From positions 1-60,941 of the forward strand of contig JAAYEQ010000018.1 in NCBI GenBank assembly GCA_012728655.1: a DNA stretch of 60,941 bases, written 5' to 3'. The notes under the pieces are model-generated. The model was given only the letters and a program-made list of their open reading frames with translations, did not search any database and had not been told where the DNA came from. The position numbers were made by a program, and so were the translations under genes. The DNA is from Syntrophomonadaceae bacterium. GTDB lineage: Bacteria > Bacillota > Syntrophomonadia > Syntrophomonadales > DTU052. Positions 1 through 60,941 of the stretch are shown here, one piece after another (position 1 is the first letter of the stretch; each line of letters begins with the position of its first letter).

Positions 1-140
1 GGCCTCACTCCCTTGCTCTGGTTTGGTGTGCTTCCATCAGAGCATCAATTAGGGGGTGAGCCTTGTTTTACCTGCTCTGTCAGTTGAAGGTTGACGACTT
101 TTCGTGGCCATTTATGCCGATTTTATACTGGCCATTAACA
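1..140 (-). mobile_element. Outer end of an IS21-like insertion sequence (partial)
   Basis: Read on the minus strand, this segment begins with a TGTTAATGGCC tip at 140 and carries the near-repeats TGGCCATTTA (105-114) and TGGCCATTAA (130-139) on either side of a GCCGATTTTATAC spacer. Repeated tip-proximal boxes of this type are a feature of IS21-family ends. It then runs towards the window edge, where AAGGGAGTGA looks like a ribosome binding site for a gene lying just outside. No transposase codons are inside the window, so the assignment rests on the end structure only. It could also be the end of another repeat family. Confidence 0.45.
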
Positions 141-667
141 GCTTGCCGGTAATTTAGGTTACATAATGCAAGCAGAATAATTGTATGGGATGGTGCCTTC
201 AACAATCATTTAATATAATTGCCACTGTAATTGCCTTTTTGCAATCAAACGGCCCCATTCCCTACCTCGAACCATAATTAACAAATATTATGTAAACTAA
301 TAGCAGTTTGTCCCAATGTAACCGGTCATTACTTGTGGAACCAAAAAATAATCCCGAATAACAACCCACAACAAGCCATTTAATACCAATGCCCATTTTT
401 CTGTAATCATTACCCTTCCCTATCAAAGCAATGGCGGGAAATAGCCGCTTTTAATACCGCGCCGCTCCATTGCCGTTATTCTGGTAATTCATGGCAATAG
501 TGTCGAAATGGTACCAACAATTCCAGTGGAAACACTCTCCTGTAATAGGAAAATGCCCGCAAACCAGTGTAAATTGTGGTTTGTCAGCCATGACTTACAT
601 GCCCAAAATAGGAGGCAATATGTCGTAACATGTAGAAGTGCCTTGGGAGAGGCCATCAATACTCGCA
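141..667. other. Intergenic stretch without recognisable genes
   Basis: This AT-rich stretch lies between the putative insertion-sequence end and the first hydrolase gene. Short open frames exist on the minus strand, but they have no ribosome binding site and no recognisable protein family. No clear promoter, riboswitch or terminator was identified. Confidence 0.5.
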
Positions 668-680
668 GGGAGGTGATTTT

Positions 681-1481
681 CTGCTGAAGCAATGCAAAGC
701 CAAAAAGGTTATATGCTTGGTGCAAGGCATTGTATTCGTGCTGATTTTCAGCTTATTTGCGCCGATGGTCTCCTTAAAACCACTGACAATCGGAACCCCC
801 AGCGCATTGGCGGCCAACAGGTCAGTTAAGACCATCGCCGCCGGGACCAAGTACGCAACCAGTCTTTACGTGATAAGGAGCGGAGTGTCCGGTCCGGTTG
901 TCATGGTAGTCGGGGGAACACATGGTAATGAGCCTGCAGGATACAAGGCAGCTCACCTCATTAAAGATTACTCGGTAAAAAAAGGAACGCTTCTGGTGAT
1001 ACCTGAAGCCAATCGTATAGCAGTGCAGAATAAGACGCGAACCGCACCGGGTGTCGGTGACCTTAACCGGTCATTTCCCAAGACTTCATCGGACAAGCCC
1101 GATGACCCTCTGGCTCGAGCTATCTGGCAGACGGTCAAGGATTACAGTGTCGACTATCTGATCGACCTTCATGAGGGGTACAAGTACCATCTGCAGACCC
1201 CGTCATCGTGGGGTCAAACCGTTATCTATTACCCCAACAAGGGGACGAAAGCTCTGGCAGATCGAATGGTAAGTGCTATTAACAGCAGCATCTCGACTCC
1301 AAGCCAGAGGTTCAGCACCGTAAAGTATCCTTATAAGGGTGAGCTGTCCCGGAGTACCGGTCAGTTTCTCGGATGTCACAGCTATGTCATTGAATCATGC
1401 CGGTTGGAATCCTTGAACACCAGGATTGGACGTCATACTACCGCCGTTAAAACTGCACTCAAATATTTAAATATGCAATGA
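681..1481 (+). CDS. Secreted M14-like zinc hydrolase (succinylglutamate desuccinylase/aspartoacylase-type), copy 1
   Basis: This is a zinc-dependent amide hydrolase of the succinylglutamate desuccinylase/aspartoacylase branch of the M14 fold. The zinc ligands are visible as GGTHGNEPAG (H81, E84 with the start used here) and the later DLHEGYKYH (H164). The DLNRSFP motif is present, as is a late VIESCR segment that probably carries the catalytic glutamate. The N-terminus is lysine-rich, then hydrophobic, then has an Ala-x-Ala-like end (SALAAN), so export is likely. The start is unusual. A strong GGAGG at 669-673 sits 7 bases before CTG at 681, whereas the first conventional codon (TTG at 717) is 43 bases away. 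The CTG start gives 266 residues, matching the 267-residue paralogue downstream. The substrate is unknown. Confidence 0.75.
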   Translation: MLKQCKAKKVICLVQGIVFVLIFSLFAPMVSLKPLTIGTPSALAANRSVKTIAAGTKYATSLYVIRSGVSGPVVMVVGGTHGNEPAGYKAAHLIKDYSVKKGTLLVIPEANRIAVQNKTRTAPGVGDLNRSFPKTSSDKPDDPLARAIWQTVKDYSVDYLIDLHEGYKYHLQTPSSWGQTVIYYPNKGTKALADRMVSAINSSISTPSQRFSTVKYPYKGELSRSTGQFLGCHSYVIESCRLESLNTRIGRHTTAVKTALKYLNMQ

Positions 1482-1641
1482 AAACCTTGAGATATCAGAG
1501 CGGTTCTAACAACCTTGGTTCCGTCTTTATACCGGCTTTGACCTTATTGCAGGCTACAGGTCCCTTGAGTGCCCCCGAAAAGCCTTTTCGTTTCAGGGAA
1601 AAGGTGTCTAATTCCACAATTCATTAAGGAAAGGAGTAATT

Positions 1642-2445
1642 ATGAGTTTCGGAAGAAGACTAAGGAGATTCAAAGGTTTTACTGTAGCAGCGATAGTTAT
1701 AGCGGTTAGCCTGGTGGCGGCTTCGATACCGTCGTTCCCCGGGTTTACGCCGGCAAATGCAGAAGCACAGGCGGCAACGGTTACCACCGTTACTCTGGCC
1801 AAAAGCACTGCCCGTCAAGACACCCCGTTGTATGTTATCAAGAGCGGAAAACCGGGTCCGGTGGTGATGATCGTGGGAGGCGTCCATGGAAATGAAACTT
1901 CCGGGCCCAAAGCAGCCGATAAAATCAAGAATTTGCGTCCCAAGAAAGGAACCTTGCTGGTTCTTCCTCGGGCCAATATAGTTGCAGTTCAGCAGGGTAC
2001 CCGAACCTCGCCGGGGGTAGGTGATATGAACAGAACCTTCCCGAGAACCAAAAATGGCAAATGCACAAAGAACACTTCGCAGTCGATCTGGAACGCAATC
2101 AAGAGCTATGATGTGGATTACCTGATCGATCTGCATGAGGGCTATAATTACCATAAGATTCAGCCCAGTTCATACGGACAAACCCTCATCTACTACCCTA
2201 TCAGCGGTGCCAAGACTGTTGGACAGGTAATCATAAACGAGTTGAATAAAGGGATAGGCTCGCCCAGCAAGCACTTCACCCTGGTCAAGTATCCCTATGA
2301 AGGGACCCTGGCCAGGGCGGCTGCGCAGCATTTGGGAGTAATAGCCTTTACTATGGAGACCTGCCGCAAGTCGGCAGAATCAATAAGAATCAACAACGGG
2401 GTCAAAGCGACTAAAACCCTGTTAAGCTATCTTGGCATGTTATAG
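1642..2445 (+). CDS. Secreted M14-like zinc hydrolase, copy 2
   Basis: This is a paralogue of the preceding gene with the same architecture. It has a classical signal peptide: an arginine/lysine-rich start, a hydrophobic core at about residues 13-28, and a probable cleavage after PANA at residue 40. The zinc motif GGVHGNETSG supplies H82 and E85, and DLHEGYNYH supplies H165. The MNRTFP motif and a FTMETCRK segment near the catalytic glutamate are also present. An AAGGAAAGGAG ribosome binding site precedes the ATG. It lies about 160 bases after copy 1 and ends 2 bases before the end of the convergent amidoligase operon. The pair looks like a local duplication. Cleavage of a cell-wall or peptide amide bond is a reasonable guess. 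Confidence 0.8.
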   Translation: MSFGRRLRRFKGFTVAAIVIAVSLVAASIPSFPGFTPANAEAQAATVTTVTLAKSTARQDTPLYVIKSGKPGPVVMIVGGVHGNETSGPKAADKIKNLRPKKGTLLVLPRANIVAVQQGTRTSPGVGDMNRTFPRTKNGKCTKNTSQSIWNAIKSYDVDYLIDLHEGYNYHKIQPSSYGQTLIYYPISGAKTVGQVIINELNKGIGSPSKHFTLVKYPYEGTLARAAAQHLGVIAFTMETCRKSAESIRINNGVKATKTLLSYLGML

Positions 2446-2447
2446 CA

Positions 2448-3887
2448 TTATCTGATACGAACATTTACCCGGGTGGATGAACTCTTCTTGGATTTGTTCT
2501 CCGCCCGGTATTTTTTTTTCGGAATAGGAATGCCCCAGGCTTCTCTGATATCCTTGGATTCATCCCATTCTTCCGCATTCCGGCAGAGCTCGTCAATTGA
2601 TTCCAGGTAGGATGCATACTGTTTTGCATCCGGCAGCGCCGTAATCGTTTTCCAGATCTCCGGGTACAGATTGCGCAGATATGATTTGTCCCCGGAATAG
2701 AAAGCTCTTTGGACATCAACACGTGTGAAATAGTTGGTGCTAAGGTCCAGGTAGTTGTCTACAACCAGTTTGGCCAGGCACAATACCCCCTTTGATATCT
2801 CCGGGCTTACCAACCAGCTTGAAATAGTGCGGTATTCGAATCCATGCTCTTTCAGGCGGAAGTCGCTCAAAAGGCCATACTTGGTGCGGCGCATGCTGGA
2901 GGATGCGCTGTTTTCCATTAGAAAAACCGGAATGGCCAGGTAATTGTCCAGGGCTCGCAACAGCTTGCTTGAACAGTTTATGTTGCTGAAGTGGATATGG
3001 CCGCCTATAGGATAATTGCTGGTTGGCTGGCTGCCTGCAACCCATTGGATATTGCTGTACGGCAAAAGTTTTACCCCCTGAAGAATCGTCTTGCGGATAT
3101 TTTCGGCCAATATCAAGGGGGATGTTGAGGGTTCCGGCCGCAGTTCCCCAACCGGCCGCTGCTGGCGGTTGGGGATCCTGATGCTGTCACACCCGACCTT
3201 CCCCTGGCGCGGCAAAAAGCGGGATGCGGGAATCATCTTCCCCGTATCTCGGTTGATTAAGATGAACTCAGGGTCAGCGCCCAGTTTTACCTCTCTTTTT
3301 TCAGCCCGGTAAGGAGGAGCGGTCAGGAATTTGAGCAGGGCTTTTAGTGTTTTGGGAGCCAGGGTTGGAGAGGGATCCACCTCCAAAATAACCGGCTTGC
3401 GCAGCTTGGTAAAGCCGACATGGGCCAGAGCAAAATCAAGGCCCAGGGCCTGAACCGCGGTGCGGGCAGCGTTAATAACGCGTTTGATCTCCTTGTCATC
3501 ATCCTCGGCCTTAATCAGAATCCATTTGCCGTTGCCATCATCCTCACTGGAAGATTTATCACCGTGAGATTTTCTCCAGACTTTAATTGGAATCAGATTC
3601 ATAATAATTACCTTGTATTCCCGGATTATATCCTGAGCGGAAGCAGAGGTATCCAGGCGGTGCAACTGAAATACCTGTCGGGCTGCAGGCGATAACGCGA
3701 GCCGGAGCGCGTTCGGTTCGTTAATTTCGATAATTCTTTCCGTCGGTTTTAAGGGAATGGTGAACTGCTTGTGGGGCGTCGAGCCGATAACCAGTTCGCT
3801 GATTTCGGTGCGACGGTTCTGCTCCAAAAGCATTTTGCTGAGCCTGGCTGCGGTTTCACCGCCGGCATATGTGAACTTTACGGTCAC
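2448..3887 (-). CDS. COOH-NH2 ligase (phage phiEco32 type 2) fused to a partial ATP-grasp-like domain
   Basis: The C-terminal half is an amidoligase of the glutamate-cysteine-ligase-like fold, which joins a carboxyl to an amine using ATP. Signatures are GADPEF (203-208), GELRPEP (about 247-253), GGHIHFSN (about 295-302) and a later EYRTISSWLVSPE. The N-terminal 190 residues end in KPVILEVDPSPTL, resembling the metal-binding end of an ATP-grasp domain, but the nucleotide-binding lysine/glycine loop is not obvious, so this part looks degenerate. It is the last gene of a four-gene operon, and its GTG start overlaps the stop of the upstream ATP-grasp gene by 4 bases (GTGA). Comparative genomics of amidoligases has linked such enzymes with YheC/YheD ATP-grasp proteins. 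The substrate is unknown. Confidence 0.8.
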   Translation of the reverse strand: MTVKFTYAGGETAARLSKMLLEQNRRTEISELVIGSTPHKQFTIPLKPTERIIEINEPNALRLALSPAARQVFQLHRLDTSASAQDIIREYKVIIMNLIPIKVWRKSHGDKSSSEDDGNGKWILIKAEDDDKEIKRVINAARTAVQALGLDFALAHVGFTKLRKPVILEVDPSPTLAPKTLKALLKFLTAPPYRAEKREVKLGADPEFILINRDTGKMIPASRFLPRQGKVGCDSIRIPNRQQRPVGELRPEPSTSPLILAENIRKTILQGVKLLPYSNIQWVAGSQPTSNYPIGGHIHFSNINCSSKLLRALDNYLAIPVFLMENSASSSMRRTKYGLLSDFRLKEHGFEYRTISSWLVSPEISKGVLCLAKLVVDNYLDLSTNYFTRVDVQRAFYSGDKSYLRNLYPEIWKTITALPDAKQYASYLESIDELCRNAEEWDESKDIREAWGIPIPKKKYRAENKSKKSSSTRVNVRIR

Positions 3888-5026
3888 GAGGTTTCGCTTC
3901 CCTTCTGTTTCGATCGTGTCAGATAGGTGGCGTAATCGAGAACCCGGTTTCTGGACAGTATCCTGATATCGGGTTCGTCAAAGCGAAAGGGTTTGGAGTT
4001 GACTTCAATCAGCCATAAGGAGAGATTGGCGTCCAAACCGATGTCCAATGACAGTTCGCCAAAGGCCATGTTGCTGTTCCGGTCAACACAGGTGCCTACG
4101 GCATGTGCCAGTTCAATGATTCGGTCGTATATTACATGCATTCGTATCTCACTGTTCTCAAGGAGTTCACTTAATACATCTTTCAGGGGGACCACCTGTC
4201 CGTAGTTGGGCACATGAGTCAGGAAGGCGTTTTTGGCCGCCAACCTTGCTCCCATCCCGGTTACTTTCCACTCTCCCTGAAGGTCTTTTTGTATAAGGGT
4301 TCTTATATCAAAGATCCTTCCCCGGTACCTGGCCAGGTCAACGGTTTCCTGGACAATATACTCTTTTTGAGGCTGTTTTGACTTAAGCCGCGCGGCTATT
4401 CCAGCAACCCCATTTTCGGTGTGGGCTGCATATCCTTTACCGGTCTTAATGTGGACACGATAACCTGATGGTGTCTTGTCTATGCGCATGATGCCGCGGC
4501 CGACACTGCCGGCACGCGGCTTTAAATATACAGAACCGGCTTTATCGAGCATCTCGGTCAAACCCGCGATACTGAATAACCGGGTTTTCGGAAGGTGGCC
4601 TGTTAATTTCCGGTCTTGGGCCAGCCAGTTATAAACAACCCACTTATCCAAATAACAGGGATTGAAAAACGGAATATTTTCCCGCTCAAGTTGTTCAATA
4701 CACTTTTGAACCTCGGGTCTGTTCTCCGCCTTGCGGTTTGGTATCCGGTTGTAAACCACGTCAAACAGGGGGAACTTGTATAATCGCCATCCATTCCCGG
4801 CTTCCCTGCCCAGAGTCCATCCCCAAACCTGTCTTCGCTTCCAGTCTACACCCCGCGGTTCGAATACGTACACGGTGATCCCGCGTTTACGGCCTTGAAT
4901 GATTAATTCCCGGTAGTTGGAAAGTATCGGCCGGGTCCGCCTGCCGATGGGACAGCTTAACACCCCGATTAAGGGCTTATTGATGAAATAAGGAAATGCT
5001 TTGGCTTCAGGCGGCGAGCTTTTCAT
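3884..5026 (-). CDS. YheC/YheD-family ATP-grasp protein, copy 3 in operon
   Basis: This ATP-grasp protein of 380 residues belongs to the YheC/YheD family found in spore formers. The family presumably forms amide bonds through an acyl-phosphate. The nucleotide-binding segment YLKPRAGSVGRG carries Lys169 and the glycine-rich loop. The metal-binding IEVNSKP lies near residue 345, with the preceding FGELSLDIGLD segment, so the catalytic residues look intact. The N-terminus has the family's IGVLSCPIG strand and a VVYNRIPNR motif. It overlaps the upstream ATP-grasp gene by 4 bases (ATGA) and the downstream amidoligase by 4 bases, so translational coupling is expected. In B. subtilis the related YheD is reported around the forespore. 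A role here in spore-layer chemistry is inference. Confidence 0.85.
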   Translation of the reverse strand: MKSSPPEAKAFPYFINKPLIGVLSCPIGRRTRPILSNYRELIIQGRKRGITVYVFEPRGVDWKRRQVWGWTLGREAGNGWRLYKFPLFDVVYNRIPNRKAENRPEVQKCIEQLERENIPFFNPCYLDKWVVYNWLAQDRKLTGHLPKTRLFSIAGLTEMLDKAGSVYLKPRAGSVGRGIMRIDKTPSGYRVHIKTGKGYAAHTENGVAGIAARLKSKQPQKEYIVQETVDLARYRGRIFDIRTLIQKDLQGEWKVTGMGARLAAKNAFLTHVPNYGQVVPLKDVLSELLENSEIRMHVIYDRIIELAHAVGTCVDRNSNMAFGELSLDIGLDANLSLWLIEVNSKPFRFDEPDIRILSRNRVLDYATYLTRSKQKGSETS

Positions 5027-6276
5027 TTGACACCCTTCCCATTCTGTTTATCACCGGGGCGAACCGGACCGTTTACGGCCAGATAACAGGCAAATCTTAA
5101 AGGTTTGGTAAAGGATAGGGTTATGAGTTTCGGCGAGCCCTTGCCTTCAACCGTACGGCGGGGTTTCGAATTGACCTCGATTATCCAAATGTGCCCGTCT
5201 TTGTCGACACCGAGGTCAACTCCCATTTCGCCGAATACATGCCCGGATGCGTTTTCCAGGGCTTCACACACCTTGATCGAGAGAGCACGTATCTTCTTTT
5301 TTATTTCAGCTATCCTGTCCTTATCGAAGTATTGTTTAAAAACCTCATTTAGAGGATAAGGAGTTCCGCCGCTGGCCAGATTGGAGGTTATATTGCCTTT
5401 ACGTCCCACCCGGGCGTAGACTTTGGTTATGGTCCACATCCCCTTGTCATTCTTCTGCATCAGGGTGCGGATGTCGACCACTCCGCCCTCGAAGGTAATG
5501 AGGTCAATGCCCTGCTGTATGAGATACAGCCGCCGGCCGCCAATCGCCCGAAATTTGCGATAGACATCCTTAATTGACAGGGCATATCGTACCTGGCCGC
5601 CGCGGCTCTTGAGTACAAAGCGCCCCGATTCCCGGCTAATGCGGATGATTCCACGGCCCAGGCTGCCGGTTACCGGTTTCAGGTATAGGTTATGGAATGA
5701 AGCGAGCATGGAGGTTAAGTCCTTGGGTTCTTTCAATACTCTGGCTTTGGGCAAGTGAGGGCGAATCTCGGGAACATCTTTAAGGTAGTCATGGACCACA
5801 TGTTTGTTAAGGTAGCAGGGATTAAAATACCTGCCTTTAGTCAATTTGTTAAGCCTGGTCCGGTCCTGCTGATAACGCCGTTCAGCAACTCGGGTGTAAA
5901 TCTGATCGTATACAACGTCGGGAGGCGGCACCGGACCCTTAACCCAGCGTCCATAGCCGTCTTCTTCCATTACAAAACGGTACCCGGTGAACCTGTTGTT
6001 TCCCCAGTCTATGTCCCAGGGGCGAAAAACATAAACCTCAGCCGGTACCCTTTTTTCCATACGGCTTAAGAAGGACAGTTCCCCCTGAACCCCGGTGGGC
6101 TTGATCCTGCCGCTGTGAAGTTTGTTGGTGGTCAGAATCCCGATTACAGGCTTTTTATCCTGGCTCTTCTTTTTCGGAGATGCGTTGTCGTTGACCGGAA
6201 TGCCGGCGTTTTCTTCGACCGGATTCATTTGTTCGGTCCCGTTTCTTTCGATTTTCGATGTTGTTTTGGTACTCAT
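5023..6276 (-). CDS. YheC/YheD-family ATP-grasp protein, copy 2 in operon
   Basis: This is a 417-residue paralogue of its neighbours. The first 42 residues form a charged, probably disordered extension (KKKSQDKKP) before the IGILTTNK strand. The ATP-binding YLKPVTGSLGRG includes Lys200, and the metal site IEVNSKPRRT is followed by a basic tail. VVYDQIYTRVAERR matches the family's conserved surface motif. The start overlaps the stop of the first ATP-grasp gene by ATGA. Sequence divergence between the three copies suggests three distinct substrates or consecutive steps, not recent duplication. No regulator is encoded next to the operon. Confidence 0.85.
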   Translation of the reverse strand: MSTKTTSKIERNGTEQMNPVEENAGIPVNDNASPKKKSQDKKPVIGILTTNKLHSGRIKPTGVQGELSFLSRMEKRVPAEVYVFRPWDIDWGNNRFTGYRFVMEEDGYGRWVKGPVPPPDVVYDQIYTRVAERRYQQDRTRLNKLTKGRYFNPCYLNKHVVHDYLKDVPEIRPHLPKARVLKEPKDLTSMLASFHNLYLKPVTGSLGRGIIRISRESGRFVLKSRGGQVRYALSIKDVYRKFRAIGGRRLYLIQQGIDLITFEGGVVDIRTLMQKNDKGMWTITKVYARVGRKGNITSNLASGGTPYPLNEVFKQYFDKDRIAEIKKKIRALSIKVCEALENASGHVFGEMGVDLGVDKDGHIWIIEVNSKPRRTVEGKGSPKLITLSFTKPLRFACYLAVNGPVRPGDKQNGKGVK

Positions 6277-7601
6277 GCCTGTTCACCCTCTCGGAATCCT
6301 GCCAGGTAACGGGCATAAAGCATGGGACGCATTATGCTCAAACGTTCGTCCTTATTCATTTCCATTTGACTGAAAGCTCTGCGCCCCGGTTTGGAATTGG
6401 CCTCAAGAAACCATACGCGGCCAGTTGTGTCAATGATAAAATCCAGACCGATTTCCCCGATTGGAGTTATATGTTTTTCGAGAGTTTCAGCTATCTTCAA
6501 GGCCAGTTTCTCGATGTTGGATATAATTTCGGTGATCTCACTGTCTTTAAATCTGCATGCTGCCAGCACCGATTCCAATCGTTCCGGTTTTCCGCCGGTG
6601 TGAAGGTTGGTGGTCACCCGCCCTTTTCCTCCCACTCTGGCAGCCAGTCCGGTAATGTTCCATTTATTGGTGTGGTCTTTTTGCACCATGGCTCTTACGT
6701 CAAAATGTCCGGCGCTGGAAGGACAGGTAATGGCCTGTTGAACCAGCATGAGCTTGGATTTGGCAGCCGACCTGGTTTTTCGGTATACCCGGTTGATGTC
6801 GGTGTATTTGGATTCCTGAATATCGGCGGTGCCCTGACACATATAGGTGCCGTTGCTCTTCCTGACCCGGGTTATCCCTTTTCCCTGGAATCCGCCCGCC
6901 GGCTTGACATACACCTGACGATGTTTCTGAAGCATCTCCTTGAGGACATTTACCGCAGTAAGAACCTGGGTTTCCGGGATATGCGCTCTTATCTCCCCGT
7001 CCAGGCTTAACAGGCGGTGGATTTTCCACTTGCTGCCCATAGGGGCATTGAAGGACTTAACCCCTGACTTCTGCATGCGCTTCAGGATCGGGTATGACCA
7101 GGGATCGCCTTCCTTGCGGAAATAACGGTTATACACGATGTCTGGAAAAGGAAACCACCTGCGCACCCATTTGTTTGTGATCCCATTCGGCAGATAATAC
7201 CCGTGAACCAACTTGCGGTCCCAATCGATGCTCTGGGGGGTGAATACTATGCCGATACAGGTGAGTTTCTTAAGCTGCGCCAGGAGTTTGCGGTAAAAAC
7301 TATCCTGACCGAAGACACCGTTTTGGTATTGTTTGGCCAGGATGCCTATCAGGGGACCTACTTTCAGTTTGTTGTCTACCCTGGTTACTCCCAGCTTGAT
7401 GCCGGCGGGCAGGCTGAGAGCCGCTGACAATCGTTCCGATAAAGATACGGTTTCATCGTCCGGTTCAATATCTCTTTTTTTTGCAATCTTGGCACGAGCA
7501 CTTCTGTTCCCGATTGTAACCGTAACTGATTGACCGGGCGTTACTCCCAGCCTGGTGCATGTGTTTCCGGAAATGTATATAATATTATGATTTTCTGGCA
7601 T
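6273..7601 (-). CDS. YheD-like ATP-grasp protein with N-terminal double-psi-like domain, first gene of operon
   Basis: This is the full-length version of the family (442 residues). The N-terminal 80 residues (YISGNTCTRLGVTPGQSVTV and following) form the small beta-barrel-like domain typical of YheD. The ATP-grasp core follows with YVKPAGGFQGKGITRV and LEANSKPGRR. The start chosen is the ATG preceded by AAGAGGTAG, not an upstream in-frame ATG at 7655 that lacks a ribosome binding site. It heads the operon of three ATP-grasp genes and one amidoligase and is divergent from the DUF503 gene. The operon promoter should lie in the short space before 7680 but was not pinned down. The catalytic residues are intact and the substrate is unknown. 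Confidence 0.85.
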   Translation of the reverse strand: MPENHNIIYISGNTCTRLGVTPGQSVTVTIGNRSARAKIAKKRDIEPDDETVSLSERLSAALSLPAGIKLGVTRVDNKLKVGPLIGILAKQYQNGVFGQDSFYRKLLAQLKKLTCIGIVFTPQSIDWDRKLVHGYYLPNGITNKWVRRWFPFPDIVYNRYFRKEGDPWSYPILKRMQKSGVKSFNAPMGSKWKIHRLLSLDGEIRAHIPETQVLTAVNVLKEMLQKHRQVYVKPAGGFQGKGITRVRKSNGTYMCQGTADIQESKYTDINRVYRKTRSAAKSKLMLVQQAITCPSSAGHFDVRAMVQKDHTNKWNITGLAARVGGKGRVTTNLHTGGKPERLESVLAACRFKDSEITEIISNIEKLALKIAETLEKHITPIGEIGLDFIIDTTGRVWFLEANSKPGRRAFSQMEMNKDERLSIMRPMLYARYLAGFREGEQA

Positions 7602-7679
7602 TAAGCTACCTCTTTTCCGCTTTTCCAGACTGTGGTTTATTATATGAGTAGACATGTTGTCTAGGTTCGTTTAAGGGAG

Positions 7680-7997
7680 ATGGTCACGATATTTACGGTA
7701 CACGGAAAGATAGAGCTTTTTATCCCGGATTCACATTCACTAAAAGACCGCAGGCGAATAGTCAACAGCGTAAAAACCAGCCTACAGAAGAACTTTAATA
7801 TTTCCGTGGCGGACAGCAGTGAAGACAATGTCTGGCAGCGGGCCACCCTGGGGTTTGCTTTGGTTTCTTCAAATTACCGGGGGCTGCAGGAAACGCTGGA
7901 TGCAATCGACAGGCAACTGGGGAACAACCCCGAATTTGAGTTGATCGAAATGAAGTATGAGTACCTCCCGACCATTTCCGATAAACTGTCGCTTTGA
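7680..7997 (+). CDS. DUF503 family protein (YlxP-like)
   Basis: This 105-residue protein of the DUF503/YlxP family shows the characteristic SLKDRRRIVNSVKTSLQ segment, followed by a ferredoxin-like alternation of strands and helices. The family is widespread in Firmicutes, often near rbfA/infB, and its function is not established. Here it stands alone, divergent from the ATP-grasp operon. The ATG overlaps the only purine-rich ribosome binding sequence (AAGGGAG), so initiation a few codons later at a non-standard codon (ATA at 7689) cannot be excluded. Relatives do begin close to the first beta strand. Confidence 0.8.
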   Translation: MVTIFTVHGKIELFIPDSHSLKDRRRIVNSVKTSLQKNFNISVADSSEDNVWQRATLGFALVSSNYRGLQETLDAIDRQLGNNPEFELIEMKYEYLPTISDKLSL

Positions 7998-8021
7998 GGC
8001 TGTTCGGTACCCGGAATGCAG

Positions 8022-8420
8022 TTACGCAGGTTCAAACAGGATCAGCTTCCGGCCGCTGTCATCGGCTTCAAAAACCGCCTGAACACGTATGCCAATGTAT
8101 ACATCGTCCGGTGAGCAGTTAACGATGTTGGTGGCCATTCGGATTCCTTCCTGCAGCTCAACAATTGCGAATACATAAGGAGCCATGGTGGCGAATTCCT
8201 GCAGGAAAGGTCTTCTGATTACTGTATAGGTGTAAACCTGCCCCTGGCCTGACATCTGTTCCCAGGTAAACTCCAGGCCTGAACAGTAAGGGCAGATTTC
8301 CCGCGGGTAGAATACCAGCCGCGAGCACGATTTACACCGGGGGAGCCACAGTTCATCGCGCTGCAGGTATGACCAGTATGGTTCAGAAACCGGAGTGGTC
8401 GGCAAAAACGGCCTTCTCAT
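8022..8420 (-). CDS. Zn-ribbon/OB-fold protein (DUF35), partner of thiolase-like protein
   Basis: This is a small acyl-CoA-binding accessory protein. The N-terminus has a rubredoxin-like zinc ribbon, CKSCSRLVFYPREICPYCSG, with four cysteines. A DUF35 OB-fold follows, with GQVYTYTVIRRPF and FAIVELQEG. In known systems such proteins form complexes with thiolases, HMG-CoA synthase or aldolases of CoA thioesters. The ATG overlaps the stop codon of the upstream thiolase-like gene (TGATG), supporting a stoichiometric complex. Confidence 0.88.
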   Translation of the reverse strand: MRRPFLPTTPVSEPYWSYLQRDELWLPRCKSCSRLVFYPREICPYCSGLEFTWEQMSGQGQVYTYTVIRRPFLQEFATMAPYVFAIVELQEGIRMATNIVNCSPDDVYIGIRVQAVFEADDSGRKLILFEPA

Positions 8421-9589
8421 CAGTAAACCTCCCTCCCCAGGATCAGGGTAACCTCGTCGCTCATTACTCCACCGTTGCCGTTTACCAGGGCCAACCGAGC
8501 ATTCCTTACCTGGCGGTCACCGCAGTTGCCCCGCAGTTGTCTCACCGCTTCGGTTACGTGAGACATGCCTCCGGCCAGGCCGGGTTGACCCCAGGAGAGC
8601 TGACCGCCGTGGGTGTTACAGGGAAGATTTCCTCTGAAGGTAAGGTCGTTATGCTCGACAAAGGGCCCTCCTTCCCCTTTGGCGCAAAAACCGGCATCCT
8701 CAAGGGAGATTATGACGGTGATGGTGTAGCAGTCATAAAGCGAGAGCAGGTCCATATCACCGGGAGTCAGACCGGCCATGGCAAATGCCCGACCAGCCGA
8801 TTGTTTTATGGGTGATGTTGTGATGTCGGGGCTGTAGATTATCGATGAATGAGTCACATGCTCGCCTGCTCCCAAGAGATATACCGGCTTGGATGCACAG
8901 TCGGCAGCTCGTTCCCTGCCGGTGACGATCACCGCCGACGCACCACTGCAGGGTCGCACAATTTCGAGAAGATGAAGCGGATCCGCAACCAGGGGGGAAC
9001 TGAGCACATCCTCAATGGTAAGGGGTTTGTCGCCGTAGAGGGCATCCGGGTTGTGACAGGCATTTATCCGCTGGTCGACCGCAACTTTTGCCAGTTGTTC
9101 CGGAGTGGTACCGTAGAGGTGCATGTGGCGACGGGCGATCATGGCATACCCCGAGTTTACACCCATGGGCCCATACGGCAGTTCATACTGGGCTTCGGTT
9201 GAGAGCCGGTGAACGAAGTTGTTGTAGAACCTATCAACATCCCACAGGTCGGAGGTGATGCAGAGCACCGTATGACAGATCCCGGCTTTGATGGCCGCCG
9301 CAGCCCGCCAGACCATGGCCGCCGCAGTAGCTCCTCCCAGGTCAACAATATCAACATAATTGGCCCTGATGCCCAGATATTCAGCCACCAGACCTCCCCA
9401 CATCAACGGACTCTCGATTGTATCCGGTGCAACCAATAGCCCGTCTATGTCGGTGATCTTGAGCCCGGCGTCGTTCAGGGCCTGACTTGTAACCCGGGCC
9501 GCCATCCCCAGCGTAGTCATCCCCTCGGGATTGGTCGTCGGTTTCAGTTCACCCACGCCTACAATGGCGGCCACGCCGCGTAATGACAT
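8420..9589 (-). CDS. Thiolase-like protein (SCP-x/lipid-transfer type), catalytic residues altered
   Basis: This 389-residue protein has the thiolase fold, begins RGVAAIVGVGE, and pairs with a DUF35 protein. The segment where ordinary thiolases have their nucleophilic cysteine reads DLGGATAAAM, with no cysteine. The usual GHP near the C-terminus reads GQPG within NTHGGQLSWGQPGLAGG. It is therefore unlikely to be a classical acetyl-CoA acetyltransferase. Related pairs include Ltp2/ChsH2-type aldolases and BbsAB, which act on CoA esters without the standard chemistry. A GGAGG sequence precedes the ATG. A role in acyl-CoA metabolism is likely, but the reaction is unknown. Confidence 0.75.
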   Translation of the reverse strand: MSLRGVAAIVGVGELKPTTNPEGMTTLGMAARVTSQALNDAGLKITDIDGLLVAPDTIESPLMWGGLVAEYLGIRANYVDIVDLGGATAAAMVWRAAAAIKAGICHTVLCITSDLWDVDRFYNNFVHRLSTEAQYELPYGPMGVNSGYAMIARRHMHLYGTTPEQLAKVAVDQRINACHNPDALYGDKPLTIEDVLSSPLVADPLHLLEIVRPCSGASAVIVTGRERAADCASKPVYLLGAGEHVTHSSIIYSPDITTSPIKQSAGRAFAMAGLTPGDMDLLSLYDCYTITVIISLEDAGFCAKGEGGPFVEHNDLTFRGNLPCNTHGGQLSWGQPGLAGGMSHVTEAVRQLRGNCGDRQVRNARLALVNGNGGVMSDEVTLILGREVY

Positions 9590-9630
9590 GCTTCCTTACC
9601 TCCAAGCGGACCGTCGCCTTGAGCCAAACG

Positions 9631-10695
9631 TTATACATTGAAGCGGAAATGGATGATGTCCCCGTCATTGACTATATAATCCTTGCCCTCCAGGCGCAGC
9701 GTTCCTTCGGTGCGGGCTGCATTCATGCTGCCGGCCCGGGCGAAGTCATCAAACGCTACTACTTCGGCCCTGATAAAGCCTCTTTCCATGTCGGAATGGA
9801 TCTTGCCGGCGGCTTCACGGGCGGTTAGTCCTTTGGTTATCGTCCAGGCCTTAACCTCGTCTTCCCCGACCGTGAAGAAAGAAATCAGCCCCAGTCTGGT
9901 GTATACCAGACGGGTAACGGTAACGAGTCCCGATTCCTTTATGTTGAGTTCCTCCAAAAAAAGTTGTCGCTCTTCCCCGTCCAGTTCGGCTATCTCGCTC
10001 TCAATCCGGGCTGAAAGGTAATGCCAGGGTATCCCCCGTTCCCGGCAGAAGCCGGCTATTTCCGAATTACTATGGGCTTCATGGTCCGAGATTCGCGATT
10101 CGTCAACATTCACCACCACCACATAGGGTTTCGCCGTTAAGAAGCGGTAGTTCCTGACCATAAGCTCTTCCGCTGCCGACAATTCCAGGGAAGAAACCGG
10201 GATCTCCGCTTCCAAAGCGCTTTTCAGCTTCTGGAGCAGCGCAAGTTCTTCCTGGTTTATCTTGCTGGGTTTTCCGCTCTTGATGCGCTCAATCCGTCTT
10301 TCAACCTGATCAAGGTCTGCCAGCAGCAATTCGTAGAGAACTAATTCCAGGTCGCGCTGCGGGTTAAGCTCTCCCTCATGGGGCGGCGCTTCCGGGTTCT
10401 CAAAATCCTGGATCACATTAACCAGTATATCGGCCTCCCTGACCGCGGTGAGAAAAGACGCGGTCGATCTTTCCGCTCCCGGAATCAAGCCCGGTATGTC
10501 TACCGCTTCCAGCGTGGCATAGGTTGTCTTTTTGGGCTTGTACAGAGCAGAAAGATAATCAACCCGGGAATCAGGGACTTTAACCACGCCGCGGTTGGCC
10601 TTGCCCTGCATCGTGTGGTCCTGTTTGATCCCGGTGAGCAATTGAAACAGGGTTGTTTTCCCGGAATAACTTAATCCCACTAAACCAATCTGCAT
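9631..10695 (-). CDS. ychF: YchF/OLA1-type ribosome-associated nucleotidase
   Basis: This Obg-like ATPase of 354 residues has a P-loop GLSYSGKTTLFQLL at the very N-terminus, a DIPGLIPGA switch II and the NVDE motif that replaces NKxD in this ATP-preferring family. A coiled-coil hairpin lies in the middle. The C-terminal TGS-like domain ends DGDIIHFRFNV, close to the usual family C-terminus. The protein binds ribosomes and is linked to stress responses in other bacteria. It lies between the thiolase-like gene and a PH-domain membrane protein, with no obvious functional link. Confidence 0.93.
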   Translation of the reverse strand: MQIGLVGLSYSGKTTLFQLLTGIKQDHTMQGKANRGVVKVPDSRVDYLSALYKPKKTTYATLEAVDIPGLIPGAERSTASFLTAVREADILVNVIQDFENPEAPPHEGELNPQRDLELVLYELLLADLDQVERRIERIKSGKPSKINQEELALLQKLKSALEAEIPVSSLELSAAEELMVRNYRFLTAKPYVVVVNVDESRISDHEAHSNSEIAGFCRERGIPWHYLSARIESEIAELDGEERQLFLEELNIKESGLVTVTRLVYTRLGLISFFTVGEDEVKAWTITKGLTAREAAGKIHSDMERGFIRAEVVAFDDFARAGSMNAARTEGTLRLEGKDYIVNDGDIIHFRFNV

Positions 10696-10741
10696 CCTTT
10701 ACCCTTCTTTAGCTTCAGTTTTTACCTCAACCTTTTCCCGG

Positions 10742-11569
10742 TTAAAATCCAAAACCGACAACGGACATCGATATTACCAGAAAGGCTATGTTGATTATAA
10801 CGCCAATCAGCCACAAAAGGTATGCCGCCATGGGAACATAGTGAAAGAGGCGGCCGGCATTAATCATATTAAAAGCAAATATCCCCAGAGCCAGAACCAA
10901 AAGCAGGATTACCCTGGGATTGGCGCCGGAACCGGGGAAGAAGATGGCCAGGTAAATCATCAGAAAGAGTATGATCAGAACATTAAGTGCATGAAGCCCC
11001 AAATAGATGAAGTCTTCGTTAACCATCTTGCCAATTACATCATCAGGCAGATCATAGGTGTCCACGGGCGTTACCCCCCGGTGTGAACGTTCGGCAATCA
11101 ATTGGATGAAGTCATCCGAAGGTGTGATCCCATAGGCAAGAGAACCGGTCTTTATCACCAGCAGTTGCCCCAAGTCGCTGCCAAAGATCTTGGCGGCGGC
11201 AATCCCTTTGATATCGTAAGTACCCGCTATATAACCCGGCCAACTGACGCCCAGAAAGCTGATGAGATTAAGCCTTCCGCTGACTCTGACCACTTCCGTT
11301 ATCTGTGACCACGGTATGGTGTAGCGTTTATGCAGCCAGGAAATGTGCAAGCCGTCTTCGTCGGCCTTATACTTCAAGGTCGCCAGTCCCAGCCAAATAA
11401 CGATAAACCCTAGGAGAAACAAATAAGCCGGGCCCAGCAGCACGATTTTGAACACCTTGTCTTCCGGACCCAGAGCATAGTTCACACCCCAGATTACCGT
11501 TCCAAAGAAGAAGATCGCGAGTATAATCCCGGTTAACAGACCCTTCAGTTTTACCGGTTTACAAACCAC
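10742..11569 (-). CDS. Membrane protein with bacterial PH-like domain
   Basis: Two hydrophobic helices near the N-terminus (residues about 10-30 and 40-63) are followed by a soluble segment beginning YKADEDGLHISW and containing YTIPWSQITEVV, the pattern of a bacterial PH-like domain. At least two or three more hydrophobic helices complete the C-terminus (about 190-270). The GTG start follows GAGGGGGA. No enzyme motif is visible. Such proteins are usually unassigned membrane components. It sits upstream of ychF on the same strand. Confidence 0.7.
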   Translation of the reverse strand: MVCKPVKLKGLLTGIILAIFFFGTVIWGVNYALGPEDKVFKIVLLGPAYLFLLGFIVIWLGLATLKYKADEDGLHISWLHKRYTIPWSQITEVVRVSGRLNLISFLGVSWPGYIAGTYDIKGIAAAKIFGSDLGQLLVIKTGSLAYGITPSDDFIQLIAERSHRGVTPVDTYDLPDDVIGKMVNEDFIYLGLHALNVLIILFLMIYLAIFFPGSGANPRVILLLVLALGIFAFNMINAGRLFHYVPMAAYLLWLIGVIINIAFLVISMSVVGFGF

Positions 11570-11632
11570 AAAGTCCCCCTCCTCTTACTTGGTGGTTTTT
11601 TATTCCCGTTAAGATATATTATGTCGGGATCA

Positions 11633-12487
11633 TTACTCATAGCGATAAAAACCCTGTCCGGTTTTACGTCCGAGATGACCTGACCTCACCATGGTGGTAA
11701 AACTGGGATGGGGTCTGTACTTGGGATCCTTGAATTCCTCATAGAGTGCCACTATTCCTGAATAAAGAGTGTCCAACCCCAGAATGTCAGCCAACTCAAG
11801 CGGTCCTTTTTTCATTCCGGTTTCCAGCTTAATGGCGGTATCTATATCCTCGGCGCTGGCAAGGCCCTCTCCATATACCCATATCGCTTCATTGATCATG
11901 CCCGTCAGTATGCGGTTTACAACAAAGCCCGGCGAGTCGCGTCGCACTACGATGGCCTTTTTCCCCATGTTGCCGATTACTTCCAGGGTTCGGTTAACCG
12001 TATCCTCAGAGGTCTGCAAGCCCTTCACCACCTCAACCAATTCCTTGTCCGGAACCGGATAAAAGAAGTGCACACCGATAACCCGCTGCGGGTTCTTAGT
12101 CGCCGATGCGATCTCGGAGATGGAAAGGGTCGAAGTATTTGTGCCCAGTATGGTATCTTCCCGGCAGTGATTGTCCAACTCGGCAAAAACCTGCTTTTTA
12201 ACCGATGCGTTCTCGATAATGGCTTCAATCACCATATCGGCATCGTGGATCTGCATCAGGTCGGTAGTTCCTGTCAATCTGCTTTTCATCTGTTCCAGTT
12301 CTTCACTGGTAAGTTCTTGGGCCTGCACCTTTGCCTGCAGTGAATTGTAGATCGTATCAAGCCCTTTTTGCACCAGCGTCATCTGCAGGTCGCGGATGAC
12401 AACCTCGTACCCCCCCTGAACTGCGGCTTGAGCAATACCGACTCCCATTACGCCTGCTCCCAGGATTGCAATCTTTCTTACCCCAAT
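11633..12487 (-). CDS. hbd: 3-hydroxyacyl-CoA (3-hydroxybutyryl-CoA) dehydrogenase, probable ATT start
   Basis: This NAD-dependent enzyme interconverts 3-hydroxyacyl-CoA and 3-ketoacyl-CoA in beta-oxidation or butyrate metabolism. The Rossmann motif reads IAILGAGVMGVGIAQ. The catalytic region is GVHFFYPVPDKELVEVV, where relatives usually have HFFNP, so asparagine is replaced by tyrosine. The later PGFVVNRIL is intact. The first ATG (12448) would remove the first strand and most of the glycine motif. Reading upstream, codons for GVRKIAILGAGV continue to ATT at 12487, which lies 6 bases after GGAGGG. This start gives 284 residues, the normal family length, so an ATT start or a local sequence error must be assumed. 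Confidence 0.85.
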   Translation of the reverse strand: MGVRKIAILGAGVMGVGIAQAAVQGGYEVVIRDLQMTLVQKGLDTIYNSLQAKVQAQELTSEELEQMKSRLTGTTDLMQIHDADMVIEAIIENASVKKQVFAELDNHCREDTILGTNTSTLSISEIASATKNPQRVIGVHFFYPVPDKELVEVVKGLQTSEDTVNRTLEVIGNMGKKAIVVRRDSPGFVVNRILTGMINEAIWVYGEGLASAEDIDTAIKLETGMKKGPLELADILGLDTLYSGIVALYEEFKDPKYRPHPSFTTMVRSGHLGRKTGQGFYRYE

Positions 12488-12540
12488 GCTATTCCCTCCG
12501 ATAAACGTTGATAGTATTATGCCAACGTTCTTTTTATATG

Positions 12541-13635
12541 TTAATCACCCAAACAGATACCGACAGACCGAGCGGCGAAAACCAGATCACCGTCGACCGG
12601 GACCTTCTTCAGCTCGTGAATGGCATCAATCAAAGGTACATTTACGATATTGGGAGTTCTCAGGCTGACCATGGTCCCAAAACGTCCCTCGGCAATGCTC
12701 TTTACCGCGGCTACCCCCAACCGGGTACCGAGTATTCGGTCAAAAGGAGTTGGTGAGCCCCCGCGCTGCAAATGACCCAGTACGGTTACCCGGGACTCGA
12801 TACCGGTTATCTTCTCAATGTCGGCTCCCACCTTGTTGCCAATCCCGCCCAAACGTATGGGATCATGGCTCTCGGCCACGGTGTATTTGACTACCATTCC
12901 CTCTCCTACAGGATGGGCGCCTTCGGCCACTACCACGATGCTGAACTTCTTTCCGGCAGCGTATCTTTCATTGACCTTATCGCAAACCGACTGGATGTTG
13001 TAGGGTATTTCGGGTATAAGGATAACATCGGCTCCTCCGGCCAACCCGGCTTCCAATGCAATCCAGCCGGCATAGCGCCCCATAACCTCCAGCACCATAA
13101 CCCGGTGGTGGCTTTCCGCAGTGGTATGCAGTTTGTCAATGGCATCGGTGGCAGTAGCAACCGCGGTGTTAAAACCGAAGGTATAGTCCGTCGCCGATAA
13201 ATCATTATCTATGGTTTTGGGAACGCCGATAACGCGTACCCCCAGTTGTGACAGCTCATGGGCGATGGATAAGCTGCCATCCCCGCCGATGACCACCAGG
13301 GCGTCGATTTTCAGGGCTTCCAGGTTAGCGAGGACACGATGGGACATATCCTGCTTTACCAGTTTGCCGTCGACAATCACCGGGTAAGCAAACGGGTTGT
13401 CCCGGTTGGTAGTTCCCAGAATCGTTCCTCCTTTCGGCAGGATGCCGGCCACTGAAGCAAGTTCCATCTGCCGAAAGGAGTTTTCAACCAACCCCTTGAA
13501 CCCGTCTTCAAATCCAATCACCTCATAATCATAGTCGATTATCGCTGATTTAACCACGGCACGGATTACCGCATTGAGTCCCGGACAATCTCCCCCACCG
13601 GTCAGAACCCCAATCCTTTTGATTTCATTTTTCAT
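12541..13635 (-). CDS. pfkA: 6-phosphofructokinase
   Basis: This enzyme phosphorylates fructose 6-phosphate. The motifs are GGDCPGLNAVIRA at the N-terminus, GGDGS (the glycine typical of ATP users) and PKTIDND (the lysine typical of pyrophosphate users), then MGRYAGWIAL and VLGHLQRGGSPTP. This mixture places it in the group with long, mixed motifs, where the phosphoryl donor is hard to predict; ATP is favoured by GGDG. The ATG used is preceded by GGGAGGT and yields 364 residues. An upstream in-frame start at 13713 lacks support. Confidence 0.9.
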   Translation of the reverse strand: MKNEIKRIGVLTGGGDCPGLNAVIRAVVKSAIIDYDYEVIGFEDGFKGLVENSFRQMELASVAGILPKGGTILGTTNRDNPFAYPVIVDGKLVKQDMSHRVLANLEALKIDALVVIGGDGSLSIAHELSQLGVRVIGVPKTIDNDLSATDYTFGFNTAVATATDAIDKLHTTAESHHRVMVLEVMGRYAGWIALEAGLAGGADVILIPEIPYNIQSVCDKVNERYAAGKKFSIVVVAEGAHPVGEGMVVKYTVAESHDPIRLGGIGNKVGADIEKITGIESRVTVLGHLQRGGSPTPFDRILGTRLGVAAVKSIAEGRFGTMVSLRTPNIVNVPLIDAIHELKKVPVDGDLVFAARSVGICLGD

Positions 13636-13738
13636 CTGGACGGTACCTCCCTGTTCAGGTTTTAGCCATTGAGATATTTGGTGGCGGAACAACAAGGTTA
13701 AGGGTGGCAACAACCCCTGTACTAAAGAAACAATTAAA

Positions 13739-13763
13739 TGGTCGAGGAATCAGTCCTCGACCG
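13739..13763 (-). terminator. Hairpin terminator after htrA
   Basis: A perfect nine-base stem GGTCGAGGA/TCCTCGACC with a five-base loop lies between the htrA stop and pfkA. On the minus strand it is followed by ATTTAATTG, a weak U-rich tail. Confidence 0.6.
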
Positions 13764-13825
13764 TGAAGTGATTCTTACAATTCGATTAATGCAACAATAA
13801 TACCTTTTCCAGGTCCGTCTTTTTT

Positions 13826-14986
13826 CTATGGTTTTTCTTCCAGGGTCACATTAATGGTGATGGTCTTTTTATCACGCATGATCTTTAGTTCGGCCTTTTG
13901 GCCAACCGACATTTTGCTGATTTTCTCGGTGAGGTCGGTTGTGTTGTTAACGGTTGTACCGTTGATCTCCAGTATAATGTCCCCGGCCTTTATCCCCGCC
14001 TTTTCCGCCGGACTTCCCGGCATAACCTCGGCTACCAGTGAACCTTTGGTGCTGATTACGCCCAGATAATCCGCCAGCTCCGAGGACAAGTCGCGCAGGT
14101 AGACCCCCAGATACGGGCGCACCACTTTACCCTTGCTGATCAACTGGTTGAGCACATCCTTGGCGGTATTAATGGGGATGGCAAAACCTATTCCCTGAGC
14201 CTGGGCATTAACGGCGGTATTGATGCCAATAACCTCCCCTTTGGTATTCAAGAGCGGACCGCCCGAATTGCCCGGGTTAATGGCGGCATCGGTTTGAATC
14301 AGGTTCTTATACCGGCGTCCCTCGATGGTTACCGGTCTCTCCTTGGCGCTAATCACTCCTGCAGTCACGGTATGATCGAGTCCATACGGGTTCCCGATCG
14401 CTACCACCCAATCGCCAACCCGGGTGGTGTCGGAATTGCCCAGGGTCAAATAGGGCAGCTTGCGTCCTGCGTTTATTTTCAGAACCGCCAGGTCCAGTTG
14501 GTCATCGTATCCGACCAGTGTGGCGGGCAGCGGCTTGGTTGATCCCACCAGGGTTACGGTTATTGATTGCGCACCCTCAACCACGTGATAGTTGGTCAGA
14601 ATGTACCCGGTGTCGGTGATTATTGATCCGGTTCCGATTCCCGTTTGCACCTGGGTGCGCTGTCTCATGGAGTCGCCAAAGAATTCTCTGAAAAACGGGT
14701 CATTGAAAAATGGATTGTTGGTGACGACACTCACCTTGGTTTCAATATTTACCACCGCAGGACCTACTCTTTCAACCATATCGGCAATATTGGCGGGGCC
14801 AATATTTACTGAAGTCGAACTGGCAACGGTCTTAAAAGACGAGTCGTCGCTTCTGGTCAGGGAGTTGTCCTGAGAGATCAGATCCCCGACCAGGGGCCAG
14901 TCCTGTCCATGAGTCACCAGACCTCCGCCGAGCATCACTCCCAGCAGTAATACCAGAATAAAAGTAATAACAGAACTTCTTCTCAC
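13826..14986 (-). CDS. htrA: HtrA/DegP-type serine protease
   Basis: This is a membrane-anchored quality-control protease. One hydrophobic N-terminal helix (VITFILVLLLGVMLGGG) is followed by a linker, a trypsin-like domain and a single PDZ domain. The catalytic triad is visible as TNYHVVEG (H134), LDLAVLKI (D165) and NPGNSGGP (S241). The PDZ domain begins near PYLGVYLRD and contains PGSPAEKAGIKAGDII. The GTG start has GGGAAGGGAG upstream and puts the basic MRRSS directly before the helix. It lies downstream of the two-component system on the same strand, a pairing also seen for WalRK-type clusters. Confidence 0.93.
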   Translation of the reverse strand: MRRSSVITFILVLLLGVMLGGGLVTHGQDWPLVGDLISQDNSLTRSDDSSFKTVASSTSVNIGPANIADMVERVGPAVVNIETKVSVVTNNPFFNDPFFREFFGDSMRQRTQVQTGIGTGSIITDTGYILTNYHVVEGAQSITVTLVGSTKPLPATLVGYDDQLDLAVLKINAGRKLPYLTLGNSDTTRVGDWVVAIGNPYGLDHTVTAGVISAKERPVTIEGRRYKNLIQTDAAINPGNSGGPLLNTKGEVIGINTAVNAQAQGIGFAIPINTAKDVLNQLISKGKVVRPYLGVYLRDLSSELADYLGVISTKGSLVAEVMPGSPAEKAGIKAGDIILEINGTTVNNTTDLTEKISKMSVGQKAELKIMRDKKTITINVTLEEKP

Positions 14987-15096
14987 TGAAGTACCACTCC
15001 CTTCCCTACTCAAGCTTTCCGGAGTTATCTTAGTGTAGTCCTACTACCTTCATATATCTGATTATAACCAACTAATATTAAACAAGTATGAACAAA

Positions 15097-16488
15097 TTAT
15101 AAAACATTGTTTGAATCCTGGGGTAGGGTTACGGTAACCGTGGTGCCCTGCCCTGGTTCACTGTCAATGCTGATAGAGCCGTGGTGCAGCTTTACTATGC
15201 TCTGCACCATCGCCAGTCCCAATCCGCTCTCGGCGTGGTGTTTGGAGCGAGAAGGATCAACCTTGTAAAAGCTGTCAAACACGTGGGGGATATCGTCCTT
15301 ATCAATCCCGATGCCGTTGTCTCTTACTGACAACACCACCGATTTCCCTTCTCTACGGGCGGAGATTTCCACCTGACCGTTCTCGGTAAACTGCAGCGCG
15401 TTTTTGACCAGATTGGTCAGCAATTGTTCCATGCGCACCTCATCGGCAATGATATGTACCTCCGGATCGGTAGCCACGGTAATCACATTATTCTTTCCCG
15501 CCGCCAACTGCTGTAACTTTCGGGATACCTTCTCCATAAGCTCCGATAGATTGACCCCGGTCAGGTTCAATTGGTAATGCTCGCTCTCCATGCGCGACAA
15601 TTCGATGAGATCATTGACCATCCTTTCCATGAATAAGGCTTCGTCGTGGATCAGGTCCAGTGTACGGTCTACCTCGTCAGGGGGGATCACCTTGTCGCGC
15701 AGGGCCTCAACATAGCCCCGGATATTGGTCAGCGGGGTTCTGACTTCATGAGATACGCCCGCCAACAGGTTGCGGCGTTTGGCGGCATTGTGAGCAATCC
15801 GTTCCGCCATCTCATTAAAACTGCGAGCGGCTTCTCCCAATTCGTCATTGGTTATCACCCGGATACGGCAATCCATATCCTCCCGGGCAAATCGCTTAGT
15901 TCCCCGGGATATTTCCCTGATCTGGGCGGTCATCTGATAAGCCACCCCCAGGCTTATTACGGCTCCCAGAATCAAGGCAATAATACTGGCACGGCCCACC
16001 TGGGATTGAACGGCTTTGGTAGCCGCTTCCACCCCCTTTACCGGTGCCACCAGCACAATAGCACCCAAAACCTGATCATTTTGAATGATCGGAGTGGCAA
16101 CAGTTATGACCTTATCTTCATTGTCAGGTATATTCCAGGAGCGGGTGACATTTTTTCCGGCGCGAATATCGTTGATGATCTCCTCGGAAAGTATAAACTG
16201 TACGGCGCTCCCACGGGAGGATGCAAAAACCAGCCCATTGATATCCGTCAGGAAAATCTCGCCGTCGAACTGTGAGCTCAACAGCCGCAGAAAGGATCTG
16301 GTCATCTGGCCGAAACCGGTGAGACCAATAAGCTGATTGATTTCCTCTCCGGTTCTCAAGAGTTGTTCCTGAATATTGCGCTGCATGTAATCGTCGATAA
16401 AATACGAAGAGGCCATGCCCCAGACAAGCATGGAAAGAATTATCACAATTACATAGCTGGCAAAGAACTTAATCCATACCTTGTTAAT
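15097..16488 (-). CDS. Sensor histidine kinase, probable non-standard start
   Basis: This is a membrane sensor kinase of the PhoR/ResE/WalK type. It has a first transmembrane helix, an extracytoplasmic sensor of about 120 residues, a second helix near ASIIALILGAVISLGVAY, and a HAMP domain (EISRGTKRFAREDM). The HisKA motif is SHEVRTPLTNIRGY and the HATPase_c boxes are LVKNALQF, VRDNGIGI and ESGLGLAMVQSI. GTG at 16446 would leave a short first helix without basic residues. Upstream codons KINKVWIKFFASYV extend it, and the only candidates are ATT at 16488 or CTG at 16494 just before an in-frame stop. AGAGG precedes the ATT. The extended start overlaps the response regulator stop, as expected for a coupled pair. 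Confidence 0.88.
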   Translation of the reverse strand: MNKVWIKFFASYVIVIILSMLVWGMASSYFIDDYMQRNIQEQLLRTGEEINQLIGLTGFGQMTRSFLRLLSSQFDGEIFLTDINGLVFASSRGSAVQFILSEEIINDIRAGKNVTRSWNIPDNEDKVITVATPIIQNDQVLGAIVLVAPVKGVEAATKAVQSQVGRASIIALILGAVISLGVAYQMTAQIREISRGTKRFAREDMDCRIRVITNDELGEAARSFNEMAERIAHNAAKRRNLLAGVSHEVRTPLTNIRGYVEALRDKVIPPDEVDRTLDLIHDEALFMERMVNDLIELSRMESEHYQLNLTGVNLSELMEKVSRKLQQLAAGKNNVITVATDPEVHIIADEVRMEQLLTNLVKNALQFTENGQVEISARREGKSVVLSVRDNGIGIDKDDIPHVFDSFYKVDPSRSKHHAESGLGLAMVQSIVKLHHGSISIDSEPGQGTTVTVTLPQDSNNVL

Positions 16489-17182
16489 CTTCAGCCTCTT
16501 TCACCTCAAACTTGTAGCCTACCCCCCAGACCGTCTGCAGGTACGTGTATTTCTTATGGGAAAGCTTTTGGCGGAGGCGTTTGATGTGCACGTCAACCGT
16601 GCGGTTATCCCCGGGATAATCATAATCCCATACCTTCATCAGCAGGGTATCTCTGGTAAAAGGCCGCTCCGCGTTCTCAGCCAGAAAAAGCAGGAGGTCG
16701 AACTCCTTGGGGGTCAGCTTCACCGGCTCATTCGCCAGCAACACCTCCCGCCGTTCCGCATCAATGACCAGATCCGGGAAAACCAGCCGTTTCCAGGTTC
16801 CGGCTTGAGAGGCACTGGTCCTTCGCCACAGCGACTTTACCCGGGCTACCAATTCCCGGGGGCTGAAGGGCTTGGTTACATAATCGTCGGCTCCTATTTC
16901 CAGACCCAGGACCTTATCCAATTCATCATCCCGTGCGGTCAGAAGAATGACCGGGGTCAGATGGTTTTTGCGAATGTATTTCAATACCTCCAGGCCATCC
17001 ATTTCCGGCATCATGATGTCGAGAATGAGCAGGTCGGGATTGAGTTCTTCAAAAAGCCGTACCGCCTCGCGTCCGTTTTGAGCGCAGATTACACTCATTC
17101 CCTCACGCTCAAGGTACATGCGGATGAGATTTATGATCTTGGGGTCATCTTCGGCTATCAGTACTTTAATATTCATGCCCAC
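16484..17182 (-). CDS. OmpR/PhoB-family response regulator
   Basis: The N-terminal receiver domain carries the acidic pocket (EDD), the phospho-acceptor in LLILDIMMPEMDG and the lysine in VTKPFSPRELVARV. The C-terminal winged-helix DNA-binding domain has LTPKEFDLLLFL and VDVHIKRLRQKL. It is encoded immediately upstream of its partner kinase, with overlapping ends. HtrA follows downstream, so envelope-stress or cell-wall signalling is plausible, but target genes cannot be deduced from this sequence. Confidence 0.93.
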   Translation of the reverse strand: MGMNIKVLIAEDDPKIINLIRMYLEREGMSVICAQNGREAVRLFEELNPDLLILDIMMPEMDGLEVLKYIRKNHLTPVILLTARDDELDKVLGLEIGADDYVTKPFSPRELVARVKSLWRRTSASQAGTWKRLVFPDLVIDAERREVLLANEPVKLTPKEFDLLLFLAENAERPFTRDTLLMKVWDYDYPGDNRTVDVHIKRLRQKLSHKKYTYLQTVWGVGYKFEVKEAED

Positions 17183-17248
17183 TCCTTGCCAGGATCACGG
17201 TTTGTTATTTATATTAAAAAGGCAAAAATATATAGCGGGGTACTGTTA

Positions 17249-17713
17249 ATGATAATGGTAAGCGCTTGCCTCGCGGGAATCAACTGTAAGTACAACGGAG
17301 GAAACAATTATTGCTCTTCCCTTTGTGCCTGGTTGGCATCACAACCGCATTTTCTGGTATGTCCCGAAACCCTGGGCGGTCTGCCCATACCCCGGATGCC
17401 GGCGGAGATTCAAGGCGGCGACGGCAATGATGTTCTGGACAGCAGAGCCAGGGTGGTAACCTCTCAGGGTGACGATGTTACCGATGCTTTTATTCAGGGG
17501 GCACGTGCCGTTTTGGATCTTGCCCGTCTGAACCGGGTTAACCTGGCCATTCTCAAGTCCAACAGTCCCTCCTGCGGGTGCGGCAGAATCTACGACGGTT
17601 CTTTTTCCCGCCGTCTGCGTCCCGGTGACGGTGTAGCGGCCGCTCTGTTGCGACGCCACGGGGTCAAGGTATTAACAGAAAAAGATTTCCGACAACCGGA
17701 CTGCGACACTTAG
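17249..17713 (+). CDS. DUF523 family protein (YbbK-like)
   Basis: This small protein of 154 residues has the DUF523 signature VSACLAGINCKYNGG at the start, VCPETLGGLPIPR in the middle and LKSNSPSCGCGRIYDG later. Conserved cysteines suggest a metal or thiol function, which has not been established. The frame stays open far upstream, but similarity starts only at the MIMVSACLAG methionine; the upstream part is antisense to the response regulator and is not coding. It precedes a PP-loop sulfur-transfer gene on the same strand. Confidence 0.85.
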   Translation: MIMVSACLAGINCKYNGGNNYCSSLCAWLASQPHFLVCPETLGGLPIPRMPAEIQGGDGNDVLDSRARVVTSQGDDVTDAFIQGARAVLDLARLNRVNLAILKSNSPSCGCGRIYDGSFSRRLRPGDGVAAALLRRHGVKVLTEKDFRQPDCDT

Positions 17714-17802
17714 CGGTCCGTTGAAATAAGACTTAACCGCCGAGTGCTGTTGCCTTGAAGATGGGCTTTAATAATTTCAGTCTACGAATTAGGAGGATTC
17801 TT

Positions 17803-18783
17803 GTGAAAGCAGTCAGCCTTTTATCAGGAGGTCTGGACTCACAACTGGCAGTTTGTCTGGTGAAACGGCAAGGGATTGAAGTTGTGGGCGTCAACTTTAT
17901 CTCTCCGTTTTTTGGCGGAAGCCGCAATCTGGCGGATGCCGCCGATCAACTGGGGATTGAGCTCAAGACCATTGACATATCGGAGGAGTACATGGATGTA
18001 CTCAAGAATCCGAGATACGGCTATGGAAAGAATATGAACCCCTGCATCGACTGTCACGCCTTCATGATCAGAAAAGCCGGAGAGTATATGCGGGAGATCG
18101 GAGGCAGTTTTATTATTACCGGAGAGGTCCTGGGCCAGCGGCCCATGAGCCAGAATAAATCGGCACTGGCGGCGGTGGAAAAGCTTTCGGGTCTCCGCGG
18201 GCTGATTCTCCGTCCTCTGTCCGCCAAGCTCCTGCCGCCGACTATTCCGGAAGAAAACGGATGGGTGGACCGTGAACAGCTCCTGGATATAAGCGGGCGG
18301 TCGCGGGTAAGGCAAATGCAGTTGGCCGAAGAGTTGGGAATCAGTGAATATCCCTCACCGGCAGGGGGATGCCTGCTGACTCAGGAGTCCTTCGCCAAAC
18401 GGCTGCGCCATCTCTTCCAGCTAAAACCGGATTTTGGACCTCATGAGGCCGAAATCCTCAAATACGGACGCCATTTTTTGCTTGATTCGCGCGGCATCCT
18501 GGTTGTTGGTCGGAACGCTGCTGAAAATGATGCCTTGCTAAAACTGGCGGCTCCGGATGATTACCTGCTCAAGGTGGCCACGCATCCGGGTCCCACCTCG
18601 CTGATCCGGTACTATGGGAAGCCTGAACCCGATGACATTGATTGGGCCGCCTCCATAACTGCGCGCTACAGTGATGCCGGTTCCCTGCCCCGCGCCCAGG
18701 TCAAGGTCTGGCAGCCCCGGCGTGAACTGCAGTTTATCACCGTATCGCCGATGCCCCGCGATCACACCCCGCCTATGGTTTGA
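17803..18783 (+). CDS. PP-loop tRNA-thiolase-like protein (ThiI/MnmA-related)
   Basis: The N-terminal ATP pyrophosphatase motif is SLLSGGLDSQLAV, followed by a region with MNPCIDCHAFM (CxxC-type cysteines) and GEVLGQRPMSQ, as in MnmA/ThiI-like sulfur transferases. YPSPAGGCLLT carries a further cysteine. The C-terminal ~100 residues form an additional domain of unclear role. The GTG start is chosen because AGGAGG lies 7 bases upstream and the SGG motif then falls near residue 8, as in relatives. It probably activates a nucleoside with ATP for thiolation; the target tRNA position is not predictable here. Confidence 0.8.
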   Translation: MKAVSLLSGGLDSQLAVCLVKRQGIEVVGVNFISPFFGGSRNLADAADQLGIELKTIDISEEYMDVLKNPRYGYGKNMNPCIDCHAFMIRKAGEYMREIGGSFIITGEVLGQRPMSQNKSALAAVEKLSGLRGLILRPLSAKLLPPTIPEENGWVDREQLLDISGRSRVRQMQLAEELGISEYPSPAGGCLLTQESFAKRLRHLFQLKPDFGPHEAEILKYGRHFLLDSRGILVVGRNAAENDALLKLAAPDDYLLKVATHPGPTSLIRYYGKPEPDDIDWAASITARYSDAGSLPRAQVKVWQPRRELQFITVSPMPRDHTPPMV

Positions 18784-18815
18784 GGGCACGAAGGTGAAAT
18801 CTCCCCGCGATAATG

Positions 18816-19733
18816 CTAGGCCAGGTTCAGGTTGGAGGGGCGGACACCATCGTACAGATAGTACCGATCGTTGTCCGCAAACACCTTGCCCAGACCTATG
18901 AGCCGCAATACGTGCTGCCTGATCATAAACCATTCAAAGTATCGCATCTGCGGCTCATGGAACTTGCGGTAAATAATGTTTTCATCAACGATCTCCCAGA
19001 GGGTATGTTTGCCCCGGTAGAGGGCATTTATGACCTCTTTCTCACGGCGATAGAATTCATCCCGGTATCTGGCCAGACGCGCCTGAATATTTGAGGTGAT
19101 CGGACCGGAAGCATGGCTGGTAATCAGCATCTCCGGTTTCAGGTTAATCACCCGGTCGACGGAATCAATAAAATCGTTGAGGTTGCACGCGGCGTTCCCG
19201 TACCAGGGTCCGAATCGGTCCAAATCAATATCCGACGAGAATACCAGTCCCAGGTCGGGAAACAGAAAACCGCAATGTCCCGCGGTATGTCCCGGGAGGT
19301 GGAGCACTTCCAACCTGGTATGCCCCAGGTCGATTATCGTGCCGTCGCTCATGGTTTCATCCGGTTCACGGAACTCGTAGCCCAACTGATCCACCTTCAG
19401 GTAGCGCGACAGGTCTTCCCCAACGTACTGGCTGCCCAGGGTGCTTATAAACCGCTCCCGGGAACCAAGGTACGGAAAATCGGCCTCGTGAACCATGATT
19501 TTTGCCTGCGGAAAGTGGTTGTTGTGCAGGTTGTGGTCAACATGGTAATGGGTGCTGACGATAAGGTCGATATGCTTGCCGCGTAAGTACTGGAATGCAT
19601 CGTCGGTTACGGCCGTATCGATGAGACAGCAGGCATCATCCTCGATCAGGATGGTATTACAGTACGGAAAAGTATACTCGGGAACTTCCAGCAGTGATAC
19701 ATGCCGGGATAGCTTTTTTGGTTCGGATTTCAT
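18816..19733 (-). CDS. MBL-fold metallo-hydrolase, copy 1
   Basis: This metallo-beta-lactamase-fold hydrolase of 305 residues has the metal motif STHYHVDHNLHNNHF and further ligands in LPGHTAGHCGFLF, SSDID and ITSHAS. The C-terminal ~80 residues are helical and contain YRKFHEPQMRYFEWFM, resembling a winged-helix-like substrate domain. GGGAGGAGA precedes the chosen ATG. It is a paralogue of the gene at 20777-21673 (shared FGPWYGN/D, HTAGH/HTPGH and C-terminal domain). The substrate is unknown; glyoxalase-II-like thioester hydrolysis is one option. Confidence 0.85.
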   Translation of the reverse strand: MKSEPKKLSRHVSLLEVPEYTFPYCNTILIEDDACCLIDTAVTDDAFQYLRGKHIDLIVSTHYHVDHNLHNNHFPQAKIMVHEADFPYLGSRERFISTLGSQYVGEDLSRYLKVDQLGYEFREPDETMSDGTIIDLGHTRLEVLHLPGHTAGHCGFLFPDLGLVFSSDIDLDRFGPWYGNAACNLNDFIDSVDRVINLKPEMLITSHASGPITSNIQARLARYRDEFYRREKEVINALYRGKHTLWEIVDENIIYRKFHEPQMRYFEWFMIRQHVLRLIGLGKVFADNDRYYLYDGVRPSNLNLA

Positions 19734-20066
19734 TTCTCCTCCCTCACTCAACTCCTGTTACCAGCTTGTATTTCCCTCCACCGAATCGAACTGCCGGCCG
19801 ACTCTATTGCGGTGAGCAGAATCAAGGAAGTCTTCATTTCGCCATAATTGAGCGCGACTATTTAGTGTATCTATACATCCAGTGAAGGCCTCTGCATTAC
19901 TAATTCTGGTAATAACCTGTATTTCCCTCCTGTTTACTTCAGAGAGTTCATAATAATATGGACGGTGTTTCCAATCCCAAAAACACCGTCAAAACTCAAC
20001 CATCAGCATGTAAGGTTACTTCAGGCCGCCTCCCCCTCCGGGGCTGCCAAAATAAATCGAAGTCCT
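19734..20066. other. Intergenic stretch with one hairpin and a short repeat
   Basis: Two copies of TGTATTTCCCTCC occur about 155 bases apart (near 19768 and 19919), and one ten-base hairpin is annotated separately. No gene was recognised. Confidence 0.5.
19961..19990 (-). terminator. Hairpin, possible terminator of the GDSL/MBL group
   Basis: The arms GACGGTGTTT and AAACACCGTC are perfectly complementary around a ten-base loop. The hairpin lies downstream of the GDSL gene on the minus strand. The tail CATATTATTATG is AU-rich but not a pure U run. Confidence 0.45.
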
Positions 20067-20693
<627 letters not shown>

Positions 20694-20776
20694 TCAGCAG
20701 AATACCGGCTTGTTCAGGGTTGCGAACGGGGGCCGCCAACCAATCCCTATCCCGGCCAAATGATGACCGAAAAGGA

Positions 20777-21673
20777 TTAACCTCTCAGCATATAGCGGTC
20801 CTCGTCGACCATAACTACCTCTTCTCTTCTCACCATCCGCTCCAGGTGCTTCTCGATCATATTCCGTTCCCAGAAACCATTATAGGCAAAATCGTAATTC
20901 TTGTAGAATATATTGCGCCCGACCAGCTCATCCAGGGTTACCGGTTCTTTAAGGTGCTGTTTAATGCGTTCTTCCGCCTCCGCAATCTTGCCCAGGTAGG
21001 ACAGCAATCTTTCCTCAATGTTTTCTCGGATAGGTTTACGATGCGAGCAGCAATAGATCTTGGGTTTCAGGTCTATAATCCTGCGGATGGAGGCCTCGAA
21101 ATCCTCCAGATTTGACAGATAGTCACCGTACCAGGGGCCAAAAGGGATCAGGTCAATATCGCTCCCGAATACAATACCCTCCCGCTCGAAGTAGAAAGCC
21201 AGATGACCCGGGGTATGCCCGGGGGTATGCAAAACGGTAACCTTGGTGTGCCCGAAATCAATTACCTCCCCGTCTTTCACGAACCCGTCTACCTTGAATT
21301 TACGGGGCGGTATGCTCTTGCTTTTCCTGGCCCTGGTCAGGTATCCATCTTTCCCATCCCCGGCATGGTCAAGCCGAGAAATTCCCGCGTAATAGCGCCT
21401 AGCCTCCTCATCCACCAGTGGTGGGTATTCAAAGGGGTGAACCAGTACCCGGGCCTGTTCAAACAGATGATTGCCATTGGTGTGGTCCCGGTGATAATGG
21501 GTATTGATAACAATATCCACCCGGGACGGTTCGATAGGAGCAAAGGCCTTTTCCCCCGCTCCGGTATCAATAACGGCCCGTATATCGGAATCGATCAACA
21601 GGCAATGACAATAAGGAAAACCGGCGCTCTGCGCTCGTATGAATTTTATACCGGGGGCAACTTCGATGATCAT
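20777..21673 (-). CDS. MBL-fold metallo-hydrolase, copy 2
   Basis: This paralogue of the hydrolase 1 kb downstream has metal ligands in NTHYHRDHTNGNHLF, LHTPGHTPGHLAFYF, GSDIDLIPFGPWYGD and CSHRKPI. The C-terminal helical extension (about residues 220-298) is shared with copy 1. AAAAGGAGA precedes the ATG. It follows the UPF0182 gene by only 2 bases, so it is probably cotranscribed with it. The catalytic residues look complete and the substrate is unknown. Confidence 0.85.
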   Translation of the reverse strand: MIIEVAPGIKFIRAQSAGFPYCHCLLIDSDIRAVIDTGAGEKAFAPIEPSRVDIVINTHYHRDHTNGNHLFEQARVLVHPFEYPPLVDEEARRYYAGISRLDHAGDGKDGYLTRARKSKSIPPRKFKVDGFVKDGEVIDFGHTKVTVLHTPGHTPGHLAFYFEREGIVFGSDIDLIPFGPWYGDYLSNLEDFEASIRRIIDLKPKIYCCSHRKPIRENIEERLLSYLGKIAEAEERIKQHLKEPVTLDELVGRNIFYKNYDFAYNGFWERNMIEKHLERMVRREEVVMVDEDRYMLRG

Positions 21674-21675
21674 TG

Positions 21676-24411
21676 CTATTCTCCTTTTCCTGTTCGAGCT
21701 ACGATGCGGTCAATTATCTTCCCTACCTTTTCAATGTTTTCTCCATATGCTCCCCAGTTCCCGGATTTCAGGGCGTCCTGGGCTTTATCATAGTATGACT
21801 TGGCCTGCCGGGCCAAATCAGCCAGGGTATCTTCCTCCGTCGGCCCGGGGGCGGTATCGGGTTTTTCTCCGGCTGGAGGCTTAACCTCCCGCCTCTGGCC
21901 AAAGATCTGCATCAATGCTTCCTCCAGGGTCGGCTCCATCACCACATTATCCCCATAGACCACGATGACCCTTCTCAGTTCCGGGATTTCACTCTGTTCC
22001 GCCTGCAGGTAGACCGGTTCAACATAGAGCATTGAACTTTTTATGGGTATTACGATCAGGTTACCCCGATAAACGGCGGAACCCTTCTGGCTCCACAGGG
22101 TCATCTGCTCGGAGATCTCGGAATTCTGATCGATACGAGATTCAATCTGCATCGGCCCGTATATTAACTCCTGCTTGGAAAAGTCGTAGACCTTGAGCTT
22201 GCCATAGTTTTCACCGTCGGAACGTGCACAGAGCCAGCCGATCATGTTCTGCTTGGTATTGGGGGTAAACGGGATCATCAGTATGTATTCCGGATGATCC
22301 TCGTCGGGTAACTGCATGATAATGTAATACGGCTGTATCTGCTCCACTTTGTTCCCCACAATCTCCTGCGGTATGTTCCACTTGTCCTCCTTTTGATAGA
22401 AAACAGAGGGATCCGTCATATGGTAGAGGCTGTACATCTTGGCCTGGATCAGGAACATATCTTCAGGATACCTGATATGCGACCTCAAGCCTGAGGGCAT
22501 ATTGTCCAGGGGCTGCAGGAAATTCGGGAATATGGGGGCTATGGAGCGGATTATCGGGTCCTCGCTGTCGGCAATGTAGAAAGAGGTTTCCCCGCTGTAG
22601 GCGTCGATAACCACCTTCACCGAATTCCGGATGTAGTTCTTATTGCCGTTGTACGGCTCCGAATAAGGATAGTGCTCGCTGGTGGTGTAAGCATCGATCA
22701 TCCAGTACAGCTTGCCGTCATCGTTCAGCACGATATACGGGTCCTGGTCGTATTCCAGAAACGGAGCAATTTTGGTAACCCTCTCCTTGATATTGCGGTA
22801 GATCAGCAACTGGCTTTCCGGTTTAATCTGTGATGATATCAGTATCCGGTAGTCACCGAGCACCCAGGCAAAAACCAACCGTTTGGCCAGTGAACCCATC
22901 TTAATCCCGCTGTCGGCCTGATAGAAACAGCGTGCATTCTTGCTCCCCATGGGGTAATCAAACTCGGGGGTCTCGGTATTGACAATCACATATGAGCTTT
23001 TCTCTTCACCGAAATAAATCTCCGGGCGTTCCACCTTCAAGTCCACACTCGAACGCGGAGGGATATCCTTCAGGAATAACACGGGCAGGCCTTCCTGGGC
23101 GACCTCATTGACCGGACTCATGGCCAATCCGTAGCCGTGTGTGTACTCCAGTTTACGGTTGATCCAGGTCTGAGGCGTATTCTCCTGCGATAGCTCTCGC
23201 GGAGCCAGCATCACCTGACGGTAATGGCCGTTAATTATATAACGGTCTATATCGATGTCATGGAAGCGGTAGTAGGGTCGAATCTCCTGAATGGCCTGGT
23301 AGGTGGTCTTCAGAGGCTGCCAGTCCCAGAGGCGAATATTCTCAATCGTAGCCTCATTGGCCTGGAGATCCTCCCAGGTAAGGTCATAAGTGACTTGGTA
23401 GGGTTTGGACTCAACCTTGTCCAAGTTATATGCGGCCCGGGTATATTTAATATTGTTTTCGATATACGGCTTTTCGCGATTAAACTCATTCGGTTCCACC
23501 GACAGCTTTTGGACAATGGCCGGATAGGCACTGCCCAAAACAACGACCGCTCCCACCCAGATCCCCAGGCTGAGCAGGACCCAGTTCATCCGTTTAATTA
23601 TAAGATTAAGCAGCAAAATAATCGCGATGACGATGGTTAGCACGACCAGGACCTTGTACGCCAACAGCCGGGCATGAACATCAGTGTACCCGGCACCATG
23701 AACCACGCCGTTGCTGGAATAAAGGATGCCGTAAGAAGCAAGTTTATATCCCCAGGATTTGCAGAGAAAGACCAAGCTCAAGAGTACAATCAGGTGAGCC
23801 TTGGGCCAGTTCAATTCCCGCAGATTAAAACTGATAAGCTTGAAGGAAGCCATCAAGAGATAAACCAGGCCAACCGCAATTGCGGCGGCGATTAAGACGG
23901 GCATCAGGATGTTGTACACCACCTGATACAACTGGAGGTCAAACACGTAAAACCCGATATCCCGATTAAATATCGGATCCCTAAGATTAAAGGCAACCCG
24001 GTTAATGTACTGCTGAACGGTTATCCACTTTTCGGCGCCATACATCCCCAAAGGCAGTGATATTAAAAAAGCCAGGAACGCATAGGCCAGATTGGTATTG
24101 GTGGACCGCCAAACGTTATCCCAGCCCGGCCGGTCATCGTATATTATTTCGCGGCCGTCGTCGTTGGTCGGTTTAATCTGCTGGTCCAGGTAGCGCCCGG
24201 TTAAAGCGAGGTTAACATAAAGGAATACAAAAGCGAAAAGGAACACCGCGATGCCCAGCCCCCACTTGTTTAAGAGGCTGATCTTGAAAACCGCGGCGTA
24301 ACCCAGAGAGTTGAACCACAACCAATCAACATACAACCTGCTGGCTGCGGAAAAAAGAAGCAAAACAGCCAATGCCGCGCCTATTATCACCCATTTTTTT
24401 GATTTATTCAC
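21676..24411 (-). CDS. UPF0182 family large membrane protein
   Basis: This protein has about 911 residues. The first ~310 residues contain seven hydrophobic helices, starting with WVIIGAALAVLLLFSAAS. A large soluble domain with many conserved tyrosine/tryptophan positions follows (for example DLTWEDLQANEATIENIRLW and RSHIRYPEDMFLIQ). The C-terminus is a short charged segment with a helical end. This is the layout of COG1615/UPF0182 proteins, whose function is not established. The GTG start has GAGAGGG upstream and places NKSKK before the first helix. It probably heads an operon with MBL copy 2. Confidence 0.9.
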   Translation of the reverse strand: MNKSKKWVIIGAALAVLLLFSAASRLYVDWLWFNSLGYAAVFKISLLNKWGLGIAVFLFAFVFLYVNLALTGRYLDQQIKPTNDDGREIIYDDRPGWDNVWRSTNTNLAYAFLAFLISLPLGMYGAEKWITVQQYINRVAFNLRDPIFNRDIGFYVFDLQLYQVVYNILMPVLIAAAIAVGLVYLLMASFKLISFNLRELNWPKAHLIVLLSLVFLCKSWGYKLASYGILYSSNGVVHGAGYTDVHARLLAYKVLVVLTIVIAIILLLNLIIKRMNWVLLSLGIWVGAVVVLGSAYPAIVQKLSVEPNEFNREKPYIENNIKYTRAAYNLDKVESKPYQVTYDLTWEDLQANEATIENIRLWDWQPLKTTYQAIQEIRPYYRFHDIDIDRYIINGHYRQVMLAPRELSQENTPQTWINRKLEYTHGYGLAMSPVNEVAQEGLPVLFLKDIPPRSSVDLKVERPEIYFGEEKSSYVIVNTETPEFDYPMGSKNARCFYQADSGIKMGSLAKRLVFAWVLGDYRILISSQIKPESQLLIYRNIKERVTKIAPFLEYDQDPYIVLNDDGKLYWMIDAYTTSEHYPYSEPYNGNKNYIRNSVKVVIDAYSGETSFYIADSEDPIIRSIAPIFPNFLQPLDNMPSGLRSHIRYPEDMFLIQAKMYSLYHMTDPSVFYQKEDKWNIPQEIVGNKVEQIQPYYIIMQLPDEDHPEYILMIPFTPNTKQNMIGWLCARSDGENYGKLKVYDFSKQELIYGPMQIESRIDQNSEISEQMTLWSQKGSAVYRGNLIVIPIKSSMLYVEPVYLQAEQSEIPELRRVIVVYGDNVVMEPTLEEALMQIFGQRREVKPPAGEKPDTAPGPTEEDTLADLARQAKSYYDKAQDALKSGNWGAYGENIEKVGKIIDRIVARTGKGE

Positions 24412-24525
24412 TTCAATGCACCCTCTCTCGGGAATCATGCTCCAGGTGTTAGGCGGGGTTGAAATTCCCAGATAATTATAACAGAATTTGCCGCATTAGC
24501 ATATTTCGCTTGGGGTTGCTCGGAA

Positions 24526-24562
24526 AATCAACAGGTTTTGCGTCCGGTAAAACCTGTTGATT
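24526..24562 (-). terminator. Hairpin terminator after ddl
   Basis: A 14-base perfect stem AATCAACAGGTTTT/AAAACCTGTTGATT surrounds a nine-base loop directly after the ddl stop on the minus strand. Confidence 0.65.
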
Positions 24563-24604
24563 CTCACGTGCAGCCAATCAGTTTGGCTTTGTCAGCCAGC
24601 AATA

Positions 24605-25549
24605 TCAGGTCCTCACATTCCAGAACTCAACCGCCAGTTTTACGATCTCCTCCACCAGATCATCGTATCCCATTCCGTAATGGCCTGCGGCGTCCGGGAA
24701 AAGACTCAAATCGGTCATACCCGGGATGGTGTTCACCTCCAGGACCCAGGGCTGCTCGGATGAATCGATTAGGAAGTCTATGCGTGAAAAACCGCGGCAG
24801 TTAAAACTACGGTATATACGCCTGGCGATACTGTTTACTTTTTCCGCAGCTTGATCGGAAATCCGGGCGGGGATAATATGGGCACTTCCTCCCGGGGTAT
24901 ACTTGGCCTCATAATCATAAAAACCCTGGGCGGGTACAATTTCTATTAACGGCAACACCACCGGTTCATTGTTCCCCAGCACCGAAGCTGTGATCTCCAC
25001 CCCATCGATAAACTTCTCGGCCACCGCTTGTTCACTCATCGACAGGGCCTCGGCAACGGCACCATCGAGAGCCTTTTCCTCGCGGATTATGCTGGTGCCT
25101 ATGGACGAACCCTGAGTGGCGGGCTTGACAACCACCGGCAGGCCCAGGTCGTTTGTAATCTTTTCAAGCACCGCTCCGGAATTCTGGTAATAGTCTTCCC
25201 TGTCGATAACAGTAAAAGGTGCAGTCGGTATTCCTTCGTAAATCAAAAGCTTTTTCGTCAGCACCTTATCCATGCAAATCGCGCTGCAGGCAACGCCCGA
25301 CCCCGTATAAGGCAGTTCCATTACCTCCAACAGTCCCTGGATCGTGCCGTCCTCGCCATACCTGCCGTGTAAAGCAATGAAGGCCAAATCCGGCTTAATT
25401 TCTTTTAACTTGGCCGTTACGTCTTCAGCGGCATCAACGGGAATCGCGTCATAACCCTTTCGAAGCAGTGCTTCTGTTACCGCTTTGCCGCTTCTCAAGG
25501 AAACCTCGCGCTCCCTGGATTTACCACCCATCAGAACCGCTATACGCAT
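24605..25549 (-). CDS. ddl: D-alanine--D-alanine ligase
   Basis: This ATP-grasp enzyme makes the D-Ala-D-Ala dipeptide for peptidoglycan. It begins MRIAVLMGGKSREREVSLRSG, the family N-terminus. HGRYGEDGTIQGLLE, TGSGVACSA, PVVVKPATQGSSIGT and LEVNTIPGMTD are all present. The tyrosine of the TGSG/YTGSG region favours D-Ala over D-lactate. The start follows AAAGGGAGATGA and gives 314 residues. It stands apart from mur genes here, and the neighbouring PHP gene is probably unrelated. Confidence 0.93.
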   Translation of the reverse strand: MRIAVLMGGKSREREVSLRSGKAVTEALLRKGYDAIPVDAAEDVTAKLKEIKPDLAFIALHGRYGEDGTIQGLLEVMELPYTGSGVACSAICMDKVLTKKLLIYEGIPTAPFTVIDREDYYQNSGAVLEKITNDLGLPVVVKPATQGSSIGTSIIREEKALDGAVAEALSMSEQAVAEKFIDGVEITASVLGNNEPVVLPLIEIVPAQGFYDYEAKYTPGGSAHIIPARISDQAAEKVNSIARRIYRSFNCRGFSRIDFLIDSSEQPWVLEVNTIPGMTDLSLFPDAAGHYGMGYDDLVEEIVKLAVEFWNVRT

Positions 25550-25724
25550 CTCATCTCCCTTTCTTCCTCCACCCCTATCTTTCGCCATGTTGGTCAAGAA
25601 ACGGGGCAGTAAATGACAATTATGAAGTCCTCAGATTTTCCCGCCTAACCGGGAAGCCTTTTCCGCCAACCTGCCATACGTGATCTTATAACATTATATT
25701 ACACGCAGCCTGACTGTGATTTGT

Positions 25725-26585
25725 TCAACCGTTTTTTTCCCGCAACAGCGAATCCAGGGTTTCCGACGGAACCATTGTGCTCCCCAGTTTGATATCCGGG
25801 GTATAGGCGCCATGGTAGTCGCTTCCCCCCGTCGTCACCAGCCCTTTTTCACTGGCCATCCTTTCATAATGTATTACCAACTGCCGGCGATTGGTGCCAA
25901 AGTAATGATAGTAAACCTCCAGACCAATGCGCGCTGTATTGAGGAGATCGACCACCATTTTGTCATCATGAATCAAACCCGGGTGGGCCAAAACCGGCAC
26001 TCCATTAGCTTTCCGAATCAACTCCACCGCTTCGGCAAAGGGATTGCCGGTAAAGATAACATAAGCCAGCCCGTTTTGCGAAAGATAGCGGCGCAGGGTA
26101 TCTATCGCCTGCTCCTTTGTTTTCAGATAGCCGGCTTTGAACAGGGCCATGATGATATGGTTTTTGCCGATAGTTCTTCCTTCAGCGGCAATCTGGTAGA
26201 ACTGCTCCTTGTCCAGTTTAAAACCCAACCGGTCAAGATTGTCGACTATCTGCAGGCTGGTATCGTTTCGCTGTCGCTGTATCTCCTTGATACGGGCTCG
26301 GAAGTCCCGGTCATGGGTGTCAAAACAGTAACCGAGGAGATGGATCTCTCTTCCCTGAAAAAAGGTCAGGAACTCGATGCCGGGAATAACTTTCAGTCCC
26401 TGGGCTTCTGCCAGGCTACTTATCGAATCCATTCCATCCAGGCTCTCGTGGTCGGTAAGGCTAATCGTTTTCAGGCCCGCCGATATGGCTTCATCCAGCA
26501 ACTTGGCGGGAGGCGTGGACCCGTCCGAGGCAGTGGTATGAATATGCAGATCGATGCTTGCTTGACTCAAATTCCTGATCTCCAT
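25725..26585 (-). CDS. PHP-domain phosphoesterase, copy 1 (TrpH/RNase AM-like)
   Basis: This trinuclear-metal phosphoesterase of the PHP superfamily has DLHIHTTASDG at the start, SLTDHESLDG, PGIEFLT, PVLAHPGLI and GGSDYHG as the metal-binding blocks. Relatives hydrolyse 3',5'-bisphosphonucleotides or trim RNA ends. A position that reads GRPHI in copy 2 (55831-56652) reads GKNHI here, so substrate details may differ. It is the last gene before the tRNA-Trp region on this strand. Confidence 0.85.
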   Translation of the reverse strand: MEIRNLSQASIDLHIHTTASDGSTPPAKLLDEAISAGLKTISLTDHESLDGMDSISSLAEAQGLKVIPGIEFLTFFQGREIHLLGYCFDTHDRDFRARIKEIQRQRNDTSLQIVDNLDRLGFKLDKEQFYQIAAEGRTIGKNHIIMALFKAGYLKTKEQAIDTLRRYLSQNGLAYVIFTGNPFAEAVELIRKANGVPVLAHPGLIHDDKMVVDLLNTARIGLEVYYHYFGTNRRQLVIHYERMASEKGLVTTGGSDYHGAYTPDIKLGSTMVPSETLDSLLREKNG

Positions 26586-26793
26586 TCATCGCTGAATCCA
26601 ATATTATGATAGCAGACTTCGGCCAAAGTATTCTAATATCTGTTCAATCGGGAACCTGGCTTGCATACCCGTTTAATTCCGGATTATTCGAGGTATAACG
26701 GGGGGATAAATGCGGGAAGGTTTCTGAAGATTACACTACACTCATGCAGACACCAAAAGGTTTCGCCATCCTGCAATTAGTTGCGGCCCGACC

Positions 26794-26822
26794 TTGAAAA
26801 TTCAGTACTCATATGCTATGAT
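26794..26822 (+). promoter_or_regulatory. Vegetative promoter of tRNA-Trp
   Basis: TTGAAA (26794-26799) and TATGAT (26817-26822) are separated by 17 bases, an almost ideal housekeeping promoter. Transcription would begin about ten bases before the tRNA. Confidence 0.75.
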
Positions 26823-26838
26823 AACACTTGCAGATTTT

Positions 26839-26914
26839 AGGGGAGTAGCTCAATTGGTAGAGCGGCGGTCTCCAAAACCGCGGGTTGTGGGTTCGAGTCC
26901 TGTCTCCCCTGCCA
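26839..26914 (+). tRNA. tRNA-Trp (CCA anticodon)
   Basis: The acceptor stem AGGGGAG pairs with CTCCCCT, followed by discriminator G and an encoded CCA. The D arm is GCTCAATTGGTAGAGC, the anticodon loop TCTCCAAAA gives CCA, and the T arm has GGTTCGAGTCC. A single TrpT is expected in bacteria. It has its own promoter and terminator. Confidence 0.95.
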
Positions 26915-26928
26915 TCAGAAAACACCTT

Positions 26929-26957
26929 AAAACCGGGGTTTTGCCTTCCCCGGTTTT
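26929..26957 (+). terminator. Rho-independent terminator of tRNA-Trp
   Basis: AAAACCGGGG and CCCCGGTTTT form a perfect ten-base stem with a nine-base loop about 15 bases after the tRNA. The stem ends in a T run. Confidence 0.85.
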
Positions 26958-27137
26958 CTATTTCTAAACGTATTGTGCCGCTTTTGTGACCAGTTAGTGA
27001 CCAGTTTTATTTTTCAATATATCCAACATGGCCGCAAGTTTTCTGCCTTTCGCGTACACTGCCCGGCCTCGATTGCTGCCGGTTTCACCCGGTATTTGAC
27101 GTTCTAAATCTCTTGTCTTTTTTAATAAAATAAAAAT
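26958..27137. other. Spacer with possible gene remnant on the minus strand
   Basis: Read on the minus strand from about 27125 down to a TAA at 26994-26996, an open stretch translates to a basic tail (ending GRKLAAMLDILKNKTGH). It has no start codon or ribosome binding site. It could be the end of a decayed gene next to the tRNA, or chance. No recombinase motif is visible. Confidence 0.2.
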
Positions 27138-27434
27138 ATGGAATGGACAATAAGAAATGATCGTCAATCGGTAACAGTCGGTATCAACTATCGTCTCGGG
27201 CTCCTATATCGTCAGGGATTGACTCCAAGCTTGATCCGCCTGGGGCGGGAGCATTCCCGTCTTTTTTGGGCGGAAAGAGGCTATTCCTATATCCCGAATA
27301 AACAGGTGTTCATACGCTCGGACGACGTGGTATGGGATGAGATGGAGCGCCGTTGGCTCTACAAAAGCAGAATACTGGTCCCCATGCGTTTTAACGACCC
27401 GCGGATTATCGGAATAGCGGTGGAAGCCTCATGA
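27138..27434 (+). CDS. Hypothetical protein, uncertain gene
   Basis: This is a 98-residue reading frame without recognised family. It is rich in arginine and aromatic residues (RLFWAERGYSYIP, WDEMERRWLYKSR) and lacks signal peptide or membrane helices. No ribosome binding site precedes the ATG; the upstream sequence is an A/T run. Amino-acid composition is protein-like and the frame fills the gap between the tRNA and the amidase. It may be a genuine orphan gene or a remnant. Confidence 0.35.
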   Translation: MEWTIRNDRQSVTVGINYRLGLLYRQGLTPSLIRLGREHSRLFWAERGYSYIPNKQVFIRSDDVVWDEMERRWLYKSRILVPMRFNDPRIIGIAVEAS

Positions 27435-27710
27435 CAGCAAGCCTATTTGCCCGCTGTTTTGTTTCTCCTCCGGTCTGCCGCGGGTAGAGTATTGACCGCA
27501 CCCAACCTTTCCTTTCCCTCCCCGTGTTTTGTGTTTTACGGACGAACCAAATGCAAGAGTAGCCCCGTAGAGCAATTCGGGTTAAATAAGTATTCTATAA
27601 CCCTCCTGCACCGTCATACCGACCTAATTTCAGAATTGTTGGAGGTTTAATCCCAGCAGACAGCGAATGAGATACTGATGAAAGTTCCAGGACCGAGAGG
27701 AGGAAGAGGA

Positions 27711-29132
27711 TTGACAGATTTCGCCTATACATCAGCCACAGAGTTGGCCGCATTGATTCGAACCAAAAAAGTCTCACCGGTGGAAGTTGTTGAGCAGTCG
27801 CTTTCCAGAATTGAGGCCATAAATCCTCTGGTGAACGCGTTCTGCACTGTAGTTGCCGAGCAAGCCCGGGCCAAAGCCAGGGAAGCTGAGGAAAAAGTAA
27901 TGCGAGGAGAAGAACTGGGTCCTTTACATGGAGTACCCATCGCCATCAAGGACCTTACCCTAACGGCCGGCATCCGTACTACTTTCGGCTCCATGGTCTT
28001 CAAAGACTACATTCCTGATCAGGATGCCATCTGCGTTAAGAGGATCAAGGAAGCCGGAGCCATTATCGTGGGCAAAACCAATACCCCGGAATTCGGACAC
28101 AAGGGTACTACCGACAATCTGTTGTTTGGAACCACGAAAAACCCATGGAACTTGGAACGGACATCGGGAGGCTCCAGTGGAGGTTCGGCAGCCGCCGTGG
28201 CGGCAGGCATGGTTCCGTTGGCCGAAGGCAGTGACGGCGGTGGTTCCATCCGCATTCCCTCCAGCTTCTGCGGTTGTTTCGGGTTTAAACCAACCTACGG
28301 CCGAATCCCTTATGATGCAAATACCAGGAACATGTTCTGGTCTCAGGCGCCGTTCTTGCATTTTGGCCCCATAACCAGGACGGTTGAGGATGCGGCCCTC
28401 CTGTTTTCCGTAATGTCAGGCTACCATCCCCTGGATCCCTACTCCCTGCCCGATACCGGGGAAGACTTCCTTTCCGAAATCAGAAAAGAGGTCAAGGGCT
28501 TGCGCGTGGCTTACAGCCCCGACCTGGGCTTCTATCAGGTAGACAAACAGGTGCGGTCGGTGATTGAAAAAGCGGTTCAAAAATTGCAGACTCTCGGGGT
28601 TGAGGTTGAACTGATAGATGTTGATCTGGGTTCGAAAAATGACTTTGTAGAAGCCTTCAACACCATGTGGTATGCCCAGATCGCCTCCGCCTATGGCTGG
28701 CTGCTGCCGGAGAAGCGAGAAATGCTTCCCAAAGCAGTTGTCTTCATGTTGGAAAGCGGACAGGCCCTGACGGCCATGGACTATAAAAAAACAGAGCTGG
28801 TTCGTACTAATGTCTGGTACCGGTTGCAGAAGGTGTTCGAGAATCATGATCTGCTGGTCTGTCCCACCTTGGCGGTGCCGGCATTTTCTCACGAAATACG
28901 GGGGCCAAACGAGATTAACGGCGTCAAAGTCAGTCCTTTCATGGACTGGATGTTAACCAATGCCTTCAACATGACCGGGCATCCGGCCGCGTCATTGCCG
29001 GTCGGTTTTTCCGATGAAGGCCTTCCCATAGGTATGCAGGTAATAGGCAGGAGGCTTGAGGACAGCACCGTTCTGCGGCTCTGTTATGCCTATGAACAGG
29101 CCTTCCCCATGGATCGCCGACCTCTCCTTTAG
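27711..29132 (+). CDS. Amidase of the amidase-signature family (GatA-like)
   Basis: This enzyme hydrolyses or transfers amide nitrogen through a Ser-cisSer-Lys triad. The lysine is in VPIAIKDLTL, the cis-serine and nucleophile lie in TSGGSSGGSAAAVAAG and EGSDGGGSIRIPSSFCG. The C-terminal part has FNMTGHPAASLPVGF. The TTG start is chosen because GAGAGGAGG lies 7 bases upstream and relatives begin with similar residues; the in-frame ATG at 27678 lacks such a site. No gatB or gatC is adjacent, so this is more likely a stand-alone amidase than the tRNA amidotransferase subunit. Confidence 0.88.
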   Translation: MTDFAYTSATELAALIRTKKVSPVEVVEQSLSRIEAINPLVNAFCTVVAEQARAKAREAEEKVMRGEELGPLHGVPIAIKDLTLTAGIRTTFGSMVFKDYIPDQDAICVKRIKEAGAIIVGKTNTPEFGHKGTTDNLLFGTTKNPWNLERTSGGSSGGSAAAVAAGMVPLAEGSDGGGSIRIPSSFCGCFGFKPTYGRIPYDANTRNMFWSQAPFLHFGPITRTVEDAALLFSVMSGYHPLDPYSLPDTGEDFLSEIRKEVKGLRVAYSPDLGFYQVDKQVRSVIEKAVQKLQTLGVEVELIDVDLGSKNDFVEAFNTMWYAQIASAYGWLLPEKREMLPKAVVFMLESGQALTAMDYKKTELVRTNVWYRLQKVFENHDLLVCPTLAVPAFSHEIRGPNEINGVKVSPFMDWMLTNAFNMTGHPAASLPVGFSDEGLPIGMQVIGRRLEDSTVLRLCYAYEQAFPMDRRPLL

Positions 29133-29212
29133 GGTGGAGGCCCCTGCGGCGCTTGACTTTCGCTGTTTGAAACTTATTCTATAAGCGGCTGTGACAGTCG
29201 CATTTAAACAAA

Positions 29213-29235
29213 AACCCCGCAAATGGTGCGGGGTT
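29213..29235. terminator. Bidirectional terminator between amidase and convergent gene
   Basis: AACCCCGC and GCGGGGTT form an eight-base stem with a seven-base loop. On the minus strand the stem is followed by TTTGTTT and terminates the 29260-29664 gene. On the plus strand it can serve the amidase. Confidence 0.8.
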
Positions 29236-29259
29236 ATTTGATACAGATTTGGTTGAGGT

Positions 29260-29664
29260 CTAGCCCATCAACTTGACGAATGCATCGTACTGCTCGGCGT
29301 TGCTGCGGTTCTTGGGCCTGGTCATCACCAGAGTTTGGCCGTCGGTAAAGGTCAGAACTACTTTCTGCAGGGTGACTCTGATGCCGTCGTCGCACTCTGC
29401 AATCGAGAAGCTGCGATCAACCTTAATAAGCTTGTCTCGTTGATAGTTGCAGATCTCAATAAAATCAGGAGTAAGAATTTCGGCTCTTGTAATCGCTTTC
29501 TCAGATAGTACCCAGATTATCTCTCTAAATTTTTCCGAGTCCCCGTCCATGTCCCCGAATTCTTTGTACCATCCTTTGATGGCCCCGACAACAGCGAGTG
29601 CGTTTTGCAAAGCGTCGAATGAGTAATGTCCGGTTTCTAACTCCATTTCGATGGCCTTAAGCAT
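29260..29664 (-). CDS. Hypothetical protein
   Basis: This 134-residue protein belongs to no family I recognise. The first half is acidic and helical (MLKAIEMELETGHYSF, GAIKGWYKEFGDMDGDS). The second half alternates short strands (VDRSFSIAECDDGIRVTLQ), resembling a small beta-barrel. There is no signal or membrane segment. A strong GGGGGGAAG ribosome binding site precedes the ATG and a good terminator follows, so the gene is probably real and monocistronic. Confidence 0.7.
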   Translation of the reverse strand: MLKAIEMELETGHYSFDALQNALAVVGAIKGWYKEFGDMDGDSEKFREIIWVLSEKAITRAEILTPDFIEICNYQRDKLIKVDRSFSIAECDDGIRVTLQKVVLTFTDGQTLVMTRPKNRSNAEQYDAFVKLMG

Positions 29665-29936
29665 ACACTTCCCCCCTTATAGGATGAACTATTCATCGTC
29701 TCCTATAGATTATCCTGCTTTATATACATGGTTATTATTAACTCACATCCGGGATGTTTAAAGCCGGGTATTGCTTAATTTCACAGAATATCATTATCTG
29801 TTGATAATTCGCTGTTATTCTTTAAAATTAGCAGAAGAGATACTGCACGCTGCAAGCAGAGTTGATTATGAAAAATGACCATAATATTGGATAATAAATT
29901 TTTATGCTTTTCAGTTGCTGACAGGGAGTACAGGTT

Positions 29937-30650
29937 ATGATTTCCAAATCACTATTTCGCCGGCTAAAAGCCGCCAACCTGAAATACGGAATGGTACAAA
30001 CAGGGGACCGGATTGCAGTGGGAGTTTCCGGGGGCAAAGACAGCTTGGTTCTGCTGCACGCTCTGCGATCATTAAAGGATTACACCCCTCTGGAATTTGA
30101 CCTGTTTCCGGTAACCATTGATATGGGATGGGGCGATGACTGGAGTCCCATCACCGAGCACTGCGCCGCCTTGGGGCTTCCGCACCACATCGTCAAGACG
30201 CAGATTGGCCCCCTCGTTTTCGAGGAGCGTAAGGAATCCAACCCCTGTGCTCTTTGTTCCAACCTGAGATCCGGTTCCCTTAGCCGTGCCGCCATTCAAT
30301 TGGGCTGCAACAAGGTGGCCCTCGGACATCATCTGGATGATGCCGTGGTTACACTGTTAATGTCCATGATGTTCGAGGGGAGGTACCGCACATTTCGACC
30401 GGTAACGTATCTGAGTCGCATGCATCTTTTCCTCATTCGACCTCTGATCTACGTTGAAGAAAAACTGCTGGTACAATCGGCCAAGGTCCTATGCCTTCCG
30501 GTTCAGAGCAGCCGGTGTCCTGTTGCCGGTGCCACCAACCGCGAAAAGATCAAATCTTTCCTGAACATGCTGGAGTCGCATTATCCGTCCAGCAAGCGGC
30601 GGATGCTGAAGGCTATGGAGAATGTTGACGCCAACAGTTTCTGGGATTAA
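29937..30650 (+). CDS. TtcA-family PP-loop ATPase
   Basis: The ATP pyrophosphatase P-loop reads VGVSGGKDSLVLLHAL, and the CxxC-type motif reads NPCALCSNLRSGSL, followed by GHHLDDAVVTLLM, all typical of the TtcA group that thiolates cytidine 32 of tRNA through an iron-sulfur cluster. The C-terminus has another pair of sites in VQSSRCPVAGATNR. At 237 residues it is shorter than enterobacterial TtcA (about 310), like many Firmicute members. GGGAG lies 9 bases before the ATG. The exact nucleoside is unproven. Confidence 0.85.
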   Translation: MISKSLFRRLKAANLKYGMVQTGDRIAVGVSGGKDSLVLLHALRSLKDYTPLEFDLFPVTIDMGWGDDWSPITEHCAALGLPHHIVKTQIGPLVFEERKESNPCALCSNLRSGSLSRAAIQLGCNKVALGHHLDDAVVTLLMSMMFEGRYRTFRPVTYLSRMHLFLIRPLIYVEEKLLVQSAKVLCLPVQSSRCPVAGATNREKIKSFLNMLESHYPSSKRRMLKAMENVDANSFWD

Positions 30651-30703
30651 GAAACCATCCAACCCCGGTATGCCTCGATCTTACGCCTCCGGTAAATGAG
30701 AGG

Positions 30704-30717
30704 CGAACAATTGTTTT
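30704..30717 (+). promoter_or_regulatory. SOS box (LexA operator) upstream of lexA
   Basis: CGAACAATTGTTTT matches the Firmicute LexA box CGAACNNNNGTTCG with one deviating arm position. It overlaps the -35 region of the lexA promoter (TTGTTT, 30711-30716; TATACT, 30735-30740; 18-base spacing), so binding would block transcription. Autoregulation is the established pattern for lexA. Confidence 0.7.
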
Positions 30718-30740
30718 CCTTTCCCAATCCATGCTATACT
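30711..30740 (+). promoter_or_regulatory. lexA promoter
   Basis: TTGTTT and TATACT are spaced by 18 bases, about 23 bases before the lexA start codon. The -35 hexamer is embedded in the SOS box. Confidence 0.6.
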
Positions 30741-30762
30741 GAATAAAAACTGGAGGGGAAAA

Positions 30763-31383
30763 ATGAAATCCAGAGCTGCCCTCACTCCCAGGCAACAGGA
30801 GATTTTCGACTATCTTCAGACCCACACAAAAAAGTATGGTTATCCGCCATCGGTTCGGGAAATTGGCCAGGCCCTGGGACTTAGTTCCAGTTCCACGGTT
30901 CATGTGCACTTGACCCAGCTTGAAGATAAAGGCTGGATACGGAGGGATCCCAGCAAACCCCGGGCCATCGAAATACTGGTGGATGATGACGAAGAAGGGT
31001 TTGAGCCGGAAGTAATCAACCTCCCCATTGTCGGCAAAGTTGCCGCCGGCGTACCGATAACCGCAGTTGAGAATATCGATGGCTATGTCAGCATCTCTGC
31101 TGATTTTCTCGGCAAGGGCAACCACTTTTTATTACGGGTAAGCGGCGACAGCATGATCGAGGCGGGAATCTTCGACGGTGACCTGGTTATTGTTCGAGCC
31201 CAGGAGGCAGCGGAAAACGGGGATATTGTAGTAGCCTTGCTCGATGACGAAGCCACGGTCAAGCGCTTTTACCGTCGACCCGACCATGTGGAGCTGCGTC
31301 CTGAGAATCCGAGCATGGAGCCGATCATCGTTGACAACGTCGTTATAACCGGGGTCGTAAAAGGTCTGATACGGCGTATGTAG
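30763..31383 (+). CDS. lexA: LexA repressor
   Basis: This is the SOS repressor and self-cleaving serine protease. The N-terminal winged helix contains [12 protein letters not shown] and [21 protein letters not shown]. The cleavage site is Ala95-Gly96 in KVAAGVP. The catalytic serine is Ser130 in [10 protein letters not shown] and the lysine is Lys167 in ATVKRF. TGGAGGGG precedes the ATG. RecA-stimulated cleavage would relieve repression of this gene and of other SOS genes. It is convergent with glnA. Confidence 0.96.
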
Positions 31384-31446
31384 CGAAGCAATTGGCAAAG
31401 TCGGCACTATGTGATCCCGTTTGGCGGCATCCACAAATGACCGACC

Positions 31447-32772
31447 TTAAAAGGTCGTCAGATACCGGTCAATCTCCCACTGATGCACCCGGGCCCGGTA
31501 GTCGTCCCATTCCAGCCGTTTGGCGTGCATAAAGCGGCTGTAGATATGGGGTCCTAACGCTTCTTGCACCACCTTATCGTTTCTCAGTTCCCGCAGCGCT
31601 TCCCTCAGGGTTCCGGGAAGGCTCTCGATTCCGGCCTCCTCGCGGGCATAGACATCCATTTCGTAGATATTTTGGTCAACCGAGGGCGGACATACCAGGC
31701 GCTTCTTTATACCCTCCAGCCCGGTCTTAAGGATGACGGCGAGGGCGAGATAGGGATTGCACGTGGGATCGGGGCTTCTCAGTTCCATTCTGGTGCCTAT
31801 CCCCCGGCGGGCTGGAATCCGGATCAGTGGGCTGCGGTTTTTATGGGACCAGGCAATGTACACCGGAGCCTCGTACCCGGGTACCAACCTTTTATAAGAA
31901 TTCACGGTGGGATTGGTTATGGCAGTTATGGCAGATGCATGCTCCAGCACCCCGGCTATAAAATGCATGGCAATATCGCTAAGCCCGTTCGGTGACGAGG
32001 GATCGTCGAATACGTTTTTGCCGTCTTTAAACAACGATATATTCAGATGCATGCCCGATCCGGCCAATCCGAAAATCGGCTTCGGCATAAAGGTCGCATG
32101 CAGTCCGTGCTTTTGAGCGATGGTGCGAACAACGATGCGAAAAGTAATCACCCGGTCGGCGGTAGTGAGGGCATCAGCATACTTGAAGTCGATCTCATGC
32201 TGTCCCGGTGCCACCTCGTGATGGGAGGCCTCAATCTCAAAACCCATGTCCTGCAGGGTCAAAACCATTTCCCTGCGCGCATCTTCCCCCAGATCAACCG
32301 GTGCCAGGTCAAAATAACCTGCCTTATCGTGGGTTTCCAGGGTGGGACGCCCCTGACTGTCTTTTAAAAACATGAAGAACTCGGCCTCAGGTCCGACGTT
32401 CATCTGATACCCTTCGGCTTCGGCTTCGGCCACCACTCTTTTAAGGTTGACGCGGGGACATCCGGGAAAAGGCTGTTTGTTCGAATCGTATACATCACAG
32501 ATCAAACGGGCCGTTTTGCCGTCCCGGGTGGTTTTCCAAGGATAGATTGTAAATGTGTTGGGATCAGGCATCAGGTACATGTCCGATTCCTCGATGCGGG
32601 CAAACCCCTCAATTGAGGAACCGTCGAACATCAGATCCCCATTCAGGGCTTTTTCCAACTGATCCACTGTTATCGACACATTCTTGGGCAGTCCCATTAT
32701 ATCGGTGAACTGCAGCCTGACAAATCGCACATTTTCTGCTTCCGCCAGTTTTAATAGTTCCTGTTTGTCCAT
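31447..32772 (-). CDS. glnA: Glutamine synthetase, type I
   Basis: This enzyme condenses ammonia and glutamate into glutamine with ATP. The motifs are [31 protein letters not shown], the ATP site [18 protein letters not shown], and [13 protein letters not shown]. Length (441 residues) fits the GSI-alpha class of Firmicutes. The start is the second ATG of the region, following AAAGGGTGG. The glnR repressor that accompanies glnA in Bacillus is not adjacent here, so regulation probably differs. Confidence 0.96.
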
Positions 32773-32845
32773 TCCATCCACCCTTTTATTGAGAGTCCTT
32801 GACAGATTCATCCGGGAATGAAGAGGTTAATGCCTGTCACTCCAT

Positions 32846-33322
32846 TTATAATACCACGACTAGGAAGGAGATCAACATCCCGATTCCAATGAGAGCCTTA
32901 AAGGCAATGCCGGCAAAGATACCGATGACCGAACCGGTAGCCACGTTAACGGCCCGGTTGAGATCATGCAGAAACATGTATTCCCCGATCAGGGCTCCAA
33001 ACCAGGGACCTACCAGGATTCCTACGGGGCCGAAAAAAATGCCCACAAGTATGCCCAATCCAGCCCCCAGCATTCCCAATTTGCTTGATCCGGCCTTTTT
33101 CGCACCCCAGAGCCCCGCAATGTAATCCACCAGGACCGATAAGAGAGCCAGAGCACCGACAATAGCAATGTACCGAACGCTGATAGCATTAAAGCCTTCA
33201 TACCAGCCGTAGCCGAGAATGGCCAGAAATATGATCGGAATACCGGGCAGGACCGGCACGAAAGTGCCGGCAATACCAATCAACATAACCGCTATCGCGA
33301 GAACTATGGCAAATATGTCCAT
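32846..33322 (-). CDS. DUF456 membrane protein
   Basis: This 158-residue integral membrane protein is rich in glycine within its hydrophobic stretches. It begins FAIVLAIAVMLIGIAGTFVPVLPG, carries WGAKKAGSSKLGMLGAGLG and GIFFGPVGILVGPWFG, which are typical of DUF456, and ends in a final helix. Four to five membrane segments are likely. GGAGATCAAT precedes the ATG. Function is unknown. Confidence 0.85.
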   Translation of the reverse strand: MDIFAIVLAIAVMLIGIAGTFVPVLPGIPIIFLAILGYGWYEGFNAISVRYIAIVGALALLSVLVDYIAGLWGAKKAGSSKLGMLGAGLGILVGIFFGPVGILVGPWFGALIGEYMFLHDLNRAVNVATGSVIGIFAGIAFKALIGIGMLISFLVVVL

Positions 33323-33459
33323 ATTGATCTCCCAACTCCCCGCTGTTATTCCAGGTTGATCTGATTATACAGATTACATTCCGAGTATCGCCACTACTTC
33401 TTGAGGCTTCAACCTCGCGGCCGGGGGAAAATCCGGGTTGCTTTCCTTTACCTCCGGCA

Positions 33460-34695
33460 TCATGGATCACCGCGTAGTGTCATAAGCAATGAAACCAGTT
33501 CGCTTACGACATAACGGGTGTGCTGGTAGGTAAGTCCGCCCTGCAGAAATGCAGTAAACGGCTGTCTTAAGGGAGCATCACAGGAAAGCTCGATGGAGGC
33601 TCCCTGCACAAAGGTGCCGGCCGCCATTATTATCTCATCCCCATAACCGGGCATGTAACCAAACTCCGGTACCACATGGCTGTCTACCGGCGAAAACGCC
33701 TGTACCGTGCGGACGAAGGCTTCCAAATGTTCACGGCCGGGGAGTTCCACCATCTGAACGATATCTCCCCGTTCCTCATCCCAACGCGGGGATACCTTCA
33801 AGCCCAGACCGTCCAGCACCGCCGATGCCAGTACGGCACCCTTCAGTGCTTCTCCCACAACATGCGGGGCCAGGAACAGGCCTTGGTAGACGGTTCTCAG
33901 GTCATAGAGACTGGGACCGATCTCTTTGCCCAGCCCGGGTGCTATCAGGTGATCCGCCACGAGTTCAACCAGATCTTTTTTGCCGACAACGTAACCGCCA
34001 CCCGCCGCCAGCCCCCCGCCCGGGTTCTTGATCAGCGACCCGGCAGTAAGATCGGCACCCAAATGGCCGGGTTCCCGCTCCTCGACAAACTCACCGTAGC
34101 AGTTGTCAACCAGAACTATCGTCCGGGGGCTCGTCTCCTTCACCGCCGTAATTATCCCGGCGATTTCGGCGGTAGACAAGGTCTTGCGGCGACTGCTGTA
34201 ACCCCGTGATCGCTGCAGCAGCACCATACGCGGTTTTTGCGAAAGCACCGCATACAGATTCGCCAGGTCAGCCGAACCGTCGCCCGCGATTGGGACCTCA
34301 ATATACCTTACCCCTTTTGCAGTCAGACCGTTTTTCCCGGTTATTACGCGGTGGAGCGTATCATAGGGGCTTCCTATTGCCGAAACCAGCAGGTCATCGG
34401 ACTTGAGCAGGGCAAAAAGACAGCATGACAGAGCATGGGTCCCCGAAATAAGCTGCGATCTTACCAGGGCATCCTCACCGCCGAATATGCCGGCATACAT
34501 GCTTTCCAGGGTCTCCCGCCCCAGGTCGTTGTAACCGTATCCGGTGCCGGCGGCAAAATGCTGAGGAGAAACCCTGTGCTCCCTGAAAGCATCCAGCACC
34601 CGCTTCTGGTTGCGGTAGGAGATGGCCTCTATCCGCTCAAAAACGGGCTTTGCTTTGCTTTCCGCCTCCTGTATCAGACTTTCAACTCTACTCAT
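33460..34695 (-). CDS. YnbB-like PLP enzyme (methionine gamma-lyase/aluminium resistance family)
   Basis: This pyridoxal-phosphate enzyme of the Cys/Met metabolism fold was historically annotated as aluminium resistance protein. The cofactor lysine lies in SLIKNPGGGLAAGGGYV and the aspartate in VLVDNCYGEFVE. YNDLGRETLE and ISGTHALSCCLF belong to the family's N-terminal conserved blocks. The chosen ATG follows GAGGAAAG and overlaps the 3' end of hflX; an in-frame ATG at 34710 is an alternative. B. subtilis ynbB also follows hflX (ynbA). Its physiological substrate is unknown. Confidence 0.88.
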   Translation of the reverse strand: MSRVESLIQEAESKAKPVFERIEAISYRNQKRVLDAFREHRVSPQHFAAGTGYGYNDLGRETLESMYAGIFGGEDALVRSQLISGTHALSCCLFALLKSDDLLVSAIGSPYDTLHRVITGKNGLTAKGVRYIEVPIAGDGSADLANLYAVLSQKPRMVLLQRSRGYSSRRKTLSTAEIAGIITAVKETSPRTIVLVDNCYGEFVEEREPGHLGADLTAGSLIKNPGGGLAAGGGYVVGKKDLVELVADHLIAPGLGKEIGPSLYDLRTVYQGLFLAPHVVGEALKGAVLASAVLDGLGLKVSPRWDEERGDIVQMVELPGREHLEAFVRTVQAFSPVDSHVVPEFGYMPGYGDEIIMAAGTFVQGASIELSCDAPLRQPFTAFLQGGLTYQHTRYVVSELVSLLMTLRGDP

Positions 34696-35938
34696 ATCTT
34701 TCCTCACCATTCAGAGCTTGAAATACTCGTTCCAATATATTCCGCGAACCCCGCACCTGCATCCGGATCCCGGACGGCATGTTTTCACACTGCAGAACCC
34801 GGCAGTTGTCATAAAGCAGGTTTACAAGGTCACCTCGGCTGTAAGGAATGTTCAACGTTATTTCCATGGCTTCCGCAAAAAGCAGTTGCTGTATCCGCGC
34901 CAACAATTCGGACATTCCCTGCCCTGTTACCGCCGAAACCATGATACCGTCAGGCAGAAGCATCCGCAGGCGGTCCGCTTCTGCCGGCGACAATAAATCT
35001 ATTTTATTATATACCTTGAGTTCCAGACGGGGACGGTCGTCGATCTCGGCCACCACTTGTTCGACCGTACTCATCCGCTTTTCAATGCCGGGGGTCGATA
35101 CATCCACCACATGCAGCAGCAGGTCGGCTTCTTTTACTTCCATCAGGGTGGCCCGAAATGAGGCCACCAATTGGTGGGGCAGCTTGTTTATAAAGCCCAC
35201 CGTATCGCTCAGCACAAAATACCCCCCTCCGGGAAGATCAACCCGGCGCCCGGTGGTCTCCAGGGTAGCGAATAAACGGGGGTCTCCAACCCTCTCCCCG
35301 CCGGTAAGCGCGCCCATAATGGTTGACTTGCCGGCGTTGGTATAACCGACCAGCGATACCATCGGCACCTCCCGCTGTTTTCGCCAACGCCGGGTTACAA
35401 CCCGATGGCGGGTTATATTATCCAGTTCCATTTCCAGTTCTTTAATCCTGCGGCGAACCTTCCTGCGGTCCGTTTCCAGTTTCGTTTCTCCGGGTCCCCG
35501 GGTGCCAATACCCCCGCCCAACCTCGACAACTCAGTCCCGCGCCCGGAAAGGCGCGGCAGTTGATACCTTAAACGGGCCAACTCGACCTGGATCTTTCCT
35601 TCGGCGGTATGAGCCCGCTGAGCAAATATGTCCAGGATGATCCCGGTGCGATCGGTAACCGCAGTATCCAGGTATCCGGCAATATTCCGCTGCTGAGACG
35701 GGGTCAGTTCGTCATCGCAAACCACCAGTTCGGCTGACAATTCCCGGACCAGGTTTCGCAGGGCTTCCAGTTTGCCTTTCCCCAGGTAAAAACGGGGTTC
35801 GGGCTGGGGTCGCCTCTGAGTGACCACCCCCAGCACCTCATAGTTCCCGCTGCTTTCTACCAGGGTCTTGAGTTCCCGGAACTCATCGTCGGTATTATCA
35901 TCGTTGATTATTCCAAAAAGCAGGCACTTGGTGAACAC
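34688..35938 (-). CDS. hflX: GTPase HflX
   Basis: This translational GTPase splits or rescues stalled ribosomes. The N-terminal HflX domain ends with RLGGGIGTRGPGETKLE, the family hallmark. The G domain has GYTNAGKSTIMGAL, DTVGFI and NKIDLL. GTG at 35938 is preferred because GAGAGG precedes it by 7 bases and the KCLLFGI strand then starts the protein; an ATG at 35956 is in frame without a site. Its end overlaps the ynbB-like gene by 8 bases. Confidence 0.93.
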   Translation of the reverse strand: MFTKCLLFGIINDDNTDDEFRELKTLVESSGNYEVLGVVTQRRPQPEPRFYLGKGKLEALRNLVRELSAELVVCDDELTPSQQRNIAGYLDTAVTDRTGIILDIFAQRAHTAEGKIQVELARLRYQLPRLSGRGTELSRLGGGIGTRGPGETKLETDRRKVRRRIKELEMELDNITRHRVVTRRWRKQREVPMVSLVGYTNAGKSTIMGALTGGERVGDPRLFATLETTGRRVDLPGGGYFVLSDTVGFINKLPHQLVASFRATLMEVKEADLLLHVVDVSTPGIEKRMSTVEQVVAEIDDRPRLELKVYNKIDLLSPAEADRLRMLLPDGIMVSAVTGQGMSELLARIQQLLFAEAMEITLNIPYSRGDLVNLLYDNCRVLQCENMPSGIRMQVRGSRNILERVFQALNGEERYE

Positions 35939-36009
35939 AGCCGAACCTCTCTCCATAATATAAAAGCCGCGGAAATCGCGGGCGGTGATTTTACATGTTT
36001 ACAGAGGCA

Positions 36010-36894
36010 TTAATACACATCCGATTCCTCCACCGTTAACAGCGCCGTGCGGCTCACCGAACTCTGGGTTATCAGGCGAAGTGCCTGTTGTCTTACGATC
36101 CTTTCCACCAGGTTTCTTATATAACGGGCATTGCCGTCATGCTGGGGACGGTTGCGGCAGTACGAAACGATATGGTGGCGGAGTTTCCAGCGGGCCTTAT
36201 TGCTCAATACATATTCCCTCTGTTCGAACATCTGCAGGGCAATTTCAAACAACTCCTCCGCCGTGTAATCGGGAAACTCCACATGAATGGGAAACCGCGA
36301 CTTCAATCCCGGGTTGCTGCGGATAAATGCATCCATTTCATCACAGTATCCGGCCAATATGACTACCAGATTGTCACGGTGGTCCTCCAGGCTCTTGACC
36401 AGGGTGGCGATGGCTTCCCGGCCGAAATCCTTTTCTCCCCCCTGGGCCAGGGTGTAGGCCTCGTCGATGAAGAGGATCCCTCCAAGGCTTCTTCGGATCT
36501 GTTCCCGCGTTTTTTGGGCGGTATGTCCGATATATTCCCCGACCAGGTCGGCTCTCTCCACCTCCACCAGGTGCCCTCGATTCAAAAAGCCCAATTCCTT
36601 GAACAGCTTTCCCAGGATTCTGGCCACCGTAGTTTTGCCGGTGCCCGGATTGCCCCTAAAAACCATGTGCAGGACAATGGGGTCCGCTTTGAGGTTCTCT
36701 TCAGCCCGTTTTCTCTGTACCAGGGCGTAGGCTGAAACTTCCCGGATAAGATTCTTGACTTGATTAAGACCTATGAGTGAATACAGCTCCGCCAATGCAT
36801 TGGAATCCTTCTTCTCACTCAAGGGTGCAACCATTATGGGGTCAACAACCGCCGGTTTCTGAGGCTCATCCAGATAACGCAGGGATATCTCCAA
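36010..36894 (-). CDS. spoVK: SpoVK-like AAA ATPase (CbxX/CfqX family)
   Basis: This AAA protein of 294 residues has Walker A FRGNPGTGKTTVARILG, Walker B GGILFIDEAYTLA, a second region GREAIATLVKSLEDHRDNLVVILAGY, the arginine-finger-containing NPGLKSRFP, and sensor II GNARYIRNLVER. This is the CbxX/CfqX layout of SpoVK, needed in late sporulation in B. subtilis. Its position between hfq and hflX matches Bacillus gene order. The TTG start has only a weak ribosome binding site, so the N-terminus is uncertain. Expression from a sporulation sigma factor is likely but was not shown. Confidence 0.88.
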   Translation of the reverse strand: MEISLRYLDEPQKPAVVDPIMVAPLSEKKDSNALAELYSLIGLNQVKNLIREVSAYALVQRKRAEENLKADPIVLHMVFRGNPGTGKTTVARILGKLFKELGFLNRGHLVEVERADLVGEYIGHTAQKTREQIRRSLGGILFIDEAYTLAQGGEKDFGREAIATLVKSLEDHRDNLVVILAGYCDEMDAFIRSNPGLKSRFPIHVEFPDYTAEELFEIALQMFEQREYVLSNKARWKLRHHIVSYCRNRPQHDGNARYIRNLVERIVRQQALRLITQSSVSRTALLTVEESDVY

Positions 36895-36911
36895 GCAGCC
36901 ATCACCAATCC

Positions 36912-36943
36912 AAAACGGATGCCGTTATTATGACATCCGTTTT
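36912..36943 (-). terminator. Hairpin terminator after hfq
   Basis: AAAACGGATG and CATCCGTTTT form a ten-base stem with a 12-base loop between the hfq stop and the spoVK-like gene. On the minus strand the stem itself ends with a T run. Confidence 0.7.
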
Positions 36944-36990
36944 AATAATCCTTAAATATACTACTCAAAACAGCCAGCAGTGGTTACACT

Positions 36991-37239
36991 TTATTCATCA
37001 TCACCCTTGTTGTCCATAGCCAGAATGCTTATCGGCTTTATGGGGGCAACGGTAGAAATGGCATGCTTGTATACCATCTGCTGCCGGCCATCCTGCTCCA
37101 CGATGGCGGTAAAGTTGTCAAAACCCTTAATCAATCCTTTTATTTGAAAACCGTTAACCAGGTATATCGTAACCGGTATCTTTTCTCTTCGGATCTGGTT
37201 CAAAAACGCATCTTGCATATTTAGTTGGTTCTTGGTCAC
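36991..37239 (-). CDS. hfq: RNA chaperone Hfq
   Basis: This Sm-like hexameric RNA-binding protein of 82 residues has the Sm1 segment [21 protein letters not shown] and the Sm2 motif [11 protein letters not shown] (YKHA). Q at the proximal RNA site is present. The GTG start follows an AGGAGGTAAC ribosome binding site. It follows miaA by 28 bases, as in most bacteria, and is probably cotranscribed with miaA. The acidic tail ends [11 protein letters not shown]. Confidence 0.96.
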
Positions 37240-37267
37240 TATGTTACCTCCTGTTTTGTGAACTTCG

Positions 37268-38212
37268 TTAACCTATTCTACAATCATCGATGAGAGTCCT
37301 CCTAAAATAGTCATATATTTGATGTATCAAGGCCTCTTCGTCAGTAGGTTTTGACAATTCCCACCAATTTATACGGTGGTCCTTCCTGAACCAGGTTAGC
37401 TGTCGCTTGGCATACCTCCTGGTATCACGCTTGATCTGGGCAACGGTATCCTCCCAGGACAGATCCCCCTCCAAATACCTGATTATCTGAGCATAGCCCA
37501 GGGCCTGCATAGAGTTGAGACCGGGGCCGTATCCGCGGGCCAGCAATCCCCGCACTTCTTCCAGTAAACCCCTCTCCAGCATGGAATCCACTCTTCGGTC
37601 CAGTTGCTCATAAAGCAGGGGGCGAGGCATGGTAATCCCAGCCACGGCCAGACGATACCGTCCGGGATTCTTCCTTTGCAGGGCGGAAAAAGGCTGTCCG
37701 GTTACCTGTATAACCTCCAGGGCGCGGACGATTCGTTTGCGGTCGTTGGGGCTGATCCTGCCGGCTGCTTCGGGATCCAAAGCCTCCAGCCTCCGGTGAA
37801 GAACCTGGTTGCCAAGCAGCTCGGCCTCCTCGTTGAGGGCCCGGCGAACCTCGGGTGTTGCTTTTATCGGGTACAGTTGGTAATCATCCACCACCACCTG
37901 GTAATAAAGTCCGGTACCACCCACCAGTACCGGGATCTTCCCGCGCTCGTTGATCTCCTCGATAAGCGGCTTAACCATTTTCTGATAGTCGGATACCGAA
38001 AACGGTTGGTCCGGGTCGCAGATATCGATCATATGGTGGGGTATGCCCATCATCTCACTTTCGGTAATCTTGGCCGTTCCCACATCCAATCCCCGGTAGA
38101 TCTGCATGGAATCGCAGGAGATCACCTCGATCCCCAGTAACTGTCCCACGCCGACTGCTATTCTGCTTTTGCCCACGCCGGTGGGGCCAACGATGGCTGC
38201 CAGCTTCAGCAT
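37268..38212 (-). CDS. miaA: tRNA dimethylallyltransferase MiaA
   Basis: This enzyme transfers a dimethylallyl group to A37 of tRNAs reading UNN codons, providing the substrate of MiaB encoded 9 kb upstream on the same strand. The P-loop is [14 protein letters not shown], with [37 protein letters not shown] and the C-terminal [19 protein letters not shown] precedes the ATG. Length of 314 residues is normal. Confidence 0.96.
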
Positions 38213-38258
38213 TTCTTTATTTCAACTGCCTCCTGCGCTAATTCCTCCGGAATTTTCA

Positions 38259-39044
38259 TTAAGATCCGGCTTCAATTATCCCATAGGCTATGTCTCTATG
38301 CTCCCCGGTGAAAACCGGTTTAAACCCCAGCCGCTCAAATTCGGTGCTGCCGACCCTTTCTTTTAATACCACTCGGCTCCTGCTCACCCGCAAGGCTTCC
38401 GCTATGGCTTCTTCAGTCAGAGGCCGGTGATCAGCCAGTTGCCTGAGCGGAGAAATCGCACAACTGCTTTTTATGGGATGTCGGAACATGGGATCAAAGT
38501 AGACAATGTCAAAGGAACGGGCGGGGAGTTGTTTCAACACTTCCAGATGATCGGCGCAGATTATTTCAATCCGGTCCATGGCCGCCTTGAGCCATGCCGG
38601 TCCCTTGGAATATTTCTTGATTCCCCAGCGGACTATGGCTGCAGTCACCGGTGAGGACTCCACCCCCACTATCCTGCCCTCATCTCCAACCACGAACGAA
38701 ACCACCAGGGCATCGGCGCCCAATCCCAGGGTGCAGTCCAGCACTTCCCATCCTCTTTTCAGTCCCATGGCTTCGATCATGGGGTCTGAATGTCCTTTGC
38801 GTATTTGAGAAACCCGATTTTTCCCCATGCTGGGATGATAGAAGAACCTCTCTCCACCCAGGTCGAGCACAGGCCCCTCCTGTTTCCAGACGATCACCCC
38901 GTCCGCCTCTTCCTCTGCCATTATGCGAGCTATACTGCGGTCTCTTCGCAGGACATAAGAAACACCGGCTTCGGCAGCAAACTGCATTAATTCCGGGTCA
39001 CCGGGGTTGCCGCTTCGAGTCTCGGTTGCCACATAACGTTTCAT
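38259..39044 (-). CDS. Class I SAM-dependent methyltransferase (RsmJ-like)
   Basis: This is a predicted methyltransferase of 261 residues. The SAM-binding glycine loop is DCTLGLGADAL, followed by acidic GVESSP, and the catalytic segment is FDIVYFDPMFRHP, an (N/D)PxF-type motif used on base amino groups. The C-terminal strand has VVLKERVGSTEF. Similarity to RsmJ suggests a guanine-N2 of rRNA, but this is not certain. The start directly follows the mutL stop and uses AAAAGGTGA. It lies between mutL and miaA. Confidence 0.85.
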   Translation of the reverse strand: MKRYVATETRSGNPGDPELMQFAAEAGVSYVLRRDRSIARIMAEEEADGVIVWKQEGPVLDLGGERFFYHPSMGKNRVSQIRKGHSDPMIEAMGLKRGWEVLDCTLGLGADALVVSFVVGDEGRIVGVESSPVTAAIVRWGIKKYSKGPAWLKAAMDRIEIICADHLEVLKQLPARSFDIVYFDPMFRHPIKSSCAISPLRQLADHRPLTEEAIAEALRVSRSRVVLKERVGSTEFERLGFKPVFTGEHRDIAYGIIEAGS

Positions 39045-39055
39045 TATATACGGTA

Positions 39056-40756
39056 TCACCTTTTCAGTAAGCGCTCGATTTCGGTTCGATCTATGGTATA
39101 ACAAACCGGCCGGCCATGGGGACAAAAGTTGCGGTTCTCTGTAACCGCCCATTTGCCGATTAACTCTATTATCTCCCGCTCTTGCAGCCTCTGCCCTGCT
39201 TTCACCGCACCCTTGCAGGCCAGAATCTTTAAACCGCTGTCAAGAACGGCCTCCTCGCTCAGCGCTTGGTCCTGCCAGGCCTCAAGGATCTCCATCAATG
39301 CTTCCACCTCACCTCCGACCGTCATCGCCGGCATTGAGCGCACAACCACCGTCCTCTCTCCCAGCCGGTTCAGGTGATAGCCCAATTCAGCCAGATGATC
39401 AATACGGGCCTCAACCAGCCTCAGCAGATCGGGCTGAAGCTCCAGGGCCACCGGAACCGCCAGTTCCTGGCATAACCTCTCCGCCGGGTTTGCTATCAAA
39501 CGGTTGTAGAGCAGCCTTTCATGGGCGGCATGCTGGTCTATTATGCTGAGATTCCCGTCGATCTCACAAATCAGGTAGGAGTCCTGCCATTGACCGTACA
39601 CCTTGATGGGCGGTGTTCTCTCATCCGTGGTCTCAAACAACAGCAGATCGTCATGTAGAACCGGTTGAGCTTGATAACCGCTGTTGTTCGATATGTATGG
39701 GGATGATACCGGCGCCCTTATCTCCGATGCCGGCTCATGGTAAAGATAGGTCTCCGCCGTTGTAACCGGGTCGGCGATCTTCAACAATTCCTGTCGTACC
39801 GCGGTCTTTAAGGCCGTATAGACCGTTTTCTCATCGTGGAAGCGAACCTCCGCCTTTTGCGGATGGACGTTTACATCCACCTGTTTGTGGGGTATGGTCA
39901 GGAATATAATCCCCACCGGGCGTTCCCTGCTTACGAGCATTCCCTGGTAGGCGTCTTCCAGGGACGCCGACAGCATGGAATTTCTCACCACCCGGGAGTT
40001 AACCGCGAAAATCTGACCCTTCCGGTTCTTGCGCGTAAGATCCGGCCTGCCGATAAGTCCGCTGACCTTTATGTCTCCATATTGAAACTCAATATCCAGG
40101 AGTCGGCGGGTGAAATCACCGCCGAAAATAGCCAGGACCGCCTCCCGCAGATCCCCGTTCCCGCTGGTCATAAACACCATCCGGTGTTCATTACGGAAAC
40201 AGAAGCTGATTTCGGGGTGGGAGAGAGCCAGCCTGACTACGGTGTCATAGACGTGATTGCCCTCTGTTACCGGAGATTTTAGAAATTTCCGGCGCGCCGG
40301 GGTATTAAAAAACAGGTTTCTCACAATTACGGTGGTTCCAGGGGGGACCGGTGCCGGTTGACATGAAACTACTTGTCCTCCCTCCACTCGGATACAATTC
40401 CCTCCATCCCCGGCATTGCTGCATAACTCTACCCGGGATACCGCGGCGATACTGGAGAGCGCTTCCCCTCGAAACCCCATGCTCTCCACTGAAAACAGGT
40501 CATCCTCGGTTTCCAGCTTGCTGGTGGCATGCCGGGCAAAGGCCAAAACCAAATCGTCCTCTTCGATTCCCGCACCGTTGTCGGATACCTGGATGTAATC
40601 AATTCCCCCGTTCCTGATCTCGATTTCCAGACAGGTACTGCCGGCATCGATACCGTTTTCCACCAGTTCTTTAACCACCGAGGCCGGTCGTTCAACCACT
40701 TCCCCGGCGGCAATCTTGTCGATCAAGTGTTGGTCCAGGAGTTTGATCTTACTCAA
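39056..40756 (-). CDS. mutL: DNA mismatch repair protein MutL
   Basis: This is the GHKL ATPase and endonuclease partner of MutS. The N-terminal part has DKIAAGEVVERPASVVKELVENGIDAG, DNGAGIE, RHATSKL and MGFRGEAL. The C-terminal dimerisation domain contains DQHAAHERLLY (metal-binding DQHAxxER of the endonuclease type), ACKGAVKAGQ and FCPHGRPVC. The TTG start is supported by GAAGGA 8 bases upstream and by the usual SKIKLLD beginning; the frame stays open upstream over the 3' end of the deacetylase gene but is not coding there. Confidence 0.95.
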   Translation of the reverse strand: MSKIKLLDQHLIDKIAAGEVVERPASVVKELVENGIDAGSTCLEIEIRNGGIDYIQVSDNGAGIEEDDLVLAFARHATSKLETEDDLFSVESMGFRGEALSSIAAVSRVELCSNAGDGGNCIRVEGGQVVSCQPAPVPPGTTVIVRNLFFNTPARRKFLKSPVTEGNHVYDTVVRLALSHPEISFCFRNEHRMVFMTSGNGDLREAVLAIFGGDFTRRLLDIEFQYGDIKVSGLIGRPDLTRKNRKGQIFAVNSRVVRNSMLSASLEDAYQGMLVSRERPVGIIFLTIPHKQVDVNVHPQKAEVRFHDEKTVYTALKTAVRQELLKIADPVTTAETYLYHEPASEIRAPVSSPYISNNSGYQAQPVLHDDLLLFETTDERTPPIKVYGQWQDSYLICEIDGNLSIIDQHAAHERLLYNRLIANPAERLCQELAVPVALELQPDLLRLVEARIDHLAELGYHLNRLGERTVVVRSMPAMTVGGEVEALMEILEAWQDQALSEEAVLDSGLKILACKGAVKAGQRLQEREIIELIGKWAVTENRNFCPHGRPVCYTIDRTEIERLLKR

Positions 40757-42101
40757 TGTTGAATTCCTTCCTCGTCTGGCATTCATAACGCAAAAAACGG
40801 TCATTGCTCTTATCCTGCAGGTAGATAAATTCATGCCGGTCATGCCTCTTCTTTATGGCTTCATAATGCTCGTTGGCATCCCGAACGCATATTGGGCAGG
40901 CCTGCCACGGTATGCTCACACAGCAGACCCGGTTCTCAAATCCGCTGGCAAACCGAGCCAGGGAGTCGATGGTCAAATAGCCGGGGCAGGTCGGGCACAG
41001 ACGCAGGGTTTCCAACTGCTGTTCCCGTACGTTATCGGTATCATAGTATATATACTTATGTCGCTGGTAGAATTTCTCTCTGGTATTGCGGGCGTTTTCC
41101 ACCAGCTTATCGCGGTCCCTCCAGGTCTTTTGCAGGACTTCGATAATCTGTTTGATGATCTCCATCCCCTTCCTGCTCTCCTGGGCGAGACCCGGGTCAT
41201 AGTCCGGTTCATACAGGTACTGATAATCGATCCCGGCCATGGCCATGATTATTCCCATGTTAATGTAAGGGAGTGCCGTTTCCACCGAATAACCCCCTTC
41301 CAGAACGGCTATGTCCGGTGCCAGGCGCCGATTAAGCTCGGCGTAGCCGCGGGCGGTAAATCTCATATTGGCCAGGGGATCGGTATAATGGTTATCCTGC
41401 CCGGCCGAATTGACCACCAGTTCCGGGTTAAACTCTTTCAAAACCGGCAGGACCAAATGGTCCAGGACGTAAAGAATCCCCTGATCGCCGGTCCCGGGCG
41501 GCAGCGGTACGTTCAGGGTATAACCCTGGGCCAGAGGGCCGCCGATCTCATTGGTAAAACCGGTGCCGGGGTATAGGGTGCGCCCGTCCTGGTGAAAAGA
41601 AATGAACAGGACGTCAGGATCGTGCCAGAATATCTCCTGGGTCCCGTCGCCGTGGTGAACATCGGTGTCCACAATGGCTATCCGTTTAACATTGTAACGG
41701 TGCCGCAGGTAATCCACCATTATGGCCTCGTTGTTGATGTTGCAGAATCCTCGATTCCCGTGGGAAACCCGCATGGAGTGGTGGCCGGGCGGGCGTACCA
41801 GGGCAAACCCGTTCCTTATCTCTCCCCGCATCAAGGCGTCGGCAATGGTCAGAGCACCGCCGCAGGAAATGCGATGGGCATCGGTTGCCTGATCCCGCAC
41901 GGTGGGCACGCAGAAATGGGTGCGGGCGACATCCCTGTCGGTGGCCATCTGCGGTTGGTATTCCGTAATCTGAGGCAGGTCCATAATGCCCTCCTCAAAT
42001 ATCTGATCCCGGGTATAAAGCAACCGCTCTTCCCGTTCGGGATGGGTGGGTGAAATCGCCCAGTCAAAAGCCGGGAAAAATACCAAACCGGTCGGTTTCA
42101 T
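40749..42101 (-). CDS. Histone deacetylase-family (arginase/deacetylase fold) protein with cysteine-rich C-terminal extension
   Basis: This zinc hydrolase is related to AcuC and acetylpolyamine amidohydrolases. The catalytic blocks are FALVRPPGHHSMR (two histidines), IAIVDTDVHHGDGTQ (zinc ligands) and VNSAGQDNHYTDP. LEGGYSVE closes the domain near residue 290. A further ~140 residues follow that the core family lacks, with a helical segment, LRLCPTCPGYL and later VCCVSIPWQACPIC, suggesting a zinc ribbon or metal site. It overlaps the hydantoinase-like gene by ATGA and mutL by 8 bases, inside the mutS-mutL operon. The substrate (acetyl-lysine, polyamine or other) is unknown. Confidence 0.85.
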   Translation of the reverse strand: MKPTGLVFFPAFDWAISPTHPEREERLLYTRDQIFEEGIMDLPQITEYQPQMATDRDVARTHFCVPTVRDQATDAHRISCGGALTIADALMRGEIRNGFALVRPPGHHSMRVSHGNRGFCNINNEAIMVDYLRHRYNVKRIAIVDTDVHHGDGTQEIFWHDPDVLFISFHQDGRTLYPGTGFTNEIGGPLAQGYTLNVPLPPGTGDQGILYVLDHLVLPVLKEFNPELVVNSAGQDNHYTDPLANMRFTARGYAELNRRLAPDIAVLEGGYSVETALPYINMGIIMAMAGIDYQYLYEPDYDPGLAQESRKGMEIIKQIIEVLQKTWRDRDKLVENARNTREKFYQRHKYIYYDTDNVREQQLETLRLCPTCPGYLTIDSLARFASGFENRVCCVSIPWQACPICVRDANEHYEAIKKRHDRHEFIYLQDKSNDRFLRYECQTRKEFNIE

Positions 42102-43771
42102 ATTTTCACCCCCTTAAATCCCTTGATAACACCCGGTGAAATGGTTATCCCCACATCAAATATACGACCGGAAGTCGTCCAGCCGCGGATGACGTTGAAC
42201 TGTTCCTCCAGGAAGAATTCCCGCTCGGAAAAGTAGTCCGCCATCCCTTTTTCTTCAGCCAGGAACTTGAGTTCCTTTTCGCTCAATTCCTTGATATCCT
42301 TCATCTGGATCCGGCCCAAATTGGGAAGTTTTTTCACCTGACCGTCCGTGCTGTAGGTGCCGGTCTGGGTATCGGCATGAAGTGTGAGCTGCAGTGTCGG
42401 CCGGGCTACCACTGCTCCCAGAGCATTGCCCACGGCTGAAAGCCGGGTAACAAATCCCTGACATCCCATGCGGGATGCCAGCCGCGGGATAACGATTGCT
42501 GCCGGTGCCCCAATGCCAACCACCCGGTCCAGTTTGACCCGGCGGCGGTTTACTATCTCCCAAACCCGGTAGGCCGGTTCCTGCTCCCAACTGCGCATCA
42601 TCTCCTGTATATTCCGGCAAAGCATATCTATGAATTCTTCGACCACCGCCCGGGCGAGGTCGGCAACCTTGGTCTCATCCTTCACCAGACCTGCCATGGC
42701 CCGGTACGACAGTTCCGGATCTCCCAGCTTTCTTCCCTCCAGGAGGTTGAAGGCATCGGTGGGAGTGGGTGCGGGGCCGCCAAAACAGGCAGCATCGCCC
42801 TTGCGGTCGGGTCCAATTGTGATCCTGCCATCCTGGATTCTGATTACGCTGTCACCGCCAAGAGCCACGGACCTTACGGCCAGAGCTTTCACATGTGTAT
42901 ACCGCCCTCCCAGCTTGGCACCTTTGGAGGCGTGCAGCGGTTCACCCTGCAGTATGAATGACAGATCGGTCGTGGTCCCGCCAATATCTACTACCACCGA
43001 AGTCTTGTCATCCATAGTGAGGGCAAAGGCTCCCATGGTGCTGGCAGCCGGGCCGGAAAAGGCGGTTTGACACGGCATTTGACGGGATGCGTCCAGGCTC
43101 ATGGTGCCGCCGTCCGCTTTCATTATTTCAATCGGAGCCGTGATCTGGCGGGCTCTGATTACCTTTTCGATCTCATCTGCAAACCGCGACCAATGTTCGC
43201 GGGTGATCAGAGTATAATAGGTCGTAACAGCACGACGCGGGAAATTAAGTTCACCCGATACCCGGTGGCCCATCAGGATGTCGAGATCGGGGTATTCGTT
43301 ATGAATTATCGAAGCCACCTGCTCTTCCTGTGAGGGATTGCGCTGAGAAAACTTGCCCACCACCGCCACCTTCCTGATCCCCGCCTGCTTTATCTTGCGG
43401 GCGGTTTCCCGCACCTCGCTGCGGTTGATGGGTGTAATCTCTCTTCCCCGAAAATCGATTCCACCTTGCAATACGTAGTAATTGTCCGCCAAACGCAATT
43501 CGTAGGGATTGAGGCCGGAGCCGGGAATGACTACCAGAGCGGCCTTTTCCAGTTGACCGGTTGCCAGCAGATTGGTTATCAAAGTAGTGCTGAGAACGAT
43601 CCGCTCCACCTCGCGGCCGGACCCCTGCGGCAAGAGTTCATCGATTACCGCCTCAATCGTTTCCTGCAAACGCCCGGTATCGGTACGCCGCTTGCACCAC
43701 CTGACAACTTCACCGTCGGCCAAAACCACACCGTCGGTGAAAGTACCGCCTACATCAATGCCAACCAGCAT
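42098..43771 (-). CDS. Hydantoinase/oxoprolinase-type protein (HyuA-like)
   Basis: This actin-like-fold ATPase of 557 residues begins VGIDVGGTFTDGVVL, with TLITNLLATGQ, VVVDIGGTTTDLSFIL and PAATVIPR-like later motifs (PAAIVIPRLASRMG). HyuA proteins normally open 5-oxoproline or hydantoin rings together with HyuB, but no hyuB gene is nearby, so function as a stand-alone enzyme is uncertain. The ATG at 43771 is preceded by GAGGAGGTGA. It is inserted between mutS and the deacetylase-like gene with 4-base overlap to the latter, an unusual location. Confidence 0.85.
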   Translation of the reverse strand: MLVGIDVGGTFTDGVVLADGEVVRWCKRRTDTGRLQETIEAVIDELLPQGSGREVERIVLSTTLITNLLATGQLEKAALVVIPGSGLNPYELRLADNYYVLQGGIDFRGREITPINRSEVRETARKIKQAGIRKVAVVGKFSQRNPSQEEQVASIIHNEYPDLDILMGHRVSGELNFPRRAVTTYYTLITREHWSRFADEIEKVIRARQITAPIEIMKADGGTMSLDASRQMPCQTAFSGPAASTMGAFALTMDDKTSVVVDIGGTTTDLSFILQGEPLHASKGAKLGGRYTHVKALAVRSVALGGDSVIRIQDGRITIGPDRKGDAACFGGPAPTPTDAFNLLEGRKLGDPELSYRAMAGLVKDETKVADLARAVVEEFIDMLCRNIQEMMRSWEQEPAYRVWEIVNRRRVKLDRVVGIGAPAAIVIPRLASRMGCQGFVTRLSAVGNALGAVVARPTLQLTLHADTQTGTYSTDGQVKKLPNLGRIQMKDIKELSEKELKFLAEEKGMADYFSEREFFLEEQFNVIRGWTTSGRIFDVGITISPGVIKGFKGVKI

Positions 43772-43776
43772 ACAAG

Positions 43777-46365
43777 TCACCTCCTCGATCGTATCCGCTG
43801 CCTATCCGAAGGGCCGAGCATCTGTTGCCATTCGTGGATCAGGTTGAGTGCTTCCAGCGGCGTCAGGCTGTTGATATCCACAGATTTAATGGCCTCGATA
43901 ACCGGATCTTCTACATCTGCAAATAGAGACATCTGCTGCGGGACCGGTTTGGGTTTCTTAACCTCCAGGGTATCAAGTATCTGTTCCGCGCGCTGGGTAA
44001 CCGCCGGCGGCAGCCCTGCCAACTTGGCCACATGAATTCCGTAACTCTTATCCGCTTTCCCGGGCAGCACCTTGTGCAGGAATATAACATCATCTCCGCT
44101 CTCTTTCACCGAAACGCAGAGATTGAAAACCCCCGGGAACTTGTCCAAATCCGTCAACTCGTGATAATGGGTGGCAAACAAGACTCTAACGCCCTCAATG
44201 TTTACCAGGTATTCGGCCAGGGCACGGGCAATGCTCATCCCGTCATAGGTGCTGGTTCCCCGACCCACCTCGTCCAGGATAATCAGACTGCGAGAGGTGG
44301 CATTTCTAAGTATGTTGGCCACCTCATTCATCTCCACCATGAAAGTGCTCTTTCCGCTGCTGAGATCGTCACTTGCTCCCACCCGGGTAAAGATATGGTC
44401 GGCCAGGCCGATTTCAGCTTCCTCCGCCGGCACGAAACTGCCCATCTGGGCCATGATCACGATCAAGGCCACCTGGCGCAAAAATGTGCTCTTTCCTCCC
44501 ATATTGGGCCCGGTGACAATACCTATCCTGGGCCCTTCCGGATCCAGGTCGGCATCGTTGGGAATGAACCTGGATCTGCCCAGGTAATGCTCCACCACCG
44601 GATGCCTGCCGCCCCGGATGCGTATCGGCCCGGAGGAATGAACCGACGGACGGCGGTAGCGGTTTTCAAAGGCTGCCTGGGCCAATGAAGCCAGAGCGTC
44701 TATCTGGGCAATTTGCTGGGATAATTTCTGGATTTCCTCGATATCATTCTGCAGTGACTGTTTTATAGCGGCGAATAATTCCTGTTCCAGGGCGATTAAA
44801 CGTTCCTTGGCTCCTAAGACTTCATTCTCGTATCTTTTCAAATCCTCGGTTATGTAACGTTCAGCATTTACCAGGGTCTGTTTTCGTATGTAATCGGCGG
44901 GCACCTGACTCAGGTTGGCCTTGGTTACTTCCAGGTAATAACCAAAAACCCGGTTGTACCCGACCTTCAACGATTTTATCCCGGTACGTTCCTTCTCCGC
45001 CTGCTCGTACTCCAGCAGCCATTTCTCACCCTTAAAGGCAATCTGGCGGAGTTTGTCGACTTCCGGATGGTAACCTTCTTTTATTGTACCACCATCACGC
45101 AAGTTGGCCGGAGCGTTGTCGTCGATGGCGCTCGCAATCAGTTGCCGGGTCGCCTCCATCTCGTTCAGACAGAAAAGCTCGCTCAACATTCGACTCCGGA
45201 ACTCGGATCCCATTTTTTTGAGAACCGGGATCTCCTCCAGCGAGGCTTTAAGCGCCAGGAGCTCCCGGGGATTTACTACTCCGGCTCCGATCTTGCCGCC
45301 AATCCTTTCGATATCGCGCAGCCGCTGCAGGATCGACTGCACCTCTTCACGGTATTCGCGCCGTTCCAGCAGCTCTTCCACCGCATCCAGCCGGTCATTA
45401 ATCATAGCGGGGTCCAGAAGGGGCTGTTCCAGCCAGGACCGCAGCTTCCTGCGCCCCATGGGGGAACGGGTGCGGTCCAATACCGCCAGCAAAGTGCCGT
45501 CCCGTTTGCCGTCCCGCAGGTTGGCGGTCAGTTCGAGATTGCTGCGGCTGGCCCGGTCCAATCCCAGGTAGTCTGACATGCGGTAGATGCAGATGCGCTG
45601 CAGTTGGTTCATGACCCCTCGCTGGGTCTCTTCAATGAATCCAAGCAGGGCTCCGGCGGCTGACGATGCCTCCCGCCTTTCTTTGAGCAGGTTTATGGCA
45701 TCAGAATCGTTACCGAAGTATTTCTCCAGCTTCGGATAAGCTTTCTCCTGGGAGAAATGCACGGGATCGACTTCGGTAACCAGGATCCAGGGAAACTCGT
45801 CCCCCAACATGCTTTGGACCTCCTGGCTGCTCCACATCGGCACCAGGCACTCGGCCGGTCTGATCCGGGCAACCTCGTCCATTAAGCCTGCCCGCACCCT
45901 GGTACCGGATAACTGACAGGCTCCAAATTCTCCGGTTAGGAGATCCACATAAGCAAACCCGGCAGTTTCCTCGTTTAAAACCAGCGCCGCCAGGAAGTTG
46001 TTGTCCTCGGTCAGCCAGGTCTCATCAAGGGCCGTACCCGGTGTGACCACCCTTGTTACCTCCCGCTGCACTATTCCTTTGGCCTGCCGGGGATCTTCCA
46101 CCTGATCGCATATGGCCACCCGGTATCCTCGATCCAGGAGACGTTTTATATAGGTGTTCGCCGAATGATACGGTACACCGCACATGGGAATTCGGTGCTG
46201 TCCGCTTTCCCGGGCGGTCAGTACGATATCCAATTCCCGGGATGCAATCTCCGCATCCTCAAAAAACATCTCGTAAAAGTCTCCAAGCCTGAAAAAGAGT
46301 ATGCAGTCGGCATACTCTTTTTTTATCCTCCGGTATTGTTCTATCATCGGGGTGAATCCGCTCAT
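43777..46365 (-). CDS. mutS: DNA mismatch repair protein MutS
   Basis: This mismatch-recognition ATPase has 862 residues. The N-terminal domain has LFFRLGDFYEMFFEDA, which contains the Phe-x-Glu mismatch wedge. The connector, lever and clamp domains follow. The ATPase has VTGPNMGGKSTFLRQVALI, DLSSGKSTFMVEMNEV, LIILDEVGRGTSTYDG and FATHYHELTDL. GGAGGC precedes the ATG. It lies after the ymcA-like gene as in B. subtilis. Confidence 0.96.
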   Translation of the reverse strand: MSGFTPMIEQYRRIKKEYADCILFFRLGDFYEMFFEDAEIASRELDIVLTARESGQHRIPMCGVPYHSANTYIKRLLDRGYRVAICDQVEDPRQAKGIVQREVTRVVTPGTALDETWLTEDNNFLAALVLNEETAGFAYVDLLTGEFGACQLSGTRVRAGLMDEVARIRPAECLVPMWSSQEVQSMLGDEFPWILVTEVDPVHFSQEKAYPKLEKYFGNDSDAINLLKERREASSAAGALLGFIEETQRGVMNQLQRICIYRMSDYLGLDRASRSNLELTANLRDGKRDGTLLAVLDRTRSPMGRRKLRSWLEQPLLDPAMINDRLDAVEELLERREYREEVQSILQRLRDIERIGGKIGAGVVNPRELLALKASLEEIPVLKKMGSEFRSRMLSELFCLNEMEATRQLIASAIDDNAPANLRDGGTIKEGYHPEVDKLRQIAFKGEKWLLEYEQAEKERTGIKSLKVGYNRVFGYYLEVTKANLSQVPADYIRKQTLVNAERYITEDLKRYENEVLGAKERLIALEQELFAAIKQSLQNDIEEIQKLSQQIAQIDALASLAQAAFENRYRRPSVHSSGPIRIRGGRHPVVEHYLGRSRFIPNDADLDPEGPRIGIVTGPNMGGKSTFLRQVALIVIMAQMGSFVPAEEAEIGLADHIFTRVGASDDLSSGKSTFMVEMNEVANILRNATSRSLIILDEVGRGTSTYDGMSIARALAEYLVNIEGVRVLFATHYHELTDLDKFPGVFNLCVSVKESGDDVIFLHKVLPGKADKSYGIHVAKLAGLPPAVTQRAEQILDTLEVKKPKPVPQQMSLFADVEDPVIEAIKSVDINSLTPLEALNLIHEWQQMLGPSDRQRIRSRR

Positions 46366-46417
46366 TCCGGTGCCTCCACGCAAGTGGTCGTGAGTTTCCG
46401 CTGTCGCTCACCCCGGG

Positions 46418-46804
46418 CTAGAAACAGGAACTGCCGCAGTCGCCGCAGCTGCCCCCACAGCCCGGACCTCCGCTGATAGCTTGATCAAGAGCAAAATAGA
46501 CCCCGTTCATGAGATTGCTAAACTTCTCCTGTGCATCGAACAATCCTTTGATCAGAGGATTGTTGTACATCCTTTCCTCCAGATCATGAAGATATTGCTG
46601 CTCCTCATCGGGAATCTCCTGTCCGGCTTCCATTTTCTTTATCGCTTCGGCCCGGGCTTCCTGGAACTCCTGCAGCAAGGCCACCGCATCCGCATCCCTC
46701 ATAACCTTGGAGCGGCTCTCCTGAAAATTCTGGTACTCTTCACTTTCGGATATAGTAGTCCCCAGGTGGTAGGCCATACTGATTATCTCCACACGATCTT
46801 TCAT
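46418..46804 (-). CDS. YlbF/YmcA-family protein with cysteine-rich tail
   Basis: This helical protein of 128 residues belongs to the YlbF/YmcA (Ric) family, located between miaB and mutS exactly where B. subtilis has ymcA. The body is a three-to-four-helix bundle (LGTTISESEEYQNFQES, LLQEFQEARAEAIKKME). The tail contains Cys116, 120, 123 and 127 in GCGGSCGDCGSSCF. In Bacillus the Ric complex binds iron-sulfur clusters and works with RNase Y, which is encoded elsewhere in this window. AAGGAGGTA precedes the ATG. Confidence 0.85.
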   Translation of the reverse strand: MKDRVEIISMAYHLGTTISESEEYQNFQESRSKVMRDADAVALLQEFQEARAEAIKKMEAGQEIPDEEQQYLHDLEERMYNNPLIKGLFDAQEKFSNLMNGVYFALDQAISGGPGCGGSCGDCGSSCF

Positions 46805-46825
46805 TTTTATATACCTCCTTGAATA

Positions 46826-48193
46826 CTAGTTCTCGCTTTGAGTTTCTTTTCCTGCCCTTAACTCCCCCTCCAGGTTAAAGGTCTTGGCCCTGGTTATTTT
46901 AACGGGCACCAGTTTGCCGATTACGGTTTCGGGCCCTTCGAAGACTACTATCCGGTTTGTGCGAGTACGACCGGTTAGTTTTTGCGGGTTGGTCTTGCTT
47001 TTACCCTCCACCAGAACTTCGACTACCCGGTTTTCAAATTTTTGGTTGGCCTCCAAGGCCTGTTGGTACTGTGCCTCGTTCAAACGCAGCAGACGCCGGT
47101 GCTTTACTTCCCGGGATACCTGGTTGGGCATGGAACAGGCCCGGGTCCCGGTGCGCGGCGAGTACATAAATGTAAATGAGGCATCAAACCCCACCCTTTT
47201 TACCGCGTCCAGGGTCAGTTCAAAGTCCTCTTCCTCCTCCCCGGGAAAACCGACAATCAAATCCGAAGTAATGGCCACCCCGGGTATTTTCTTTCTCATC
47301 CGTTCCGCCAGTTCAAAATAATACTCCCTGGTGTAACCGCGGTTCATGAGTTTCAAGATCTTGTTGCTTCCGGACTGAATCGGGGCGTGCACGTGTTCAC
47401 ACACCTTATCCAGGCTTCCGATAGCATCAATCAGCTTGGCCGTCATATCACGTGGATGCGAGGTGGTAAAACGTATACGCCACAGACCCTCGATGCCGTT
47501 GACAAGGTTCAGGAGGTCGGCGAAGTCTACCTGCTCATCCAATCCGCGGCCGTAAGAGTTCACATTCTGCCCCAGGAGGGTTACCTCCCTTACCCCTTCA
47601 TCCACCAGCTTTTTGATCTCATCCAGTATATGCCGCGGTGACCTGCTCCGCTCGTGGCCTCGGGTATAAGGCACAATGCAGTAGGAGCAGTAGTTGTTGC
47701 AGCCATACATAATGGTTACAAAAGCGCTAATGCCGTCGGCTCTTTTGCTGGGGAGGTCCTCCACCACCGCGCCCGGTTTATCCCATACCTCAATACAGGG
47801 CTCCGCCATATCCGCTCCGCGCTCCAGCAACAACGGGAGTTGATGAATATTATGGGTTCCGAAAACCAGGTCCACCCCCAGCTTTTTCAACCGGGTTCTG
47901 ACATCCGGCAGCTGGGCCATGCACCCGCAAAGTGCCACCCTCATGCGCGGATTTTGGATCTTAAGGCGTTTTATCTGCCCAAGTTTTCCATACACCTTGT
48001 TTTCGGCTGAATGACGGACGCTGCAGGTATTAAGCACCACCAGATCGGCCTCTTCCAGCACCGGTGTTGGCCGGTAGCCGGACTGTTCAAGCAGACCGGC
48101 AATAATCTCGGAATCCCGCTCGTTCATCTGGCAGCCGTAAGTCATCAAATGATATTTTCTTTGCTCTTCCTGGGTATTTACCGCTATCGACAA
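46826..48193 (-). CDS. miaB: tRNA-2-methylthio-N6-dimethylallyladenosine synthase MiaB
   Basis: This radical SAM methylthiotransferase acts on i6A37 of tRNA made by MiaA. The UPF0004 domain has YGCQMNERDSE, NTCSVRHSAE and ALCGCMAQ for the auxiliary cluster. The radical SAM CxxxCxxC is in YGCNNYCSYCIVPYTRG. A TRAM domain closes the protein. The TTG start has GGGAGGAG upstream. It begins the run miaB, ymcA-like, mutS, mutL seen in Bacilli. Confidence 0.95.
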   Translation of the reverse strand: MSIAVNTQEEQRKYHLMTYGCQMNERDSEIIAGLLEQSGYRPTPVLEEADLVVLNTCSVRHSAENKVYGKLGQIKRLKIQNPRMRVALCGCMAQLPDVRTRLKKLGVDLVFGTHNIHQLPLLLERGADMAEPCIEVWDKPGAVVEDLPSKRADGISAFVTIMYGCNNYCSYCIVPYTRGHERSRSPRHILDEIKKLVDEGVREVTLLGQNVNSYGRGLDEQVDFADLLNLVNGIEGLWRIRFTTSHPRDMTAKLIDAIGSLDKVCEHVHAPIQSGSNKILKLMNRGYTREYYFELAERMRKKIPGVAITSDLIVGFPGEEEEDFELTLDAVKRVGFDASFTFMYSPRTGTRACSMPNQVSREVKHRRLLRLNEAQYQQALEANQKFENRVVEVLVEGKSKTNPQKLTGRTRTNRIVVFEGPETVIGKLVPVKITRAKTFNLEGELRAGKETQSEN

Positions 48194-48219
48194 ATGAGTC
48201 TGCTCCTCCCGATTCTATA

Positions 48220-48250
48220 AAATACCTACAGCAAAATGCTGTAGGTATTT
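48220..48250 (-). terminator. Hairpin terminator between the radical SAM gene and miaB
   Basis: The stem AAATACCTACAGCA/TGCTGTAGGTATTT is perfect over 14 bases with a three-base loop. On the minus strand it ends in TTTTA and terminates the radical SAM gene; on the plus strand it is also followed by a T-rich tail. Confidence 0.75.
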
Positions 48251-48323
48251 GTATTTTTGTATTTTACACTATATTGTTACAATTACCAAACGAATTCGCG
48301 TTCATAATTGTTGATAAGGTCTT

Positions 48324-49202
48324 CTAAAGTCCCCGCAAATAGTCGGGACGGAGGTACCTGGTATCACCGCGTTCAATTATCGTATTTATTACCGCCAGCA
48401 AAAGTTCTTTGTCCTCCGGAAGCCGCCCCTTGATGGGAAGGTAATTCGAGGCATGGTTGCTGCGGAATTCGCAGCCGGAAAGCTCCAGCCCTTCAATCAT
48501 CACCTTCATCTCCTCCAGGATTTCAAAAGCGTCCGGCAGTTCAAACTCGCCTTTCTCCGCCTTCTTGTACAGCACCGTTCCCGGGACCAGCATCAGGGTA
48601 AGCGCCGCCAGGTAGTGGGGATCAATCTCATTGCATATCTTGGCCGTGTTGCGGGCATGTTCCAGGGACCTCTCCCCTCGTCCCGCCAGGCCCAAAAGAA
48701 CAATGGCGGACAACTTGATCCCTGATTTCACAATCTTTTGCCCGGCCTCGACCATCCCGTCATAATCAACACCTTTTCTGATGTCCTTCAACAATTGCGG
48801 ATCACCGGTTTCAACTCCCAGGTAGGCAACCGTCAGCCCCGCCGCTTTCAAGGCTGTAAGTTCGGACATCTCTTTACCCAGAATGCTGTCGGGTCCTGCG
48901 TAGATGCCGACATGGTTCAGGCTGGGAAAGGTTCGGTAAAGGGTGTTGAGTATTTCCAAAAGATCTTCAGTCGGCATGGCCAGGGCATCGCCGTCGGCCA
49001 GGAATACCTTCCGCAGGTCTCCAAAATATATCTTGGCCATCCGAATATCGGTCTTTATCTCGTCCATCGACCGTACCCGGTATTTCTTGTCTTTGTACAT
49101 GGCGCAGAAAGTACAGCGGTTATGAGAGCAACCTATTGTACACTGCAGTATATAGCTTCTGGCTTCACTGGGCGGTCTAAACACATTTCCTTCATATCTC
49201 AT
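48324..49202 (-). CDS. Radical SAM protein of unknown substrate
   Basis: The cluster-binding motif lies in CTIGCSHNRCTFCAMY, close to the N-terminus, preceded by RPPSEARSYILQ. FLADGDALAMPTEDLLEIL and GPDSILGKEMSELTALKAAG follow, as in an Elp3/coproporphyrinogen-oxidase-like barrel. There is no cobalamin or TRAM domain. The ATG following AGAGGTGA is used, giving 292 residues. It is transcribed alone between feoA and miaB, with its own terminator. Function is unknown; these proteins are common in anaerobes. Confidence 0.85.
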   Translation of the reverse strand: MRYEGNVFRPPSEARSYILQCTIGCSHNRCTFCAMYKDKKYRVRSMDEIKTDIRMAKIYFGDLRKVFLADGDALAMPTEDLLEILNTLYRTFPSLNHVGIYAGPDSILGKEMSELTALKAAGLTVAYLGVETGDPQLLKDIRKGVDYDGMVEAGQKIVKSGIKLSAIVLLGLAGRGERSLEHARNTAKICNEIDPHYLAALTLMLVPGTVLYKKAEKGEFELPDAFEILEEMKVMIEGLELSGCEFRSNHASNYLPIKGRLPEDKELLLAVINTIIERGDTRYLRPDYLRGL

Positions 49203-49294
49203 CGGTTTCACCTCTTGTTTCTCTCTCTACTAGTTTACAGTTTGCAGCCCCCCCTTACAAGCTAACGGGTTGGGTGACTGCCGTTGCCATGGCA

Positions 49295-49552
49295 CTACTG
49301 TTCGTCAACCATTATCCGGCGAGCCAGGTTGTGTCCGATAGCAACCGTATTCCCATCAAGTTCCACAACTATGGGTCCCTTCAGCGGATGAGCAAGAATT
49401 AACTTTATTTCCACTCCCGGGACAATACCCATGCCTGCCAGACGGCCCCTGCTGCCGCCGCCCATTGGCAGTTCCGTCACTTTGACCTTCTTGCCTGCGG
49501 GTACTCTGGTAAGAGGCACTCTTTTTTCAGCGGTCGTTAATTTTTCCTGCAT
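49295..49552 (-). CDS. feoA: Ferrous iron transport protein A
   Basis: This small SH3-like protein of 85 residues accompanies FeoB. GSRGRLAGMGIVPGVEIKLI and DGNTVAIGHNLARRIMV are the family's core. GGAGGGTAG precedes the ATG. It follows feoB by four bases and closes the fur-feoB-feoA operon, which is expected to be repressed by Fur under iron sufficiency. Confidence 0.93.
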   Translation of the reverse strand: MQEKLTTAEKRVPLTRVPAGKKVKVTELPMGGGSRGRLAGMGIVPGVEIKLILAHPLKGPIVVELDGNTVAIGHNLARRIMVDEQ

Positions 49553-49556
49553 TCAA

Positions 49557-51329
49557 CTACCCTCCAATAGCCGGCAATACCAGATTAAGAATAAAACCAA
49601 TGGAAAGTGATACTGCAAATCCAACACCGACTATTTTCACCACCGCTTTTACTCCCATCTCCCGTATTGTCATCACCACAACCGGAAGGCATGGAACTGA
49701 AAGTGCGATCATGGTGATGGCAATAGTCGCCTGCCGCGGATCAAGGCTTAAGTTCAGAATAACCAGCGGGGCCAGGTACCTTTGTATAATCGTCAGCAGC
49801 ACACCGATAACCGCTTCCGGCGGCAGCCCGAATAAGGTATATGTCAAGGATCCCAGGTTATGCAGACGGTTTAGGACACCGCTTTCGATTATGATACGCA
49901 CGGCAACGCTGAGCACGAGCAGCAAAGGCAGGACTTCCGTAAAGAAACCCTGGAAACGCAGCCGGATCTTCTTTGCGACATTCGCAGCCTGCGGCATTCG
50001 CAAGGGAGGCAGTTCGTAGATCCGATCCTCGTTCTCTCCATAAAGCTTTTTCAGAACCCAGCCCAGCAAAAGAAACACAGCCAGCATCGACAAAATGATA
50101 ACCGGGACATAAGCGTCGAAAGCTACTATAGTTGAACTGAGCATTCCAATCGTTCCGGCACAGGGGATCACTATAGAAAGCAATGCAATCACGATAAACC
50201 GCTGTCCCTCGCTGCCCAGTATTCTGGTAGCAACAACGGCCGGTGTACGACACCCAAATCCCAGAGACAGTGGGATTACAGCCTGTCCCGAAACGCCGAA
50301 AAGATTGCCCACCCGGTCCAGGAGCACCGCATATCGCGGCAGCAGTCCAATGTCTTCAATGATTGATATTAGGAATGAAACCATAAGCATAGCCGGCATA
50401 ACCAGGCTGAAGGGGACCACGATGCCCTCCGATATTCCCTTGCTGAGTACGGTGTGCCAGAACCCGGAAGGAACTATTGTGGAAATAATCCGGGCAATCA
50501 AATCCTGAATGGGCGCGAAGAGGCTGACGATTACCTCCTCACTCCAACCTATAAAAGACAATAACAGGTAAAACCCGAGCAAACCGAGTAAAAGCAAGGC
50601 CAGGGATCCCATACGGGTTTTGTCCAGGAAATCCTGCAGGACCTGCAATCCCCGGGGTCGGTTATCTGAACGCAATATCACCTGTTTTGCCAGACAACGC
50701 GCCTGTTGGTAATAGTCCAAAACCGGCTGTTCGGAGCATGAAGCCGTTTCCCCCATCGGGCAACCCGAACAGTTGGGACTGCAGGGGCAGGCGGCCATAT
50801 CCGACGTAATCAAAAACCTCCTGGGGCTGCTGCCGGGTTGAAGTCTGCTTCCCTTCGATATTACAGCGTGTAAATCGGCCACCCCTTCGCCGGTTTGAGC
50901 AGAAAACGGTATTACCGGCACTCCCAGGTATTCAGAAAGCTTTTGATGATCGATAACCAGATGGTGACTCTGAGCTACGTCCACCTGGTTCAGCAGTACA
51001 ATCATTGGAAGGTTCAGTTCCAAAAGTTCCAGGGTCAGAGCGAGGTTTCTGACCAGATTGCCGGCATCAACAACATTTATTATCAGATCATCATCGCGAA
51101 GATCCATGATCGCCCGGCGGGTAAGGTCGGACGGACCATCGGCCCAGGCGAGGGAATATATGCCCGGGGTGTCCAACAGTTCAAAACTTAAACCGTTTAC
51201 TTTCATCATGCCCTGGGTAATCTCCACCGATGTCCCCGAATAGTTGGAAACTATCGTGTCAATCCCAGTCAGCCGGCTGAATACCATGCTTTTTCCCGAG
51301 TTATGCTGACCAACGAGAACAATCTTCAT
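49557..51329 (-). CDS. feoB: Ferrous iron transporter B, short form with cysteine-rich linker
   Basis: This Fe(II) transporter has an N-terminal G domain: GQHNSGKSMVFSRLTG, DTPGIYSL, NQVD. At 590 residues it is shorter than most FeoB proteins (650-770). The linker between G domain and membrane part has five cysteines within 18 residues (Cys181, 183, 187, 190, 198; CPCSPNCSGCPMGETASC), which could bind metal. The membrane part carries LGFGCRTPAV and IPCAGTIGMLSS, counterparts of the two Gate motifs with cysteines in both. GAGGTAGATGC precedes the ATG. It lies directly after fur. Confidence 0.93.
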   Translation of the reverse strand: MKIVLVGQHNSGKSMVFSRLTGIDTIVSNYSGTSVEITQGMMKVNGLSFELLDTPGIYSLAWADGPSDLTRRAIMDLRDDDLIINVVDAGNLVRNLALTLELLELNLPMIVLLNQVDVAQSHHLVIDHQKLSEYLGVPVIPFSAQTGEGVADLHAVISKGSRLQPGSSPRRFLITSDMAACPCSPNCSGCPMGETASCSEQPVLDYYQQARCLAKQVILRSDNRPRGLQVLQDFLDKTRMGSLALLLLGLLGFYLLLSFIGWSEEVIVSLFAPIQDLIARIISTIVPSGFWHTVLSKGISEGIVVPFSLVMPAMLMVSFLISIIEDIGLLPRYAVLLDRVGNLFGVSGQAVIPLSLGFGCRTPAVVATRILGSEGQRFIVIALLSIVIPCAGTIGMLSSTIVAFDAYVPVIILSMLAVFLLLGWVLKKLYGENEDRIYELPPLRMPQAANVAKKIRLRFQGFFTEVLPLLLVLSVAVRIIIESGVLNRLHNLGSLTYTLFGLPPEAVIGVLLTIIQRYLAPLVILNLSLDPRQATIAITMIALSVPCLPVVVMTIREMGVKAVVKIVGVGFAVSLSIGFILNLVLPAIGG

Positions 51330-51333
51330 GCAT

Positions 51334-51780
51334 CTACCTCGTCTCGGGATGTTTTTCTTTCCGGTGACAGGCCGGGCAAAGACCGTACAGCCTTAAATTG
51401 TGGTTGCTTATCATGAATCCCCGCTCTTCCAGAACTCCTTCCAATTGACAGAGATAATCCTCCTCAACCTCAATAATCACACCGCATTTATTACACAAAA
51501 AGTGGTGGTGAAAATGTCTGTCGCCCTCGTAGAATTCGTATCGGTGCCTTCCCTCATCAAAACTGCTTTTGTAGACTATCTCCAGCCGTACCAGCAGTTC
51601 CAGGGTCCTGTATACTGTTGCTATTCCAATTTGGGGATTGGTCTTCTTTACCTGGTTGTATATCTCCTCAGCCGTAAAGTGCATGCCCCTGGTATTATCC
51701 AAGACCTCCAGGATCGCTTTGCGCTGCGGAGTTACCTTATAGCGATTCCTTTTTAAAATCTGATGATAGGATTCAAACAT
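51334..51780 (-). CDS. fur: Fur-family metal-dependent repressor
   Basis: This winged-helix repressor has RYKVTPQRKAILEVLDNTRGMHFTAEEIY, the DNA-recognition IATVYRTLELL and the metal-binding HRHEFY-like stretch GRHRYEFYEGDRHFHHHF. Two CxxC pairs (CNKCGVIIEV and LCPACHRK) bind structural zinc. It is cotranscribed with feoB and feoA, which supports iron rather than zinc or peroxide sensing. A perfect operator lies just upstream of its start, so it is probably autoregulated. Confidence 0.92.
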   Translation of the reverse strand: MFESYHQILKRNRYKVTPQRKAILEVLDNTRGMHFTAEEIYNQVKKTNPQIGIATVYRTLELLVRLEIVYKSSFDEGRHRYEFYEGDRHFHHHFLCNKCGVIIEVEEDYLCQLEGVLEERGFMISNHNLRLYGLCPACHRKEKHPETR

Positions 51781-51794
51781 CGACCCCACCTAAT

Positions 51795-51809
51795 TGATAA
51801 TAATTATCA
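51795..51809. promoter_or_regulatory. Fur box (7-1-7)
   Basis: TGATAATAATTATCA is a perfect 7-1-7 inverted repeat identical to the Bacillus-type Fur box TGATAATNATTATCA. It sits 15 bases before the fur start codon, in the promoter region of fur-feoB-feoA. Confidence 0.85.
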
Positions 51810-51873
51810 TTTGCAATTATAATACGCCTTTTTTAAAACAATGTAAATATAACCCGTACTGGGTTTTATTGCA

Positions 51874-51914
51874 GGAAATAAACCAAGATAGCCCTTGCTA
51901 TCTTTGATTTCCTT
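51874..51914. terminator. Long imperfect hairpin between fur and the SASP gene
   Basis: The inner stem AAGATAGC/GCTATCTT with loop CCTT is perfect, and flanking bases extend it with single bulges. It stands in the divergent intergenic region, so it cannot terminate either gene. It may be a leader structure of the SASP transcript or a remnant. Confidence 0.35.
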
Positions 51915-51995
51915 ATGAAACCGTTATTCACCTAAATAAATGGAGCCTCAACCGTACAAAATACTACTGGTACGCAGGCAAGAGGAGGAGTTTCT

Positions 51996-52190
51996 ATGGG
52001 CCGAAAACGCTCCGGACTCATGTCTGATGAACTTAAGTGGGAACTGGCCAAGGAACTGGGAGTTGACCACATCGTCGCCCGCGAAGGTTTCGGCGGTGTT
52101 TCTTCCCGGGACTGCGGCAACCTGGTTAAGTTGGCGATTATGAAAGCCGAACAGAGTCTGAAATCGGAGAAGTCACAACGGCAAAGCTAA
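51996..52190 (+). CDS. Small acid-soluble spore protein, alpha/beta type
   Basis: This 64-residue DNA-coating protein of dormant spores has the family pattern MSDELKWELAKELGVD, followed by GGVSSRDCGNLVKLAIMKAE. The internal ELA/ELG region normally carries the germination-protease cleavage site. AGAGGAGGAG precedes the ATG. Expression in the forespore under sigma-G is expected from family knowledge; a clear sigma-G promoter was not identified. It is divergent from fur and followed by a strong terminator. Confidence 0.93.
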   Translation: MGRKRSGLMSDELKWELAKELGVDHIVAREGFGGVSSRDCGNLVKLAIMKAEQSLKSEKSQRQS

Positions 52191-52199
52191 CTGCGTACC

Positions 52200-52224
52200 C
52201 GCCAGGGAGAAAATCTCCCTGGCG
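52200..52224 (+). terminator. Terminator of the SASP gene
   Basis: CGCCAGGGAGA and TCTCCCTGGCG form a perfect 11-base stem with an AAA loop ten bases after the SASP stop, followed by TTTACTATTACTTTTT. Confidence 0.88.
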
Positions 52225-52278
52225 TTTACTATTACTTTTTGTTATAATTAGGCAGAATCATCAAAGGGAGGTGACCTG

Positions 52279-52494
52279 ATGATATCGAAAAACACCATAA
52301 TCGGTGATGTGTTGAGACAGATTCCGGGAGCCGCGCGTGTGTTTATGGAGCACGGCATCCACTGCGTTGGGTGAGGCGGGGCTCTCTTTGAGACGATTGA
52401 GCAGGGTGCTCAAATGCATGGTGCTGATGTTGACCGCCTGCTGTCCGACCTGCAGAAACTGGAGGAGAAAACGAAATCCGAAGACAAATCGTGA
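52279..52494 (+). CDS. DUF1858 protein, predicted selenoprotein with in-frame TGA (CxxU)
   Basis: This small protein of 71 residues reads through a TGA at codon 32 (52372-52374). Before the TGA it reads MISKNTIIGDVLRQIPG and ARVFMEHGIHCVG. After it, GGALFETIEQGAQMHGADVD continues the DUF1858 domain (PF08984) without interruption. The family consensus is HCVGCxxAxxETIEE, so the TGA falls exactly on the second cysteine of CxxC, giving Cys29-x-x-Sec32. A hairpin resembling a bacterial SECIS lies 22-39 bases after the TGA. GGGAGGTGA precedes the ATG at proper distance. The alternative is a nonsense mutation, but the downstream part is well preserved to a regular stop. The function of DUF1858 is not firmly known; a redox or metal role is suggested by the CxxC. 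Confidence 0.8.
52375..52413 (+). promoter_or_regulatory. Putative bacterial SECIS element
   Basis: TTGAGCAGGGTGCTCAA (52397-52413) forms a six-base stem TTGAGC/GCTCAA with loop AGGGT (seven pairs if the loop is GGG). The loop begins 28 bases after the TGA, within the 16-37 base window described for bacterial SECIS hairpins, and has G residues near its start. The stem lies inside the coding sequence, as required in bacteria. Confidence 0.65.
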
Positions 52495-52550
52495 CGGTCA
52501 CAGCCGGCATGGTTGGAGAGCAGAAAAATAAAGGTGGAGAACGATACCGT

Positions 52551-53009
52551 CTACGTCTCCGCCTTTTCTGTCGTTTGGTCCTGAGCAGCCGGCCGGGCCC
52601 GTATCCTCTCCTCGGCCTTTCTGATGATCGGCAGCACGAGAATTACAAACCCTATGGCCAACAATGCCCGCCAACCAAAACCGGAACCGATTATCATGCC
52701 GGCCAAAGCCGCCAGCCACATATTGACGCCGATCGAAATCCACTCTGCCCGGCTTTCCACAAACCACAGAATAAAGGTGGCCAAAAAACCCAGGGTCGGT
52801 ATTATCTGCGCACTCAACCTCCCCGGGTCTGCAAACCACGGCTTGCCCAGATCGATAAAAAAGTATCTTGAAACCAGGGTAACCAGGGTGGCCCCGCAGC
52901 AGATCAGGGCGTAGGTTCTGGCCCCTGCGGTACCCCTGCCGTACCGGTTGAGGTACCCGATAAGGCTCCCCACCAGTACGGACATTATCAACATCACGAC
53001 ATATTCCAT
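52551..53009 (-). CDS. MgtC/SapB family membrane protein
   Basis: This membrane protein of 152 residues has VVMLIMSVLVGSLIGYLNRY, the conserved GARTYALICCGATLVTLVS of MgtC proteins, and further helices (IIPTLGFLATFILW, MWLAALAGMIIGSGFGW). The C-terminus is charged and cytosolic. MgtC proteins influence magnesium and ATP homeostasis in other bacteria, and many relatives are uncharacterised. The start is uncertain because the ribosome binding site is weak. It is convergent with the DUF1858 gene. Confidence 0.85.
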   Translation of the reverse strand: MEYVVMLIMSVLVGSLIGYLNRYGRGTAGARTYALICCGATLVTLVSRYFFIDLGKPWFADPGRLSAQIIPTLGFLATFILWFVESRAEWISIGVNMWLAALAGMIIGSGFGWRALLAIGFVILVLPIIRKAEERIRARPAAQDQTTEKAET

Positions 53010-53042
53010 ATTCAAACCCAACCGCTTTTTATTAACAATTCC

Positions 53043-54781
<1,739 letters not shown>

Positions 54782-54848
54782 AGGATCCTGATATCCGATC
54801 GCCGATCACCTCCTCTGGCAATAGCATAACCAGAGAAGCGCCTCCGTA

Positions 54849-55763
54849 TTATTGATTGATAACCCGGCGTGCTCCACAGTAGGCTTTCAAATAGTACTTG
54901 TCATCGAGTGAGGTGATAACAATCCCATGGTTTCTGCTGGCGTGCACAAAATTATTGCCACCCAGATATATTCCCACGTGATTTATCCGGGATGAACCAT
55001 CGGTCTTAAAGAAAACCAGGTCGGCCGGTAACAATTGACTCTTATCCACATGAGCCCCCACCGACGCTTGATCGCGGGAACTCCTGGGCAGTTGTATATC
55101 GACTTGGTTGAAGACATACCTCACGAAGCCCGAACAATCAAAACCGTTGGGGGTGGTTCCACCATAGCGGTAGGGTGCTCCCAGACAGCGCAGTGCATGA
55201 TTAATAATAGCCCGGGCGGTGTTTTGGCCGCGGCTGACGTCCGAACCAGCTGTTTTGTCGCGGTCACCGACCTCTGCGGATACTGCTTTTTCATATTCCG
55301 GGATCATGTCGGCATGATCATCCGCCGGAATCTCGGTTGACTCACCGGGCGACTCCCCAGCCGCTTCACCGACAGTTTTTGCGGTCGGAGCAGGTTCCGA
55401 CATCACGGCCGGCTCATGCTTGGAGTTCGCCGGCGGTTCCGCTTTCGGCTCCGGGTCTGATTCAGCTTCAGGCCCTACAGCCGGTTCCGCCGTTGCCGGT
55501 ATCTGTTCCTCCCCTGGCTTCGTCTCCGGATCCGTGACCGTTTCTTTCCCGGAGAGATCGGCTGACTCAACCGCAGGTTCTGATTGGCCGGTGTCGGCAG
55601 GCGCGGCTGCGCTGTCATTTACTGCCGCCACCAGCACGGTTTTGGCCGGAATAGCTTCCTCTTGTGGGCGCGATGACGGATGTCCCCAGATAATGATTCC
55701 AATAATGATTGCCAAAGCGACAACCTGGTGCAAAACAGGGGCCTGTCGTCTGAAGAAATCCAT
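54849..55763 (-). CDS. Membrane-anchored NlpC/P60 peptidoglycan endopeptidase
   Basis: One N-terminal membrane helix (VVALAIIIGIIIWG) is followed by a long Pro/Glu/Ala-rich linker (about residues 40-180) that probably spans the wall. The C-terminal NlpC/P60 domain has the catalytic cysteine in NGFDCSGFVRYVFNQ and the histidine in RINHVGIYLGGNNFVHAS. It cleaves stem peptides of peptidoglycan, typically gamma-D-Glu-diaminopimelate bonds. The start MDFFRRQ follows GAGAGGGGA. The linker is low in complexity and may be poorly conserved. Confidence 0.9.
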   Translation of the reverse strand: MDFFRRQAPVLHQVVALAIIIGIIIWGHPSSRPQEEAIPAKTVLVAAVNDSAAAPADTGQSEPAVESADLSGKETVTDPETKPGEEQIPATAEPAVGPEAESDPEPKAEPPANSKHEPAVMSEPAPTAKTVGEAAGESPGESTEIPADDHADMIPEYEKAVSAEVGDRDKTAGSDVSRGQNTARAIINHALRCLGAPYRYGGTTPNGFDCSGFVRYVFNQVDIQLPRSSRDQASVGAHVDKSQLLPADLVFFKTDGSSRINHVGIYLGGNNFVHASRNHGIVITSLDDKYYLKAYCGARRVINQ

Positions 55764-55830
55764 ATTCCCCTCTCCCCCTCAAAACAACAATTCTACAAAC
55801 AACCAGTGTTGTCCTCTCGGTCGGCAGTTT

Positions 55831-56652
55831 TTATCTGCGCGTCAGTCGCATCTGCATGGCTGTTATCGAATTCCTGTCAACCCGGGCCGCTCCCAGTTTA
55901 TTGCCTTCGTTCGGTCCATGAAAATCGGAACCGCCGGTAATCAGCAGCCCTTTTTCCCTGGCCAGCCGCAGATAAAATGATGTCTGTTCCCTGGAGTGCT
56001 CGGGGTAGAAGACCTCCAATCCATCTACTCCCATGGCAATAACCTCGGCCACCATAGCCTGGTCGTCTATCAACCCCGGGTGCGCCAGAACCGCTAATCC
56101 ACCGCACCTCTTGATCAGTTCGATCGCCTCTCGGGGTGGGAACTTGTATCTGGATATGTATGCAGGTCGTCCATAATCCAGATATCTCGCGAAGGCTTCT
56201 TCTCGGGTACCCACATAGCCTTTTTCAATCATGGCATCCGCAATATGCGGCCGCCCTACCACCTCACCACGTGCGTGTTCCTGTACCCGATTGAGGTCAA
56301 GGGGCAATCCCAGTTCTTCAAGACGGTGCAGTATCTTTACCGCCCTTTCATCCCGCGCTCTTTTTAGCTCCTGCAGCTTGAGAAGCAGTTCCTTGCGGTT
56401 GTGGTCCAGGTAATAACCCAGGATATGAATCTCATTGGCTCCTGCCTCCGTGTTTAATTCTATGCCCGGGATTAGCTCGATATTGAGTCTGTTCCTGGAT
56501 ATGAATTCTAATGCCGGGTTAACCGCGTTCACCGTATCATGATCGGTGATTGACAGACCTTCAAGGCCCAGTTCAACGGCCAATTGGATTACCTCTTCTG
56601 CTGAGAATTTCCCATCGGATGCTGTAGTATGAACGTGCAGGTCAAATCCCAT
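55831..56652 (-). CDS. PHP-domain phosphoesterase, copy 2 (TrpH/RNase AM-like)
   Basis: This is a paralogue of the gene at 25725-26585. The metal blocks are FDLHVHTTASDG, SITDHDTVNAV, PGIELNTEAG, GRPHIADAMIEKGYV, AVLAHPGLI and TGGSDFHGPNEG, all intact. The ATG at 56652 puts the HxH strand at residue 5, as in relatives; a TTG at 56685 is an alternative. Such enzymes remove 3' phosphates from pAp or process short RNAs. The downstream neighbour is an NlpC/P60 gene and the upstream one an M19 dipeptidase. Confidence 0.85.
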   Translation of the reverse strand: MGFDLHVHTTASDGKFSAEEVIQLAVELGLEGLSITDHDTVNAVNPALEFISRNRLNIELIPGIELNTEAGANEIHILGYYLDHNRKELLLKLQELKRARDERAVKILHRLEELGLPLDLNRVQEHARGEVVGRPHIADAMIEKGYVGTREEAFARYLDYGRPAYISRYKFPPREAIELIKRCGGLAVLAHPGLIDDQAMVAEVIAMGVDGLEVFYPEHSREQTSFYLRLAREKGLLITGGSDFHGPNEGNKLGAARVDRNSITAMQMRLTRR

Positions 56653-56712
56653 ATATCCCACAACTTCCCTTACCGAATCTTGCAATCTGCCTGATTCCCA
56701 ATACTGTCCATT

Positions 56713-57633
56713 TTACAACATTTCTTTCAACACGCGCAGGAAATTGCCTGCGAGTATTTTTTCAATCTGGACCGTATTCAATCCATGCTTCTCCAGTGCT
56801 GCCGGCAGCAAGGGGTAGGCACCGACATCACTTATCACCGTGATTTCGGTCCCGTCGAAATCCGATCCCAGAGCAACGTGATCCGCTCCCATTACCCTGA
56901 TCATATAACATATATGCTCTGCCAGAATCTCCAGTGATGCATCGCGATCGGCCACGAATTCGGGGACAAAGGTCACCCCGACTATGCCCCCGTTCTCGGC
57001 TACGGCCAGCAACTGTTCGTCGCTCAGGTTGCGCGGGTGGGGGCATATAGCCGCCGCATTGGCATGGCTTACCACCACCGGCTTTTTCGTAGTCTGCATG
57101 ACGCTGCGGAAACCTGCGGGCGATATGTGAGCCAGGTCCACCACCATCCCCAGGCGGTTCATTTCGTGGATTACTTCGCGACCCCATTCCGACAATCCCC
57201 CGCCGCCGGCAGCCTCCATTACCCCGTCGGCCAGGAGATTACGGTGATTCCAGGTCAAGCCGACACTCCTGACCCCTAAACGGTAAAGGGTACGAAGGTT
57301 GGAAATCCTGGTGCCGAGAGCCTCGCCCCCTTCAAGGTGCAGCATCAAGCCAACCCGCTCCCGCCCCCAACCTTCCTCCAGATCCTCCTTACTCCTTACC
57401 CGGTAAGCCAGGTTTTCGCAGGCAAGCATCTCCTGTTCAAAGTAGTCAATCTGGAACAGGATGTCCTCCAACGCACGGTTGCTGTCGCGTTCGGAACTGA
57501 ACAACGAGAGAACCTGCAACCCAATCCCGGCCTTCCGTGCTCTCTCCAGGTCAAAATGACCGCTGTTGCTCGCCAGGTGCTCACCCTTGATCGCAATCCG
57601 GGAAATGGTATCGGCATGGGCATCAACAATCAC
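56713..57633 (-). CDS. Membrane dipeptidase-type peptidase, family M19
   Basis: This zinc-dependent dipeptidase of the renal dipeptidase family has 306 residues. VDAHADTISRI is the first metal motif, HLEGGEALG the second, VGLTWNHRN the substrate-pocket motif, VVDLAHISPAG and KPVVVSHANAAA the remaining ligands, and LGSDFDG the final aspartate. There is no signal peptide despite the family name. The GTG start follows AAAGGAGC. It lies between spoVS and the PHP gene, and could cleave dipeptides containing D-residues, which these enzymes tolerate. Confidence 0.9.
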   Translation of the reverse strand: MIVDAHADTISRIAIKGEHLASNSGHFDLERARKAGIGLQVLSLFSSERDSNRALEDILFQIDYFEQEMLACENLAYRVRSKEDLEEGWGRERVGLMLHLEGGEALGTRISNLRTLYRLGVRSVGLTWNHRNLLADGVMEAAGGGGLSEWGREVIHEMNRLGMVVDLAHISPAGFRSVMQTTKKPVVVSHANAAAICPHPRNLSDEQLLAVAENGGIVGVTFVPEFVADRDASLEILAEHICYMIRVMGADHVALGSDFDGTEITVISDVGAYPLLPAALEKHGLNTVQIEKILAGNFLRVLKEML

Positions 57634-57677
57634 TTTTTTGCTCCTTTCAACCTCATTCCTTCCCCTTTAACAATAAA

Positions 57678-57703
57678 GGACCTGCCAAGATCATTGCAGG
57701 TCC
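57678..57703 (-). terminator. Terminator between spoVS and the M19 peptidase
   Basis: GGACCTGC and GCAGGTCC form an eight-base stem; on the minus strand the stem is followed by TTTATTGTT. It lies 44 bases after the spoVS stop. Confidence 0.75.
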
Positions 57704-57747
57704 TGTTATTTTTGTCTGCCAGAGCAACTTTAATACTTTTCCAGGTA

Positions 57748-58008
57748 TTATCTGGGCTCAACGATAAACTTTATGGCCGTCCTTTCCTCACCATCTATCA
57801 CGATATCAGTGAAAGCCGGAATACAGATAAGATCCATTCCACTAGGGGCTACAAATCCACGCGCTATCGCTACTGCTTTAACTGCCTGGTTTATGGCACC
57901 CGCCCCAATGGCTTGAATTTCAGCTGCTCCCTTTTCGCGCAATACACCAGCCAGGGCACCCGCCACCGAATTTGGGCTTGACTTTGCTGAAACCTTTAAT
58001 ACCTCCAT
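57748..58008 (-). CDS. spoVS: Stage V sporulation protein S
   Basis: This 86-residue DNA-binding-like protein of the Alba-related SpoVS family has LKVSAKSSPNSVAGALAGVLREKG, IGAGAINQAVKAVAIARGFV and FIVEPR-type end. In B. subtilis it affects septum and coat assembly in sporulation, under sigma-H control. The order spoVS, ymdB, rny is conserved here. GAGGGGGTC precedes the ATG. Confidence 0.95.
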   Translation of the reverse strand: MEVLKVSAKSSPNSVAGALAGVLREKGAAEIQAIGAGAINQAVKAVAIARGFVAPSGMDLICIPAFTDIVIDGEERTAIKFIVEPR

Positions 58009-58126
58009 TTAATTGACCCCCTCAATAACAGCGTTAAACAAGTTGCTCTTCATCAATATATTCGCAACATTTTTTATAATTCCTGCTTTTCAAACAGCAG
58101 TCCATGATTAATTTACCAATGAATAC

Positions 58127-58912
58127 TTATGCTTCCATATGTTCCTTTATCCGCTTAATGGATACCGGCTTCAGCGAGATCTCATCAATTTCAAGAAGGG
58201 CGGCGTCCAACTGCAATGGACCTGAAGCCACTTCAAAGTGACACGGCCTCTGCGTCAAAAACCTCTCGATAACCTGTTTGGTCTTCACCCCCAGCACGGA
58301 ATGATAGGGACCGGTCATGCCCACGTCGGTTATATAGGCGGTACCTCCCGGAAGTATGGTCTCATCCGCCGTCTGCACATGGGTATGGGTGCCAAAAACC
58401 GCGGTAACTCTGCCATCCAAATACCAGGCCAAAGCCTGCTTTTCCGAAGTAGCCTCCGCATGCAAATCGACCAGGATTAGGTCGGCCTGGTTTTCAATCT
58501 TGTTTATTATGTAATCCATGGTACGGAAAGGACACTCGAGACAGTCCAGGAAAACCCGCCCCGAGATATTGATAACCGCGATTCTGCGCCCGGATGGACC
58601 GGAATATATATGATAGCCCTTGCCGGGACAGTCTTCGGGGTAGTTGGCAGGTCGCAGGAGCCGGTATTCCGTATCTATAAAATTGAAAATATCCCGATTA
58701 TCCCACACATGATTGCCCATGGTAATCACATCTATCCCCAGGCGCAGCAATTCATCGGCAACATCCCGGGTGATGCCCCGACCGCCGGCAGCATTTTCAC
58801 CATTGGCCATCACAAAATCAACCTTATGCTCTCGTGTTATCTGTGGCAGCAGGGCGGCAGCAGCCTTTCTTCCCGGCCTGCCGACGATATCGCCGATCAT
58901 CAGAATTCTCAT
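58127..58912 (-). CDS. ymdB: YmdB-like metallophosphoesterase (TIGR00282)
   Basis: This dinuclear metallophosphoesterase acts on 2',3'-cyclic nucleotides and influences RNase Y in B. subtilis. The motifs are ILMIGDIVGRPGRKA, NGENAAGGRGI, MGNHVWDNRDI, LVDLHAEATSEK and FGTHTHVQTADE. Two consecutive ATGs follow GGAGGTAGG; the second gives the best spacing. It is encoded directly downstream of rny, as in Bacilli. Its length of 261 residues is typical. Confidence 0.93.
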   Translation of the reverse strand: MRILMIGDIVGRPGRKAAAALLPQITREHKVDFVMANGENAAGGRGITRDVADELLRLGIDVITMGNHVWDNRDIFNFIDTEYRLLRPANYPEDCPGKGYHIYSGPSGRRIAVINISGRVFLDCLECPFRTMDYIINKIENQADLILVDLHAEATSEKQALAWYLDGRVTAVFGTHTHVQTADETILPGGTAYITDVGMTGPYHSVLGVKTKQVIERFLTQRPCHFEVASGPLQLDAALLEIDEISLKPVSIKRIKEHMEA

Positions 58913-59013
58913 CATCCTACCTCCAAACGTACTCCGTGCTACCATCCATTATTGCCCGACGGTGGTCATATTACCATATATGCGGCTGCCGGCGTCATGT
59001 TATCTGACGAATT

Positions 59014-59049
59014 AAGACTAAGGACCTCACTAATGAGGTCCTTAGTCTT
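59014..59049 (-). terminator. Strong terminator after rny
   Basis: AAGACTAAGGACCTCA and TGAGGTCCTTAGTCTT form a perfect 16-base stem with a four-base loop, nine bases after the rny stop. Confidence 0.88.
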
Positions 59050-59057
59050 CTTCTCGG

Positions 59058-60593
59058 TTATTTTGCATGTTCGACGGCCCGTGTTTCCCTTATAACCACT
59101 ACCCGAATCTGTCCGGGGTAGTCCATTTCCTGTTCAATCATTTTGGCTACATCACGTGCCAGGGTTATTGAGCCCAGATCATCGACCGCCTCCGGCTTGA
59201 CAATGATCCTGATTTCTCGACCCGCCTGGATGGCATAAGATCTTTCAACCCCGTTAAAGGAATCCGCCAGTTCCTCCAGCTTTTCCAGCCTCTTAATATA
59301 GGCCTCCAGGGTTTCTCGCCTGGCTCCCGGTCTGGATGCGGAGATGGCGTCCGCTGCTTGAACCAATACCGCTTCTACGCTCTGGGGTTCTATATCGCCA
59401 TGATGTGCCGCGATTGCGTGTACGACATCCTTGTTTTCCCGATATTTCTTGGCCAACTCCATGCCGATTTCAACATGGGGGCCGCTCATCTCATGATCAA
59501 CCGCTTTACCGATATCGTGCAGCAGTCCTGCGCGTTTGGCGAGCGGTACGTCGCAATCCAGTTCCGCCGCCATGATCCCCGCTAAGTGCGCTACCTCAAT
59601 TGAATGTCGCAAAACGTTTTGTCCATAACTGGTACGGTATTTGAGCCTGCCCAAGAGTTTGATAAGCTCGGGGTGGAGGCCGTGAACTCCGACTTCAAAT
59701 GCCGCCTGTTCACCCACCTCACGGATATGCTGATCAATCTCCTTCTGGGCTTTTTCCACGATTTCCTCAATTCGGGCCGGATGGATCCTGCCGTCGGCAA
59801 TCAGTTTTTCCAGTGCCACTCTCGCCACTTCTCTCCTGATCGGATCGAAGGATGAGAGTATCACCGCCTCGGGTGTGTCATCTATTATCAGATCCACCCC
59901 GGTGAGGTTTTCAAAGGTTCTTATGTTTCTTCCCTCACGCCCGATGATACGACCTTTCATTTCGTCATTGGGCAGTGCTACCACGGAAACGGTGGTTTCT
60001 GCGACCACATCCGCGGCACACTTTTGGATAGCCAGCGATACTATATCGCGGGCCCGCTTTGCTGCTTCTTCCTTGGCCTCGCTCTCAATGGTTCTGATCA
60101 GCAGGGCCATTTCCTGACGAATCTGTTGTTCAACATTTTTCAGCAGTTCCTGTTTGGCTTCTTCCGAACTCAGACCGGAGAGCCTCTCCAGTTCCTTAAG
60201 CTGCTGACTTAAAAGCAACTGCAGGTTCTGCTGTAATCTTTCAATTTCCTTTTCCCGGTTGTGCAGCGCCTCCTCCCTCTGTTCAAGAGCATCCAATTTC
60301 TTGTCCAGGGTTTCTTCCTTTTGAATAATCCTTCTCTCGTTGCGATCCAGTTCCCGCCGACGATCCCGAAGCTCTCTTTCGGCTTCCTGACGGGCTCTGT
60401 GGATCTCCTCTTTAGCTTCCAGCAAAGATTCCTTTTTTTTGGTTTCGGCCGCTTTGACCGCTTCTTCCAGAATCCTCTTGGCTTCTTCTTCCGCGGAACC
60501 TATCTTATTTTTGGCAACCAGGTTGCGCAAGACATATCCGGCTGCAACTCCGGCTGCAACTCCTGCCAGTCCAACTACAAACGTTTCAATAAT
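59058..60593 (-). CDS. rny: Ribonuclease Y, probable ATT start
   Basis: This membrane-anchored endoribonuclease initiates mRNA decay. The protein has an N-terminal helix ([18 protein letters not shown]), a long coiled coil rich in Glu/Arg (about residues 30-190), a KH domain ([19 protein letters not shown]) and an HD domain with [11 protein letters not shown] normal start is missing: TTG at 60530 would remove the membrane helix. The frame stays open to ATT ATT (60593-60588), preceded by AGGAGGTGA. An ATG at 60597 with ideal spacing is one base out of frame and opens only a three-codon frame. The usual family length of about 510-520 residues is reached only with the ATT start. Confidence 0.92.
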
Positions 60594-60656
60594 TCATAAT
60601 CACCTCCTGTTTCCGGTTGATACAACAATGCAGAATTAGACCTGGGCATAAAATAA

Positions 60657-60676
60657 AACCGAGCCAAAACTCGGTT
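60657..60676 (-). terminator. Terminator upstream of rny
   Basis: AACCGAG and CTCGGTT pair around a six-base loop. On the minus strand the stem is followed by TTATTTTATG. It would terminate a gene lying to the right that has been displaced or lost from this window (recA precedes rny in Bacillus). Confidence 0.6.
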
Positions 60677-60861
60677 GGTATAAGAAGTCGTTCACCTGGT
60701 TTTAAATACCTTATGCTCTTTAAAATCGGGTGAATTCCTTCTTTCTCTAATAGAATTGTATTCCCTTAAAAGTTTGGTGTCAAGTTTTTACTCCTCATCC
60801 TGCGTAGAACGACCAGAGTTTCGTTCACAGCACTTTATTCGGTTAAAAAGAGCATTGAAAA

Positions 60862-60941
60862 GGGTGGGTATCCCTAAGGTATTATGGTTATGGCAACAAA
60901 CCAAACCTGAAGGGAGTGTACCCACCCAATGACATTATACA
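60862..60941 (+). mobile_element. Inverted-repeat hairpin and start of an unidentified reading frame, possible mobile element
   Basis: GGGTGGGTA (60862-60870) and TACCCACCC (60919-60927) are perfect inverted repeats on either side of 48 bases. GAAGGGAG followed by GTG (60916) or ATG (60929) may begin a protein that runs off the window. Position at the edge and lack of relation to the core gene order suggest an insertion sequence, but no transposase motif is visible. Confidence 0.3.

Follow-up and report, generated by a model that had tools for sequence, protein, structure and literature searches.

The families PF14395 and PF14398 reportedly derive from the work of Iyer, Abhiman, Burroughs, and Aravind in 2009, who are said to have predicted operons in which ATP-grasp and COOH-NH2 ligases are linked, and the same authors are likewise said to have predicted a role of these families in the spore wall or at the spore surface. 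Their Pfam descriptions presumably propose a function in the modification of spore-wall or capsule proteins. In Bacillus subtilis, yheC and yheD are under sigma-E/SpoIIID control (PMC517825), and the spore is surrounded by YheD (PMC7911427). That such ligases are linked in operons, with the idea that they act in succession, is also known (PMC4431377). YheC and YheD have long been coat-associated proteins without an assigned function, and relatives of them are now found in CotE operons that also encode an amide ligase of another class and have a promoter of mother-cell type.

The locus described here lies in the window, i.e., the whole stretch of 60,941 bases that was analyzed. The genome to which it belongs (2.3 Mb, 79 contigs) encodes SpoIVA (E 8.1e-118), and the host is therefore very probably an endospore former. 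Its nearest relatives, by a single-sequence search of genome contigs, were two Syntrophothermus MAGs.

Organization of the ligase operon

On the minus strand, from 7601 to 2448, three PF14398 YheC/D-type ATP-grasp ligases (A1, A2, and A3) and one PF14395 ligase (CNL) form one operon, with the following features:

6273-7601, minus strand: A1, YheC/D ATP-grasp ligase (PF14398, E 9.6e-75, 251.6 bits), start codon ATG at 7601
5023-6276, minus strand: A2, YheC/D ATP-grasp ligase (PF14398, E 2e-76, 257.1 bits), in a paralog group of its own
3884-5026, minus strand: A3, YheC/D ATP-grasp ligase (PF14398, E 1.2e-69, 234.8 bits), the paralog usually adjoining CNL, as judged by tree and gene order
2448-3887, minus strand: CNL, phiEco32-type COOH-NH2 ligase with a GTG start (PF14395, E 7.2e-95, 317.5 bits, profile positions 1-254 of 254)
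7606-7613, minus strand: ribosome-binding site AGAGGTAG before the ATG at 7601, from reading of the sequence

All three ATP-grasp proteins are above the gathering score of PF14398 (26.8 bits), and CNL exceeds that of PF14395 across the whole domain. Successive genes overlap by four bases, with ATGA at A1/A2 and A2/A3 and GTGA at A3/CNL. Such overlaps are frequent in bacterial operons and here they are partly conserved, as the two nearest relatives keep the one between A2 and A3 but have gaps of 2-3 nt between A1 and A2 and of 17 nt between A3 and CNL. The ORFs, the Pfam matches and the three overlaps agree with the preliminary description of a four-gene ATP-grasp/amidoligase operon with 4-base overlaps. 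The translational coupling that it also claimed would fit the overlaps in the window, but it has to be read from junctions that are only partly conserved. The gene order is kept across many families, which chance cannot explain.

Ligase sequences and catalytic residues

Pairwise identity among A1, A2, and A3 is only about 30%, and the ATP-grasp residues K-P, D-x-R, and E-x-N-xx-P are present in the three proteins. In a tree of 111 homologs, in which some deep nodes had low support, they formed distinct groups, which reappear in other families with their roles unchanged. As judged from these sequences, A1-A3 are old paralogs, separately kept and non-redundant. CNL contains residues that are invariant in 43 homologs (DPEF, E248/R250, H297/H299, R333/R334, and E351/R353). 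The identities, motifs and Pfam assignments thus bear out that the operon encodes three divergent YheC/YheD ligases with intact catalytic residues and a phiEco32-type ligase, as had been proposed.

Since YheD of B. subtilis encases the forespore and self-associates (PMC7911427), these proteins might be chiefly structural coat components related to ligases, their enzymatic activity being secondary or lost. However, at least 90% of the 111 homologs retain the catalytic residues of ATP-grasp enzymes, and at least 95% of the 43 retain the active-site-type residues of CNL, which argues for catalysis and makes a mainly structural role improbable.

CNL consists of a GCS-like domain (residues 202-453) preceded by a region of about 200 residues seen in bacterial coat-operon versions; nearly all its viral relatives align only from about residue 195 onward. 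Within that N-terminal region, residues 131-175 resemble the C-terminal strand motif of ATP-grasp proteins (hhalign E 0.0027, probability 11%), which we regard as a hint and not as a claim. An AF2 model of CNL built from five sequences had a pLDDT of 44.6 and was set aside. A1 carries an N-terminal extension of about 80 residues with a weak resemblance to the CDC48 N-domain barrel (7dg9, E 0.05).

Predicted fold and nearest relatives

The AF2 model of A1 (pLDDT 75.7) had as its closest folds ArgX with LysW (Z 23.0), RimK (Z 22.9), and RimK-RpsF (Z 22.4). Both RimK and LysX/ArgX lengthen proteins at the C-terminus. Glutathione synthetase was close behind and Ddl had a Z of about 20, and the gap between RimK/LysX and either of these is too small for the substrate to be told from the fold. 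At sequence level, the best NCBIfam relatives were the glutamate ligases MptN and RimK, all far below cut-off: A1 (32.6 bits) and A2 (23.9 bits) did not reach that of the RimK family (143.4 bits). The TTL Pfam match in A1-A3 was weak.

The RiPP ligases 7mgv and 7dro also ranked high in the Foldseek comparison of A1, as in a graspetide-type RiPP system, where ATP-grasp ligases would cyclize a short precursor peptide. However, no precursor peptide gene is present in the operon and there is no room for one, because the genes overlap or abut and the flanking gaps, shorter than 80 bases, contain the promoter. The usual graspetide layout also differs from four ligases including a GCS-type enzyme, and we consider this explanation extremely improbable.

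Promoter of the operon

The promoter found in the gap upstream of A1 is the following:

7638-7667, minus strand: mother-cell-type (sigma-K-like) promoter AACC-N17-CATATAATA, supported by its being the sole pattern match in the window, by conservation in relatives and by enrichment before leading genes

The pattern [AC]ACC-N15..18-CATAnnAT[AG] gave this single match on both strands of the window, directly upstream of A1, and the element and its flanks are conserved in three related genomes. A1 has a second in-frame ATG at 7655 in the ORF listing, and the start at 7601 is the likelier one because the conserved promoter overlaps the former. The pattern preceded 17 of 66 leading genes of coat operons as against 3 of 325 other leaders on the same contigs, about 0.1 being expected after shuffling; as it was formulated after viewing these leaders, the shuffles and the neighboring leaders are the meaningful controls.

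The layout of the element, with ACC at -35, a spacer near 16 and CATA at -10, resembles sigma-K promoters as they have been described (PMC517825). Genome-wide, the CACC variant had 7 matches vs. 5 in the reversed control, so that the motif alone is not diagnostic and cross-genome conservation carries the argument. Two of these seven sites lie before yunB and cwlD, both of which belong to sigma-E in B. subtilis; sigma-E is therefore possible, and the element is labeled mother-cell-type, sigma-K-like. The textbook sigma-E promoter was found before none of the 66 coat-operon leaders. In its sequence, the element that precedes the operon resembles a mother-cell-type, sigma-K-like promoter.

Linkage to CotE across Bacillota

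The distribution of CNL was studied in 299 genomes sampled evenly across the phylum, of which 262 were CNL-negative; 26 genomes with CNL lay outside Syntrophomonadales, one weak match being left out. CotE, the outer-coat morphogenetic protein, was recognized by Pfam and lies directly upstream of many such operons outside Syntrophomonadales. It was above cut-off in 23 of those 26 genomes vs. 13 of the 262 CNL-negative ones (Fisher p 9e-22), a p-value which overstates independence because the sample includes related genomes, although the pattern still spans ten families. In these 23 genomes, CotE was on the same contig as CNL and always within 6.6 kb of it. Concerning the three exceptions, the operon is cut by a contig end in one (G223) and the other two (G111 and G149) represent one family. 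Genomes of the G083 type have CotE and CNL as a pair near mutS, apart from the YheCD cluster. In two families the operon is followed by a GNAT gene and by a CotS-like coat gene that scored below the curated cut-off. B. subtilis, taken as a control, has YheC/D and lacks a PF14395 ligase.

The last 30 residues were 37-63% acidic in 18 of 27 neighboring CotE copies, each of these 18 exceeding all 274 background proteins (maximum 30%). The sequences of these tails differ and their composition is kept; some copies have no acidic tail. The tail of CotE is likewise acidic in B. subtilis, which has no CNL, and this speaks against a tie between acidic tails and CNL. With Pfam and a clostridial CotE profile, CotE was found neither in the genome of the window nor in Syntrophomonadales. 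It cannot, therefore, be the sole target of the ligases, and in Syntrophomonadales the ligases must either act on some other protein or yield a free product.

SpoIVA was present in 36 of 37 CNL genomes vs. 214 of 262 CNL-negative ones (p 0.015), which is weak evidence because most sampled genomes are spore formers. Analysis of the neighborhoods of PF14395 and PF14398 showed both a conserved gene order and the CotE linkage. Together with the mother-cell-type promoter and the SpoIVA co-occurrence, the CotE neighbors place the link of YheC/YheD with spores, earlier suggested for this locus, on a much stronger footing. The evidence from gene context that this gene set is tied to CotE and the spore coat across Bacillota is strong. 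A literature search found no paper connecting the PF14395 and PF14398 families with CotE. What is new is the context, i.e., the CotE linkage and the promoter, by which the locus of the window is classified as a CotE-less, hydrolase-linked variant of the coat module.

Convergent hydrolases

Two genes convergent with the operon encode putative exported zinc amide hydrolases:

1642-2445, plus strand: M14b, AstE/AspA/M14-like hydrolase (PF24827, E 2.4e-19), with a signal-like N-terminus and the motifs HGxE and DxHEG
717-1481, plus strand: M14a, second AstE/AspA/M14-like hydrolase (PF24827, E 1.2e-14; PF17033, E 3.9e-13), with HGxE and DxHEG

The two products (717-2445) score 54.8 and 70.1 bits to PF24827 and both have the HxxE...H zinc motif. 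These genes, which the preliminary description did not mention, belong to a conserved neighborhood. All 13 further CNL loci of Syntrophomonadales have A3-CNL followed by at least one convergent AstE/AspA/M14-like hydrolase gene, and this block is near YchF and usually also DUF503. The larger sister family keeps A3-CNL together but has A1-A2 at a distance of a few genes, upstream of HtrA. A hydrolase of the AstE/AspA type adjoins the ligases in the order of the window and at five other loci. The neighborhood hydrolases have mostly signal-like N-termini and the zinc motif HGxE...DxHEG, and some are multi-domain proteins of 780-1219 amino acids.

The coat promoter was found before none of 25 hydrolase genes, and the hydrolases may have their role in germination or during growth. 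The lack of a mother-cell promoter there, and the resemblance of the adjoining exported AstE/AspA/M99-like hydrolases to wall-modifying peptidases, would also suit an operon for cell-surface or capsule modification in vegetative cells, with no relation to spores. Nevertheless, both the CotE linkage and the mother-cell-type promoter of the ligase genes argue against this possibility, which is very improbable.

Proposed function

Our preferred explanation, to which we give a probability of about 0.45, is that the operon is a late-sporulation, mother-cell coat module that adds amino acids, most likely glutamate, to the acidic tails of coat proteins. A1-A3 and CNL would act in succession, each step using ATP to activate a carboxylate which is then joined to an amine, and the amino acids would be added onto an acidic, probably disordered C-terminal tail, much as RimK modifies ribosomal protein S6, LysX/ArgX modify LysW, and tubulin glutamylases modify tubulin. 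Where CotE is present it would be the probable target, another coat protein taking its place in Syntrophomonadales. The exported AstE/AspA-type hydrolases could cut back or strip off the added amino acids, or recover them during germination. That tails are modified, probably with glutamate, is suggested by the fold of A1, nearest to those of RimK and LysX/ArgX, and by the acidic tails of CotE.

In the main rival explanation, the product of the ligases would be free, a non-ribosomal oligopeptide or a poly-amino acid deposited in the coat or cross-linking it, which the hydrolases would degrade at germination, CotE being a scaffold for the enzymes and not their substrate. Four successive ligases are compatible with such a product, linked ligases often yield peptide metabolites or storage polymers (PMC4431377), and Syntrophomonadales, G111 and G149 have kept the operon in the absence of CotE. 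However, the operon contains no export or polymerase gene and the nearest folds to A1 are protein-tail ligases, so that we consider a free product unlikely, although it deserves serious weight. The stepwise synthesis of a peptide-like or side-chain-modified product, as first envisaged for this locus, is in keeping with the successive, non-redundant ligases of three paralog groups side by side, but a peptide-like product is only one of two readings, and protein-tail modification fits the fold neighbors and the acidic CotE tails better.

If the coat-tail explanation is true, coat assembly involves amino-acid tail modification; to our knowledge, none has been described in spores. A more speculative extension, which we hold to be doubtful, is that the module is a bacterial counterpart of tubulin glutamylation, in which sigma-K-controlled ATP-grasp and GCS-type ligases would write amino-acid chains on acidic coat tails (CotE where present), with exported AstE/AspA-type erasers in some lineages, thereby tuning coat assembly or germination.

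Comparison with known systems

With YheC/YheD of B. subtilis the locus shares the PF14398 ATP-grasp family and the tandem genes, and the mother-cell sporulation control of the B. subtilis genes and the position of YheD around the spore would suit it as well. However, no PF14395 ligase is found in B. subtilis, whereas the window combines three YheCD proteins, CNL and adjacent exported hydrolases. The operons of Iyer et al. (2009) are alike in having both families in a single operon. RimK, which polyglutamylates S6, and LysX/ArgX, which act on the LysW tail, are the nearest folds to A1 (Z 21-23) and are C-terminus-extending ligases, but identity is about 14-20%, YheCD is a separate Pfam family and A1 has an added N-terminal domain. 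The phiEco32-like phage COOH-NH2 ligases have the same catalytic domain as CNL, but nearly all match the catalytic part only, the N-terminal region of 200 residues being found in the bacterial versions. Finally, tubulin polyglutamylases (TTLL) and M14 deglutamylases (CCP) offer a functional analogy, that of an ATP-grasp ligase and an M14-type hydrolase acting on acidic tails, although they are eukaryotic, the AstE/AspA-type enzymes belong to another branch and no substrate is shared.

CNL and the genes around its relatives

Nearly all viral relatives of CNL, the phiEco32-type COOH-NH2 ligase that ends the operon, lack its N-terminal region:

window 3288-3887 (-), CNL N-terminal region, residues 1-200

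Residues 131-175 resembled the C-terminal strand motif of ATP-grasp proteins (hhalign E 0.0027, probability 11%) and the region is, perhaps, a decayed ATP-grasp domain.

The gene of the outer-coat protein CotE is duplicated in tandem at loci L047, L053, L073, L077, L080, L093 and L094. The tail of the first copy, which is short, is not strongly acidic, whereas the second copy has both an insert and an acidic tail. At L075 (G187:C58) a single CotE gene lies between two CNL genes, all on the same strand, and a two-domain AstE/AspA-like gene is found near this set. Giant exported AstE/AspA-like proteins (780-1219 aa) with repeated catalytic-type domains are encoded beside the ligases, and in some of the repeats the exact HGxE motif is missing:

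L084:7465-11124 (-)
L050:2265-4850 (-)
L041:10322-12664 (-)

In several Syntrophomonadaceae-like genomes (L039, L040, L041, L043, L046) a gene pair, which we read from its sequence as a TrkA/TrkH-like potassium transporter, was located between YchF and A3-CNL.

CACC elements and sigK in the own genome

The CACC-N15..17-CATAnnATR element occurs again upstream of both yunB and cwlD:

L122:1551-2201 (+), yunB, with the element before it
L120:1761-2483 (+), cwlD, with the element before it

The sigK region lies on contig C78:

L116:3446-3829 (-), sigK N-terminal half
L116:1901-3415 (+), large serine recombinase
L116:148-1137 (+), IS605-type OrfB/TnpB gene (PF01385, PF07282)

The IS605-type gene is close to that end of the interruption of sigK at which the recombinase lies. 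The N-terminal half matched SigK model positions 4-120 (E 6e-52) and ends abruptly after ...AARCIENE, the recombinase gene directly adjoining the broken sigK. The C-terminal half was not located. Here sigK is interrupted by a skin-like element, as it likewise is by a skin-type element in B. subtilis and C. difficile.

Follow-up and report, generated by a model that had tools for sequence, protein, structure and literature searches.

A predicted DUF1858 selenoprotein gene with a conserved SECIS-type hairpin in a Syntrophomonadaceae bacterium

Positions 52279–52494 of the window, by which we mean the whole stretch of DNA that was analysed (60,941 nucleotides; Syntrophomonadaceae bacterium, assembly GCA_012728655.1, contig JAAYEQ010000018.1, positions 1–60,941, forward strand), almost certainly constitute a selenoprotein gene with selenocysteine (Sec) at residue 32, judging from comparative sequence evidence. 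A sequence-only reading of this DNA had predicted such a gene, and the prediction is supported by homologues, by the Sec machinery of the genome, by hairpin covariation and by orthologues with TGA. The product would be a 71-residue selenoprotein consisting of the small helical DUF1858 domain alone, with Cys29-x-x-Sec32 in the loop that precedes helix 3. SelB with Sec-tRNA(UCA) would be positioned at UGA codon 32 by a hairpin just downstream (52397–52413) and Sec, we infer, would be inserted in place of termination. The features concerned are as follows.

52279–52494, + strand: predicted DUF1858 selenoprotein gene of 71 codons, ending in a TGA stop (direct reading, translation and profile matches)
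52372–52374, + strand: in-frame TGA, proposed Sec codon 32, at the second position of CxxC (same-codon TGA in relatives)
52363–52365, + strand: TGC codon of the partner cysteine, Cys29 (direct reading; invariant in alignment A8)
52397–52413, + strand: SECIS-type hairpin TTGAGCA-GGG-TGCTCAA, apical GGG at 52404–52406 (core conservation, covariation and Cys control)
52265–52274, + strand: Shine-Dalgarno-like sequence AGGGAGGTGA (direct reading; most orthologues have a similar purine-rich sequence before the start)
52240–52248, + strand: extended −10-like promoter element TGTTATAAT (direct reading, consensus only; absent from the output of the two-hexamer scan)
52200–52224, + strand: terminator-like hairpin 3' of the upstream SASP gene

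An interrupted DUF1858 frame and its relatives

With TGA read as U, the frame translates to MISKNTIIGDVLRQIPGAARVFMEHGIHCVGUGGALFETIEQGAQMHGADVDRLLSDLQKLEEKTKSEDKS (71 residues), followed by a stop. Its single internal stop, TGA 52372–52374, falls at the second cysteine of the HCVGC motif, exactly where the sequence-only reading had placed it, and the motif as read is CVGU (residues 29–32). When C was substituted for U, the translation scored 79.2 bits against the TIGR03980 profile (cut-off 44.95; 57 of 58 positions covered) and 64.4 bits against PF08984 (cut-off 32.2); with the stop retained, the family profile search of the genome still gave 68.6 bits, above the cut-off. Because both profiles exceed their cut-offs over the whole domain length, the domain is continuous across the TGA. 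The earlier claims of DUF1858 sequence in frame on both sides, of a regular stop after the domain (here the terminal TGA of the 71-codon frame), of a strong ribosome binding site (the Shine-Dalgarno-like element above) and of a gene missed by standard callers all held; the frame is missing from the standard listing of open reading frames. The stop codons of orthologous genes (TAA, TAG or TGA) fall in the same region.

Upstream of the gene lie genes for SASP, whose match stands exactly at the Pfam cut-off, Fur and FeoB. The terminator-like hairpin at 52200–52224 closes the SASP gene, which suggests that the selenoprotein gene is transcribed by itself. The downstream neighbours, on the other strand, we take from profile search and sequence recognition to be genes for MgtC and an IMP-dehydrogenase-like protein (guaB). 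Outside the bacterium's own family (window, L130, L131) the order guaB-mgtC-[gene]-SASP-fur-feoB is not preserved: Ger(x)C-type, DegV-type and radical SAM genes surround the gene in family f3 (L132, L063), and unrelated genes do so at L134 and L141. The neighbourhood was therefore rejected as a functional clue, the order being lost beyond the own family. An association with hcp, suggested by the name of TIGR03980, was likewise set aside: hcp lies on contig C76 and is not adjacent to the DUF1858 gene.

A family search of 61 genomes, comprising the own genome and 60 relatives, found an internal stop in 33 DUF1858 matches, exactly one in each and always TGA, never TAA or TAG. The TGA stands at the second Cys position in 29 of these matches, at the first in three and elsewhere in one (G018). 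This last match (L086:3605–3772) keeps its CLLC motif intact, the TGA lying in helix 1 (ELUPNT); since the codon is not at a Cys position, a mutation or an assembly error is more likely there than Sec. Own-group orthologues with the same codon as TGA are found in G001–G004, G006, G008 and G012, as well as at L134, L135 and L141, and among public contigs the closest relatives bear the labels Syntrophothermus sp. and Syntrophomonadaceae. When the own-group profile was run against 398 genomes of the phylum, TGA-type genes appeared near the top in the further families f37, f63, f26, f40, f137, f56, f14 and f47. Translation of 13 TGA-flagged genes from this search gave 12 with U at the motif, the remaining one (G228) being a Cys protein whose TGA is simply its normal stop at the end. 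The DUF1858 selenoprotein stretch at L134, whose contig carries the label Candidatus Sumerlaeota, is the same as that of G085 (L218), a genome of the window's phylum; the Sumerlaeota bin may contain a contig assigned to it in error.

TGA is normally a stop, and the gene's own end is also TGA, as would be expected if the frame were a pseudogene or encoded a truncated 31-residue peptide, with the TGA a true stop and the remainder decaying. The comparisons make this very improbable. Dozens of relatives have TGA at the same codon, as the search for such orthologues, proposed in the sequence-only reading, established. Differences from genus relatives in the downstream half are mostly at third positions (alignment A2), with about 12 synonymous and 4–5 conservative replacement codons relative to L130 (hand count, A2). 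Alignment with Cys-containing DUF1858 proteins shows that these homologues run through the TGA site (A8); Cys29 is invariant, and past the site both Sec and Cys forms conserve GA, ET, EQGA and HG. Decay is excluded because the downstream changes are mostly synonymous and these four elements are conserved. A decayed downstream part in relatives, which the earlier reading had named as evidence against itself, was looked for, and the substitution pattern points instead to purifying selection on the downstream half. An error of sequencing or assembly in one base of a Cys codon, conceivable in a draft genome of 79 contigs, has a smaller probability still, given that independent assemblies of other species carry the same-codon TGA together with the hairpin.

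The SECIS-type hairpin and the Sec machinery

The search for a SECIS element downstream of the TGA led to a SECIS-type hairpin, 52397–52413, that is both conserved and covarying. Its stem begins 22 nt after the TGA, matching the earlier estimate, and its apical GGG lies 29 nt after the TGA. In the published bSECIS layout, an apical loop of 3–9 nt with G in the first two loop positions tops a stem of 4–16 bp, at a UGA-to-loop distance of 16–37 nt (PMC13188914). The hairpin agrees with this layout, having a GGG loop closed by A-U, a 7 bp stem and a distance of 29 nt from the UGA. The bare 17-nt hairpin, at −6.7 kcal/mol, is just short of the published minimum free energy limit of −7.5 kcal/mol or lower (PMC13188914); in L134, L135 and L141 the value is −8.0 to −8.4. 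The 60-nt region after the TGA (−13.7 kcal/mol) folds otherwise than the hairpin, and single-sequence folding of these 60 nt gave, for most sequences, results no better than shuffles. An Rfam search of the region returned chance-level matches only.

Single-sequence folding being uninformative, the stem was assessed by covariation and against a Cys control. In 28 distinct Sec sequences, the stem cells pair in 98.0% of cases, and the covariation score is 0.227 versus 0.122 in shuffles, none of 500 shuffles reaching the observed value. Sliding the partner strand lowers pairing to 23–42%. Compensatory changes are found at two pairs: at one, U-A is replaced by C-G in 12 sequences and by A-U in a single sequence; at the other, A-U gives way to G-C in two. 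In the same columns of 24 Cys homologues, 47.6% of cells pair, with no excess over shuffles. A 13-nt core, GAGCAGGGTGCTC, which begins 27 nt from the TGA's first base, is identical in 11 own-group sequences, third codon positions included; a related subgroup carries GAGCAGGCTGCTC or GAGCAGGCTGCCC. In one fetch of public contigs the core was present at 15 of 15 TGA loci and at none of 65 Cys loci that also encode EQGA, loci that are not independent trials because the sequences are related. In the whole genome, the pattern TGA-N18..33-GAGCAGGNTGCTC occurs once, at the DUF1858 gene, and the reversed control not at all.

The genome (2.31 Mb in 79 contigs, 96% complete), in which the gene lies on contig C34, contains all four components that the sequence-only reading had proposed to look for, and all on contig C12: selA (573.6 bits), selB (382.6), selD (387.9) and tRNA-Sec (72.7), each above its cut-off. 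ARAGORN reads the anticodon of the tRNA as tca (UCA), and selD has one in-frame TGA of its own. The presence of selA is uninformative as a discriminator, since the class has an above-cut-off match in 55 of its 63 genomes; a point against the Sec reading is that no selA match was found in G022 and G056 (92–94% complete), both of which have a TGA-form DUF1858.

This evidence bears on a genome-wide reassignment of TGA, to Trp, Gly or Cys, say, in place of SECIS-directed Sec. The existence of Cys homologues means that the codon could be read as Cys, but TGA together with the motif occurs in the genome solely in the frame of the DUF1858 gene, this gene and its genus relatives have TGA as their terminal stop, in contrast to the TAA or TAG of sister genes, the full Sec machinery is present and the hairpin is retained only in TGA forms. 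We regard the probability of reassignment as negligible, and Sec at residue 32 as the reading that best accounts for the TGA.

Variants of the Sec position

A DUF1858 selenoprotein (pfam08984, CxxU; representative WP_012065717.1) is listed in two published tables (PMC9312934, 2022; PMC13188914, 2026), which come from the only papers that a full-text literature search linked to both this domain and selenium. The sequence-only reading had been uncertain on this point; the domain does appear in published lists, as CxxU. Because DUF1858 CxxU stands in both tables, the gene belongs to an already listed selenoprotein family, in which the window protein is placed by two features, the same domain and the same Sec position. 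The UxxC, partner-less and CU forms of DUF1858 are absent from these tables, which hold CxxU only (PMC9312934, PMC13188914).

In the UxxC form, TGA occupies the position of the first cysteine (MGULGC), as found at L055:3998–4189 (G031), L056:3998–4189 (G037) and L057:3998–4198 (G020). These proteins are 80–88% identical to one another and 73% identical to Cys sisters. All three genomes have selA, and no convincing shared SECIS hairpin was found for the UxxC form in them. A MOSC-domain gene follows the UxxC gene after 30-odd bases in two genomes of one genus (L055:4223–4672 and L057:4223–4675), and is not adjacent in L056; the two genes are a possible functional pair.

Two genomes (G055, G056; loci L083, L085) have TGA at the second motif position without a Cys three residues earlier (RFGU, YTGU). 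In G021 (L084), a Cys directly precedes the TGA (SCU, the CU form), an arrangement that recalls the CC of RIC proteins. The hairpin motif family is present in G055, G056 and G021. Two further departures were observed. G002 and G003, of the window's own genus, have an extra DUF1858 selenoprotein subgroup with VRCFGUG (L081, L082) that the window's genome lacks, and the group II DUF1858 selenoproteins of G023 and G058 (L072, L073) have CLDU, not CLGU, departing from the conserved Gly before Sec.

One genome, G205, holds both a Sec DUF1858 (L240) and a closely similar Cys DUF1858 (L246). Of the 13 bases of the SECIS core, 12 survive in the Cys paralogue, where the stem is broken (GAGCAGGGTGCTA); by its sequence, this copy looks like a recent Sec-to-Cys change. 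We consider it likely that in DUF1858 Sec has settled at either CxxC position (CxxU, UxxC), without a partner Cys, or beside it (CU), and that these forms, with the G205 remnant, amount to a compact natural experiment in which Sec and Cys have been exchanged at each end of the motif.

Fold, likely role and meaning

The AlphaFold model (window and locus sequences) is confident, with a pLDDT of 93.7, and consists of four helices, helix 3 being preceded by the loop that carries the motif. The closest matches are two NMR structures of Cys-form DUF1858 proteins, PDB 2K53 (52.7 bits, TMq 0.76) and 2K5E (41.5 bits, TMq 0.81), which share the fold, the domain length and the CxxC site. Cys-form proteins (2K53, 2K5E, TIGR03980) differ in having Cys at the second position, and their genes, unlike the window gene, are without the SECIS hairpin. 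The N-terminal domain of YtfE, ranked after these two structures, has a similar fold (TMq up to 0.71); sequence likeness to the N-terminal ScdA_N domain of RIC proteins is weak (28.0 bits, below the 32.5 cut-off), and the sequence match to ScdA is 21 bits. Scores against the RIC equivalog profiles are 23–32 bits versus cut-offs of 205–259, which places the protein outside RIC. RIC proteins (YtfE/ScdA) have an adjacent CC where the window protein has CxxU, as well as a fused di-iron hemerythrin-like C-terminal domain that is lacking in the window protein, which ends at residue 71.

The cysteines in the same region of ScdA are reported to be redox active (PMC12412097), and in YtfE a channel connects the N-terminal domain to the di-iron site (PMC9268430). 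The own genome has one other DUF1858 protein only (L096:4001–4888, contig C64), a Cys form of about 300 residues in which the domain is fused to a sirohaem nitrite/sulfite reductase-like protein. Considering the CxxU motif, the fold match to DUF1858 and the YtfE N-terminal domain, the redox-active cysteines of ScdA and the reductase fusion on C64, we lean towards a role in which the Cys29/Sec32 pair would cycle between selenol/thiol and selenenylsulfide, the protein serving a larger enzyme as a small electron carrier or a redox switch. Partners of the nitrogen-oxide or sulfite reductase type, or of the Fe-S repair type, are plausible by analogy with DUF1858-like domains fused to such proteins elsewhere; any single named partner would be an improbable choice. 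A selenoprotein whose Cys/Sec pair is chiefly metal-binding or metal-trafficking, and not a redox couple, would suit the adjacency to Fur and FeoAB in the window's own family and the ties of RIC relatives to iron-centre repair (PMC9268430). We consider this unlikely, as the iron-gene neighbourhood is lost outside that family and CxxU/UxxC selenoproteins are mostly thiol-type redox proteins (PMC1794560).

The analysis corrects a gene missed by standard callers and adds comparative support, in the form of SECIS covariation, the Sec/Cys contrast and distribution, for a family that has a single representative in the published tables (PMC9312934, PMC13188914). The SECIS core (GAGCAGGNTGCTC about 27 nt from the TGA) is specific enough to help find more members of the family. 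As the CxxU family is already listed, the Sec-position variants form the more interesting remainder, and the reactive Sec form would be a good handle for trapping the partner of DUF1858.
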